A DNA stretch of 55,018 bases, from IMG/VR virus record IMGVR_UViG_3300032220_001325, positions 1-55,018 of that record. One strand, given 5' to 3'. The notes under the pieces are model-generated. The model made no database searches. It was not told the origin of the DNA and saw nothing but the letters and a program-made list of their open reading frames with translations. This document shows positions 1 through 55,018 of the stretch, piece by piece. Source of the DNA: a virus. How positions within the stretch are numbered: position 1 is the stretch's first letter; every line of letters begins with the position of its first letter. Made by a program: the position numbers and the translations under genes.

Positions 1-4200
<4,200 letters not shown>

Positions 4201-4209
4201 TAACTATTC

Positions 4210-4219
4210 GAATATATAG
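4210..4219 (+). promoter_or_regulatory. GATATATA-type box, candidate late promoter
   Basis: GAATATATAG ends 7 nt before the ATG at 4226. Similar (G)ATATATA boxes recur before many genes in this window on both strands, 4-20 nt from the start codon. They resemble the -10-only late promoters of T4 (TATAAATA). Where the gap is this short a transcript would be nearly leaderless, so promoter function is tentative. Confidence 0.35.
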
Positions 4220-4225
4220 CTAATA

Positions 4226-4594
4226 ATGGCTACTAAGTATTATTTAGATTGGAAAGAAGTTGAAGAGGAATGGATAGGAACAGACTATATTTGGATAGAT
4301 GTTGCTATCTTGATTGAAGATACTGTAGGAGAAATATTAGGCGGTGATTACACTTTAGCTTTAGATGAAATGGATCCATGGGAATCCATGAAAAAAAAGT
4401 TAAAGGATAAAAGAATCGAGGAGGAAAAAATTGATGCCCTACTTGAAGTTATAGTTTCTGTAAAAGGAGAAGAAAAAAAATTATCCAAGAAAAAAGATAC
4501 TTCAACTAAAATATTAATTAAAGATATACAAAAAACTTTAGACAAGTACAGCAAAAATAAGGTGTACGTCAAAGCAGAAATTAAAGGAAGATAA
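4226..4594 (+). CDS. Hypothetical protein, 122 aa, charged
   Basis: Not recognised. The N-terminal half (MATKYYLDWKEVEEEWIG) is acidic and the C-terminal half is rich in Lys (KGEEKKLSKKKDT), suggesting a soluble, largely helical protein. It lies directly after the large collagen-like fibre gene, and its stop codon overlaps the next ATG as TAATG, so the two small genes are probably translated together. By position it may be an assembly factor or minor structural protein, but nothing in the sequence shows this. Confidence 0.7.
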   Translation: MATKYYLDWKEVEEEWIGTDYIWIDVAILIEDTVGEILGGDYTLALDEMDPWESMKKKLKDKRIEEEKIDALLEVIVSVKGEEKKLSKKKDTSTKILIKDIQKTLDKYSKNKVYVKAEIKGR

Positions 4595-5235
4595 TGCAAA
4601 ATTTCGGAGACTGGAAATCAAAAAATTCTACATCACCTATATTAGAAGCTCTAAATAGAGGCTCAATGGATCGAGTTTCCACTTTTGGATCAGTAGATCA
4701 GTTTATTGCAGGTCTTTTAGGTTCTAATTTTAATGCAGAGCCACATCAAGATACGACTTCAGTTCCTTCTAATGATACTAATTCTAAATTTGGAGAAGAA
4801 TTAAAACCACAAGGGGAAATAGAAAATCCTGTTATGGATCAATTCGACGACGAGAATGAGGAAGAAGAATTGGAAAATTCTGAAGAATCTGAAACAGATA
4901 AATCACTATATAAGATCTATAGAGACAAAGAAGAGATTTTTGAATGTAACATATCAGTTCAAGGAGCTAAGCTATCGTCTTCTCAGGTAAGATTAATATT
5001 TGACCATGAGATATGCAATCTGGTTTTTTACGGAAAAATTAGTAAAGACGGTAAATGCGTGGTTCCTCTTAAAAAAATGAATTTTTATCCAGAGAGATCT
5101 ACCGGAAGGGTAAGACTCGAAGTAATTGTAGACGACACTATTTTTATACCTTGGGAAGAAACATTTGTTGTGGAAGGAGCTAAAAAAGTAACAGTACAAA
5201 TAAAATCTCAGAAAAAGGTTGATTTTAGATTTTAA
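4594..5235 (+). CDS. Hypothetical protein, 213 aa, acidic linker and beta-rich C-terminus
   Basis: Not recognised. The start overlaps the upstream stop (TAATG). Residues 1-80 are low in hydrophobics, a strongly acidic stretch (residues about 85-108, many Glu and Asp) forms a linker, and the last 100 residues alternate hydrophobic and charged positions (YRDKEEIFECNISVQG onward), typical of a beta-sandwich. The arrangement suggests a flexible tail with a C-terminal binding domain. It is sandwiched between fibre genes, which suggests a virion or assembly role. Confidence 0.7.
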   Translation: MQNFGDWKSKNSTSPILEALNRGSMDRVSTFGSVDQFIAGLLGSNFNAEPHQDTTSVPSNDTNSKFGEELKPQGEIENPVMDQFDDENEEEELENSEESETDKSLYKIYRDKEEIFECNISVQGAKLSSSQVRLIFDHEICNLVFYGKISKDGKCVVPLKKMNFYPERSTGRVRLEVIVDDTIFIPWEETFVVEGAKKVTVQIKSQKKVDFRF

Positions 5236-5256
5236 TGTACCTAACTAAATTAGTAG

Positions 5257-6408
5257 ATGCCAAATCCTTTAGATTTAACCAATGTCAAGGTATCCGATAC
5301 TTTTCCAAGACTTGTCCAAACGGACGGGACTGGAGGTTATTATGATGGATTAGGAAATCCACTTAATATAGGAGGCGGTAGTGGTGCAGGACCAACAGGA
5401 TCTACTGGACCAACTGGACCAATCGGACCAACTGGAGCTACAGGTTCTTCTGTTAGCTTGGATACATGGCAATGGAATTCCATAGCTACTAATGGAAAAC
5501 TAATTACAGATAACGGGTTTTTAGGAAATGGTGAGGTAGTAATACAAATTACTGAAATATCCAATTCTGGTATTAATTATGGGAATTATCTTGCTTCATT
5601 AAAATCCGGGTCTATTATTTTATTAGACACACCAGTAGGCACATACACATATTTAGTATCGTCGGACCCAACAGATAATGGATCTTATTTTAATATTGGT
5701 GTATCACCTCTTCTAATAGCACAATCATCATATACTCCTCCTGTTAATACAGGCATAAAAGTATCTTTTATTCTCAGAGGATCTGGTGCTACTGGACCAA
5801 CAGGAAATAGCGGAGTTACTGGATCTACAGGACCAACAGGATCTATTGGAAACACAGGTCCTACCGGATCTGGATCAACAGGTGCTACTGGAGCAACTGG
5901 TGCTACTGGTGCTACTGGATTAGGAATTACTGGTGCTACTGGTCCAACAGGTGCTACTGAATTTTATTACCAACAAGCCCGTCCGTCTCCAGATCCAATA
6001 AACCTGGGAGCAAGATGGCTCGATAGTGACAACGGTATAGAGTATGTTTGGGTATTCGATGGATCTCAGTATCTTTGGATGCAGCCTACGCAATTAGGGA
6101 ATGTTACATATCAAGCTTCGTCCATCAACACATCATCATATTCGCCTACATTTTCATACGAGTACTATGGGGTAATATATATGGGAGGGATCTGTACTGT
6201 TACTTTACCCCTTGCAACCGTCCCAGATGACGAAGGGAGATTTATCAATATTGCAGACGAAGTAGGTGGGATTAGTGGAGGAGGAAGGGGTATTTTAGTA
6301 CAGGGACAGAGCGGACAGCTTATCAATGGTCAAACTTCCGTTCTTATGAAGATTGACTATATGAGTCTGAACTTTATGTTTCGAAATAATTCATGGAAAA
6401 CAATATAA
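5257..6408 (+). CDS. Collagen-like fibre protein, 383 aa
   Basis: The N-terminus ([24 protein letters not shown]) leads into a Gly-rich hinge and two collagen-like tracts (residues about 45-65 and 178-233) of GPTGSTG type that flank a globular insert. After the second tract comes a module with [19 protein letters not shown], which recurs in the collagen-like protein at 7643-9427 as [19 protein letters not shown]. The C-terminal 90 residues are beta-rich ([17 protein letters not shown]). Shared modules between neighbouring fibre genes point to duplication and shuffling. The likely role is a tail fibre or head decoration protein contacting the host surface (inference). Confidence 0.8.
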
Positions 6409-6414
6409 AGAAAT

Positions 6415-7638
6415 ATGTCATACACATATACTGATGAAATAAAGTTTGCTAATACTACCAACTTTGATGCCTTTGGTAGACTTAGAGTTAGTAACCCATT
6501 TACACTCTTTGACTCAAGTCATAGATTTGCTGACAACAATCTTTGGTCATCAGCTACAGCAACGGGTGGTACGGCTACATTTAATGCTGCGCAGGGGCTA
6601 ATGGACTTAGATGTAACTGCAGCATCAGGTTCTGAGGTTGTTAGAGAAACCACTAAAGTATTTTCATATCAACCTGGTAAGAGTTTGCTGGTACTTAACA
6701 CATTTGTGATGAGCCCCGCTAAAACTAACCTCAGACAAAGAGTTGGCTATTATGGGGTAAACAATGGTTACTACTTAGAGCAGAACGATACCACAGTAAG
6801 TTTTGTAGAAAGAAGTTTTGTTACAGGTGCAGTAGTAAACACTCCAGTTGCTCAGGCAAGTTGGAATGTTGACCCGATGAATGGTTCAGGACCTAGCGGA
6901 ATTATGCTTGACCTAACAAAAGCTCAGATCTTATTTATGGACCTAGAGTGGTTAGGAGTAGGTACAGTTAGAATTGGGTTTATCATAGATGGTAATTATT
7001 ATGTTTGCCATAAGTTTAATCATGCTAACATTATTGCTACTACATATATCACAACTGCCTCATTGCCATTAAGATATGAGATAACTAATACAGGAGCCAC
7101 AAGTGGAGCAAGCACGTTAAAGCAAATATGCTCTAGTATATTGTCGGAAGGAGGATATGAGCTTCGCGGATTACAACAGGCTGTGTGTACACCAATAAAT
7201 TCTCCTAGAGCATTAACAACAGCTGCTACATTGTATCCTATAGTTTCATTGAGATTAAAATCAGCTAGACTAGATGGAATAGCTATAGCAACAGCTGTTT
7301 CTATAATAGGTAATACAGCTGCTAATTACAATTGGCAGCTGGTGTCATCAGGAGTAACTACAGGAGGAACGTGGATTAGCGCAGGATTAAATTCTTCAGT
7401 AGAATATAATTTAACAGGGACAGCTTTTGCAGGAGGAAGAATTATTGCATCAGGGTATTTTACAGCTACAGCAAACACGAGTGTGTCTATTGATATATTA
7501 AAGGCAGCATTGTTTAGCAACCAATTAGAAAGAGACGGTTTAACAGGAACACCTTATGAGTTTACAATAGCTATAGCAGCAGGCACAAATAACGAAAGTG
7601 CATTTGCATCAATGGACTGGGAAGAAATAAGCAGATAA
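6415..7638 (+). CDS. Phage structural protein, probable fibre or decoration, 407 aa
   Basis: It starts 6 nt after the upstream stop. The N-terminal motif [18 protein letters not shown] is of a kind common in virion proteins of large marine myophages, where it precedes a lectin-like beta-sandwich; that is a recollection of family flavour, not a database match. The body ([21 protein letters not shown] onward) is rich in Ser, Thr and Ala with alternating hydrophobics and no membrane segment. The protein at 10246-11682 has a similar overall plan, and both sit among collagen-like genes. Role in the virion surface is inferred from context. Confidence 0.7.
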
Positions 7639-7642
7639 TTAT

Positions 7643-9427
7643 ATGCCAATAAGTTTTCCAACATCACCTTCAATAGGACAGATTTACGTTTTACCCACAG
7701 GTGAAGCCTGGGAATGGAATGGTGATGCTTGGCAGTCATTAGGGTCACCAGGTGTCACTGGTCCTGCTGGTCCTGTTGGTGCTACTGGAGCTACTGGAGG
7801 TACTGGGGCAACTGGTGCTACTGGACTAACAGGGGCAACTGGTGCTACTGGTGCTACTGGTGATCAAGGACCGGGAGGTTATGGAGGACTTTTATTTTAT
7901 CTTAATTATATAGAGGATACTAGTCCAACACTAACTCCTTTAACTCCTACTCAACTAACTACTATAACTGGTCAAACCATTCAGGCTACTACTGCTACTA
8001 CAATCACTCCTACCACAAATACTGATGTTAGTCTTTTAAGTTTAACCCCTGATCTGACAGATCCGCAAACTACAATTTCCTTCCAGACACCAAATTCTAA
8101 TACGGTGGATGCAATGGTGGTTCAATTTGCAATTTTTAGAAATCAGATAACAGGAACCCCTACAATTATACCTCCTGGAATATGGGAGTTGACTCTCTAT
8201 GCAAAAGCAGATGCTGGCAATGACATAGACAATATAGGCTTGCGTTATTTTCTTTTAGGAAGAAATTCATCAACAGGAGTCTATACGAATTTGGTAGCTA
8301 ATGGTTCGGATTTAGTTTATCTATACGACTCTGTTACATCTCAAGGATTAGCTCTTAGTCTAATTGTAGGGACTACGATTGATATTTCATCTTATGATTT
8401 ACTTCAAATTGTAATAACATCACGAAACAGAAATGCCACTAATCACGAAGCTCAGGTTTATTTCCAGTCTTCAAATGGTTATTCACATTTACATACGACA
8501 TTCACTGCATTAGGACCAACAGGACCAGCTGGGCCAACTGGACCAACTGGAGCTACAGGAATTGGAGTAACAGGACCTACAGGTTCCATTGGACCTACAG
8601 GATCAACAGGTTCTATTGGTCCAACTGGAATTACTGGTCCAACTGGAACAAGTTTTACATATTATGTTCAAGAACCTCCAGCACCTTCATCGCCTGTAGT
8701 GGGAGATAGATGGTACGATCTTTCTACCGGTATAGAATATGTTTACATCAATGATGGTAACACCTCACAATGGGTAACTCCTAATTCAGGAGGGGGATCC
8801 TCTGGTGGGGGATCTACAGGAGCTACTGGTCCAACTGGAGCTACTGGAACAGGAGTTACTGGGGCAACTGGAGCTACTGGAACAGGAGTTACTGGGGCAA
8901 CTGGAGCTACTGGTGCAACGGGATTAGGAGCTACTGGACCAACTGGAGCATCCGGTAATTCAAATGTTATAATAACACAGGGATTAGATTTATCAGTTGT
9001 TAGTGGTATTAGTTCAACTAAAATCGGTCAATATGAGGATGACGGAACAATCTATGATGTTTATAGACTTAATGCTAAGGTGAATGTTCCTGGAGGTAAT
9101 AATACTTACGTAAATTACATAGGTACTGTCACTATTACTGGAACCACTTTTAGACCTCACGCAACTCAGGGATTAGTTGATGCAAACGATCCTACTGGAT
9201 TTGTACAAGTTCAATCATCTTTGACTACTGGGGCATTAGTTTATGATCAGGTATTAACTTATGCAGCACCTGTCGATTTAATGACAGTGAACTACGATAA
9301 CACAGGATCAGCTTTAGACTATGATATATTTTTCATAGCAGGAAATGCTAATAATTTTAGATGCGATGTTTTTGTTGATTATCTATTTTTAGTAGATCGT
9401 GATGACCCTATATCATTTACTAACTAA
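7643..9427 (+). CDS. Collagen-like fibre protein, 594 aa
   Basis: The N-terminus carries [21 protein letters not shown] then NGDAW, a small WxWNGxAW module that also starts the protein at 9774-10244. Collagen-like tracts of GATGATG and GPTG type occupy residues about 37-75, 290-332 and 390-437. Between them lie a globular domain (residues 80-285) and a [14 protein letters not shown] module shared with the protein at 5257. The C-terminal 150 residues are beta-rich and end in a probable receptor-binding or trimerisation domain. Mosaic sharing of N-terminal, middle and shaft modules indicates recombination between neighbours. Confidence 0.8.
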
Positions 9428-9436
9428 CTATAAAAA

Positions 9437-9757
9437 ATGGCTTCTAGAATACAAGAAAAAATAGACACATATACTAATATCTTATTAAATAGATATCCAC
9501 CTGGTGTGCAATATTATAAGATTTCAATAGGTCATGTTAAAACAGATGATGCAGTATCTGATACGACACCTCACAGTTCTATATTCACATCGGACGATTC
9601 TCAGCCAGCTACTGCTTCAACTATATTCACAGACCAAGGAAAAACAATTAGATTAAAAGGTGCAGATTTATATTATCATGTTTTTGCAGCAGATGGTGCA
9701 GATCTTTCGTATATAATAAGAATAAATCCAAGCGGGATAGTAACTTTCCAATCATAA
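9437..9757 (+). CDS. Hypothetical virion-region protein, 106 aa
   Basis: Not recognised. It begins MASRIQEKIDTYTNILLNRY, a short amphipathic helix, followed by a beta-rich part ending in SYIIRINPSGIVTFQS. No membrane segment or signal peptide is seen. It lies 9 nt after one collagen-like gene and 16 nt before another, so it is part of the fibre operon; it could be a fibre chaperone or small tip protein, which remains a guess. Confidence 0.65.
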   Translation: MASRIQEKIDTYTNILLNRYPPGVQYYKISIGHVKTDDAVSDTTPHSSIFTSDDSQPATASTIFTDQGKTIRLKGADLYYHVFAADGADLSYIIRINPSGIVTFQS

Positions 9758-9773
9758 AATAATAGAATTCTAA

Positions 9774-10244
9774 ATGGCAGCTATAAATTTTCCAATACCG
9801 ACATTTGTAGGAGAGACCTATACCTTTAATGGAAGTACTTGGACATGGAACGGGTATGCTTGGATATTAGGACCAAATATAGGACCAACTGGGGCAACAG
9901 GTCCTTCCGGTTCTACTGGCTCTACTGGACCCGCAGGACCAACTGGGGCTACCGGATCATTTAATAAATTTACTGGAACATTTTCTCTGAATTTTGGATT
10001 TGCTTCTGGAGGGGAAGAAAGCACGACCTCAGCTACTATTACGAATTCCAATGTATTATTGGATTCAGTAATATATTTAGAATGGGATGTATCATCTAAT
10101 CATGAGTCAATAGAAGACCCGCTAATAGAGGATATATCTCTTATAATTGCCAGCAAAACAGCGGGTGTTGGATTTACAGTAAATGCCTTTGCCGCTAATA
10201 ACACATTCGGGATATATAATCTTAAATACACAATAATCAATTGA
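9774..10244 (+). CDS. Short collagen-like protein, 156 aa
   Basis: The N-terminus (FPIPTFVGETYTFNGSTWTW, then NGYAW) is the same module that starts the protein at 7643. One collagen-like tract (residues about 38-62, GPTGATGPSGSTG type) follows, then a compact beta-rich C-terminal domain of about 90 residues. It looks like a minimal version of the larger fibre proteins, with one attachment module, one shaft and one head. The next gene starts 1 nt after its stop codon. Confidence 0.75.
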   Translation: MAAINFPIPTFVGETYTFNGSTWTWNGYAWILGPNIGPTGATGPSGSTGSTGPAGPTGATGSFNKFTGTFSLNFGFASGGEESTTSATITNSNVLLDSVIYLEWDVSSNHESIEDPLIEDISLIIASKTAGVGFTVNAFAANNTFGIYNLKYTIIN

Positions 10245-10245
10245 T

Positions 10246-11682
10246 ATGAGTATAATAATAAAAAGTGGTAGTTCAACCTCATTAGCCTCAGTAGACACAA
10301 ATAACAATCTTCAGGTAAATACACCAGTAGATCCGGATATTTCTGGTTTTACAACTTTAACTACTGAAAGCGATGACGGAACAGTAACAGGATCTAGAAA
10401 GTTAATCAATCCCGAATCTTCTGATGACTATAGATTAAGAACAGGATTAGATCAAACTTTCTTTAATGAATATTTTCCTGGTACAACGATAAATGGTAAT
10501 ATTTGGAACACGCTTGTTACTGGTCATACTATTTCAGTTGCAGGTAATTTCGCTAACTTAAATGGAACAGTAACATCTGGAAACTTTTCTCAACTTAGAA
10601 CATGGAGACACTCGCCAGTTTTTATGACATTTCCAACTTATTGCGAGATAGATCTACAATTTACAAGCGTTCCTATCACTAATAATGTTTGCGAATGGGG
10701 ATTAGGGTTAGCAGCAACAACAGCAGCTCCAACAGACGGAGCATTTTTCAGAGTAAATGCACAGGGTGAATTTAGAGCAGTACTTAGTACAGGCGGTACT
10801 GAGATATTAGGTGCTGATATAAGTGCTCAACTGCCGACTATCAATACAACAAATGACTACTTGATAGTTTTATCAGAGAAAAACGCTGAATATTGGATTA
10901 ATGATATTTTAGTTGATTCTATACCAAGATCTGCAAATGCTGGTTCAACAACTTCATCAATGAATCTTCCATTATTTGTAAGACAATATAACAGCAACAC
11001 TGCTTCCACTGCAATGACTATTAAGGTGGGATACGTAAATATCTCACTTGGGGATATGAATACTGTTAAACCATGGCCACACTTGATGGCAGGAGCAGGA
11101 AGTATGGCTTATCAGGCACAAACTGGAGCGGCCACACTAGGATCAACATCAAATTTACTAAATAGCCTTCCTGCAACATCAACAAATGCTGCATTGTCAA
11201 ATACAACTGCTGTTTTGGGTAACGGTCTTGGCGGTCAATTCTCAATACAACCTACATTAACAGCTGGTACTGATGGAATAGTATTTAGTTATCAAGTCCC
11301 TACTGGAACTTCTACATTACCAGGTAAATCGTTATATGTGACTGGAGTTAAAATACAAGGCGCAGTTACTACTGTCTTAGCAGGTGGTCCTGTTGTATAC
11401 GCATATTCTCTTTGCTACGGAAGTACTGCCGTATCCCTAGCAACAGTTGAAGCTAACGGTACAGTAAAAGCTCCTAGAAGAATAGCGCTAGGATTTGAAA
11501 CTTTTGCTGCAACAGCAGCTGTAGGTACATTAGGAAGTCCTGGGGGTTGTTATATGGCATTCAATTCTCCTGTAGTGGTTCAGCCTGGTGAATATATAGC
11601 ATTAGCTGTTAGAAACTTAGGTACTGTAACCTCATCAGGGGTCATCACACTTTTAGTGGCGATTGATGGCTACTTTGAATAA
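10246..11682 (+). CDS. Phage structural protein, 478 aa
   Basis: It starts MSIIIKSGSSTSLASVDTNN followed by LQVNTP, an N-terminal tag similar in style to that of the 407-aa protein at 6415. The remaining 430 residues are Ser, Thr, Gly and Ala rich with few charges and no transmembrane segment, as expected for a beta-sandwich decoration or fibre protein. A GSPGGCYMAFNSPVVVQPGEYIALAVRN stretch near the C-terminus suggests a jelly-roll fold. It is the last member of the fibre block before small non-structural genes begin. No specific family is recognised. Confidence 0.65.
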   Translation: MSIIIKSGSSTSLASVDTNNNLQVNTPVDPDISGFTTLTTESDDGTVTGSRKLINPESSDDYRLRTGLDQTFFNEYFPGTTINGNIWNTLVTGHTISVAGNFANLNGTVTSGNFSQLRTWRHSPVFMTFPTYCEIDLQFTSVPITNNVCEWGLGLAATTAAPTDGAFFRVNAQGEFRAVLSTGGTEILGADISAQLPTINTTNDYLIVLSEKNAEYWINDILVDSIPRSANAGSTTSSMNLPLFVRQYNSNTASTAMTIKVGYVNISLGDMNTVKPWPHLMAGAGSMAYQAQTGAATLGSTSNLLNSLPATSTNAALSNTTAVLGNGLGGQFSIQPTLTAGTDGIVFSYQVPTGTSTLPGKSLYVTGVKIQGAVTTVLAGGPVVYAYSLCYGSTAVSLATVEANGTVKAPRRIALGFETFAATAAVGTLGSPGGCYMAFNSPVVVQPGEYIALAVRNLGTVTSSGVITLLVAIDGYFE

Positions 11683-11697
11683 ATAATCTTGAAGTTT

Positions 11698-12138
11698 ATG
11701 GAAATTAAAAGATTCATCAATTTTATAAAGGAGAGCACAGAAAATAAACTTGCTCCTAATCCTTCAAACTTGTCAATTATCAAGGATGATGGTAGAGAAT
11801 GTATGTTATTGCAAGATACCTCTACTGGTAAAAAATGGTTCTTTTACTACGATCATATAGACAAGCAGGATTTTTCAGAATTTGGTGAGGTTGATAAAAC
11901 ATATATCGGTAGAGACGAGGACGGAGATCCAGAATATGAGTACGATTATGAAAATTATGAACCTACAGAGGATGATAAATTAGAATACGTAAAAGCAAAG
12001 ATTAAAGATTTTAGTATAGGAAAAGGTATAGAGGGGCACGATAATGGAGATGATCTTGTTGAGATAGATCAAATGTTAGCACATGTTTTATTAGATACTT
12101 TTCCTAAATTTACACCAAAAGACCTAGACCTGCTATGA
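11698..12138 (+). CDS. Small acidic protein with capsid-targeting-like N-terminus, 146 aa
   Basis: An in-frame TTG lies at 11689, but the ATG at 11698 gives MEIKRFINFIKES, which matches the recurring N-terminal pattern in this window and resembles the T4 internal-protein targeting sequence (MKTYQEFIAEA) with an I-x-E site at residue 12. The rest is acidic (DEDGDPEYEYDYENYEPTED) and not recognised. If the resemblance is functional, the protein is packaged in the head and trimmed by the prohead protease. The stop overlaps the next start as ATGA, so it is coupled to the following gene. Confidence 0.65.
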   Translation: MEIKRFINFIKESTENKLAPNPSNLSIIKDDGRECMLLQDTSTGKKWFFYYDHIDKQDFSEFGEVDKTYIGRDEDGDPEYEYDYENYEPTEDDKLEYVKAKIKDFSIGKGIEGHDNGDDLVEIDQMLAHVLLDTFPKFTPKDLDLL

Positions 12139-12389
12139 AACATTTAAAACTATACGAAAATTTCCAAGATCAAGAAAGAAAGTATTTTACTGATTCTGAG
12201 ATTACATATTATCAAAAACTTTGGGATTGGTTGCATGAAAGACACAGGAATAATCAATTCTTTAGTAAAATCTGGAACCAAGCAAAAACAAAAAAATCTC
12301 TAACCAAAAAACAATGGATGGAGCTAGAATTTCTGTTGAAAAACGGAAAATCTAGATATGAAGCCGGTATTCTCCCCAGCAATTACTAA
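12135..12389 (+). CDS. Small basic protein with MKHLKLYENF start, 84 aa
   Basis: It starts in an ATGA overlap with the upstream gene. The N-terminus MKHLKLYENFQDQE is one of ten variants of the same leader-like pattern seen in this window, with an L-x-E site at residues 6-8. The remainder is basic and aromatic (QKLWDWLHERHRNNQFF) and ends SRYEAGILPSNY. Function unknown; it may be an internal head protein delivered with the DNA. Confidence 0.65.
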   Translation: MKHLKLYENFQDQERKYFTDSEITYYQKLWDWLHERHRNNQFFSKIWNQAKTKKSLTKKQWMELEFLLKNGKSRYEAGILPSNY

Positions 12390-12439
12390 TCACAAAACGA
12401 AACTATTTCTTCCTTTATTGTAGAATTTAATAAAGGTCC

Positions 12440-12646
12440 ATGGAGAAAAAATATAGATTTTTCTTTCATTACAGAAAACAAACCGGTGGGATGACCGTTC
12501 ATTTCAGAGGTCAATGTATCCCAGCATTTGATGTTGAATGTAAAGTCAAATGTGAGACTAAAAGAAATAAAACACAGCCTTATCTAGTTTTACAAGGATA
12601 TTGCAAAGATGTTCTGGTGGAAGAAGGAAAGGCAATTATAATATGA
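12440..12646 (+). CDS. Hypothetical protein, 68 aa
   Basis: Not recognised. A small, basic, beta-rich protein (MEKKYRFFFHYRKQTGGMTV). An imperfect inverted repeat (CTTTATT...AATAAAG, 12413-12435) lies just upstream of the ATG at 12440. The stop overlaps the next gene's ATG (ATGA at 12643-12646), indicating translational coupling. Confidence 0.55.
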   Translation: MEKKYRFFFHYRKQTGGMTVHFRGQCIPAFDVECKVKCETKRNKTQPYLVLQGYCKDVLVEEGKAIII

Positions 12647-13257
12647 CAACAAGACTTCGAAATTATGGAACATCAAATGATTTTTCTGAAGGACACAGAA
12701 GATGTCTTCCTGGAAGTTTTTGTCTTTTTGATATAGACGGATTTCTGTTAGACCAAAATGGTGATCCTAAATATATTTACGAAGGAAAATATAAAATGGA
12801 AACCAAAGATCGTGGAAATTTTATAGAAAAATTCTTCGACAGAAAAAATGTACAAGCTACCTTACTAAGAATAATTTCCCATAAAATTAAAGTCTACATT
12901 TGTGAGGAGTCTACCAATAAATGGTGGGAACTAGAAAATTCAGAGCTTAAAGAATGTCCGAATCCCCAATTAGATCTATTTAAAACAGAAAATAGAATTT
13001 ACGTAGAGGATATAATTACGGATAGACACTCAATCTCATCAGTATTCTTAAGAACAGAAGGAGAAAAACCATGCTCATTAGATCCTTTTGCTGATTACCT
13101 TTCAGATATGCTAGAAACCAAGAAGATCTTAGTTAATGATATACACGAGAGAGGAAAGATTTATCTTAAAGACAACGATACAACAGTAACTTGTGAATTA
13201 AATGAGGATTATGAGGGTGATTGGTACGAAGAATGGGAATCTTTAGATCTGGTTTGA
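12643..13257 (+). CDS. Hypothetical protein with possible PD-(D/E)XK-like motif, 204 aa
   Basis: The ATG at 12643 overlaps the upstream stop (ATGA) and is preferred over the longer frame from 12601. Residues 28-50 read FDIDGFLLDQNGDPKY...YEGKYK, an Asp-Gly followed by E-G-K, which is the spacing and pattern of PD-(D/E)XK nuclease cores and of phage proteins annotated as such; this is suggestive only. A Cys-rich or DNA-binding motif is not seen. Its 3' end overlaps the convergent minus-strand gene by 15 nt. Confidence 0.6.
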   Translation: MTTRLRNYGTSNDFSEGHRRCLPGSFCLFDIDGFLLDQNGDPKYIYEGKYKMETKDRGNFIEKFFDRKNVQATLLRIISHKIKVYICEESTNKWWELENSELKECPNPQLDLFKTENRIYVEDIITDRHSISSVFLRTEGEKPCSLDPFADYLSDMLETKKILVNDIHERGKIYLKDNDTTVTCELNEDYEGDWYEEWESLDLV

Positions 13258-14019
13258 ATCTCGCCATTCTGATTCGTTCTGAACATATTCTTCAAAATTA
13301 ACTTCAGCATCTTCCCAGAAAGTATCTATTCTTTCCTGAACCATATCTAGATCTTTTTCTAAATCTTGTAATTCTTTAAGATTTTCTTCTAGGGAAGATA
13401 TTGCAACTTTACTTTCGTCTTCTGCGTATTTTACATTTTCAAAATCACCAACCTCGATCTCGAATGCCTTAAGAAGATTGGATCCTTTTTTTGTTTCCTC
13501 GTCATCCTCATAGAATTTTTTCCATTCTTGATATTCTTCCTCATCTATCTCATCGGTTAAATCATTTAGATACGAGAGATTATCCTCTATCACAGATTCG
13601 GGATCTGTTATTAGATTAGATTTATGTTTTAGTATTAGCCATCCTCCACTTCTACCAGTAACAAACCAATCATCAAAATTCTCACTATTTTCTATGATAT
13701 CATCTCCTGACATTTGTAAATTGTCAGTGAGAAAAGAATCCCACATATGATTCACTTCTTCCTCCGAATATCCATACTTTTTAGATAGATCCTCTGTATC
13801 TGGAAATGTTCTTGATTTTATATTGAATTCAAATCCGTCACTATCGTGTCTGTCATATTCAAAATTTTTAGTGAGATATTTTTGCTTAGTCATTATCGCA
13901 TCAGTGAGATCGTTGATCTTCTCTGACCACGGAAACCTTTGGTCTATTTCAAAATCATAAGAATCGGATTCATTAATAAATTGGGAAAATCTTAGTATTA
14001 AGTTCTTAAATTGATTCAT
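13243..14019 (-). CDS. Acidic coiled-coil protein with capsid-targeting-like N-terminus, 258 aa
   Basis: The N-terminus MNQFKNLILRFSQFINES carries the FxxFINES form of the recurring leader, with an I-x-E site before Ser. The body is very acidic, and the last 70 residues (SSLEENLKELQDLEKDLDMVQERI) form a clear coiled coil. It is encoded on the minus strand, convergent with the preceding gene, and is preceded by a GGGATATATAG box 8 nt from its ATG. Likely packaged in or assembled with the head; function unknown. Confidence 0.7.
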   Translation of the reverse strand: MNQFKNLILRFSQFINESDSYDFEIDQRFPWSEKINDLTDAIMTKQKYLTKNFEYDRHDSDGFEFNIKSRTFPDTEDLSKKYGYSEEEVNHMWDSFLTDNLQMSGDDIIENSENFDDWFVTGRSGGWLILKHKSNLITDPESVIEDNLSYLNDLTDEIDEEEYQEWKKFYEDDEETKKGSNLLKAFEIEVGDFENVKYAEDESKVAISSLEENLKELQDLEKDLDMVQERIDTFWEDAEVNFEEYVQNESEWRDSNQI

Positions 14020-14026
14020 ATCGAAA

Positions 14027-14037
14027 CTATATATCCC
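14027..14037 (-). promoter_or_regulatory. GATATATA-type box for the minus-strand gene
   Basis: On the minus strand this reads GGGATATATAG and ends 8 nt before the start codon at 14019. It is the same box found upstream of many genes here and supports the idea of a phage-specific promoter used on both strands. Confidence 0.35.
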
Positions 14038-14046
14038 TCATTTTAT

Positions 14047-14544
14047 ATGAATGATATGGAAAACCTTTTTGCTGGTAGATTGATTAGAACATATTCTGGA
14101 CATTATTTTGATGTCTTTGATCCTAATCCAGAACACATAGAGATAGAAGACATAGCTCACTCATTATCACTTTTATGTCGATTTGGAGGACATATAAAGA
14201 GCTTTTATTCAGTAGCTGAACATTCCATTTGGGTTTGCAATAAAGTGTCTAAAACGCACGCTTTAGCAGCTCTATTACATGATGCTAGCGAAGCTTATCT
14301 AATAGATTTACCAAAACCTATAAAAGATGAGATCCCCCAATATTTAGAGGTTGAAAATAACCTAATGAAGGTCATCGCAGAAAAATTCGGATTTCAATAT
14401 CCTTTCCACGAGGAGGTTAAGATCTATGATAAGGCTGCTTTGGAATTCGAATGGGAAAATAAAGTACTTTATGATAACTTTATTTCAATGCCTTCTGAGG
14501 TTGCAAAGGAACATTTCTTAGAAATGTACTATAAACTAAAATAA
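14047..14544 (+). CDS. HD-domain phosphohydrolase (nucleotidase-like), 165 aa
   Basis: The start at 14047 (MNDMENLFAGRLIRTYSGHY) is chosen; an in-frame upstream ATG at 14011 would run through the promoter region of the divergent gene. The metal-binding HD signature is present: H51-like residue in GGHIKSF, AEHS (residues 57-60) and LLHDASEAYLIDLPKPIK (HD at 78-79). This matches the YfbR/phage HD family that hydrolyses deoxynucleoside monophosphates or related nucleotides. In a phage it probably adjusts the dNTP pool or degrades signalling nucleotides; the substrate cannot be told from sequence. Confidence 0.8.
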   Translation: MNDMENLFAGRLIRTYSGHYFDVFDPNPEHIEIEDIAHSLSLLCRFGGHIKSFYSVAEHSIWVCNKVSKTHALAALLHDASEAYLIDLPKPIKDEIPQYLEVENNLMKVIAEKFGFQYPFHEEVKIYDKAALEFEWENKVLYDNFISMPSEVAKEHFLEMYYKLK

Positions 14545-14554
14545 TAAAATCAAT

Positions 14555-14848
14555 ATGCCTAAAAGCAAAGTAAGAAAGAAAAACGGTAAGAAGGTAAAGT
14601 ATACTCCTACACCAAAAGGTTTATCCAAAACCAAAATGAAAAAGCTCATGGAAATGATTGCAGAACAACAAAAAAATCTAGAATCAGTTCCTCAATCTGA
14701 AATAAGAGATGAATCTACGCCTTTACATATTTCTGAAGAATTCACTAAAAAACTAAACGTTATTTCTTCCAGTGAAGTGACCGAGGAAGGACCATCTTTA
14801 AGTGTAGCTACAGAAGAAAATACAACAGAAGAAAAAGCAAATTCCTGA
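14555..14848 (+). CDS. Small Lys/Glu-rich protein, 97 aa
   Basis: Not recognised. The first 35 residues are strongly basic (MPKSKVRKKNGKKVKYTPTP), the rest acidic and Ser/Thr-rich, with no hydrophobic core, so it is probably disordered. A nucleic-acid-binding N-terminus is plausible. It lies 10 nt after the HD gene and before thioredoxin. Confidence 0.55.
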   Translation: MPKSKVRKKNGKKVKYTPTPKGLSKTKMKKLMEMIAEQQKNLESVPQSEIRDESTPLHISEEFTKKLNVISSSEVTEEGPSLSVATEENTTEEKANS

Positions 14849-14858
14849 ATTTGAGGGT

Positions 14859-14867
14859 TATATATAG
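14859..14867 (+). promoter_or_regulatory. GTTATATATAG box upstream of thioredoxin gene
   Basis: TTATATATA ends about 20 nt before the ATG at 14887. It is a member of the recurring ATATATA box family; the spacing here is compatible with a conventional promoter. Confidence 0.35.
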
Positions 14868-14886
14868 TAACAAATAATATACTAAA

Positions 14887-15201
14887 ATGACAAATCTCAA
14901 TGATCAGGAATTAAAAGAATTAATTGATGGAAAGGATAAAACCCTTATCTATTTCTCTGCTGAATGGTGTGGTCCATGCAAGGTTTTAAAACCCATAATG
15001 GAAAAAATAGAAACAGAATACACTACAGAAATTAAGTTTGCTAAAGCCGATGTTAATCAGGCAGAGGAAACTACAAAACTGTTCTCTATTAGAAACATAC
15101 CCACGTGCGTACTCATAAGCGAGGGAAAAGAGATAGCAAGATTCAGTGGAGCTAAAAAAGAAGAAGATATCAAAAAATTTTTTCTAGAACATCAGAATTA
15201 A
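14887..15201 (+). CDS. Thioredoxin
   Basis: A 104-aa single-domain thioredoxin. The redox motif WCGPCK is at residues 27-32, followed by the expected cis-Pro segment (RNIPTCVLISEGKEIARFSG, Pro near residue 77). The length matches bacterial thioredoxins and there is no signal peptide, so it acts in the cytoplasm. It could donate electrons to a ribonucleotide reductase, as T4 thioredoxin NrdC does, or serve as a processivity factor as in T7; no reductase or polymerase is present here. It is the last coding gene before the RNA island. Confidence 0.93.
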   Translation: MTNLNDQELKELIDGKDKTLIYFSAEWCGPCKVLKPIMEKIETEYTTEIKFAKADVNQAEETTKLFSIRNIPTCVLISEGKEIARFSGAKKEEDIKKFFLEHQN

Positions 15202-15269
15202 TTGAAACTTTCTTTTACATTAGCGGTATCAAATAAAACAAACGTTCTTTAATTTACTATTCTTTATTT

Positions 15270-15480
15270 CTTGAAGCGGTCTAGAAGGTTACTTCAAACA
15301 ATAACTACGAACGCTAAAAAGATATCTCGAAAGAGAATCTTATAGCACCAAGATCCTAGTACTGCTATAGATAGGACGCCTGAAAGGGAGAAATCAGTAG
15401 CTCGGTTTAATTCACATGACTAGAAATGCTGGAACGATTACCTACCGTAAGGAGGGACCACTTTTTAGAGATTTCTCAAG
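15270..15480 (+). ncRNA. Y-RNA-like structured RNA, module 1
   Basis: The ends pair as in the other modules: lower helix CTTGA/TCAAG (15270-15274 with 15476-15480), internal loop AGCGG opposite GATTTC, and upper helix TCTAGAAGGT pairing with ACTTTTTAGA plus flanking bases near 15457-15470, followed by the fixed ACTTC at 15291. The roughly 160-nt body contains a GAAA-capped hairpin (AAGATATCTC/GAGAATCTT) and other helices but no recognisable tRNA. It lies directly upstream of the first Ro60-like gene, where bacterial Y RNAs are usually encoded. No ORF covers the interval. Identity as a Y RNA is inferred from structure and location. Confidence 0.6.
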
Positions 15481-15503
15481 AAAAAAAGAAAATTAAAATA
15501 AAT

Positions 15504-15651
15504 CTGATGCGGTGCTAAGGGTTACTTCATTTGAAACGAAAAAAACACTCTAAGCTAATATTCTCAGGTTAAACTTTTAAGGTCGAAAGACCTGAAATTA
15601 ACAAGGGATTTAAGTCAGCATCTAAAATGAAGACTTGAATCCCTTTTTTTT
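15504..15651 (+). ncRNA. Y-RNA-like structured RNA, module 2, with 3' terminator
   Basis: Lower helix CTGA/TCAG (15504-15507 with 15564-15567), internal loop TGCGG opposite AATATTC, an imperfect upper helix (GCTAAGGGTT against AACACTCTAAGC) and the fixed ACTTC at 15524. The enclosed loop is short (about 20 nt), so this copy lacks a tRNA body. Downstream follow a hairpin AGGTC-GAAA-GACCT and an intrinsic terminator. This is the simplest member of the family and sits 25 nt before the TROVE gene, as expected for a Ro60 partner RNA. Confidence 0.6.
15603..15651 (+). terminator. Intrinsic terminator of the module 2 RNA
   Basis: AAGGGATTTAAGTC (15603-15616) pairs with GACTTGAATCCCTT (15632-15645) over 14 positions with one G-T pair, followed by a run of T. 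It ends the non-coding transcript before the TROVE start codon. Confidence 0.8.
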
Positions 15652-15675
15652 ATTTGAAAATTTTAAAACAAAAAT

Positions 15676-17286
15676 ATGTCAACATTAAGCGAATTCGGAA
15701 CAAAAAAATCTGCTGATAAAAGAAAGCACGTCAGTGAGGAAGTGACAAATTTTATGGGAGGTACCTCTTATAAACTTTCTCCTATCCAGGCATTAAAGAT
15801 CGTAGCTGCGTCTTCTATCTTTGGTGAGCCACAATACTACAGAGATGGTTTAAAAGCCCCAGCGAATATAAAAACATTGTCTGAGTACTCTATCTTTGCA
15901 GAGATGTTTACGAGCGATAAATCTGCAGTTCAAATTTTTGAAGAAGCTATCGATGCAGCTTTGGTATCCGATTTTAAGGGAACATTGGATCTTGCTCTTG
16001 AGTTAAGAACTGAATACCTTATGAGATTGAACCCTTCGGTTATCTTTATGCGTGCTTCTATGAGTGAGGCAAGAAAGGTATTCAATGAATTGAATCCTGG
16101 TTACATGAAGGAGATCGGTAAGAAAATCGCAGAAAGACCTGATGATCTTACAAATCAATTCGATTACTATATGTATAAGAATGGATCTAAGGCAAAACTT
16201 CCTTCTTTGATTAAAAGAACATGGTCTGAGCGTCTTGCTGAATATAGCAGATACCAATTGAATAAGTACAAGGGAAAGAAACTCATCGACCTTGTTCGTA
16301 TTTCTCACGCATCGAATGATGATATTAGTGAGCTTATGAAAACTGGTAAGCTAGAAGTTAAGGACACAGAAATGACTTGGGAAACTCTTAAGTCTGCTGG
16401 TAAAAACTGGACAGAGATCTTAGATCAAATCCATATACCACACATGGCTCTTTTAAGAAACCTACGTGGTATCTTTACTGAAATTTCAGACCGTGATGTT
16501 ACAATCAAGGTTTTAAATCAGTTAAAAGGCGGTGTTTTAAAAGGAAAGCAATTCCCTTTCCGTTATTGGTCAGCTTATAAAGCAATCCAAGGGGCTTCTA
16601 TTAATAACAGTCAGTTGGTTTTAGATGCTCTTGAAGAATGTATTGACATCTCAGTTGCTAATATGCCTAAGATGAAAGGTAGAGTAGCTTGTCTTTCTGA
16701 CAACTCAGGTTCTGCTTGGGGATCTTGCACAAGTGAATACGGAACAGTAACTGTTGCAGAAATAGCTAACCTTTCTTCTTTAATTACAGCTCTACAGTCA
16801 GATCAAGGAGAAGTTGGAGTATTTGGTGATAAACTTTCTTTGAAAGAAGTTTCTAAACGAAATGGATTATTAACTCAGCTTCAAGAAACTTCAACTAGAG
16901 GAAGATCTCAAGGTGGTGGTACTGAAAATGGTATTTGGATTTTCTGGGATAAAGCAATCAAAGAAAAAATCCACTATGATACAGTATTCATCTACTCTGA
17001 TATGCAAGCAGGCCACGGTGGATTATTTGGTTACCCACACACAGTAGGTAAATCTAAATATGGACATAAAAGAGGAGATACGTATGTAGATGTACTAGCA
17101 ATGGTACAAGCATATAGAGAAGAAGTTAACCCAAAGGTTAATGTATTCTCGGTTCAAGTAGCAGGATATAATAACTCGGTTTTACCAGAGAATCTTTATA
17201 GAGGAGCGATCCTTGCAGGATGGACAGGTAAAGAGCCAATTTTTGCTAAGGCAATTATAGATACTTGGGATTCAATAGAATCTTAA
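15676..17286 (+). CDS. Ro60-like TROVE domain protein with vWA domain, paralogue 1
   Basis: A 536-aa protein. Residues about 20-330 are helical repeats typical of the TROVE ring; residues about 335-530 form a von Willebrand A domain with an intact MIDAS: DNSGS at residues 342-346, a Thr in GGGTENG, and the Asp of YSDMQAG. Ro60 proteins are ring-shaped RNA chaperones that bind misfolded RNA in the central hole and Y RNA on the outside, and in bacteria work with exonucleases such as PNPase. Two Y-RNA-like modules precede it, and a second paralogue lies at 21628. It has its own terminator. Expected role: quality control, storage or processing of structured RNA during infection (inference). Confidence 0.88.
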   Translation: MSTLSEFGTKKSADKRKHVSEEVTNFMGGTSYKLSPIQALKIVAASSIFGEPQYYRDGLKAPANIKTLSEYSIFAEMFTSDKSAVQIFEEAIDAALVSDFKGTLDLALELRTEYLMRLNPSVIFMRASMSEARKVFNELNPGYMKEIGKKIAERPDDLTNQFDYYMYKNGSKAKLPSLIKRTWSERLAEYSRYQLNKYKGKKLIDLVRISHASNDDISELMKTGKLEVKDTEMTWETLKSAGKNWTEILDQIHIPHMALLRNLRGIFTEISDRDVTIKVLNQLKGGVLKGKQFPFRYWSAYKAIQGASINNSQLVLDALEECIDISVANMPKMKGRVACLSDNSGSAWGSCTSEYGTVTVAEIANLSSLITALQSDQGEVGVFGDKLSLKEVSKRNGLLTQLQETSTRGRSQGGGTENGIWIFWDKAIKEKIHYDTVFIYSDMQAGHGGLFGYPHTVGKSKYGHKRGDTYVDVLAMVQAYREEVNPKVNVFSVQVAGYNNSVLPENLYRGAILAGWTGKEPIFAKAIIDTWDSIES

Positions 17287-17308
17287 GCTTAATTTCTTTC
17301 ATTTTTAG

Positions 17309-17336
17309 ATCCCACCTGGATAGGTGGGATTTTTTT
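17309..17336 (+). terminator. Intrinsic terminator after TROVE paralogue 1
   Basis: ATCCCACC (17309-17316) pairs with GGTGGGAT (17323-17330) across a 6-nt loop, followed by six T. Confidence 0.85.
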
Positions 17337-17360
17337 GTGGGCTTTGAGATAAATACTTAG

Positions 17361-17633
17361 ATGAAAAATTTAAAGACATTTGAAAATTATGAGTTTGAGC
17401 CATACTACTCAAACGTTATAAAACAATATGGGGATTTCTTCCCCCTTACAAAACTTTCTAAAGGTGACAAAGTAGTTTATTTAGGATCACCTTGTACAAT
17501 AGAGGAAGTTGATGAATACATTATGAAATTAATACCTGATAACGGGGGAAATCCTATTATGGTTAACCAAAACATGTTTAAGGATAAGGGGTTTATTTCT
17601 AAACAAAATAAACCACAAAATTATAATGGATAG
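17361..17633 (+). CDS. Small protein with MKNLKTFENY start, 90 aa
   Basis: The N-terminus MKNLKTFENYEFE is a variant of the recurring targeting-like leader. The centre (LSKGDKVVYLGSPCTIEEVDE) has the look of an SH3-like or KOW-like small beta barrel, and the C-terminus is polar. Function unknown. It lies in a short block of such small genes between the first TROVE gene and the first tRNA array. Confidence 0.6.
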   Translation: MKNLKTFENYEFEPYYSNVIKQYGDFFPLTKLSKGDKVVYLGSPCTIEEVDEYIMKLIPDNGGNPIMVNQNMFKDKGFISKQNKPQNYNG

Positions 17634-17678
17634 CTTTACCATCAGAGGTATCGGATGGGTTAAATAAGACCAACAAAA

Positions 17679-17828
17679 ATGGCAAAAGGTAAAAAATCAA
17701 CAGAAAGCTCAAACTCTTTTAGAGCTAAACCTAAAAAGAACAATAAAGGGATCCATTCGAAAACTAAACAAAGTAAAAACAAGAATTCTAAGAACTACAA
17801 AAAAGTTTATGTAGGTCAAGGAAAATAA
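17679..17828 (+). CDS. Very basic 49-aa protein
   Basis: ATG at 17679 opens a 49-codon frame ending TAA at 17828: starts MAKGKKSTESSNSFRAKPKK and ends SKNYKKVYVGQGK. About one third of the residues are Lys or Arg and almost none hydrophobic, so it is probably an RNA- or DNA-binding tail-like protein. The A-rich leader, tight fit between neighbouring genes and clean basic composition support a real gene. No family is claimed. Confidence 0.6.
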   Translation: MAKGKKSTESSNSFRAKPKKNNKGIHSKTKQSKNKNSKNYKKVYVGQGK

Positions 17829-17829
17829 A

Positions 17830-17838
17830 GATATATAA
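17830..17838 (+). promoter_or_regulatory. GATATATAA box
   Basis: GATATATAA lies 12 nt before the ATG at 17851 and overlaps the end of the upstream 49-aa gene. It is a full match to the box seen before structural genes. Confidence 0.4.
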
Positions 17839-17850
17839 ACATAAAAACAA

Positions 17851-18198
17851 ATGAAACATCTAAGAATATACGAAGATTACCAGACGGAAACTATTCCAAT
17901 GGAAGACTCTATGAGTGACGTGCACTTCGAGACAGAAACGTCAGAAATAAAATCAATATCTGGATCAGAAGGAAATTATATGGTTTCTTTTCAAAATTCA
18001 GAAGGTGAAGAAACAACCATAGAAATTGGAGGAGCAAATTCTCCAGAATTCATGGGAGACAGCATGGTAAGTAACATCGAAATGGTTCCGGATTCAAGCT
18101 CTGATGGTAAATCATATTCTGTTGTAGGTTACTATGACTTAGTTCCAAATAGTCACGGAGCATATGACCTTAAAAAGGTTTTGATAGAAGAAAATTAA
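17851..18198 (+). CDS. Acidic protein with MKHLRIYEDY start, 115 aa
   Basis: The N-terminus MKHLRIYEDYQTET belongs to the recurring targeting-like family. Residues 30-110 are acidic and beta-rich (GNYMVSFQNSEGEETTIEIGG), resembling a small single-domain binding protein. No catalytic motif is visible. It follows a GATATATAA box and may be a packaged internal protein. Confidence 0.65.
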   Translation: MKHLRIYEDYQTETIPMEDSMSDVHFETETSEIKSISGSEGNYMVSFQNSEGEETTIEIGGANSPEFMGDSMVSNIEMVPDSSSDGKSYSVVGYYDLVPNSHGAYDLKKVLIEEN

Positions 18199-18215
18199 TA
18201 TAGTATAGGTTAAAA

Positions 18216-18497
18216 ATGGCAATTAAAATTTATTCAGATCATGAAGATTTTTCTTTCGTAGAGAAAGAGATTTCAGAATATTTAGAAAATAAAGTATACG
18301 ATGATCCATTCGAAGATGATTCAACGGATCTTTTCATGTATACAGAATCAAAAAACGAATTCAACGAGGAAGCAAGCTTTTTTTTAGTTGCTGATTCAGA
18401 TGAAGAAGAACTTGCAGAAGATATCGCAGAGTATCTAGGTAAATCTACCAAGATACAATTGGACGAATTTCACAAAGTAGTTTTTTGCGTAGCCTAA
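18216..18497 (+). CDS. Acidic hypothetical protein, 93 aa
   Basis: Not recognised. Predominantly acidic (many Asp and Glu, for example DSDEEELAEDIAEYLG) with a mixed alpha-beta pattern and a hydrophobic C-terminus. An acidic small phage protein next to host-type promoters could be a DNA mimic or inhibitor, but nothing specific supports this. It ends just before the promoter that drives the first tRNA leader. Confidence 0.6.
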   Translation: MAIKIYSDHEDFSFVEKEISEYLENKVYDDPFEDDSTDLFMYTESKNEFNEEASFFLVADSDEEELAEDIAEYLGKSTKIQLDEFHKVVFCVA

Positions 18498-18512
18498 AAA
18501 AAATCAAAAAAA

Positions 18513-18544
18513 GTTTTTTTATTAAAAGAAAAGACATACATTTG
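18513..18544 (+). promoter_or_regulatory. Bacteroidota-type promoter for leader RNA 1
   Basis: GTTTTTTTAT starts at 18513 and the -7 box TACATTTG (TAnnTTTG) starts at 18537, 24 nt later. The same spacing occurs at 19845/19869 and 28707/28731, and nearly so at 37000/37024. The TAnnTTTG box is the known primary-sigma element of Bacteroidota. Confidence 0.75.
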
Positions 18545-18550
18545 TGAAAC

Positions 18551-18709
18551 AAAAATAAGGAACAGATATATAACATTCAAATGATCAATATCTCAAACAT
18601 ATTACCTTCATCGTTAAGACCGTCTATAAGACGATCCTGATAGGTCCTGTGCTAAGATAAAGAACATCTTATATAAAACCGGGACCTTTAAAAGTCTCGG
18701 TTTTTTTTT
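18551..18709 (+). ncRNA. Leader RNA 1 of the first tRNA array
   Basis: There is no ORF between the promoter and the terminator at 18677-18709, so a transcript of about 160 nt is expected. Its first 35 nt resemble those of leader 3 at 28739: both read TTTGTGAAAC, then ATAAGGAA, then GATATATAACA. Internal inverted repeats (GACCGTCTATAAGACGATC) suggest structure. It may be a stand-alone small RNA or an rRNA-leader-like segment before the tRNA array. Confidence 0.55.
18677..18709 (+). terminator. Strong terminator hairpin of leader RNA 1
   Basis: AACCGGGAC (18677-18685) pairs with GTCTCGGTT (18694-18702), then nine or more T. It stands between the promoter and the tRNA genes, so read-through or antitermination would be needed for the array. 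Confidence 0.85.
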
Positions 18710-18720
18710 GCTCTTTGAAA
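18709..18720 (+). promoter_or_regulatory. boxA-like element
   Basis: TGCTCTTTGAAA directly follows the terminator. It matches the boxA antitermination element of rRNA leaders (TGCTCTTTAACA in Escherichia coli; GTTCTTTGACAT upstream of Bacteroidota rRNA). Four further copies precede tRNAs in this island. Confidence 0.55.
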
Positions 18721-18736
18721 TAATGAATTAATCCAC

Positions 18737-18826
18737 GGAGAGGTGGCAGAGTCTGGTTTATTGCACCGGTCTTGAAAACCGACGGTCCTTCGGGACCCGG
18801 GGGTTCGAATCCCTCCCTCTCCGCCA
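18737..18826 (+). tRNA. tRNA-Ser(TGA)
   Basis: Acceptor GGAGAGG/CCTCTCC, anticodon loop CTTGAAA, long variable arm GGTCCTTCGGGACC, T-arm GGGGG-TTCGAAT-CCCTC and encoded CCA (18824-18826). First tRNA of the array after the boxA-like element. Confidence 0.95.
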
Positions 18827-18829
18827 ATT

Positions 18830-18903
18830 GGTCCGATAGCTCAGCTGGATAGAGCAACAGCCTTCTAAGCTGTGGGTCGCAGGTTCGAATCCTGCTCGGA
18901 TCA
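18830..18903 (+). tRNA. tRNA-Arg(TCT)
   Basis: Acceptor GGTCCGA/TCGGATC, anticodon arm ACAGC-CTTCTAA-GCTGT, T-arm GCAGG-TTCGAAT-CCTGC. No encoded CCA. Confidence 0.95.
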
Positions 18904-18909
18904 CTATTT

Positions 18910-18985
18910 CGGGGTGTAGCGTAGCCCGGTTTATCGCGCCTGCTTTGGGAGCAGGAGGTCGCAGGTTCGAATCCTGCCACCCCGA
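18910..18985 (+). tRNA. tRNA-Pro(TGG)
   Basis: Acceptor CGGGGTG/CACCCCG, anticodon arm CCTGC-TTTGGGA-GCAGG, T-arm GCAGG-TTCGAAT-CCTGC. A second Pro(TGG) tRNA lies within the module at 24025. Confidence 0.95.
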
Positions 18986-18997
18986 CAAAAAAGAGTA

Positions 18998-19073
18998 TCG
19001 AGACGTAGCTCAGCTGGTGAGAGCAGTACTCTTATAAGGTAAAGGTCATGGGTTCAAACCCCATCGTCTCGAC
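18998..19073 (+). tRNA. tRNA-Ile(TAT)
   Basis: Acceptor TCGAGAC/GTCTCGA, anticodon loop CTTATAA, T-arm ATGGG-TTCAAAC-CCCAT. Reads AUA directly, an alternative to the modified CAT tRNA used by most bacteria; one mismatch in the anticodon stem. Confidence 0.88.
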
Positions 19074-19083
19074 TTAGAAATTT

Positions 19084-19157
19084 GCGCCTGTAGCTCAGTC
19101 GGTTAGAGCAAATGACTCATAATCATTAGGTCCATGGTTCGAACCCATGCAGGCGCA
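19084..19157 (+). tRNA. tRNA with CAT anticodon (elongator Met or Ile2)
   Basis: Acceptor GCGCCTG/CAGGCGC, anticodon arm AATGA-CTCATAA-TCATT, fully paired at 1-72, so not an initiator. Whether C34 is modified to read AUA cannot be told. Confidence 0.9.
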
Positions 19158-19169
19158 CTTGGTTAATTC

Positions 19170-19181
19170 GTTCTTTGATAT
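19170..19181 (+). promoter_or_regulatory. boxA-like element
   Basis: GTTCTTTGATAT between tRNA-Met and tRNA-Leu; second boxA-like copy in the island. Confidence 0.5.
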
Positions 19182-19184
19182 AAT

Positions 19185-19270
19185 GCCCGGGTGATGAAAT
19201 TGGTAGCACATGCAAGACTTAAAATCTTGTGGCCCTAAAGGCCGTGTGGGTTCGAGTCCCACCCCGGGTA
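19185..19270 (+). tRNA. tRNA-Leu(TAA)
   Basis: Acceptor GCCCGGG/CCCGGGT, anticodon loop CTTAAAA, long variable arm GGCCCTAAAGGCC, T-arm GTGGG-TTCGAGT-CCCAC. Class II tRNA with normal features. Confidence 0.93.
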
Positions 19271-19275
19271 CATTT

Positions 19276-19380
19276 TCAGGAGTGGCGGAAGCGAGATCTC
19301 TGCAGGGATCCGATAGAAAGACGCTAGGGTAATCTACCCAAGAACGAAAGTTCATGTTGGTGCAAGTCCAGCCTCTTGTC
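19276..19380 (+). ncRNA. Class II tRNA-like RNA with expanded D-loop
   Basis: Acceptor CAGGAG/CTCTTG (19277-19282 with 19373-19378), T-arm GTTGG-TGCAAGT-CCAGC, variable arm GAAC-GAAA-GTTC and an AGACGC D-arm end. The D-loop carries an extra GATC...GATC hairpin and the anticodon arm is reduced to GGGTA-ATC-TACCC without a 7-nt loop. It cannot decode; it may be a decayed tRNA-Leu or a tRNA mimic. Confidence 0.5.
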
Positions 19381-19385
19381 CTAAT

Positions 19386-19504
19386 AATTCCTTGTCCCTC
19401 TTAAGGTGTGGCAGGAAAGATCTATCGATCTATAAACGGACTTTGCAGGTTCAAATCCTGGGTCTTCCACTAATCCGGAAGTATGTCCGTGAGGAATTTT
19501 TTTC
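19386..19504 (+). ncRNA. Structured RNA with T-arm and acceptor mimic
   Basis: Outer helix AATTCCT/AGGAATT (19386-19392 with 19492-19498) is followed by a T-run, so it doubles as a terminator. Inside are hairpins CCTT...AAGG and GATC-TATC-GATC, and a helix ACGGAC/GTCCGT enclosing a tRNA T-arm (GCAGG-TTCAAAT-CCTGG) and an acceptor-like hairpin CTTCC...GGAAG. The T-arm precedes the acceptor 5' strand, which is the permuted order seen in the Y-like modules. Confidence 0.5.
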
Positions 19505-19511
19505 TTCTTTA

Positions 19512-19520
19512 GAATATATA
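19512..19520 (+). promoter_or_regulatory. GAATATATA box
   Basis: GAATATATA ends 15 nt before the ATG at 19536. Recurring box, see 4210. Confidence 0.3.
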
Positions 19521-19535
19521 GAAGAAAATAGAATA

Positions 19536-19814
19536 ATGAAACATCTTAAAAAATACAATCAGCTGGAATCAAAAGTTAATGAAGGATTTTGGGATTCTCT
19601 TTTTGGCAAACCAACGATTGATGACGCAGCTCATGATTCAATGAGAGGTCAAGGATGGAGCCATAGAGGAAAAGACGAGGAAAATTATATTATGTTCAAA
19701 GGACAGAAATTTTATCCAGATCAAATTCAATATGATGAATATAATTCTACGAAAGAAATTCCAAGAGTAGAAAATGGTAAATTAATAGTTGCCAATCCAG
19801 CTTGGAGCTTATAA
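19536..19814 (+). CDS. Small protein with MKHLKKYNQLE start, 92 aa
   Basis: The open frame extends back to 19392 through tRNA-like sequence, but the ATG at 19536 gives MKHLKKYNQLESKVNEGFWD, a member of the recurring leader family with L-x-S/V-N-E sites, and follows an ATATATA box. The rest (RGQGWSHRGKDEENYIMFKG) is polar with no known motif. It is the only protein gene between the first and second tRNA clusters. Candidate packaged protein. Confidence 0.6.
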   Translation: MKHLKKYNQLESKVNEGFWDSLFGKPTIDDAAHDSMRGQGWSHRGKDEENYIMFKGQKFYPDQIQYDEYNSTKEIPRVENGKLIVANPAWSL

Positions 19815-19844
19815 AAAGAAAAAACAGAAAAAAATTCAGAAAAA

Positions 19845-19876
19845 GTTTTTTTATATGAAACTTTTATGTATTTTTG
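19845..19876 (+). promoter_or_regulatory. Bacteroidota-type promoter for leader RNA 2
   Basis: GTTTTTTTAT at 19845 and TATTTTTG (TAnnTTTG) at 19869, the same 24-nt spacing as at 18513 and 28707. Confidence 0.75.
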
Positions 19877-19882
19877 CACTAT

Positions 19883-20053
19883 CAAAATAAAAGACAAAAC
19901 AACTTCAAATGCAACGCCTATCTAATATCACCCAAGGGTTTAAACTTCGCAAGGAGAATGACCTACTAGTGGAGGATCCAAATAGACCGCCGAGTTTTTG
20001 ATCTAAGATAATATCACAGATTAAAACCTCGGTATAAACACCGAGGTTTTTTT
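19883..20053 (+). ncRNA. Leader RNA 2 of the second tRNA array
   Basis: A non-coding interval of about 170 nt between promoter and terminator. It contains GATCTAAGATAAT, similar to GTGCTAAGATAAAG at the same place in leader 1, just before the terminator. It shares the plan promoter, leader, terminator, boxA, tRNA with leaders 1 and 3. Confidence 0.5.
20023..20053 (+). terminator. Terminator of leader RNA 2
   Basis: AAAACCTCGGT (20023-20033) pairs perfectly with ACCGAGGTTTT (20040-20050) over 11 bp, with a T-run. Confidence 0.88.
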
Positions 20054-20063
20054 GTTTTATACG

Positions 20064-20078
20064 GTTCTTTGACATATT
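20064..20078 (+). promoter_or_regulatory. boxA-like element
   Basis: GTTCTTTGACATATT, identical to the element found in front of Bacteroidota 16S rRNA genes, 11 nt after the terminator and 15 nt before tRNA-Glu. Confidence 0.6.
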
Positions 20079-20092
20079 AAAATGCTACACAT

Positions 20093-20164
20093 GGCCCTTT
20101 CGTCTATCGGTTAGGACGTTAGGTTTTCATCCTAGAAAGACGGGTTCGACTCCCGTAGGGGCTA
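20093..20164 (+). tRNA. tRNA-Glu(TTC)
   Basis: Acceptor GGCCCTT/AGGGGCT, anticodon arm TTAGG-TTTTCAT-CCTAG, T-arm ACGGG-TTCGACT-CCCGT. Confidence 0.94.
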
Positions 20165-20168
20165 CATT

Positions 20169-20242
20169 GGGACGTTAGTAGAGTTGGTTACAATATCGCA
20201 CTGTCACTGCGAAGGTCACGGGTTCGAATCCCGTACGTCCCG
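20169..20242 (+). tRNA. tRNA-Asp(GTC)
   Basis: Acceptor GGGACGT/ACGTCCC, anticodon arm TCGCA-CTGTCAC-TGCGA, T-arm ACGGG-TTCGAAT-CCCGT. The D-arm is short (GTA/TAC). Confidence 0.92.
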
Positions 20243-20254
20243 CAGCCCCCATTT

Positions 20255-20292
20255 CGTACTATTACTTAGATATATAGTCTAAGTAACATACG
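20255..20292 (+). promoter_or_regulatory. Hairpin covering the GIY-YIG start, with internal ATATATA box
   Basis: TTACTTAGA (20262-20270) pairs perfectly with TCTAAGTAA (20278-20286); CGTA (20255-20258) pairs with TACG (20289-20292) across a small internal loop. The 3' arm ends two bases before the ATG at 20295. The 7-nt loop is TATATAG, part of a GATATATAG box. A read-through transcript would hide the start region; a transcript begun from the loop box would lack the 5' arm. This is the arrangement known for T4 I-TevI. Confidence 0.6.
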
Positions 20293-20294
20293 AG

Positions 20295-20954
20295 ATGGCA
20301 AGAAAAGAAAAGAAGTATCATTACATCTATAAGATAACATGTCTTAAGAATAATCGATACTACATTGGAATGCACTCTACAGATAACTTAGAAGATGGTT
20401 ATTTTGGAGGTGGAAAAAGAATTAAAAATTCTGTTAAGAAGCATGGTAAAGATGCTCACAGAAAGGAGATTCTAGAGTTCTTTGAAAATAGGGATTTGCT
20501 AAGACAACGAGAAGTTGAATTAGTAAATGAGGAATTATTAAACGATCCTTTATGTATGAATCTTGCATTAGGAGGTGAAAGCTTCAGTCCATTACTTATA
20601 AACGGAGAAAAACACCTAGAGATCTCTATATTAGGTGGTATTGCAATGAAAAACAAAATATTGGAAGATAATATTTATGCAATAAAACATGGAAAAAATT
20701 CTTCTAAAGTGATGAAAAAAAATCACGAAGAAAGAAAAATTAGGTATGATACTTTTACAGGAAAAAATCACTCCAAAGAAACAAAAGAAAAAATAGGGAC
20801 TAAGAATTCAATATCGCAAAAAGGTAATAAAAATTCACAATTTGGAACCATTTGGATTCATCACAAAGAAAGAGGAGACAAAAAAATAAATCCTGACGAT
20901 TTCTCAAAATTTTTTAAAGAAGGCTGGGAAAAAGGAAGAAATAAAATCAAGTAG
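20295..20954 (+). CDS. GIY-YIG homing endonuclease
   Basis: A 219-aa protein with an N-terminal GIY-YIG nuclease domain: YHYIYKIT (residues 8-15) and RYYIGMHST (21-29) form the motif, followed by the catalytic region with Arg and Glu (HRKEILEFF, RQREVELVNEE). The C-terminal half is basic, with KNHSKETKEKIG and KGNKNSQFGTIWIHH, repeats typical of the DNA-binding tails of phage Seg/Mob-type homing nucleases. It is a free-standing mobile gene lying between tRNA-Asp and a permuted tRNA-Phe module, and its last codons overlap that module. Translation is probably controlled by the hairpin at 20255-20292. Confidence 0.88.
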   Translation: MARKEKKYHYIYKITCLKNNRYYIGMHSTDNLEDGYFGGGKRIKNSVKKHGKDAHRKEILEFFENRDLLRQREVELVNEELLNDPLCMNLALGGESFSPLLINGEKHLEISILGGIAMKNKILEDNIYAIKHGKNSSKVMKKNHEERKIRYDTFTGKNHSKETKEKIGTKNSISQKGNKNSQFGTIWIHHKERGDKKINPDDFSKFFKEGWEKGRNKIK

Positions 20955-21084
20955 CGAAGTTGAGAGTTACTTCAATTTTTTCTGAAACAAAAAAGGCCTG
21001 GGTTCGAATCCCAGTGCGGGTGGAGACACTCGTATAGTTTAGCGGTAGAACTAGATAACACTCTCGATACTATTCTCTTGATTT
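20944..21084 (+). ncRNA. Y-RNA-like module 3 with permuted tRNA-Phe(GAA) body
   Basis: Lower helix AAATCAAG/CTTGATTT (20944-20951 with 21077-21084), internal loop TAGCGAAG opposite ATACTATTCT, upper helix GAGAGT/ACTCTC (20962-20967 with 21060-21065), then TTACTTC. The body is a tRNA in permuted order: anticodon arm TTTTT-CTGAAAC-AAAAA (20977-20993), variable loop, T-arm CTGGG-TTCGAAT-CCCAG, acceptor 3' strand TGCGGGT, a 6-nt loop GGAGAC, then acceptor 5' strand ACTCGTA and D-arm GTTTAGCGGTAGAAC. The acceptor pairs at all seven positions. The junction is between D-arm and anticodon arm. The first codons of the element overlap the GIY-YIG stop. Confidence 0.72.
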
Positions 21085-21093
21085 ACATTATAT

Positions 21094-21166
<73 letters not shown>

Positions 21167-21169
21167 CAA

Positions 21170-21325
21170 AGTCTGGGAGTAATTAACCCAGTACCTGAGA
21201 GGTTCGAAACTCTCGATTGACTATGGTGTAGTGGCGCACAGAGAAACGGAGTATGAGGCACGTCTCGAAAGAGCATCAATCTCAGAAATGGGATTCAGGG
21301 ACCGGCTTCGAATACCGGTAAGTCA
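21170..21325 (+). ncRNA. Two overlapping tRNA-like remnants or mimics
   Basis: The first part pairs AGTC/GACT (21170-21173, 21219-21222) around CTGGG...CCCAG and a T-arm-like GAGAG-GTTCGAAA-CTCTC, with no D-arm. The second shares the GACT strand, has a D-arm-like GGTGTAGTGGC, a long insert and a T-arm-like ACCGG-CTTCGAATA-CCGGT ending AAGTCA. The two folds are mutually exclusive at GACT. Neither has a usable anticodon loop. Confidence 0.4.
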
Positions 21326-21332
21326 GCAACAT

Positions 21333-21405
<73 letters not shown>

Positions 21406-21408
21406 CTA

Positions 21409-21568
21409 AAATCGGTAGCAAAGATAAAGTTACTTCGAAATCCATCATAAGGAAGAGGTCGCGGTGTTCGATTCCCGCTCCCGGCACCAGTTTGATTTTT
21501 TTAAATGCCGGGATAGAGCAGTGGTAGCTCGCTTAAAAGAAAAACACTTTATCAACTTCCTCCGATTT
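21409..21568 (+). ncRNA. Y-RNA-like module 4 with permuted tRNA-Met(CAT) body
   Basis: Lower helix AAATCGG/CCGATTT (21409-21415 with 21562-21568), internal loop TAGCAA opposite AACTTCCT, upper helix GATAAAGT/ACTTTATC (21423-21430 with 21546-21553), then TACTTC. The body runs: CAT anticodon loop (ATCATAA), T-arm GCGG(T)G/CCCGC with a bulged T, acceptor 3' strand TCCCGGC followed by ACCA (21486-21489), a 17-nt linker, then acceptor 5' strand GCCGGGA (21507-21513) and D-arm GAGC...GCTC. All seven acceptor positions pair. The encoded CCA is notable in a molecule whose 3' half lies upstream. Confidence 0.72.
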
Positions 21569-21627
21569 ATTTTTGAAACATTTTTTAAATCAATTAATAA
21601 CAAACAAACACAAACCTTGTACTAATT

Positions 21628-23256
21628 ATGGCAAAGTTCAGAAATCAGAATCTCAGAAGTTCGCTTGCTAGTATGCAGCCAAAATCTGAGTTGGTTGAGG
21701 CGGTAGCAATACCAAAGCCAGACACCACAAATCGTCAAGGTCATGCAGCTTATTCACTTGATAAGTGGTTAAAGCTCTTGACAATGTTAAACACTCTAAA
21801 GCTAGAGAATCAGTTCTATCGTTCTGAAAATGAAACGATGAAGGAATTAAAAACCCTAGTTGATGGATGTGCTAAGGAAGACACATACTTAACTGCACAG
21901 TGTATAGTATACTCTCGTTGCGTTGGTGAAGGTATGCGTTCAATTAACCATCTTGCAGCTTCTTATTTAGCACCACACTGTGCTGGACAAGATTGGGCTA
22001 AAAGATTCTACGGTCTTTGGAACAAGAAAACAAAGTCAGGAGGTACATTATTCCGTCCAGATGACATGGCAGAAATACTTGCATGTTTCTCTGCAATGAA
22101 TAAGACAGCAGTAACTAACTCAATGAAAAAAGGTTTCCGTTCTGCTCTTGAGAGTATGGATGCTTACTCTTTACTAAAGTACAAGAGTTCATTGATCGAC
22201 GTTATCAACCTTGTTCACCCAAGTCCAAAGAATGCGAAAGCTATCGTTGAAGTAAACGGAGAAAGAATTTCAGCTATCGACGCAATAATGAAAGGATTAT
22301 CTGTTTCAGCTGATACTTGGGAAGTTGCACAATCTGACGCAGGTCAAGAAGTTGCAAAAGCAGTTAAGGAGGGTAAGATTGATAAGGACGAAGCAGAAAA
22401 GATCCTAAAGGAAGCTAAGGCTGAAAACTGGGATTCATTATTAACCGAAGGAAAACTAGGTATAATGGCTGCTTTACGTAACATCAGAAACATCCTTAAG
22501 ACTGATGCAAAATCTAAAACAGTTGATTCTCTTTGTCAATTGGTTTCAGATCCAGAAGCAATCAGAAAGGGTAAGATTATGCCATATCAAATGGATTTAG
22601 CACACGAGGTGACTGTTTCAGAATTCAGCAATGCTGATTCTCGTAAAATAGCTCAAGCTTTGTTAAAAGGATTTGAAGAAGCAATTCCAAACCTTGCTGA
22701 AATGCTTCCAGGAAGAACACTAGTAATGGTTGACTTCTCAGGATCTATGGGTACACCAATGACAGATGGAACAAGATCTGGAAAACGTTACAGAAGCACT
22801 TGTATGGATAAAGCAGCTTTAATAGCGGCAACTATCGCAAAAGGTACAAATGCTGATGTTATCAGATTCGGTTCTTCAGCAGAATACGTGAATTGGAACG
22901 CTAACTCAGACGTTTTCAGTATCGCTAAGAACATGAAAAGAGATATGGGAGGAACTTCACTAGATTCTGCTTGGAGAGAAGCTCAAAGATCTGGACGTAA
23001 ATACGACCGTGTTTTCATCCTATCTGATAACGAATGTAACAGAGGATCTAGCTACAACTCTTACATGAGCTATGTAAAAGCAACCGGAAGCCCATACGTT
23101 TACTCTGTAGACTTAGCAGGTTACGGTACTACACAACTCGCAGGAGATAAAGTTAGATACTACTACGGATACGGTTACACTATGTTCGATGACATCGCTA
23201 AAAGCGAATTCAATCCGAACTATCATCTAGAAAAGGTGAAACAAATCGTCATCTAA
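21628..23256 (+). CDS. Ro60-like TROVE domain protein with vWA domain, paralogue 2
   Basis: A 542-aa protein. Residues about 30-355 form the helical TROVE ring (RQGHAAYSLDKWLKLLTMLN near the start is typical). The vWA domain from residue 365 has a complete MIDAS: DFSGS (369-373), Thr in MGGTSLDSAW and Asp in ILSDNECN. It differs strongly from paralogue 1 over most of its length, so the two are old duplicates or separate acquisitions. It lies in the middle of the tRNA-like RNA modules, with module 4 ending 60 nt before its ATG. A TATTTTTG box at 21568-21575 could serve as its promoter. Confidence 0.9.
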   Translation: MAKFRNQNLRSSLASMQPKSELVEAVAIPKPDTTNRQGHAAYSLDKWLKLLTMLNTLKLENQFYRSENETMKELKTLVDGCAKEDTYLTAQCIVYSRCVGEGMRSINHLAASYLAPHCAGQDWAKRFYGLWNKKTKSGGTLFRPDDMAEILACFSAMNKTAVTNSMKKGFRSALESMDAYSLLKYKSSLIDVINLVHPSPKNAKAIVEVNGERISAIDAIMKGLSVSADTWEVAQSDAGQEVAKAVKEGKIDKDEAEKILKEAKAENWDSLLTEGKLGIMAALRNIRNILKTDAKSKTVDSLCQLVSDPEAIRKGKIMPYQMDLAHEVTVSEFSNADSRKIAQALLKGFEEAIPNLAEMLPGRTLVMVDFSGSMGTPMTDGTRSGKRYRSTCMDKAALIAATIAKGTNADVIRFGSSAEYVNWNANSDVFSIAKNMKRDMGGTSLDSAWREAQRSGRKYDRVFILSDNECNRGSSYNSYMSYVKATGSPYVYSVDLAGYGTTQLAGDKVRYYYGYGYTMFDDIAKSEFNPNYHLEKVKQIVI

Positions 23257-23266
23257 CAGTAAAAAT

Positions 23267-23295
23267 AAAAAGAGGGACTTAAACCTCCCTCTTTT
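23267..23295 (+). terminator. Intrinsic terminator after TROVE paralogue 2
   Basis: AAAAAGAGGGA (23267-23277) pairs with TCCCTCTTTTT (23285-23295). Confidence 0.88.
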
Positions 23296-23299
23296 TAAA

Positions 23300-23409
23300 A
23301 TATCCAAGAGATCGGCGGGTGGATACGCAGCTTTGAATGGAGCAGGAGGTAATGACAAACTGGTTCGACCAGGAAAAACTTCGAATGGGTTCGAATCCCA
23401 GCTTGGATA
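23300..23409 (+). ncRNA. Class II tRNA-like RNA without a clear anticodon
   Basis: Acceptor TATCCAAG/CTTGGATA (23300-23307 with 23401-23408), T-arm around TTCGAAT, and a long arm CTGGT-TCG-ACCAG. The D-arm and anticodon regions do not fold into a normal cloverleaf and no 7-nt anticodon loop is found. It may be a decayed tRNA or a mimic related to the neighbouring modules. Confidence 0.45.
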
Positions 23410-23417
23410 CAAAAAGA

Positions 23418-23430
23418 GTTCTTTGAATTA
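23418..23430 (+). promoter_or_regulatory. boxA-like element
   Basis: GTTCTTTGAATTA, located before the tandem block of modules 5-8. Confidence 0.5.
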
Positions 23431-23439
23431 TTAAAATAT

Positions 23440-23567
23440 TATCGGGTAGCAACGTAAAGGTTACTTCTTAGCTCAGCGGTTGAGCAATTTACTTTAATTA
23501 AATCGGTCGCGGGTTCGATTCCCGCAGAGGCGCGCAAGCGTTACACCTTTGCAATTTTCTCCTGATA
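23440..23567 (+). ncRNA. Y-RNA-like module 5 with ochre-anticodon tRNA-like body
   Basis: Lower helix TATCGGG/CCTGATA (23440-23446 with 23561-23567), internal loop TAGCAA opposite AATTTTCT, upper helix GTAAAGGT/ACCTTTGC (23454-23461 with 23545-23552), then TACTTC. The body is in normal order: D-arm GCTC...GAGC, anticodon arm ATTTA-CTTTAAT-TAAAT with anticodon TTA (reads UAA), T-arm GCGGG-TTCGATT-CCCGC. The acceptor 5' strand is the module's own TACTTCT pairing imperfectly with AGAGGCG. Because UAA is the main stop codon here, active suppression is unlikely and a non-decoding role is more plausible. Confidence 0.65.
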
Positions 23568-23573
23568 AACTTA

Positions 23574-23713
23574 TTGAAGCAATAGCAATCTAAATCGTTA
23601 CTTCGACTGTTAATCGAGAGGTCATGGGTTCGAGTCCCATATCCAACTCTCAGAGTCTGGATTAGCTCAGCTGGCAGAGCGCTTATTACGATTGGAAATT
23701 TTCTTTGCTTTAA
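23574..23713 (+). ncRNA. Y-RNA-like module 6 with permuted tRNA-Asn(GTT) body
   Basis: Lower helix TTGAAGCAA/TTGCTTTAA (23574-23582 with 23705-23713, one G-T), internal loop TAGCAA opposite AAATTTTCT, upper helix AATCGT/ACGATT (23593-23598 with 23688-23693), then TACTTC. The body: anticodon arm TTCGA-CTGTTAA-TCGAG, T-arm ATGGG-TTCGAGT-CCCAT, then a closed acceptor-like hairpin ATCCA-ACTC-TCA-GAGT-C-TGGAT (23641-23662), then D-arm GCTC...GAGC. With a triloop closing the acceptor end there is no free 3' end to charge. Confidence 0.72.
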
Positions 23714-23717
23714 CTTA

Positions 23718-23862
23718 TTGGAACGTAGCAAGATTAGAGTTACTTCGCATACATAGGTTCGAATCCTATATTTGCCTTCGGGCAGATTAGACAAGTGGAT
23801 AAGTCGATCGTCTCATAAACGATTATACAATGATTACTCTCTATTCGATATTCTCGTTCTAA
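23718..23862 (+). ncRNA. Y-RNA-like module 7, permuted CAT-anticodon body with UUCG cap
   Basis: Lower helix TTGGAACG/CGTTCTAA (23718-23725 with 23855-23862), internal loop TAGCAAG opposite GATATTCT, upper helix TAGAGT/ACTCT(CT)A, then TACTTC. Order inside: T-arm ATAGG-TTCGAAT-CCTAT, acceptor-like hairpin ATTTGCC-TTCG-GGCAGAT (23770-23787), D-arm GAC...GTC, anticodon arm ATCGT-CTCATAA-ACGAT. Here the opening is in the variable region instead of between D-arm and anticodon arm, and the acceptor is sealed by a stable UUCG tetraloop. Confidence 0.75.
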
Positions 23863-23867
23863 TTTTA

Positions 23868-24022
23868 TAGTCAGATGGCGGAATGATAACAACCCCGTTC
23901 TAGAGGTAAAAATAATGTGGTTAGAATCCACTACGGGGTCAATGTTAACTTGGTAGACGCTAATGAGGATAACTGCTAACGTGGTACGCTTATCCATACA
24001 GGTTCGAGTCCTGTTCTGACTA
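23868..24022 (+). ncRNA. Nested tRNA-like RNA
   Basis: Outer helix TAGTCAGA/TCTGACTA (23868-23875 with 24015-24022) closes a class II tRNA-like fold with T-arm ACAGG-TTCGAGT-CCTGT and D-arm parts GGCGGAA and GGTAGACGC. Inserted in the D-loop is a second small fold with its own acceptor-like helix ACCCCGT/ACGGGGT (23892-23898 with 23933-23939) and T-arm GTGG-TTAGAAT-CCAC. No normal anticodon loop is clear in either. Immediately followed by module 8. Confidence 0.45.
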
Positions 24023-24024
24023 CA

Positions 24025-24162
24025 AAAGATGATAGCAATGGACAAGGTTACTTCAGCGTGAATAGCTCAGTTGGTTGAGCGTTTATTTTGGGAATAAAAG
24101 GTCGCAGGTTCAACTCCTGCTTTATGCAATAAAAATACACCTTTCCGATTTTCTTCATCTTT
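24025..24162 (+). ncRNA. Y-RNA-like module 8 enclosing a complete tRNA-Pro
   Basis: Lower helix AAAGATGA/TCATCTTT (24025-24032 with 24155-24162), internal loop TAGCAAT opposite CGATTTTCT, upper helix GGA(C)AAGGT/ACCTTTCC, then TTACTTC. The body is an intact tRNA-Pro in normal order (24056-24128), so RNase P and 3' processing could free it. This copy links the module family directly to a conventional tRNA gene. Confidence 0.65.
24056..24128 (+). tRNA. tRNA-Pro(TGG), inside module 8
   Basis: Acceptor GCGTGAA/TTTATGC pairs throughout with two G-T pairs; anticodon arm TTTAT-TTTGGGA-ATAAA; T-arm GCAGG-TTCAACT-CCTGC; A-T rich stems compared with Pro at 18910. Probably functional if released from the surrounding stem. 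Confidence 0.8.
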
Positions 24163-24168
24163 TACTTT

Positions 24169-24249
24169 GCCCAAGTGGTGTAATGGCAGCCACGTATGCC
24201 TTAGGAGCATATGTCGTAAGACGTGCCGGTTCGAGTCCGGCCTTGGGTA
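24169..24249 (+). tRNA. tRNA-Leu(TAG)
   Basis: Acceptor GCCCAAG/CTTGGGT, anticodon arm ATGC-CTTAGGA-GCAT, variable arm GTC-GTAA-GAC, T-arm GCCGG-TTCGAGT-CCGGC. Normal class II tRNA, 15 nt before the cyclophilin gene. Confidence 0.92.
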
Positions 24250-24263
24250 CAAAAACTTCATAT

Positions 24264-24695
24264 ATGAAAGCTATAATCAAAACAGCAAAAGGTGACATGA
24301 CCGTAGAATTTTTCTCGGAAGATGCACCAAAGACAGTTCAAAATTTCGTTGACCTAGCAAACAAGGGATTCTACAATGGATTGAAATTTCATAGAGTAAT
24401 CCCTAATTTTATGATTCAAGGCGGATGCCCTAATGGAAACGGAGCTGGAGGACCTGGGTATACTATTCCATGTGAGCTTGATGGTAACAATCAATATCAC
24501 GACAAAGGAGTTCTTTCAATGGCTCATGCAGGAAGAAATACAGGGGGATCACAATTCTTTATATGTCATAATAGACAAAATACACAACACCTAGATAGAA
24601 ATCATACATGTTTTGGTAAGGTAGTAGAAGGATTAGAAGTAATCGATGCTATTGGCCAAAATGATATGATAAATTCTATAGAAATTATTAATTAA
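24264..24695 (+). CDS. Peptidyl-prolyl cis-trans isomerase, cyclophilin type
   Basis: The ATG at 24264 is chosen because the frame upstream runs through tRNA-Leu. The 143-aa product is a single cyclophilin domain: [13 protein letters not shown] (catalytic Arg and the substrate groove), [19 protein letters not shown] and [12 protein letters not shown] are all hallmark segments. It has no signal peptide, so it is cytoplasmic. Role in phage biology is unclear; folding of virion proteins is one option. It is immediately followed by the HAD gene (GTG directly after the stop), so they form an operon with the tRNAs upstream. Confidence 0.93.
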
Positions 24696-25265
24696 GTGAA
24701 AATTATATTCTTAGATCACGATGGAGTAATTTGTCTTTCACAACAATTTGGAGGAAGATTCAAAAAGCAGATTAAGGCTAGAAAAAAGCTTTCGCAATCT
24801 GTTATGGAATTTCACGTGAGCTGTAGATTTGATAATTTTGATAAGAAAGCAATTAAGGTTTTAAACGAAATCTTAGAAGAAACAGGAGCAGAAATAGTAG
24901 TATCGTCGGATTGGAAAAACTGGGCAACTGTTCAAGAGATGGGGGAATACTACGAAGAGCAAGGAATCATTAAAAAACCTATTGACTTTACTCCATGGTC
25001 ATATACTCTCCCTAAAACAATTGAATGGCATCCAGACTGGGATCTAGAAGGATCAAGAAGTCTAGAAATTCAAGAATGGCTAAAAAATCATCCAGAAGTT
25101 ACTAATTGGGTGTCTATTGACGATCTAGATATGAGTTTTAAAGAGATATCTTCTAATAGAAGTGGTACAGGATGGGGGTTAACTAACTTCGTACACACTC
25201 CAAGAATTACCGAGGGAATTAAGCAAATCGGTATAAAGGAAAAGATATTGAAATTTCTTAAATAA
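24696..25265 (+). CDS. HAD-like hydrolase of the RNA-repair (SAK) type
   Basis: GTG start directly after the cyclophilin stop; 189 aa. HAD motif I is MKIIFLDHDGVICLS (nucleophile D7, D9), motif II VSSDWKNW, and the acidic motif SIDDLDM. The layout with VSSxW and W.SIDDxD is typical of HAD phosphatases that accompany ligase and kinase domains in so-called Swiss-army-knife RNA repair proteins, and of related stand-alone phage proteins. A phosphatase acting on RNA ends would fit this tRNA- and Ro60-rich region, but substrate is inferred. Confidence 0.75.
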   Translation: MKIIFLDHDGVICLSQQFGGRFKKQIKARKKLSQSVMEFHVSCRFDNFDKKAIKVLNEILEETGAEIVVSSDWKNWATVQEMGEYYEEQGIIKKPIDFTPWSYTLPKTIEWHPDWDLEGSRSLEIQEWLKNHPEVTNWVSIDDLDMSFKEISSNRSGTGWGLTNFVHTPRITEGIKQIGIKEKILKFLK

Positions 25266-25272
25266 TCATATT

Positions 25273-26481
25273 ATGCGTATCTATAAACCTAAAAACAGGT
25301 ACTATCCTAGCGTTATAAATATAACAAGCGCCTGGGGAGATATACCTACAATAATTGGAGATATTATAGATACCTTTGACATAAGGAATGACAAATGTCT
25401 AGAATTTGGTGTAGAGTATGGATTTTCAACATCTGCATTATCTAACCACTTTAGGTCTGTAATTGGAGTAGATACTTTTGAAGGAGATGAGCATTCAGGG
25501 ATTAAAAATGATCACCTTGATATAACTACTGAAAATCTAAAGGAATATCAAAATATCACATTAGTTAAATCCGGATACAAGGAATGGATTACAGATAGGG
25601 AAGAATTTTTTGATTTAATTCATATTGATATTATACACGACTATGAACACACATACGAATGTGGTGAATGGTCAGTACAACATTCACCAGTTACTATATT
25701 TCACGATACAGTCAGTTTTCCTGATGTAATGAATGCTTGTAAGGATCTGTCTGAAAAATACGGTCTTGAATTTTGGAACTATCCTTATTCTAATGGACTT
25801 GGTATTTTAGTTAATCCCAGACTACTTCCTATGAAATGGACTATAGGTTGGATATCTCACAACAAAGAAGCATTTGATAATTATTTACTCCCAGCATTAT
25901 CTAGAGCTAGCGGTAATTTCAATACCATCCACACGGACGATATTTTAAATCCAGCAAAGAACTATAATAATATAATAGACAACTGTAAAACTAGATGGCT
26001 AATACTTTGCCACGAAGACATATCTTTTTCACATGATCTTTTAGAAAGAATTGAGACATCAATAAGCCTCTGGGGTAAAAAAGATTTTGTATTTGGAGGA
26101 ATAGCAGGTCCGGAAAAATACGGGAAGGTGATAAAATCTAGAAAAAATGTATCAGATAAAATATTAACCACTGATTGCTGTTTTATAGTTATAGACACAA
26201 ATAACTCGGTTAGATTTGATGAAGATACTTTTGATGATTTTCATTTGTACGTGGAGGATTTTTGTATACAATCTGTGAATAATAAAAATGGATACGGATC
26301 TTTAATATTGTGTGATTTTCTAACGGGGAATCAATGGAGATCTATAGATCAAGAAAATAAATCCTCTTGGATATACCATGCAGGATATACGGTTTCACAG
26401 AGAGGATATAGCTGGGGAAGATACCATGAATATAGGGCGAGGCTAAGAAATAAATGGGGAGAGGGTATACAAACAACATAA
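25273..26481 (+). CDS. Methyltransferase-glycosyltransferase fusion protein, 402 aa
   Basis: Residues 30-180 form a class I SAM methyltransferase: CLEFGVEYGFSTSAL (SAM loop), VIGVDTFEG, DLIHIDIIHDYEHTYEC and VTIFHD. Residues about 190-400 resemble a GT-A type glycosyltransferase (WTIGWISHNKEAFDNYLLPA, RWLILCHEDISF with the HED acidic motif, then FVEDF-like LYVEDFCIQ). Such combined proteins typically act on surface glycans; in a phage it may modify virion glycans, host envelope sugars or modified DNA bases. Start at the ATG 8 nt after the HAD stop. Followed by a terminator-like hairpin. Confidence 0.75.
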   Translation: MRIYKPKNRYYPSVINITSAWGDIPTIIGDIIDTFDIRNDKCLEFGVEYGFSTSALSNHFRSVIGVDTFEGDEHSGIKNDHLDITTENLKEYQNITLVKSGYKEWITDREEFFDLIHIDIIHDYEHTYECGEWSVQHSPVTIFHDTVSFPDVMNACKDLSEKYGLEFWNYPYSNGLGILVNPRLLPMKWTIGWISHNKEAFDNYLLPALSRASGNFNTIHTDDILNPAKNYNNIIDNCKTRWLILCHEDISFSHDLLERIETSISLWGKKDFVFGGIAGPEKYGKVIKSRKNVSDKILTTDCCFIVIDTNNSVRFDEDTFDDFHLYVEDFCIQSVNNKNGYGSLILCDFLTGNQWRSIDQENKSSWIYHAGYTVSQRGYSWGRYHEYRARLRNKWGEGIQTT

Positions 26482-26488
26482 TATATCA

Positions 26489-26523
26489 CCTAATTTTCCA
26501 AATAAATTAGGAAAACATTTTTT
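26489..26523 (+). terminator. Probable terminator after the fusion gene
   Basis: CCTAATTT (26489-26496) pairs with AAATTAGG (26504-26511), followed after a few bases by T-rich sequence. A weak, AT-rich terminator. A TACATTTA promoter-like box follows at 26542. Confidence 0.5.
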
Positions 26524-26570
26524 ATTCTAGTTAGAATCTTCTACATTTACACTAATAAATACAGGAGATT

Positions 26571-33372: not shown

Positions 33373-34176
33373 ATGATCCATTTAAAAGATTTCAATAGTT
33401 TTTTTGTATTAACTGAAAGCATATCGGTAGAAAAGATTATTCCTGATTCTTACGAGAAAGAAACAGTTGTGTCTCTTCCTTATATCAATTTAATAGAAGA
33501 TAACAGACAACCTTTTCTAAAAAAACTAGTAAGGGTTTCTAAGGACCTTGGTATAGAACCAATCTGGCTTTTGCATGTGATCTTTAATGAAAGTAAATTT
33601 GATACGAAGAAAAAAGACAACTTAACAAAAGGTGTTGGGCTTCTTTCTTTTTTACCCCAAGTCATTTCTAATTTCGTAAATTTAGAAACTGGTAAAAATT
33701 ATACGCCAAATGAGGTTCTCCAGATGTCCAACACGGAACAATTGGATCTAATTAAGGCATTTTACAAATCTTGGTTTGAAAAAATGAAATTAAATAGACC
33801 AATAATTCCTGGTGACTTTGCATCATTAACTTTCTATCCAGATGTTATAAAAAAAGATTGGGATTGGGAATTTCCTTCATATGTTATAGAAAAAAATCCA
33901 GATCTATTTAAGAGCTTTGCAACTGAGGGAAAAACTAAAAAAGACTATTATAATTATATAGAGAAAATACTCAATTCTAAAAATGAGTACAAGGACGCTA
34001 ATAGTAACCTTCTCGGTAACTTTAGTGGTGCAATAGCAGATCCTTCTACATACGGAATGAAAAAGCCATTGGAGTTTTATAAAGACCTCTTAATGACTAT
34101 AGAAGATCCTTCGTTAAATCAAAAACTTGAGGATGAAGCCTTTAAAGAAACAGAAAAAAACAAACAAATAGGATAA
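33373..34176 (+). CDS. Putative head-packaged lytic transglycosylase, 267 aa
   Basis: The N-terminus MIHLKDFNSFFVLTES is a targeting-type leader with an L-T-E site at residue 15. Residues 45-200 resemble the soluble lytic transglycosylase fold: LVRVSKDLGIEPIWLLHVIFNESKF places the catalytic Glu at E73, followed by GVGLLSFLPQ (the GLxQ motif variant). Such enzymes cleave peptidoglycan. Combined with a capsid-targeting leader, it would be carried in the virion and open the cell wall at DNA entry. Residual uncertainty is in the divergent GLxQ motif. Confidence 0.7.
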   Translation: MIHLKDFNSFFVLTESISVEKIIPDSYEKETVVSLPYINLIEDNRQPFLKKLVRVSKDLGIEPIWLLHVIFNESKFDTKKKDNLTKGVGLLSFLPQVISNFVNLETGKNYTPNEVLQMSNTEQLDLIKAFYKSWFEKMKLNRPIIPGDFASLTFYPDVIKKDWDWEFPSYVIEKNPDLFKSFATEGKTKKDYYNYIEKILNSKNEYKDANSNLLGNFSGAIADPSTYGMKKPLEFYKDLLMTIEDPSLNQKLEDEAFKETEKNKQIG

Positions 34177-34188
34177 ATAAGATAAAAA

Positions 34189-34518
34189 ATGATGAAATCA
34201 ATAATTAATTTTTTCAGAAATCTTTTCAGTGTTACACCTGAAGAGCAAGTAAAAATGGAAGAGTGTAATTGTGAAGAGTGCACTTGTCCAGAAACAAAAA
34301 CATACACTCCTGAACCGGAGGTAAAAGAGGAAGCAGAACAGGTAATTGTTGAAGCTCCTTTAGAACCTACAGCAGAGACAGTAGTTAAAGAAGAATTAGT
34401 ACAAGAGCCCGTAGTAAAAAAAGAAAAATCTCCTAAGAAGTACTACAAGAAAAAAGGAGCTCAAAAGAAAAAGGAAGCGGATTCTAAAAAGAACAACAAA
34501 AAGGACAAAGATGCTTAA
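34189..34518 (+). CDS. Small Glu/Lys-rich protein with Cys cluster, 109 aa
   Basis: Not recognised. The N-terminus MMKSIINFFRNLFSVTPEEQ is an amphipathic helix; CNCEECTC (residues 26-33) may bind a metal; then an acidic, Pro/Val-rich repeat region and a strongly basic C-terminus (KKYYKKKGAQKKKEADSKK). Probably largely disordered. Overlaps the next gene by 8 nt. Confidence 0.55.
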   Translation: MMKSIINFFRNLFSVTPEEQVKMEECNCEECTCPETKTYTPEPEVKEEAEQVIVEAPLEPTAETVVKEELVQEPVVKKEKSPKKYYKKKGAQKKKEADSKKNNKKDKDA

Positions 34519-34801
34519 TCACCTTTCTCCGTATTCAGAATTTCTTAATGAAAACGATCTTTCCTATTCAGGTGGAGACGTTACTAAGATGCCAATAATA
34601 GGAAGGGTAACTACTAATCCAATAGGTCCTTTTGATGAAGCAACTTACGATGTAGTAGAGATAATTAGGGATCAAAAAGGAAATCCTGTATATGTTTGTA
34701 ATTTCTGGTATAAGGATTACAAAAGAATCCCACAACTAATACATTCCGCTTTAGTAAAAAGCTATATTCCAAATGAAAATTTGGAAACTTTCGAAGACTA
34801 A
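34511..34801 (+). CDS. Small protein with MLNHLSPYSEFLNEN start, 96 aa
   Basis: The N-terminus MLNHLSPYSEFLNEND is a good match to the targeting leader with an L-N-E site at residues 12-14. The remainder (MPIIGRVTTNPIGPFDEATY then VVEIIRDQKGNPVYVCNFWY) looks like a small beta barrel, similar to the protein at 17361. It overlaps the upstream gene by 8 nt. Possibly packaged; function unknown. Confidence 0.62.
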   Translation: MLNHLSPYSEFLNENDLSYSGGDVTKMPIIGRVTTNPIGPFDEATYDVVEIIRDQKGNPVYVCNFWYKDYKRIPQLIHSALVKSYIPNENLETFED

Positions 34802-34905
34802 GTTATATAATAACAGAACTAGAGGTTTCTAGTAACTTCCCGGTCAACAAACCGTAGAGCTTTCAGAAATGGACGCAAAGGAAGGGACACAAAAAACAAA
34901 CTTTT
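34802..34905 (+). other. 5' leader with hairpin
   Basis: Contains a TTATATAA box at 34803, a hairpin ACTAGA-GGTT-TCTAGT (34817-34832) and no ORF. It precedes the zinc-ribbon protein gene; likely a promoter and 5' UTR. Confidence 0.4.
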
Positions 34906-35736
34906 ATGTACGTAACAACGTCAAACACTGGCGGGTATGGCTCATGTACCGCCCACATCACAACAAACCGTAACAGAGCTAAAATCTACGGTAACGCAGT
35001 TTATCTAAAGGATAAACAAAAATTCGAGATTGAGCTATTCAATCCAAACACAATCAACTATCTTGCTAAGATCAGTATCAACGGAAAATCAATTTCCAAT
35101 TCAGGTATTGTTCTTAAACCTGGTCAAAGGGTTTACCTTGAAAGATTCATTGATTCAAACAACAAATTTGTTTTTGAAACATATGAAATTGAAAAAAGTA
35201 ATGAAGCTCTTGCCGCTGTAGTTGATAATGGATTGGTTGAAATTAGCTTCTATCCTGAACAAACAACCGCAGGATATTTTACAACTTATCCTAGCTACAC
35301 CACTGGGACTTATTTTACTAATACTCCAGGAACTTATTTTACCTGCACTTCAGGAAACATAGGATCTCTTGGAATAAGTGGAAGTATGGGTCCATCTGGA
35401 ATTTCTGGAAATACCTCTAATATTTCTTATGGAGGTACGACAGTGAATAATGTTAGCTGCTTTACATCATCATTTGTAAGCGATTCAGCAACTAAAAGCT
35501 TAAATGAGGGTATTGAAACAGGAAAGGTAGAAAAAGGAGAAAGCAGTAGTCAGAATTTAACACAGACTAATGGAAGCTATGGTTCATTCCCTACTAATTC
35601 TATTTCATATAGATTAACTCCAGAATCTCAAAAACCTGTAGAGGTAGAAAAGCTCAGAAACTATTGCACAGGATGTGGAAACAGAATTAAGAAAGATACT
35701 TGGAAATTCTGTCCAAACTGCGGTGAAAAATTCTAA
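34906..35736 (+). CDS. 276-aa protein with C-terminal zinc ribbon
   Basis: Residues 1-120 are a beta-rich domain (MYVTTSNTGGYGSCTAHITT onward, FELFNPNT, LKPGQRVYLERF), residues 125-240 are Gly/Ser/Thr-rich with a GSLGISGSMGPSGISG collagen-like tract, and the C-terminus is a zinc ribbon: YCTGCGNRI...WKFCPNCGEKF with two CxxC pairs. Zinc ribbons of this form often bind nucleic acids or proteins. The mixture of virion-like low-complexity sequence and zinc ribbon is unusual; function not recognised. Confidence 0.68.
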   Translation: MYVTTSNTGGYGSCTAHITTNRNRAKIYGNAVYLKDKQKFEIELFNPNTINYLAKISINGKSISNSGIVLKPGQRVYLERFIDSNNKFVFETYEIEKSNEALAAVVDNGLVEISFYPEQTTAGYFTTYPSYTTGTYFTNTPGTYFTCTSGNIGSLGISGSMGPSGISGNTSNISYGGTTVNNVSCFTSSFVSDSATKSLNEGIETGKVEKGESSSQNLTQTNGSYGSFPTNSISYRLTPESQKPVEVEKLRNYCTGCGNRIKKDTWKFCPNCGEKF

Positions 35737-35750
35737 ATCTTGCTACACAA

Positions 35751-35774
35751 AAAACCCAGGAGAAATCCTGGGTT
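35751..35774. terminator. Terminator between convergent genes
   Basis: AAAACCCAGGA pairs with TCCTGGGTTT across a GAAA loop, with A and T flanks, serving both convergent genes. Confidence 0.8.
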
Positions 35775-35782
35775 TGTAGTTT

Positions 35783-36556
35783 TTATAGATATTGACCCCA
35801 ATCTTGGCCCATTTCAGCCTGTGAGATCTCCATATCAGTATATGGTCTAATATTTTGTAAAGGAACTCCTTGATAAGCCATATATGAGTCTTTTGGAACT
35901 GGTATCTGATATCCTCCAGATTGTCCGGGTATTCCCATATTAGCAGGGATTGGTTGATCCTTAGATCCAAATAACCAATCTGTTACCTTAACGCCTTGTT
36001 TTAAATTTCTAGCTTCTTTCTTTAAAGCTTTAATTTTAGAAGAATTTTTAGATAGTGTCTCTAATTCTTTGCCTCCCGAAACTACAAATCTTTTTAACGA
36101 GCTTATCATTTTTCCAATGAATGGAGATATACCAGAAAATTTTGATAAAAATTTAGAGCTTTTAAAGAATCCAACGATCTTAGGAAAAAATTTAGCAATT
36201 GCTTCTATTAGTGGTTTAATTATACCTTTACCTAAGTTTAGCCCTTTACCTAATCCTTTTACTAATAAAGTTCCTCCTGCTCCAATGTATTGACCGAAGA
36301 TTGGAATAACTCCTATAGCACAAAGTGCAGCTAAAAGATATTCTCCTTGTTTAGCATATGATACGAGATTTATCCCCTCTGCAATAGATCCAACGCCAGG
36401 TATTAATGCAGCAAAATCGAGTAAAGTATTATACCAAGCTTCTAATACAGCAGGATCTTCTGAATTCAAATATTCCAGAGATTCTTTTATCTGTTGTGGT
36501 CCGAATGTCATTTTCTGTTCTAAAAGAAAATTCTCTATAGATAAAAGATTATTCAT
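35783..36556 (-). CDS. Putative membrane-active packaged protein, 257 aa
   Basis: The N-terminus MNNLLSIENFLLEQK is a targeting-like leader with an L-L-E site. Residues about 45-105 form two long hydrophobic, Gly-rich segments (FAALIPGVGSIAEGINLV and LLAALCAIGVIPIFGQYIGAGG) typical of membrane-inserting helices in toxins and of glycine-zipper proteins. The rest is basic. A protein delivered with the DNA that forms a membrane channel is plausible (inference). A GGATATATAAAAG box lies 15 nt before its start on the minus strand. Confidence 0.62.
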   Translation of the reverse strand: MNNLLSIENFLLEQKMTFGPQQIKESLEYLNSEDPAVLEAWYNTLLDFAALIPGVGSIAEGINLVSYAKQGEYLLAALCAIGVIPIFGQYIGAGGTLLVKGLGKGLNLGKGIIKPLIEAIAKFFPKIVGFFKSSKFLSKFSGISPFIGKMISSLKRFVVSGGKELETLSKNSSKIKALKKEARNLKQGVKVTDWLFGSKDQPIPANMGIPGQSGGYQIPVPKDSYMAYQGVPLQNIRPYTDMEISQAEMGQDWGQYL

Positions 36557-36569
36557 TTTGTTTTTTCTT

Positions 36570-36580
36570 TTATATATCCT
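36570..36580 (-). promoter_or_regulatory. GGATATATAAA box, minus strand
   Basis: Reads GGATATATAAA on the minus strand, about 15 nt before the start at 36556. Recurring box. Confidence 0.4.
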
Positions 36581-36624
36581 ACGGTTATTATGGAAATTTT
36601 TTGATTTTATTGAGTATTACTTAT

Positions 36625-36978
36625 ATGCTATACAGATCTAAAAAAATATACATAGAAGAATCACCTATCCACGGTAGAGGTATTTTTGCTTCAGATTTTA
36701 TAAAAGCAGGAGAAATCCTGGAAGAATGCCACTTTATAAAAATCCCAGTAGACCACTATATAAAAGAATTACACGATTATTTCTTTGCGTGGCCAAAAAA
36801 TACTGAAGAGAGCTATGCTATGGTTTTAGGTTATGGTAGCATATTTAATCACTCTGATTATAATAATGCCTCTTGGGAAACTGATCCCTCTAATTACAAA
36901 TTTATATTTTTCGCTACTAGAGATATTCAGCCAGGAGAGGAAATATGTACGAACTACGAAAAACAAATTGATTTTTAA
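36625..36978 (+). CDS. SET domain protein (lysine methyltransferase-like), 117 aa
   Basis: Start at ATG 36625 (MLYRSKKIYIEESPIHGRGI); the frame opens at a TTG 24 nt earlier. SET motifs: SPIHGRGIFASDFIKAGEIL (residues 13-32), LGYGSIFNHSDYNNASW with the NHS core, and FFATRDIQPGEEICTNY with the catalytic Tyr. It is a compact SET without pre-SET domains, similar to small bacterial and viral SET proteins. Target unknown; host proteins or phage structural proteins are possible. Confidence 0.85.
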   Translation: MLYRSKKIYIEESPIHGRGIFASDFIKAGEILEECHFIKIPVDHYIKELHDYFFAWPKNTEESYAMVLGYGSIFNHSDYNNASWETDPSNYKFIFFATRDIQPGEEICTNYEKQIDF

Positions 36979-36998
36979 ATGAAAAAAAGAGTGAAAAG

Positions 36999-37031
36999 AT
37001 TTTTTTTACCAAATAGATTATTCTACATTTG
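36999..37031 (+). promoter_or_regulatory. Bacteroidota-type promoter
   Basis: T-run ATTTTTTTTA beginning at 36999 and TACATTTG at 37024, close to the 24-nt spacing of the three leader RNA promoters. It lies inside the longer frame from 36979 and so fixes the gene start at 37057. Confidence 0.7.
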
Positions 37032-37056
37032 TACCATCAATAAAAAACAAATAGAT

Positions 37057-37305
37057 ATGGAAAATACAGATTTGGATCAATTAACAAAAACTCTAGACGA
37101 GCTTTACGATCAACAATCAAGAAAGTTATATGCCCATATCATGGAAATGGGATTAGATGCTTTTCATAAAGATAGTGCACTTTATAAATACAAAGACACT
37201 GATCTCTTGGAAAAACTAATCTCATATTTCGAATCAATTGAGGAATACGAAAAATGCAGCGATCTCCAAAAAGTTACTTGGTTGCTTAACGGAATTGCTG
37301 ATTAA
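37057..37305 (+). CDS. Small helical protein, 82 aa
   Basis: Starts at the ATG 26 nt after a TAnnTTTG promoter (MENTDLDQLTKTLDELYDQQ). Helical, with charged heptad-like pattern. The next gene (37347) encodes a protein of similar C-terminal pattern (EKMIDWNRKNERYEMCSRL compared with LISYFESIEEYEKCSDLQ), suggesting a distant tandem duplicate. Function unknown. Confidence 0.65.
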   Translation: MENTDLDQLTKTLDELYDQQSRKLYAHIMEMGLDAFHKDSALYKYKDTDLLEKLISYFESIEEYEKCSDLQKVTWLLNGIAD

Positions 37306-37346
37306 AAAAAGGGAAACTTTTCCAATTTCTCGTATATAATAACTAT

Positions 37347-37619
37347 ATGAGAAGTAAAAAAAGATATCTAAAAAAATCTGCTGATGGCAGATTTTTTTTG
37401 TATATCGAGAATCCTACTTATAGTCCGATAGACTTAGACAAAAAAACAAGTCTTTGGATTTCTTCAGAGTACCTAATACGAGAGTCAATTAAAGAGGATC
37501 CAGCATCTACCCTAGATCAAATAGAGAAAATGATAGATTGGAACAGAAAAAATGAAAGATATGAGATGTGTTCCAGACTGATAGATTTGAAGAAGAAATA
37601 TTTTTCAGTGAGTACCTGA
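37347..37619 (+). CDS. Small protein, 90 aa, related to upstream neighbour
   Basis: Not recognised. The N-terminus is basic (MRSKKRYLKKSADGRFFLYI); the C-terminal half resembles the helical end of the 82-aa protein upstream. A TATATAAT box lies 8 nt before the start. Confidence 0.6.
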   Translation: MRSKKRYLKKSADGRFFLYIENPTYSPIDLDKKTSLWISSEYLIRESIKEDPASTLDQIEKMIDWNRKNERYEMCSRLIDLKKKYFSVST

Positions 37620-37661
37620 AAATCAAAAGATTACGGATACATACACAAAAAATAAGATCAA

Positions 37662-37844
37662 ATGAAAAAAGTTATCTTGGCAATTGCAATTATTTCTTTA
37701 ATTTATTCTTGTACACCAGCTGTTAAGGAAGGTGAGGGTATGAAAAGTATCGATTCCCTTGCATTATCAGTAGACACCTTAGCTCCTTGCGCTGACACAG
37801 TTAAATGTGACACAGTTTGTACAGACACAACATTAAAAAAATAA
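37662..37844 (+). CDS. Small lipoprotein, 60 aa
   Basis: Signal peptide MKKVILAIAIISLIYSCTPA with lipobox IYSC, so Cys17 should be lipidated and the protein anchored in a membrane. The mature part repeats Asp, Thr and Cys (ADTVKCDTVCTDTT). In phages such small lipoproteins sometimes block superinfection; here that is only a possibility. Followed by a strong terminator. Confidence 0.8.
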   Translation: MKKVILAIAIISLIYSCTPAVKEGEGMKSIDSLALSVDTLAPCADTVKCDTVCTDTTLKK

Positions 37845-37862
37845 GCTTGCAATAAAGCTTTA

Positions 37863-37889
37863 AAAAAAGAGCCTAAGGGCTCTTTTTTT
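37863..37889 (+). terminator. Terminator after the lipoprotein gene
   Basis: AAAAAAAGAGCC pairs with GGCTCTTTTTTT across a 4-nt loop. Confidence 0.9.
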
Positions 37890-37934
37890 GTGGACCTAAA
37901 TCAAAAATACGACTATAATAATTAAAAGGGAAAA

Positions 37935-38240
37935 ATGATACATTATTTCAGAGATGAAAATTTAGTAGCAGGAAGGCTTCTTTCATATTCCAAATCTTCT
38001 TACAGAGAGAAAAATCCAGACAATGAGGTGTATTTTAATGCAAATATCTTTGTTCTTGGCGAAGGAAAAGTTTGGTACGGAGACATAGACGTAACAAAAG
38101 ATATAGAAAAATTGGAAAGAATTGCTAGGGCTTCAGGTAATGATCTTTTCATCCTAAGAGAATTGGATGGAAGATTCGAAAACGAAGATTTAAAAGACTC
38201 TGAAATTATTACCCGATCAGTATGTAAAATAACTAAATAA
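37935..38240 (+). CDS. Hypothetical protein, 101 aa
   Basis: Not recognised. Mixed alpha-beta, soluble (MIHYFRDENLVAGRLLSYSK; GEGKVWYGDIDVTKDIEKLE). Directly upstream of the UvsX-like gene with a 9-nt gap, so likely co-transcribed with replication genes. Confidence 0.6.
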   Translation: MIHYFRDENLVAGRLLSYSKSSYREKNPDNEVYFNANIFVLGEGKVWYGDIDVTKDIEKLERIARASGNDLFILRELDGRFENEDLKDSEIITRSVCKITK

Positions 38241-38249
38241 GAAAAAAAT

Positions 38250-39428
38250 ATGGCTAAAAAAGAATTTTCATTTCTAGAGTTAGATAAACAGCTCTCTAAG
38301 ATAGATGGTTTCGAAATGGGATCAATCTTAGAAACAAATGATTTCTCCGAAGTCGGAGAATGGATTTCAACAGGTAACTACTTGCTGAATGCACAGTTAT
38401 CAGGTACTTTGTTCGGTGGTATCGCAAACAACAGGTCAATGGGTATTGCGGGAGATCCACAAACAGGTAAGTCTTTCCTTTGTATGAACATAGTAAGGGA
38501 AGCACAAAAAATGGGATATAATGTAATCTATTGTGACACAGAAGGAGCTATTGATAGAAGCTCTGCCAAGAAATTTGGTATTGACACAAATACAGTAAGA
38601 TATCAGCCAATTAAAACCATTTCAGATTTTAAAGTTTTTGTTGCAAATCTGATCGACAAGGTTAAGGCATATAGAAAAGAGGGTGCTGATCCAAAAATTG
38701 CTATTATTTTGGATTCACTTGGTATGTTATCAACAGACAAAGAAAGCGGCGATGCTTTAAAAGGAAAAAGCGTAATGGATATGGGTATTAGATCTAAGGA
38801 GTTAAGATCTTTATTTAGAGTAATTACCTTAGACCTAACTGCAGTAAAAATTCCTCTAATCTGTACTAATCACACAACCACAGGAGGTATTGGTGGATTT
38901 ATGCCTACTAAAGAAGCTGCTGGTGGTGACGGACCTATCTTCTCTATGAGTAACGTTGTTATGCTTTCCAAGGCACAACTTAAGGAAGGAGATACTAAAA
39001 CAGGTATTATTGTTACATCTACTCCTAAGAAAGCAAGATTTACTCGTCCTTACGCAGTAAAATTCCATATCTCTTTCATGAATGGTATGAATCCTTATGT
39101 TGGATTACAGGACTTTGTTTCTTGGGAAACATGCGGCATTCAAAGAGGTAAATTAGAGGTTGATAAGAAAACAGGGGAAATGATTTTCCAAGGAAATGAA
39201 TCTTCACCTCGCTGGGCAGTTAGGCACTTAGGTAAAACTGTTGCATCTACGCAGATCTTTACTTCTGAGGTATTCACTGAAGAGGTTCTTAAACAATTGG
39301 ACGAAAAAGTAATTGGTCCTCATTTCAAATTGCCTGATCTATTTGACGAGAAGGAATTTGAGGATCTTTTGGAAGGTAACCCAGAAGAACAAGAATCAAC
39401 TTCAGAAGAGGGTAATGGAGAAGAGTAA
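38250..39428 (+). CDS. uvsX: UvsX-type RecA-like recombinase
   Basis: A 392-aa RecA/UvsX protein. Walker A GDPQTGKS at residues 68-75, an acidic strand YCDTEGAID, Walker B IAIILDSLGML, and the RecA L1/L2-like region NHTTTGGIGGFMPTKEAAGG then DGPIFSMSNVVMLSK. The length matches T4 UvsX (391 aa). It should form filaments on single-stranded DNA for recombination-dependent replication, with the gp46/47 and gp41-like proteins encoded just downstream. The C-terminus is acidic, as in RecA proteins. Confidence 0.9.
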   Translation: MAKKEFSFLELDKQLSKIDGFEMGSILETNDFSEVGEWISTGNYLLNAQLSGTLFGGIANNRSMGIAGDPQTGKSFLCMNIVREAQKMGYNVIYCDTEGAIDRSSAKKFGIDTNTVRYQPIKTISDFKVFVANLIDKVKAYRKEGADPKIAIILDSLGMLSTDKESGDALKGKSVMDMGIRSKELRSLFRVITLDLTAVKIPLICTNHTTTGGIGGFMPTKEAAGGDGPIFSMSNVVMLSKAQLKEGDTKTGIIVTSTPKKARFTRPYAVKFHISFMNGMNPYVGLQDFVSWETCGIQRGKLEVDKKTGEMIFQGNESSPRWAVRHLGKTVASTQIFTSEVFTEEVLKQLDEKVIGPHFKLPDLFDEKEFEDLLEGNPEEQESTSEEGNGEE

Positions 39429-39435
39429 ACTTAAA

Positions 39436-39708
39436 ATGAAATATCTCCTAGGTATTTGGAAAGATTTGCCAGAGTATCCAACTAAAGAAGATGTCATATA
39501 CGAATTAAATTCATATCTGATTAAGGATGGAAGACCCGACGGTGAATTCTCAGACCAAACATTTAATTCTTTCCTACCTCAAGGGTGGGAGAAAATGAAA
39601 CAAGGAGAGATCATCGAGGATCTTATCGAAACTGGGATTTTTGAAAAAACTGAAAGAACTGTAGGGAACAAAAATTGGTACAAAATAAAGGATAATCCAC
39701 ACTATTAA
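39436..39708 (+). CDS. Hypothetical replication-region protein, 90 aa
   Basis: The ATG at 39436 follows the uvsX stop; an earlier ATG at 39415 would overlap it. The product (MKYLLGIWKDLPEYPTKEDV) has a helical pattern with GWEKMKQGEIIEDLIETGIF near the C-terminus, reminiscent of winged-helix proteins. It lies between recombinase and helicase genes, where T4-like phages encode small accessory factors; identity not determined. Confidence 0.65.
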   Translation: MKYLLGIWKDLPEYPTKEDVIYELNSYLIKDGRPDGEFSDQTFNSFLPQGWEKMKQGEIIEDLIETGIFEKTERTVGNKNWYKIKDNPHY

Positions 39709-39713
39709 GAAAC

Positions 39714-41015
39714 ATGCAAAATCAACATCTAGAGAATATTTGGTTTAAAGCCGTAATTGAAAATCCAAGTTACATTGAAACCACTGAGTCTGGGTTTTTT
39801 AAAAATCCAGATTATCAAGAGGCTTTTAAGGTAGTAAAATCTTTTTGGAAAAAATATCAGCAAGTACCTAGCAAGAATCAGGTAAGAGAATCAGCAAAAC
39901 TTTTAAAGATTGAGGATAAGCTTACAGATTCGCTTCTGGAATCTATGTGGTCTATCAATTTGCAGGACTATGACTTAGATTGGCTTCAACAAAACACTGA
40001 ATCATGGATTGAGTGGAAGACTCTAGAAAAAAGTGCGGTTGACTCGATCAATTATATTAAGAGCACTGATGTAACACCGGATAACATCAAGGACGTAATT
40101 AACACATATAAATCTATCGTTGTTGACAGAAACAAGATAGATTTTTCTTTTGATTCAGGATTAGATTTTAATGATCCTGAATCTCACAGACAATTATCAT
40201 CTCAGACGTTTTCTAGTGGATACGAATACATTGATTTTTGTTTAGGTGGTGGATTTTCAGCAAAATGCCTTTATGTATTTCTTGGACAGCCTAAAGTTGG
40301 TAAGACCTTATGGCTAGGCAATATAGCAACGCAAGCGGTAAGAGCTTCTAATAATGTTGCTATCATTACACTAGAGCTTGGTGACAGAAAATATATGAAA
40401 AGATTAGGTTCTAATCTTTTAGGTATTAAAATGTCAGAGTATAAGGATAATGCTGAGAATTCAGAATTGATCAAGAAAAAGATTAAAAATATAGCTTTTG
40501 ATAATCTAGCAACCCCCGGTCATTTAATAGTTAAAGAATTTCCAACGTCACAGGCATCAGCAATCGATGTTGAAAATTGGTTAACCAAAGTGGAACAATC
40601 TAAGGGTATAAAATTTAAGATAGTAGTAGTTGACTATATTAATATTATGAAGAACTGGAGAAATCCAAATTCTGAAAATACCTACATGAAAATAAAGCAG
40701 ATTGCAGAGGATTTAAGAGCCGCAGCACAAAGAAATGAATGGGCTATAGTTACTGCAACACAAACTAAACAAAGTGAATTCGACGCTACTGATCTAAGCA
40801 TGAATTCAGCTTCAGAATCTTCAGGCCTTGTAGCTACTGTAGATGGTATGTTTGGTATTATACAAGATCCTATGATGTATACAAACAACGAATATAAACT
40901 AAAGCTACTCGCTAATAGGGACGAGGGATACAAGAACTCGTACAAGAAATTCTTAGTAGATTACAACTACATGAGGATTTCCGAAGACCCTAATTCTCAA
41001 ATAATGAATGATTAA
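39714..41015 (+). CDS. DnaB-type replicative helicase (gp41-like)
   Basis: A 433-aa helicase. The N-terminal 170 residues are helical; the RecA-like core has Walker A LGQPKVGKT (residues 191-198), LITLELGDRK as the H1a-type motif, Walker B VVVDYINIM and the motif QTKQS with sensor Gln. Length and layout match T4 gp41. It unwinds the phage replication fork. The stop overlaps the next start (TAATG). Confidence 0.9.
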   Translation: MQNQHLENIWFKAVIENPSYIETTESGFFKNPDYQEAFKVVKSFWKKYQQVPSKNQVRESAKLLKIEDKLTDSLLESMWSINLQDYDLDWLQQNTESWIEWKTLEKSAVDSINYIKSTDVTPDNIKDVINTYKSIVVDRNKIDFSFDSGLDFNDPESHRQLSSQTFSSGYEYIDFCLGGGFSAKCLYVFLGQPKVGKTLWLGNIATQAVRASNNVAIITLELGDRKYMKRLGSNLLGIKMSEYKDNAENSELIKKKIKNIAFDNLATPGHLIVKEFPTSQASAIDVENWLTKVEQSKGIKFKIVVVDYINIMKNWRNPNSENTYMKIKQIAEDLRAAAQRNEWAIVTATQTKQSEFDATDLSMNSASESSGLVATVDGMFGIIQDPMMYTNNEYKLKLLANRDEGYKNSYKKFLVDYNYMRISEDPNSQIMND

Positions 41016-41494
41016 TGACTAAACAGAAAAAGCTCATTGAAGATGAAAAAAATGAATTCGAAGAATTTGACGAAATAAAAGACTCGCAGGATAATACAAC
41101 CAATTCCGAAATTGATGAGTATGATCCTGATCCTTCTTTGGATTATAGAAGTTTGCAATCAGTAGTTACTTACGAGGATGAAGATTATATTCATGCAACT
41201 AAACTGAATACTAGAATAGATGAGATATTTCAGAAATCTAGATGGACGGTAATTAGCCCAAATAAAAAAATACCAAAAGATCTTATACCTCTTATTTTTC
41301 AGGATATACTACAGGATTTAGAGGAAACAGAATTCAGTATGGTAGAAAAATTCGTGGGTATTTGTGATTATACAGCTATAAATTATCAAAAAGCTTATGA
41401 GTCAATCCATATGAAATATAAGGAACAGATAGTACAAGAGATGGACAACAAATATGGAATACTAGGAAAAAGAGGAATTAAAAAGATTTTCTAA
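41015..41494 (+). CDS. Acidic hypothetical protein, 159 aa
   Basis: Not recognised. Residues 1-55 are acidic and likely disordered (EDEKNEFEEFDEIKDSQD), residues 60-159 helical. Overlaps both neighbours by one base (TAATG), so it is translated with helicase and nuclease subunits and probably acts with them. Confidence 0.65.
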   Translation: MTKQKKLIEDEKNEFEEFDEIKDSQDNTTNSEIDEYDPDPSLDYRSLQSVVTYEDEDYIHATKLNTRIDEIFQKSRWTVISPNKKIPKDLIPLIFQDILQDLEETEFSMVEKFVGICDYTAINYQKAYESIHMKYKEQIVQEMDNKYGILGKRGIKKIF

Positions 41495-42603
41495 TGATCA
41501 ATTTACCAAATATTAAAAGAATAATTTTCATTACTGATACGCATCTAGGAGTTAGAAATAATTCTAATGATTGGATACAAATTCATGAGGATTACTTTAA
41601 AAATTGGTTTATTCCTCTTTGTAGAAAGATTTATAAACCTGGGGACTGTTTAGTACACCTAGGGGATGTTTATGATAGTAGACAATCACTAAATCTTAGG
41701 GTTTTAAATCTGGGCATAGAAATATTTGAGGAATTATCCTCCATATTTAAAGATGGAATCTACATCATCTGCGGAAACCATGACATCTATGGAAAAAATA
41801 CGAATGAGGTAAATTCTTTAAAATCACTTAAGTGGATTCCTAAAGTAAACATATTCGAAGAGCCAGAAACTATACAGTTTGGCCCTAAGAAAGTATTTCT
41901 GATGCCATGGAGAAAAGATCATGAAGCAGAGAGAGAAGTTTTAGCAGCAGTAGGAGAACATGATTATATGTTCTGCCACACGGATCTTAAAGGTCTGATG
42001 TTTAATAAGTTCGTAAGGATTGAAGAAGGACTAAATTATGACGACATGAATAAATTCGAAAGGGTTTATTCAGGACATATACATTATTCTCAGAATTTTG
42101 GTAAAATGAGAATGCTAGGATCTCCTTATCAACTTACAAGATCTGATACGGATAATCCTAAAGGAATAACTATTCTAGATTTAGAAACAGGGAACGAAGA
42201 ATACTATGACAATAACTACTCACCTAAGTTTGTTAGAATCACTTTTGAGAAGGTTATCAATTCTACACCAGAAGAGCTAAATCCTATCTTTAAAAATAAT
42301 TTCATAGACATATTAGTAGATCCTGAGATAGCAGTTAAAGCTCCTTTGGGTCTTTTAACCGATTATGTCACGCCCCCACTAAAAATATCTTTTACCCCTA
42401 TAACTTCACCAGATCAGAATATAGTTGATGAAGGATTTCACGATTTAGAGGGTAAGAGTTTTTCAATATTAGAATTAACTAAATTGTACCTTGAAAAGTG
42501 TAATTACGAGGAGGATAAGAGTAAGAAAATTTACGGAGCGATAGAGAAGCTATTACATAAGGTATCAGTAAAAGCAGAAGAAGATGAAGATCAAGAAGAT
42601 TGA
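41494..42603 (+). CDS. SbcD/Mre11-like recombination nuclease subunit (gp47-like)
   Basis: A 369-aa calcineurin-type phosphoesterase with motifs FITDTHLGVR (D-x-H), VHLGDVYDSR (GD), ICGNHDIY (GNHD) and later CHTD and SGHIHYS (GHxH). These bind two metal ions in the nuclease site. It pairs with the overlapping SbcC-like gene downstream, as gp47 with gp46 in T4, to resect DNA ends for recombination-dependent replication. Confidence 0.92.
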   Translation: MINLPNIKRIIFITDTHLGVRNNSNDWIQIHEDYFKNWFIPLCRKIYKPGDCLVHLGDVYDSRQSLNLRVLNLGIEIFEELSSIFKDGIYIICGNHDIYGKNTNEVNSLKSLKWIPKVNIFEEPETIQFGPKKVFLMPWRKDHEAEREVLAAVGEHDYMFCHTDLKGLMFNKFVRIEEGLNYDDMNKFERVYSGHIHYSQNFGKMRMLGSPYQLTRSDTDNPKGITILDLETGNEEYYDNNYSPKFVRITFEKVINSTPEELNPIFKNNFIDILVDPEIAVKAPLGLLTDYVTPPLKISFTPITSPDQNIVDEGFHDLEGKSFSILELTKLYLEKCNYEEDKSKKIYGAIEKLLHKVSVKAEEDEDQED

Positions 42604-44251
42604 ATGGAAAAATGTTGCTTCGTATGGCAATAAAATACAAAGACTTGATCTCCCAGAAAAAGCTGGATTAATACAGGTAGTGGGAGAAAACGGGGTTGGT
42701 AAATCTACTATCTCCGATGTTATTACTTTTGGTCTATACGGAAAGCTAGAAGGTAAAAAATTAAAAGACATACCTAACAGATCTAATGGATCCGCATGGA
42801 TGAAAATTACATTCGAGCAAGACGGAAGAACATATGAGGTAGAAAGAGGATTAGATCCTAATGTATTTCAGCTTTCAATTGACGGATCTATCTATGACAG
42901 GGCTGGGCAAAAAAACGTACAAGATTTCCTTGCAGAAGATATCCTAAAAATTCCGTATTACGTGTTTAACAACACGATTTCTCTTTCCATTAATGATTTT
43001 AAGAGTTTTCTTAAAATGAGCGTAGCTGACAAGAAATTGATCATAGACAAGATATTTGGCTTCTATATTCTGAATGAAATGCGGGATATACTTAAAGAGG
43101 AGTCAAAAACCATAAAATCTTCAATAGATAGACTGTCTGGTGAAATATTTGCAACAGGAAGATCCATAACGAATTCACAAAAGGAACTCGAAGAGTTACA
43201 AAAAAGATTGGTAGAGAATGCAGGCGAGGAGATAGAAAATACAGAGGAGCAGTTATCAAATTATAAAAACCTTCTTAAACTCCACACTGATAGACTTAAA
43301 TCTTTTAAGACACAGGAAAACGAAGCTCAGAGAAATGTAACCAATTCGTACGAGGCATTAAGTGACATTATATCTAAGATAAAGGAAATTGATTCTAAAA
43401 TGAACCTTTATAATAATGATAAGTGCCCAACATGCTCCACAGATTTAACCTCAGATTTTCATAAGAATATATTCGACGATCTTTCCACACAGAGGGAATC
43501 CTTGATGGAACAATCTAAGGATCTAAAAGCTAATTATGATTCTGCTAAGTCTGCACAGAATGAATTATCAGTAATTAAGAATGATCTTTTCACCAAAGGT
43601 GGTAAGATAGAATCAGGTATTAAGAATCTACAGGAAAAGCTTAAAAATCTAAAGACCGGAAAAAACAACGATCAGGTTAATTCTATAAAAAAGCTTCTTA
43701 ATACTGCAGGTGATGAACTAGCAGAATTTAACAAGGAGAAAGGATCGTGGGAGGAAAAACAAATATGGGTTAAGACCTTAGACGAAGTCCTTAGTGAAAA
43801 AGGTGTTAAACAGCTCGCTATTAAGTCTATTCTTCCTTCACTTAATAATGAGATACTTAATACCCTTTTATCTCTGCATTTGCCTTATAAAGTTGTTTTT
43901 AATGAGGAGTTTAATGCACAGATCTTCCATCTGGGTGAAGAAATCTCTCCACAAACTCTTTCTACTGGCGAGATGAAAAAAGTTGATTTTGCAGTTCTTG
44001 TTGCAATAATTAAACTAATGAAAATCAGATTTTCGTCGGTAAACATACTTTTTCTTGACGAAATATTTAGTTCTGTAGATCCTGACGGGGTACACACGAT
44101 TCTTAATACTTTAAGGAAACTTTCAGACGATCTTCACATGAATATCTTTGTAATCAACCATGCTCCGATGCCAACTGAGATATTCGATTATAAAATAGAG
44201 ATTACAAAGAAAAATAACTTCTCTGATATCCTATTCGAAAAACTAGGATAA
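42584..44251 (+). CDS. SbcC/Rad50-like recombination ATPase (gp46-like)
   Basis: Overlaps the gp47-like gene by 20 nt; 555 aa, close to T4 gp46. Walker A VGENGVGKST (about residue 33), long coiled coils on both sides of the zinc hook CPTCSTDL (about residue 281), ABC signature LSTGEMKKVDFAV and Walker B ILFLDEIFSSVDPDG. The partner of the SbcD-like nuclease in end resection. Confidence 0.93.
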   Translation: MKIKKIEWKNVASYGNKIQRLDLPEKAGLIQVVGENGVGKSTISDVITFGLYGKLEGKKLKDIPNRSNGSAWMKITFEQDGRTYEVERGLDPNVFQLSIDGSIYDRAGQKNVQDFLAEDILKIPYYVFNNTISLSINDFKSFLKMSVADKKLIIDKIFGFYILNEMRDILKEESKTIKSSIDRLSGEIFATGRSITNSQKELEELQKRLVENAGEEIENTEEQLSNYKNLLKLHTDRLKSFKTQENEAQRNVTNSYEALSDIISKIKEIDSKMNLYNNDKCPTCSTDLTSDFHKNIFDDLSTQRESLMEQSKDLKANYDSAKSAQNELSVIKNDLFTKGGKIESGIKNLQEKLKNLKTGKNNDQVNSIKKLLNTAGDELAEFNKEKGSWEEKQIWVKTLDEVLSEKGVKQLAIKSILPSLNNEILNTLLSLHLPYKVVFNEEFNAQIFHLGEEISPQTLSTGEMKKVDFAVLVAIIKLMKIRFSSVNILFLDEIFSSVDPDGVHTILNTLRKLSDDLHMNIFVINHAPMPTEIFDYKIEITKKNNFSDILFEKLG

Positions 44252-44261
44252 ATCTTGCTGG

Positions 44262-44271
44262 GGATATATAA
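44262..44271 (+). promoter_or_regulatory. GGATATATAA box
   Basis: GGATATATAA ends 4-5 nt before the ATG at 44275, between replication and structural genes. The shortest spacing of the set. Confidence 0.4.
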
Positions 44272-44274
44272 ATC

Positions 44275-44733
44275 ATGGCTGAAATATTTCCCGCAGGAAC
44301 AACTACTTTAAGAAACCTAACACCAAAATTTAATTATTTCTTGGTTGTTAAACCAGATAGTCTGGCTGATGATATTCCACAAAAAGAATACTTTGTTTAC
44401 AGATTCAAGGTTGCTGTTTCGTCTAAAGATGGAATAAAATCACTTAAAAATTATTTCGTAGGTGTTACCTTAATAGAATGTAGAAGCCTTAGTGATAACG
44501 AATATGCTACAGGAATTTTTTCACATCCTGACTATATTAACCAAAACAAACAGCCCTTAACCTTCAGGCTAAGAGATATACCTATTTACTTCCAATCTAA
44601 TGTTAGAGTTATTGATCTAAACAAAGATCCATATCAATACGGAAGTAAACCAATCATTAAGGATAATACCTCCACAATAAATGACGATCTATACTATCAG
44701 AGGGTAGGTGGAGCTCCTTTAATTAATAAATAA
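44275..44733 (+). CDS. Hypothetical structural-region protein, 152 aa
   Basis: Not recognised. Beta-rich (MAEIFPAGTTTLRNLTPKFN; YFVYRFKVAVSSKDG), no membrane segment. The first gene of the structural block after a promoter-like box, 2 nt before the next gene. A tail or neck role is possible from position only. Confidence 0.6.
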   Translation: MAEIFPAGTTTLRNLTPKFNYFLVVKPDSLADDIPQKEYFVYRFKVAVSSKDGIKSLKNYFVGVTLIECRSLSDNEYATGIFSHPDYINQNKQPLTFRLRDIPIYFQSNVRVIDLNKDPYQYGSKPIIKDNTSTINDDLYYQRVGGAPLINK

Positions 44734-44735
44734 AG

Positions 44736-45572
44736 ATGGATTTTTTAGAAAAATATAATACTGACGACGTATTCCTTAGAGGGGTAATACTTGGACTCCT
44801 TAGTAAATTAAATGAAACTATAACATATACACAGATCGATTCAGATCAAGTAAAAAGTGTTATTTATATTCCATTCTTTTACTCCATGGTAGGGGATGAA
44901 CCATTCTTACAAGATTTTTATCTTAGTTATGAAGATTGCGACGGAAAACCTGCTTTTGCAGAGGGTAACTACGACGTAGTACCAAGGGGGATGTTAGAAA
45001 TGGGAGCCATTAGAATAGAAACATCCTCTGCAACCACTAAATTCGTAAGAGCTTCATACGTAAAGGAGATAGAAAAAGATTCTGGTAGCGAAATGAAGAC
45101 GTTTTCTTCCTATCTAAATCCAATACCGTTAGGTATACAGATCAATGCTAAAATAAAAGCTGATACAACTATAGATGCTTTTAAAATTCAACAAAGCGTT
45201 TTAGAAATACTATATAAAAGATTCGTTTATTATTTCAACTATAAAGGATTTAGAATACCTGTACAAGTAAGTTTACAGGATGCACCACCAGATAAACAGC
45301 CAAATAATTTTCAAATGTCTTATGGCTCGCAAAGAGGTGAAGCTATTACTCTTTCTTTTAGCATGGATCTAGAAACTTACCTTCCACAGTTGGATCTAAC
45401 AACCGAAAGATTCAGAGGAAATTTAATGCAAGGTGGAATAAGATTAAATGTAGAAATAGGAAAAGCACCAATTGATAACTCTACAATAATAGAAGGATTA
45501 GGTGTATATGATATAAGAAAGGATATACAAGGAGTTACTGGAGCTACAGGAGAAGGACCTTCTAATCCTTAA
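44736..45572 (+). CDS. Structural-region protein, 278 aa, short collagen-like end
   Basis: Not recognised. A mixed alpha-beta body (MDFLEKYNTDDVFLRGVILG; VSLQDAPPDKQPNNFQMSYG) ends in GVTGATGEGPSNP, a minimal collagen-like tract similar to the fibre shafts at the left of the window. It overlaps the minus-strand gene by 4 nt. The T4-type gene order suggests a neck or tail component. Confidence 0.6.
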   Translation: MDFLEKYNTDDVFLRGVILGLLSKLNETITYTQIDSDQVKSVIYIPFFYSMVGDEPFLQDFYLSYEDCDGKPAFAEGNYDVVPRGMLEMGAIRIETSSATTKFVRASYVKEIEKDSGSEMKTFSSYLNPIPLGIQINAKIKADTTIDAFKIQQSVLEILYKRFVYYFNYKGFRIPVQVSLQDAPPDKQPNNFQMSYGSQRGEAITLSFSMDLETYLPQLDLTTERFRGNLMQGGIRLNVEIGKAPIDNSTIIEGLGVYDIRKDIQGVTGATGEGPSNP

Positions 45573-45883
45573 GAATTTAACATCTGGTCTCCACCTTCTG
45601 TATTTAAAGGCTCCTCTTTATTTACCTCGTCTATAGTAATTCCGTTATCTTTAGATTTTCTGTATCCTAATAAAGCTGCACCTATCCCTATTAAAACTAT
45701 AGATTGTGTAACTATGTCTATGGTGTTACCAAAAAACATTTTATCTACACATCCTAGCAGAAAGCACACACCGCCTATTGCTACTATATAAAGTCCTGCA
45801 GTTCCACTTCCTGATGTTTTGCCGTCTGAATTAGATGTTAATTGTCCAAAACTGAACTTATCGATGTCTGGTCTTAATCTCAT
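45569..45883 (-). CDS. Small membrane protein, 104 aa
   Basis: Two hydrophobic segments, residues about 30-48 (GLYIVAIGGVCFLLGCV) and 58-74 (SIVLIGIGAALLGY), flanked by charged ends. Such a two-helix protein could be a holin or a virion membrane protein; no lysin is adjacent, so this stays open. The only minus-strand gene in the structural block, with a GATATATA-type box in the shared upstream region. Confidence 0.6.
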   Translation of the reverse strand: MRLRPDIDKFSFGQLTSNSDGKTSGSGTAGLYIVAIGGVCFLLGCVDKMFFGNTIDIVTQSIVLIGIGAALLGYRKSKDNGITIDEVNKEEPLNTEGGDQMLNS

Positions 45884-45898
45884 AATACTTTTTTACTG

Positions 45899-45909
45899 AT
45901 ATATATTAG
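45899..45909 (+). promoter_or_regulatory. GATATATATTA box
   Basis: Lies between the divergent genes starting at 45883 (minus) and 45926 (plus), about 17-20 nt from the latter. The box is near-palindromic and could serve both. Confidence 0.4.
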
Positions 45910-45925
45910 AAATAGATAGCGCATA

Positions 45926-48118
45926 ATGGCAGAATTAATAGAATTTACATCAATAGGGAATTATAGAATAATTTCATGGAGCCAGCCGTTTAAAAATGTG
46001 CAATCATTTAACGGATGGATTATAGATGCTGAAGGCGAAAATCCTCCAAGCATTTTTCTTTTTCTTGAATATAGATGGAGCGTTAACGGATCCAATTGGT
46101 CTCTTTGGACTGAATTAACCAATCAGTCTATACAAACTATTCCAATATCTCCTACAAATCCTTTCTATATAGAGATAAGGCTAACAGCTTCATCAGATGA
46201 AAATGCAAGTCCTTATTATCCGCCAGGAACTCCTTTGAGTCCTCCTATAATATTAAACGATTTTGAATTAGACCTAACATATTTAACAGTTGATCCCAGA
46301 GATCTAATGACTGCTCCACCCGCACCACTGTGTAGTAAGGAGCTAACAAATTATCCTATTGTTTTTTCAGATTGTAATTTCACATTTAAGCCTTATGATA
46401 TAAACAGAGCTATTAATCTTTATCAAGATCTTAGTAAAGTCGTAAATAATGTTTTTGGACATGAGGTAGTTTATTATTCAGTTCAGCCACAAGGAAGAGG
46501 AAAGGATGTGGTTCTTAAAGAATATACACTATTTGATGTTGTAGACGAAAAATGTATTAAGGTAATGGTTCCTAATAATCAATTCCCTGATGCTGCATTA
46601 AATTTCGAAACATGGGGTTTAAATTTCCAACAACCATTTGAAATCCATATAGACAGGAAATATTTTGAAAGTATATTTGGAAAAGGATCTCAGCCTAGAA
46701 AAAGAGATATAATATATTTTCCAATGACCAATAGGATCTACAGGATAGATTCTATGTATGTTTTTAGAGATATAAATAATTACCCGGTTTACTTTAAAAT
46801 ACAGCTTACAAAGTACGAAATACAAAAAAATACTTCATGGAACGATCCTGCTGCAGAATCTGAACTTCATGACTACACTGTTAATACCCAACAATTATTT
46901 GGTGAGGATGTACAAAATCAGGAAACTGAGACAACAAAACCACAGCAATACGTTGTAACATCACAGAGAAGATTTGAAGATCCTATAAGATCTTACATAA
47001 ATAAAAATCTTCCTATCATAGAATATGATCTTAATAATAATTGGACCATAGTATTTAATAACTACTATGATCTGAATAGCATATTCATTGACGATCCTAA
47101 TACCAAAGATCCAGTATCACCCGATAGTGGTTGGACTGATGAAGAAAGAGATGCAGTGAGATGGAAGGCTGACCCAATATTAACAGATTCGGAAGAAAGA
47201 TCTTTCATGTGTTGGTTTAGAACAAGAAATTATATAGACAAGAGTAAACTTGTACCAAGACCTGCATCAAAGCTTAATATCTCTATCGATAATATAGGAT
47301 CAGGGGAAATCACATATACCACATATCCAGTTTCACACGGAATGCACATAAGACCTAACCCAAATGGATATGTGTCAATATTGGCAGATGGAATAAGATC
47401 CGGAGGCTTTGAGATTATAGAAATTGTAGACTCCTTTAGATTTAAAGTTAAAGATAACGGAGCTGCTGCACCAGTAAGTACTGCTGGATGGAAGGCTCAA
47501 AAAGCACAATCGAGAATACTTTTTGACGGATACTATGGTGGTCAAGGACTATACATAGACTTTATTTGGACAGGATCAAATGGAACAGTTAGTCCAGTAA
47601 CAAATAGTTATTTACAAGTTGGAAGTTTTAGAGTTAGGATAAATAATCTAGAAGTATCATCTCCTTTTGGAGCTGGGGTATCTAGTACTATTGGACAATT
47701 TATCCCTACAGAAGACGATTGGTATGGATTTGTTTTTAATTTTTCTAATGTTTTTAGACAATATTCAATGAAGGTTTGGTCATTAACCTATAATCCTGAT
47801 AATCCTGCAACACAGACTTCAGATCTTAGCTTAGTTCACTCATTGGATGGGGTGACTTCACAAGCATACACTTTCAACGTTACTCCGGTAATAGAGACAG
47901 ATTATGACAGTCCTTTTTACGGAACAAATAATTATTCATATAAAACAAGATCTTGTCCTTTATGGGCAACTAATTACAGATTTTTTAAATACATGGTAGA
48001 AGAGGAAAAACAGTCTGCTATTCTAAATCAGAATATAATAGACGATGCACAGTTAGCAATCATAATAGATAACGCTAAGCCTGTTCTTAAACTTCCAAAA
48101 GTTGCCAGAAATAGATAA
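45926..48118 (+). CDS. Large virion or baseplate-region protein, 730 aa
   Basis: No named family recognised. Residues 1-120 resemble a fibronectin-like beta domain (WSQPFKNVQSFNGWIIDAEG; EYRWSVNGSNWSLWTELTNQ). The middle (FEIHIDRKYFESIFGKGSQP, RDIIYFPMTNRIYRIDSMY) resembles phage baseplate or tail-hub segments, and residues about 430-680 form a lectin-like beta sandwich. It is followed directly by the terminase cluster. Likely a baseplate or neck structural protein (inference). Confidence 0.62.
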   Translation: MAELIEFTSIGNYRIISWSQPFKNVQSFNGWIIDAEGENPPSIFLFLEYRWSVNGSNWSLWTELTNQSIQTIPISPTNPFYIEIRLTASSDENASPYYPPGTPLSPPIILNDFELDLTYLTVDPRDLMTAPPAPLCSKELTNYPIVFSDCNFTFKPYDINRAINLYQDLSKVVNNVFGHEVVYYSVQPQGRGKDVVLKEYTLFDVVDEKCIKVMVPNNQFPDAALNFETWGLNFQQPFEIHIDRKYFESIFGKGSQPRKRDIIYFPMTNRIYRIDSMYVFRDINNYPVYFKIQLTKYEIQKNTSWNDPAAESELHDYTVNTQQLFGEDVQNQETETTKPQQYVVTSQRRFEDPIRSYINKNLPIIEYDLNNNWTIVFNNYYDLNSIFIDDPNTKDPVSPDSGWTDEERDAVRWKADPILTDSEERSFMCWFRTRNYIDKSKLVPRPASKLNISIDNIGSGEITYTTYPVSHGMHIRPNPNGYVSILADGIRSGGFEIIEIVDSFRFKVKDNGAAAPVSTAGWKAQKAQSRILFDGYYGGQGLYIDFIWTGSNGTVSPVTNSYLQVGSFRVRINNLEVSSPFGAGVSSTIGQFIPTEDDWYGFVFNFSNVFRQYSMKVWSLTYNPDNPATQTSDLSLVHSLDGVTSQAYTFNVTPVIETDYDSPFYGTNNYSYKTRSCPLWATNYRFFKYMVEEEKQSAILNQNIIDDAQLAIIIDNAKPVLKLPKVARNR

Positions 48119-48121
48119 CAT

Positions 48122-48886
48122 ATGCCTAGAAGAAAACCAAAAAAACAAAATTTATCGAAAGAGGCAGAACTTAACCTCAAAGATAAGCTTGATAGTATAA
48201 TACTAGCAGATGAGATGCTTTCTGGGTTATCCACACCGGATATACCACCGATAAAGCCACAAAGATTTATAAATGTAGATAACGTAAAAAACGAGGTTGA
48301 ATCAGAAGCAAGAGCTATTCTAGATTCACTTTCTAAGTTTTACAATGACATGGAATCACTCCCCGCAGATAGTTACATAAAGCATAAGCAAAAAATAGAT
48401 GCTTTAGGAATTTCTACTATGGCTTTCCAGATAAGAACTGCTCAACATGCTATAGCTAAACTTATAGAGGAAATAGATTCTGGAAGATTGGAGCCAAGGC
48501 TTTTTGAGGTTCTTGCTCAGCTGCAAAATCAAATAATGCAGATGCCCAAGAATTTTTCCAACTATATGTCTCAGATGGAGAAAAACTACAAGCAGCTTAA
48601 AGCTGAATCCGAAGAGATCAAAAAACAATCAGAGATTTCTTTTGATGAAAATGGGAATATATTACAAACTCCAGAAAACATAGAAGCTCTAAAAGTTAGA
48701 GGCACCAAGTCTTTAATGGAAAATTTGCAAACTCTAATGAAGGGTGGTAATTTAGTAAAAGAAGCAGAAATACTTCCAATGGACGATGATCTAATAAACC
48801 CAAGAACAAAAGATGGGGGAACCTCCGATTTGTTAGGTGGAAGTGAAGAAGATGATTTTGAATTAGATGACGAGATCTTCGATTAA
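48122..48886 (+). CDS. Possible small terminase or adaptor, 254 aa
   Basis: Predominantly helical with coiled coils (residues 75-175) and a basic start (MPRRKPKKQNLSKEAEL), ending in a very acidic tail (GGSEEDDFELDDEIFD). It lies 10 nt before the large terminase, the position of gp16 in T4. Small terminases are helical oligomers with coiled coils, so the assignment is reasonable but rests mainly on context. Confidence 0.5.
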   Translation: MPRRKPKKQNLSKEAELNLKDKLDSIILADEMLSGLSTPDIPPIKPQRFINVDNVKNEVESEARAILDSLSKFYNDMESLPADSYIKHKQKIDALGISTMAFQIRTAQHAIAKLIEEIDSGRLEPRLFEVLAQLQNQIMQMPKNFSNYMSQMEKNYKQLKAESEEIKKQSEISFDENGNILQTPENIEALKVRGTKSLMENLQTLMKGGNLVKEAEILPMDDDLINPRTKDGGTSDLLGGSEEDDFELDDEIFD

Positions 48887-48896
48887 TTTTTAAAAT

Positions 48897-50717
48897 ATGA
48901 GCGAATTAAAAGACGAAAAAAACAGTAATAGTAATTTCTGGTCGACTGCAAGAGTTGAAAAATTAATGCGTGATGCGGAGGATAAAGGGGTAGAATACAA
49001 GGATGTGGATAATCCATTTCACGAAAATGAGCCAGATCTCAGAAGAGGAAACGTTCTTTTTGAATATACAGATTGGGAATTAGACGAAATAAAAAAATGC
49101 GCATCAGATGTGGTTTATTTTGCTAATAACTACTGTAAAGTTATGACGGATGATGGAATCCGACAAATTTTACTCCGCGACTATCAAGTACAAATCTTAA
49201 GACAATATCAAACACACAGAAAAAACGTTTTTGTTTCTCCTAGACAATCGGGTAAAACGATAACTTCTTCTATATTCCTACTATGGTATCTTCTTTTCAA
49301 TTTTGAGAAAAATGCCATGATTATGGCAAATATCGGGGATACAGCTGCAGAGTTAATGGACAAGATTAAGGTTATCATGAAAGGTCTTCCTTTCTTCCTT
49401 AAACCTGGTATCATGATTTATAACGTTATGACAATGAAATTTGATAACGGCTGTAGGATAATGGCAAAAACAACAACTAAAACATCCTCAATCGGTTATA
49501 CCATTCACATGTTATACATGGATGAGTTTGCACACATTAATCCTAATTTTATAAATAGCTTTTTTAAATCAGTTTATCCCACTATATCATCATCTTTAAT
49601 ATCGAGGGTTATTATTACCTCCACACCTAACGGGATGAATAAGTTCTGGGAAATCTACAAAGGAGCTATAGATGGAGAGAATGAGTTCAATCCTATTAGG
49701 GTTGAATGGTGGCAGGTTCCAGGAAGAGACGAAGAATGGAAGAAAAAAGAAATAGCTACATTAGGATCTGAAGAAGACTTTAACCAGGAATATGGTTGTC
49801 AATTCCTTTCCTCTTCCAGGCTCCTTCTAGATTCACAGACCTTAAAAAGATTAAAAACAAACGAGGAGGAATTTACATTCAGGGAATTATCTCCATTTTA
49901 CTCGAGCCCGTTAGATTACTCGAATCTTATATGGCACCCTAAATTTGATCCTTGTTCTATTTTCGAAAAGGACAATCAGAAATTTTATGTAGTTGTTGAT
50001 ACTGCAGGCGGTGGGGGAGGTAGTGGTGACTACTCTGTTGTAAACATCTTCAAGGTAGCTCCTATGCCTAGCTCCATTATAAAAAATAAAAAGTTCTTTG
50101 AAGACGAGAGCGATTTCTTTTGCTTGTTACAGATAGGAATTTTTAGGTCTAATACCATACAGATAGATGAGCTTAAGGTTTTTATGGAAATCTTAATAGT
50201 GCATGTTCTAGGACCAGAAAATACAAGAATTGTAGTAGAGGTAGATTACAAAGGAGAGATGCTAATGGATAAGCTTCTTGATTGCGAAGATTTTTATGAC
50301 GAGATGTTTGTTTATACTAAACATTCAGAAGCTTCCGCTAAATTAAAACCCGGAGTAAAACTTACAGTTAGAAACAAGGAAAAATTCTGTTACGATCTTA
50401 AAGTTAACACAAGATCCTATAAAATAATTCCATCAGAAAAAAACACAATCCACGAATTGACAAATTTTGGGATGAATAATAATGGGAGTTTTACTAGCCA
50501 AATAGGGAAAGATGATATAGCAATGACTCTTGTTGATGTGAACTGTATTTTTGAAAATGGAGATTTCCAAGAAATAGTCAGTGATCTTTATGATTTATTG
50601 CCAGAGAAATTTAAAAAAATGATAGAGGAAAGACTCTCTGAGTCATCTGATGCAGCATCTAATAAGCAAGGGGAAATTTCAAACTATACTTTCTTAAATG
50701 GCCTCCTTGATTCCTAG
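48897..50717 (+). CDS. Terminase large subunit (gp17-like)
   Basis: A 606-aa protein. ATPase: Walker A SPRQSGKTITSS (about residue 115), Walker B MLYMDEFAHI (about 205), coupling motif STPNG. Nuclease: RNase H-like VVVDTAGGGGGSGDYSVVNI (about 365), VVEVDYKGEML and a late acidic residue in KDDIAMTLVD. Length matches T4 gp17 (610 aa). It cuts and pumps DNA into proheads. The next gene is the sheath, as in T4. Confidence 0.95.
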   Translation: MSELKDEKNSNSNFWSTARVEKLMRDAEDKGVEYKDVDNPFHENEPDLRRGNVLFEYTDWELDEIKKCASDVVYFANNYCKVMTDDGIRQILLRDYQVQILRQYQTHRKNVFVSPRQSGKTITSSIFLLWYLLFNFEKNAMIMANIGDTAAELMDKIKVIMKGLPFFLKPGIMIYNVMTMKFDNGCRIMAKTTTKTSSIGYTIHMLYMDEFAHINPNFINSFFKSVYPTISSSLISRVIITSTPNGMNKFWEIYKGAIDGENEFNPIRVEWWQVPGRDEEWKKKEIATLGSEEDFNQEYGCQFLSSSRLLLDSQTLKRLKTNEEEFTFRELSPFYSSPLDYSNLIWHPKFDPCSIFEKDNQKFYVVVDTAGGGGGSGDYSVVNIFKVAPMPSSIIKNKKFFEDESDFFCLLQIGIFRSNTIQIDELKVFMEILIVHVLGPENTRIVVEVDYKGEMLMDKLLDCEDFYDEMFVYTKHSEASAKLKPGVKLTVRNKEKFCYDLKVNTRSYKIIPSEKNTIHELTNFGMNNNGSFTSQIGKDDIAMTLVDVNCIFENGDFQEIVSDLYDLLPEKFKKMIEERLSESSDAASNKQGEISNYTFLNGLLDS

Positions 50718-50769
50718 AGGAAGTATGATATATAGATAGAAAAAGAAGTCCTAGTAAAAGAACTTCTTT

Positions 50770-50778
50770 GATATATAC
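50770..50778 (+). promoter_or_regulatory. GATATATAC box upstream of sheath gene
   Basis: GATATATAC ends 18 nt before the sheath ATG at 50797. Another GATATATAG occurs at 50729. Confidence 0.4.
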
Positions 50779-50796
50779 AAAAAATAAAATCTAAAG

Positions 50797-53700
50797 ATGG
50801 CCAAACAAGTTAAACTTGATTTATCAGTATTTAAAGCATCTGGAGTTTATACTCTTGAATTTGATGCTTCTGAGAACATCATAATTAATCCGCAAACAAT
50901 AAGATTGGTAGTAGGGTATTCTAATATTGGACCTTTCAACACTCCAGTATACTGCCCTGATATCACCACATTCCAAACGATCTTCGGTGGAATAGACAAA
51001 ACCCTAGAGAAAAAGGGGTCTTTCTTCCATAGATCAGTTTTAACATGCTTGCAGTCAGGCCCTGTTTTTGCTTTAAATCTTAGAATTTTAAATAATACTG
51101 TAGATGAAGTAACTCAAGATCCAGATTATGCAGCTGGTGCAGACGTTTCAAGATATAGAGCTTTCTCTATGGATACAGAGGAGCAAAATGGAGCTAATGC
51201 AACTGGAGGATATTCAGATCCTTTAACAAAGCAAGACAAACTTGTTTCTTCTTATTACAATAAAGAGAAATTCTGGTTCCCATCTACCGAATATTTCTTA
51301 GCTACTGAAGACACTTCAGGATCTAGACCTGATTCAAGCAAACTATTTAGTATTGTTAATCTTGGTCAAAACCCAGTAAGTGTAATAGTAAGAAAATCTT
51401 TAGACTCAACTTTCCCTTTAAGAGGATTTGATATAACTGCAAGAGAATACTTCGGACCAGACAACGTTCCTGCTTACATGGATCAATATGATTACCTATC
51501 AGATTGGTTTATAGATGTTATAGTAATTAGCGGAAATTGGACTGATTACCAAGCATTAGCAAACGACCCAGTTTATAGCGGATTCTTCACAAGCAAAGGA
51601 TTTATTAAATCTAAAATAGACGATTTCTTAGCTCAAGACGGTATAAATCTTGTACTAACTGCAACTGGTACTATCATTCCTAACTTCACAGATCAAAATG
51701 GAACTTTAAGGTATATTCAAACACTTATCAATAATCAAACTCCATCTACTGGTATATTCTGTTCAGTAAACGAAGAAGCTTTGGATGATCTTTTAAATAA
51801 TCCTTCTGTTTTCGATCTAGTTGGTCACCATATAATTGACGAGGTAGGACCAGATGCTGATATTACAGTTACACCTAAGAATCTAAATTTCCTTTCATAT
51901 AGTCAAAATCTTTTTGCAGATTACACATACTATAGAAATGTAGATGGTGCAACTGGTGGTACTGCTATAGCAGATACTGGAATTTCACCTAATACAGGAC
52001 TTGATCAATTACCAGAAACAGGACCTCTTTTAGAAGACATCCTATTTAATGCTAGTACGTATGCAGGTATTCCTGTTACAGATTTTGATACATGGACTTT
52101 ATCTAGCAGTAAGATTAATTTGGACACTAAGTTCACTAACCCTACTAACCATGACGATCAAATAACAACATTACAGGAATTCATTACTGAATCAACAACA
52201 GCTCCTGCAGCAAGATGGATTTTAGGAAAAGTTACTTCTTCTATACCTACGCCAGGATATTTAGGATTCTACGAAGGTGATCTAGTTAAATTAAAGATCA
52301 TATCTAGTGAATTAATCACTAACTCAACTTTAGCTACTGGTGTTCAAACACAGGTTAGAATGAAGCTTACTCACCCTCTTATTGGTTCTACTTTAGGTAC
52401 AACATATGTTGAGCCTTGGTATGAAACAAATAAAAGTACAGTGGATGCTTATCAAATAGGTACTCCAGATTATTTCGATAGAGATGACGTATTCTTCTCT
52501 CCTGATATTCCAGTAGGTGACGATAGCTTCTTAGCTTATGAAAATTCTAATGCCTATAGAGATTGGGTTAAAGGTAACATCGGAGACGGTGACATAGATT
52601 GGAAAGATGATACAGGTACTTTATTACAATATCTAAAGTTTGAGCAAAACGTAGATAGAGACGGATTTAATATCCTAGTAGTTAGAGCTTTCTCAGACGA
52701 AGCATTAACTACACCAGAAGCTATTGCTAACTGGAATACAACTTATATTAGCTCTTTACCTGTAGGGACAAATCAAACATCAGGTACTAGCTTTAATATA
52801 GTTTCTACAGCTGGTAATATAAGCGATTACGTTGATATTATTACTCAATTACAACCAAACGTTGTTGAGCTTACTAATGCAATTGCTATTTCTTCTGGAA
52901 TTAAGGTTGGAGATCTACTAGTTTCTACTGACGTTCAGATCTATGACAATCCTTTAAACGAGAATCTTCAATCAAGATTGACCAGAGTTATAGAGGTTAA
53001 AAAAGTTGCTTCATCCGCTTCACCTGGAATTTATACTGTACAGGTTAAGACTGAAAGACCTATTAAACTATATCCTGGAACTTACTCAAGAGTTTGGAAA
53101 TTCAAGTCAATCCAAGAGTTTGTTAATACATTTAATTTCACATATCTTCCTGGATCCGCTATTAAAGCAGCTTCTGTACCTAACGGAACTGATACAAGAA
53201 TGAATGAGATCTACGACGTTCTTTATAACACTAACTTAGCAAGAACACTAGCTGATACAGACGTTATTACATTCAGATATATTGTAGATACATTTGATGG
53301 AGGTATACAACCAAACTGTAAATATCAACTTACTAAGCTTGCTAAGAACAGACAAAAATGTATGGCAATCTGTAACGCTCCTTCAATGGCTAAGTTTGCA
53401 GATTCTACAGATCCTAGATTTACTTCTGCTCCAACTGCTACAGATCCGGCTCCAATATTACAGCCAAGATACATTGCAGATGGTGGTAACTTAAGTTTAA
53501 ATCCTTCATTTACTTTCTCTTTACCAGACGAGGATCTTGGAGCTAAATTCTCAGGTTTCTTTGCTCCTTTCTTGACTATCAGAGAGAACAATAAGAACTT
53601 AAACGTTCCTCCTGCAGCATACGTTTCTAATAACTTCATCCGTAAGTTTATCACAGGTGAACCTTATTCAATCGTAGCAGGTGTGAAAAGAGGTATAATC

Positions 53701-54192
53701 TCAGCAAGTAACTTAGTAGGTCTTGAGTATGACTTTGATTTACAAGATAGAGAGTACTTAGAGCCATTTGGTATCAATCCTATCATCAGAAAAAGAGGAA
53801 TAGGTGTGGTTATTTACGGTAACCAAACAAGCTACCAAAGAACTAATTCAGCTTTCAACAATCTACACGTTAGAGATCTTCTAATCACTATCGAAAGTGC
53901 TATAGAACAAATTCTATCTAATTACGTATTTGACTTCAACGAAGATTCGGTTAGATTGGAGATTAAGACATTGGTTGATAACTACTTAACTGGAGTAAGA
54001 TCCGTAGGAGGTATCTATAATTATTTAACAATTATGGATTCTTCAAATAATACCCCTGCTATCATCGATCAAAATATCGGAATCATCGATGTTATTATCG
54101 AACCAGCAAGAGGTATCCACAAGTTTATTAACCGTATGACAGTAACTAGAACTGGAGGTATTGCTTCTGGAGGATTTTTACAATTTAGTTAA
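50797..54192 (+). CDS. Contractile tail sheath protein (gp18-like), large
   Basis: A 1,131-aa sheath protein, compared with 659 aa in T4. The N-terminus (MAKQVKLDLSVFKASGVYTL, IRLVVGYSNIGPFNTPVYCP) and the C-terminal core (FNNLHVRDLLITIESAIEQI, VGGIYNYLTIMDSS, VIIEPARGIHKFINRM) are typical of sheath subunits, the C-terminus providing the handshake strand. The extra length is inserted in the middle, likely as surface domains. Placed between terminase and tube as in T4. The GATATATAC box lies just upstream. Confidence 0.93.
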   Translation: MAKQVKLDLSVFKASGVYTLEFDASENIIINPQTIRLVVGYSNIGPFNTPVYCPDITTFQTIFGGIDKTLEKKGSFFHRSVLTCLQSGPVFALNLRILNNTVDEVTQDPDYAAGADVSRYRAFSMDTEEQNGANATGGYSDPLTKQDKLVSSYYNKEKFWFPSTEYFLATEDTSGSRPDSSKLFSIVNLGQNPVSVIVRKSLDSTFPLRGFDITAREYFGPDNVPAYMDQYDYLSDWFIDVIVISGNWTDYQALANDPVYSGFFTSKGFIKSKIDDFLAQDGINLVLTATGTIIPNFTDQNGTLRYIQTLINNQTPSTGIFCSVNEEALDDLLNNPSVFDLVGHHIIDEVGPDADITVTPKNLNFLSYSQNLFADYTYYRNVDGATGGTAIADTGISPNTGLDQLPETGPLLEDILFNASTYAGIPVTDFDTWTLSSSKINLDTKFTNPTNHDDQITTLQEFITESTTAPAARWILGKVTSSIPTPGYLGFYEGDLVKLKIISSELITNSTLATGVQTQVRMKLTHPLIGSTLGTTYVEPWYETNKSTVDAYQIGTPDYFDRDDVFFSPDIPVGDDSFLAYENSNAYRDWVKGNIGDGDIDWKDDTGTLLQYLKFEQNVDRDGFNILVVRAFSDEALTTPEAIANWNTTYISSLPVGTNQTSGTSFNIVSTAGNISDYVDIITQLQPNVVELTNAIAISSGIKVGDLLVSTDVQIYDNPLNENLQSRLTRVIEVKKVASSASPGIYTVQVKTERPIKLYPGTYSRVWKFKSIQEFVNTFNFTYLPGSAIKAASVPNGTDTRMNEIYDVLYNTNLARTLADTDVITFRYIVDTFDGGIQPNCKYQLTKLAKNRQKCMAICNAPSMAKFADSTDPRFTSAPTATDPAPILQPRYIADGGNLSLNPSFTFSLPDEDLGAKFSGFFAPFLTIRENNKNLNVPPAAYVSNNFIRKFITGEPYSIVAGVKRGIISASNLVGLEYDFDLQDREYLEPFGINPIIRKRGIGVVIYGNQTSYQRTNSAFNNLHVRDLLITIESAIEQILSNYVFDFNEDSVRLEIKTLVDNYLTGVRSVGGIYNYLTIMDSSNNTPAIIDQNIGIIDVIIEPARGIHKFINRMTVTRTGGIASGGFLQFS

Positions 54193-54218
54193 TCAATTTG
54201 AAGGTTAATTATAAGTGT

Positions 54219-54228
54219 AAATATATAA
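54219..54228 (+). promoter_or_regulatory. AAATATATAA box upstream of tube gene
   Basis: AAATATATAA ends about 11 nt before the ATG at 54239. Recurring box, here before the tail tube gene, a typical late gene. Confidence 0.35.
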
Positions 54229-54238
54229 ATTAAACAAA

Positions 54239-54811
54239 ATGGCAGGACTACCACACTATACAAGTTCAAAGGCTTCGATTAATAAATTCGAACCTGTTTT
54301 CCTTAACCAGTTTGAGGTGACTATCACTCCTCCACCGGGTGTGCCTGCTCCGCAGGGTAACCCTGGAAGTGGTAACATCCTTCTCGAACAGGTGACTAGA
54401 ATTTCGGGATTACAAGTTGATCAGAACCCAGGTGAAATCACACAGCAATACAAATTTGCTAAAAGATATTACTCAGGTGCTGCTCCACAAAGAACAGGAT
54501 TGGACGTAGACATCGAATTTGAAGTAAACCTCGATGATAACAATTCAATGTACGTTTTTAAGATATTACGTCAATGGTCGGATTTAATTTACAATCCACT
54601 AACTGGCGCAATGGGACTAAAGAACAATTACACAGGGAATATTCTAATAAGCGTTTTCAATAAACAAGGGGATGTTTATAGAAGAATTAACCTTAAGGAT
54701 TGCTTTCCAATGTCACCTATCACTGAAATGGCTTTGAATTATACACAAACAGGTATATACAAATTGAATGTTACTTGGGCGGTAGATTACTTTGACGACA
54801 TATTCATCTAA
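54239..54811 (+). CDS. Tail tube protein (gp19-like)
   Basis: A 190-aa tube protein: MAGLPHYTSSKASINKFEPV then FLNQFEVTITPPPG, and ISGLQVDQNPGEITQQYKFA, with the conserved GLDVDIEFEVNLDDNNSMYV and final ALNYTQTGIYKLNVTWAVDY. Size and pattern match T4 gp19 (163 aa) with small inserts. It forms the inner tube through which DNA passes. A second, similar gene follows. Confidence 0.92.
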   Translation: MAGLPHYTSSKASINKFEPVFLNQFEVTITPPPGVPAPQGNPGSGNILLEQVTRISGLQVDQNPGEITQQYKFAKRYYSGAAPQRTGLDVDIEFEVNLDDNNSMYVFKILRQWSDLIYNPLTGAMGLKNNYTGNILISVFNKQGDVYRRINLKDCFPMSPITEMALNYTQTGIYKLNVTWAVDYFDDIFI

Positions 54812-54821
54812 TTAAAAGAAA

Positions 54822-55018
54822 ATGGCAGGATTACCACATTTTAGCTCTTCTAAAGCAGCAGTTCAATTATACGAACCAGTTTACCTCAATCAATTTGAGG
54901 TTCTCATCCAGCCTCCTGCTGGTATATCTAACCCATTGGGTAATGGAGGGAGAACTCTTTTAGTAGAGAATGTTCTTTCAATTACTGGATTGGCGGTAGA
55001 TAAGATCGGAAGAGCACA
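54822..55018 (+). CDS. Second tail tube-like protein, 3' truncated
   Basis: ATG at 54822 opens a frame running off the window: MAGLPHFSSSKAAVQLYEPV then YLNQFEVLIQPPAG and VLSITGLAVDK. It is clearly a paralogue of the preceding tube protein, so the phage has at least two tandem tube-type proteins (as tube and tube-terminator, or variant tubes). The last five codons fall in the adapter-like sequence at 55003-55018 and should not be trusted. Confidence 0.85.
   Translation, partial: MAGLPHFSSSKAAVQLYEPVYLNQFEVLIQPPAGISNPLGNGGRTLLVENVLSITGLAVDKIGRA
55003..55018. other. Sequencing adapter remnant
   Basis: The last 16 bases, AGATCGGAAGAGCACA, equal the start of the Illumina TruSeq read adapter. 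Such a match at the very end of a contig is a classic trimming artefact, so biological sequence probably ends at or before 55002. Confidence 0.9.

Follow-up and report, generated by a model that had tools for sequence, protein, structure and literature searches.

The permuted tRNA genes of Cyanidioschyzon merolae and of archaea give working tRNAs that are made by way of a circle. Crystallography showed that YrlA, a bacterial Y RNA, is a circular permutation of a tRNA (PMC11472068); the tRNA enzymes DusA and TruB modify it (PMC8394870). In Deinococcus, a Y RNA tethers Rsr to PNPase (PMC8394870), while the work on Salmonella YrlA raises the competitive inhibition of an anticodon nuclease as a role (PMC7790460). 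Concerning phages, a putative Rsr and putative Y RNAs were reported in Listeria phage CKA15 (PMC12282133), and TROVE proteins were reported in jumbo phages (PMC7824862).

The locus considered here belongs to a stretch of 55,018 nucleotides of viral DNA (IMG/VR record IMGVR_UViG_3300032220_001325), analyzed whole and referred to as the window. Positions 23717-23863, on the plus strand, hold a permuted tRNA on a stem of two helices, P1 and P2; a preliminary description, made from the sequence alone, had placed it at 23718-23862, off by one base at each end. The parts appear in the order: P1 strand, UAGCAA, P2 strand, UUACUUC, T arm, UUCG-closed acceptor, D arm, CAU anticodon arm, and 3′ strands of P2 and P1 (Table 1). 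The internal loop of the stem has UAGCAA on one side and GAUAUUCU on the other (UAGCAA/AUAUUCU as RNA), and both ends of the tRNA part meet in the tRNA variable region. The T arm, UUCG-capped acceptor, D arm and CAT anticodon arm listed in the preliminary description are all present, as judged by sequence and covariation, with the acceptor ATTTGCC-TTCG-GGCAGAT found at 23770-23787. The opening in the variable region that it proposed, with the anticodon arm on the 3′ side, agrees with the covarying fold and with RNAalifold.

Table 1. Features of the window related to the element at 23717-23863.
Feature	Positions	Strand	Evidence
Y RNA-like element with permuted tRNA, opened in variable region	23717-23863	+	Covariation, 16 homologues; stem scan
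Outer helix P1, 9 bp, 5′ strand (partner 23855-23863)	23717-23725	+	Two-sided changes in 9/9 pairs
UAGCAA internal loop, Ro60-2-associated class	23726-23731	+	Kept in relatives; class tracks Ro60 paralogue
Inner helix P2, 5 bp, 5′ strand (partner 23839-23843)	23735-23739	+	Covariation analysis
UUACUUC, directly 3′ of P2 5′ strand	23740-23746	+	Invariant in 16/16 sequences
T arm, ATAGG-TTCGAAT-CCTAT	23753-23769	+	100% paired; 3/5 pairs co-vary
Acceptor, ATTTGCC-TTCG-GGCAGAT, 7 bp, one G.U, UUCG-closed	23770-23787	+	Stem co-varies; loop not conserved
D arm, GAC..GTC, GG in loop	23790-23805	+	Covariation analysis
Anticodon arm, ATCGT-CTCATAA-ACGAT (triplet CAU, 23814-23816)	23807-23823	+	5/5 stem pairs co-vary; loop 32, 33, 37, 38 conserved, 34-36 free
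P2 3′ strand, UUCGAUAUUCU internal loop, P1 3′ strand	23839-23863	+	Alignment and covariation
Sister with tRNA open at position 26; order anticodon arm (GUU), T arm, capped acceptor, D arm	23574-23713	+	14 covarying pairs
Sister opened inside acceptor stem, UUA anticodon arm (ARAGORN: tRNA-Stop)	23439-23568	+	18 covarying pairs
Sister, unpermuted tRNA (UGG) on stem	24024-24163	+	17 covarying pairs
Sister: anticodon arm, T, acceptor, D on stem	20944-21084	+	Stem scan
Sister: anticodon-like arm, T, acceptor with long AU-rich loop, D	21409-21568	+	Stem scan
GCGG-class, 172-nt non-tRNA insert	15267-15483	+	Stem scan
GCGG-class, short loop	15501-15570	+	Stem scan
GCGG-class, short hairpin loop, within main tRNA array	30002-30083	+	Stem scan
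Inside-out form: open tRNA-like RNA with stem 29406-29452 as internal GCAA-capped (GNRA) arm	29381-29502	+	Comparison of eight copies
TROVE/Ro60 protein 1 (Ro60-1), 536 aa; proposed GCGG-class partner	15676-17286	+	Pfam TROVE 6.4e-11
TROVE/Ro60 protein 2 (Ro60-2), 542 aa, Ro60 vWA domain; proposed UAGCAA-class partner	21628-23256	+	Pfam TROVE 2.3e-10; PDB profile; Foldseek

Relatives were collected through the neighbouring Ro60 gene and through RNA patterns, and 16 sequences of the type opened in the variable region were aligned. With the proposed structure, standard pairs made up 94.4% of the pair cells, two-sided compensatory changes occurred in 27 of 34 base pairs, and the covariation score was 0.627, versus values not higher than 0.138 when the partners were slid by 1–3 columns. 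None of 500 shuffles matched the observed pairing and covariation, and RNAalifold, given no structure, predicted the identical permuted fold from the same alignment. The folding energy of the single 23717-23863 sequence is not significant (z = −1.56), so the case for the fold rests on comparison, by which the permuted fold is taken as established. An integron-like or DNA-repeat reading was rejected because the base pairs covary. A DNA similarity search against named phages returned ordinary tRNA matches only, and Rfam at gathering thresholds called only two modules, both as tRNA.

In the family of 23717-23863 the frame of the anticodon loop is kept, with positions 32, 33, 37 and 38 nearly fixed (0.34 bits), while positions 34-36 vary (1.5–1.8 bits) and can be considered free: ten triplets were found in 15 orthologous sequences, and the CAU of the window is not conserved. 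The unpermuted sister at 24024 behaves likewise, with UGG, UAG, AGG, CAG and UCA among its orthologues. The cap loop is different in nearly every relative; UUCG occurs in the window only, two relatives have UCCG (L010) and UUCU (L012), and the others have loops of about 3–15 nt. Concerning the conservation of the anticodon-like arm and of the UUCG hairpin, on which the earlier interpretation depended, the outcome is mixed: both are kept as structures, but neither the UUCG loop nor the triplet is. In the sister family of 23574-23713, GUU is kept in 8/9 sequences and the acceptor stem changes freely.

The stem was searched for with a script that required UUACUUC, the inner helix, the outer helix and the linker motif, and nothing else. 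Nine copies were found in the window versus none in 60 Markov-randomised windows; on the minus strand there were no copies in the window or in any locus of the first set. The nine inserts are tRNAs opened at four positions, two short loops and one 172-nt insert that is not a tRNA. The openings are in the variable region (23717), at position 26 (23574, 20944 and 21409), within the acceptor stem (23439) and at the usual tRNA ends (24024). Comparing homologous loci for the permutation types, each opening type shows its own covariation, the counts of pairs with two-sided changes in Table 1 (14, 18 and 17) coming from separate alignments for the position-26, acceptor-stem and unpermuted types. Two permutation points joined to the same stem had been proposed: the stem is indeed common, but there are four points among the nine closed-stem copies, plus an inside-out form. 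There is strong support for the accompanying suggestion that what is conserved is the stem and not the tRNA connectivity, as the same stem closes four covarying tRNA openings, short loops, the 172-nt insert and a piece of 23S rRNA.

The insert of 15267-15483 is itself conserved, with 150–182 nt and the pattern GGTTTAATTC...GACTAGAAAT...GGAACGATTACC. It had no match in Rfam or in E. coli; mimicry of 16S rRNA was suspected and was not supported. The 23S rRNA piece occurs in Chryseobacterium genomes (L151, positions 5997-6228, L153 and L177), in an insert closed by the same stem, and is identical to E. coli 23S in 34/34 nt. TROVE is encoded in the three genomes, in L151 and L153 on the same stretch. 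This suggests that the Chryseobacterium RNA is a Y RNA mimicking rRNA.

The inside-out form at 29381-29502 is a tenth copy of the stem, in a tRNA-like RNA with ordinary ends. Eight copies of this form were found on seven TROVE-bearing contigs (the window and six others), and the P1 and P2 sequences differ between most of them with the pairing kept. ARAGORN made no tRNA call at 29381-29502, and the folding of this single sequence did not recover the proposed arm. This form is less secure than the others because MAFFT and single-sequence folding handled it poorly, and it rests on comparison.

Concerning the protein partner, a candidate not contemplated in the preliminary description, the gene of Ro60-2 ends about 460 bases upstream of 23717-23863. 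Its product gives a PF05731 match above the cut-off and a vWA_Ro60 match slightly below it, and at the sequence level its profile hits Xenopus Ro60 (1yvp) and further TROVE structures. The best 13 Foldseek matches of its model (pLDDT 61, moderate confidence) were all Ro60, Rsr or TROVE proteins, including a Thermus phage Ro60. As modelled, then, the product of 21628-23256 is a protein with TROVE and vWA domains and the Ro60 fold. Ro60-1 is 49.5% identical to gp540 of Bacillus phage G.

Both TROVE genes of the window are flanked by stem elements, and wherever a locus has both, the elements and the Ro60 gene share a strand. The class of internal loop follows the Ro60 paralogue: GCGG occurs in 6/6 loci with relatives of Ro60-1 only, including Bacillus phage G; UAG(C/U)AA or UAGCGA goes with relatives of Ro60-2; and both genes occur together in the window and in one relative, as do both loop classes. 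Among contigs fetched by RNA pattern alone, TROVE was present on 23 of the 27 that bore the element, versus 8 of 40 pattern-matched contigs with no recognised element (Fisher, 1.9e-7). The latter eight all came from the first RNA pattern (the second gave 0/24), and at least two of them (L068 and L075) carry the inside-out form. Within the sequence scanned, no element was recognised at 6/12 loci of Ro60-1 relatives. By these comparisons the RNAs are genetically linked to Ro60. The basal stem with its internal loop is conserved and covarying, with the loop class following the paralogue, and the stem is probably gripped by the phage's own Ro60-type protein; since shared descent of the linked genes may inflate the match of loop to paralogue, this binding is something that we infer. 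An interpretation of the shared flanks as self-splicing, or as a permuted intron-exon arrangement, was dropped because the stem closes non-tRNA inserts and its loop tracks the Ro60 paralogue.

The presence of TROVE beside the RNAs, the match of loop and paralogue, and the 23/27 contigs with TROVE point to a phage Y RNA rather than a tRNA gene. We consider it very probable, from sequence comparison, that 23717-23863 is such a Y RNA, with the stem as the predicted binding site of Ro60-2 and the rest as a displayed tRNA mimic; the assignment to this family is also an addition to the preliminary description. As with bacterial and phage Y RNAs in general, the element neighbours a Ro60/Rsr (TROVE) gene, and its effector part mimics the T, D and acceptor arms with a sealed acceptor, as indicated by covariation and RNAalifold. 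It is, by the same kind of comparison, related to YrlA, without being YrlA as defined (T arm, sealed acceptor, D arm and no anticodon arm): the parts come in that order, but the D arm is followed by an anticodon arm. The YrlA model of Rfam (RF02553, gathering score 69 bits) reached at best 29.4 bits in the window, on the sister at 23600-23711, and none of the listed matches lay on 23717-23863. The highest-scoring YrlA-like relatives, at 50.2 bits, come from another phage, where they are part of an array immediately adjacent to TROVE.

As to how the element may work, Ro60-2 would grip the two-helix stem through the UAGCAA/AUAUUCU internal loop and UUACUUC, and the rest of the RNA, with T, D and anticodon arms and sealed acceptor, would act as a tRNA mimic. 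By analogy with known Y RNAs, Ro60 would thus display a stable tRNA look-alike, uncharged because the sealed acceptor precludes aminoacylation. Since the tRNA fold accepts the stem at several places, the RNA ends can shift while the fold stays as it is. The mimic may in turn occupy proteins that recognise tRNA: it would either tether a nuclease or a modification enzyme to Ro60, in the way YrlA does, or serve as a decoy for host anticodon nucleases; this step is less certain than Ro60 binding.

The tethering version, in which the mimic would link Ro60 to host PNPase or tRNA-modifying enzymes and redirect RNA decay during infection in the manner of RYPER, is quite possible, if somewhat short of an even chance. 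It corresponds to the role studied for Deinococcus Rsr with Y RNA, YrlA is a substrate of DusA and TruB (PMC8394870), and the T and D loops are intact in 23717-23863. Against it, no PNPase, RNase PH domain or RtcB gene was found in the phages searched, so that a RYPER-like machine would need a host enzyme, and the conserved anticodon arm and the several permutation forms are left unexplained.

The other version, a Ro60-protected decoy or competitive inhibitor of host anticodon nucleases, with the varied triplets reflecting an arms race, is a possibility that we hold tentatively; inhibition of this kind was raised for YrlA in Salmonella (PMC7790460). Where YrlA has none, the element has a complete anticodon arm, canonical at 32-33-37-38 and free in its triplet, and this retained arm favours a role in which the anticodon arm matters. 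An RNA ligase domain is present in 13/23 such phages. Close downstream of the array, 24696-25265 encodes a HAD-family protein with a domain of the Swiss Army Knife RNA repair proteins. The ligase domains and this gene fit a setting of RNA damage, and the latter counts in favour of the decoy. Against the decoy, no nuclease is known at the locus, and one sister family keeps GUU in 8/9 sequences.

A very unlikely alternative is that 23717-23863 is a permuted tRNA gene, whose stem would be cut, the circle joined, the acceptor loop opened and CCA added to yield a functional tRNA-Met or tRNA-Ile, as happens in red algae. No tRNA arm is missing and the T and D loops are intact; the element lies within a phage tRNA array, and relatives have RNA ligase domains. 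Nevertheless, the triplet varies on an otherwise conserved body, which is not what a decoding anticodon does; the cap loops vary in length and sequence, with no discriminator and no CCA; non-tRNA inserts have this stem too; and the loop class of the stem tracks the Ro60 paralogue. With a loop sealing its acceptor, the unprocessed transcript can neither accept an amino acid nor take part in translation. From the comparison, it can be said that the element is not a gene for a decoding tRNA. That these RNAs are tRNA debris, produced by recombination and decaying in a phage tRNA array where odd fragments do occur (e.g., 23296-23410 and 23872-24023), has a negligible probability, since every helix shows strong compensatory changes between distant phages, which is unexpected of debris and refutes it.

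Returning to the Y RNA interpretation, a more general system of display might be conceived, although we would not rate it as probable. One Ro60-binding stem, recognised by each paralogue through its loop, would present many RNA mimics, the phage tRNA versions serving as bait for host RNA-targeting defences. The mimics would comprise tRNAs opened at four or more points with free anticodons, the inside-out tRNA, short hairpins and the bacterial 23S piece.

Bacterial Y RNAs are known mainly as one type of tRNA mimic, YrlA, and here one phage has about ten of them in several topologies, along with two Ro60 paralogues and the loop classes that match these. The role of Ro60 and Y RNAs outside animals, long open, becomes directly testable, as natural variants separate the predicted Ro60-binding stem from the displayed RNA. 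There is also a consequence for annotation, because programs that look for tRNAs mistake these RNAs for ordinary or suppressor tRNAs (24056-24128 and 23462-23533). The latter, called a UAA suppressor tRNA by ARAGORN, is the element opened in the acceptor, and its triplet varies in relatives. Such RNAs are unannotated in the named phages Bacillus phage G, csAssE-Sib and crAss001. In Bacillus phage G (L039, 2780-2935 and 4254-4937), upstream of gp540, the script located five elements and visual inspection added another near 4465; a permuted tRNA is present in one, and none is annotated in the record. In csAssE-Sib (L043, 4751-4882), an annotated tRNA-Lys may be a Y RNA, since a Ro60-type stem encloses it and a Ro sixty-related protein is annotated next to it. 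Other tRNA-related sequences of the window are a tRNA-Leu-like gene at 23872-24023, with what looks like a second tRNA-like mini-hairpin (T arm and acceptor) in its D loop, and further tRNA-like pieces that have T-arm-like stretches and no ARAGORN call (23296-23410, 19278-19370, 19400-19470 and 21169-21330).

The kind of RNA described here is already known, as YrlA is a circular permutation of tRNA and Ro60 and putative Y RNAs have been noted in phages (PMC11472068, PMC12282133, PMC7824862). The literature searched, key subscription papers being outside its scope, contained neither multiple permutation points nor loops matched to paralogues nor an inside-out form. The permuted tRNA genes of C. 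merolae and archaea share with the phage element the circularly permuted order of tRNA parts, but in the phage the triplet and the cap loop vary and the stem is common to non-tRNA inserts. The CKA15 and jumbo-phage reports have in common with this locus a Ro60-type gene adjoining tRNA genes, with putative Y RNAs in CKA15, but not the series of permuted tRNAs, the covarying stem or the pairing of loop class with paralogue. The Rsr-Y RNA-PNPase particle of Deinococcus radiodurans (RYPER) likewise combines a Ro60-type protein with a Y RNA as scaffold (PMC8394870), while the phage has many Y RNAs and two Ro60 paralogues, with no PNPase found. YrlA (RF02553, PDB 6CU1) resembles the element in its basal stem beside an Rsr/Ro60 gene and in the order of T arm, sealed acceptor and D arm (PMC11472068, PMC8394870); the phage element differs in retaining a full anticodon arm, in the sequences of the internal loop and UUACUUC, and in occurring with several permutation points per genome.
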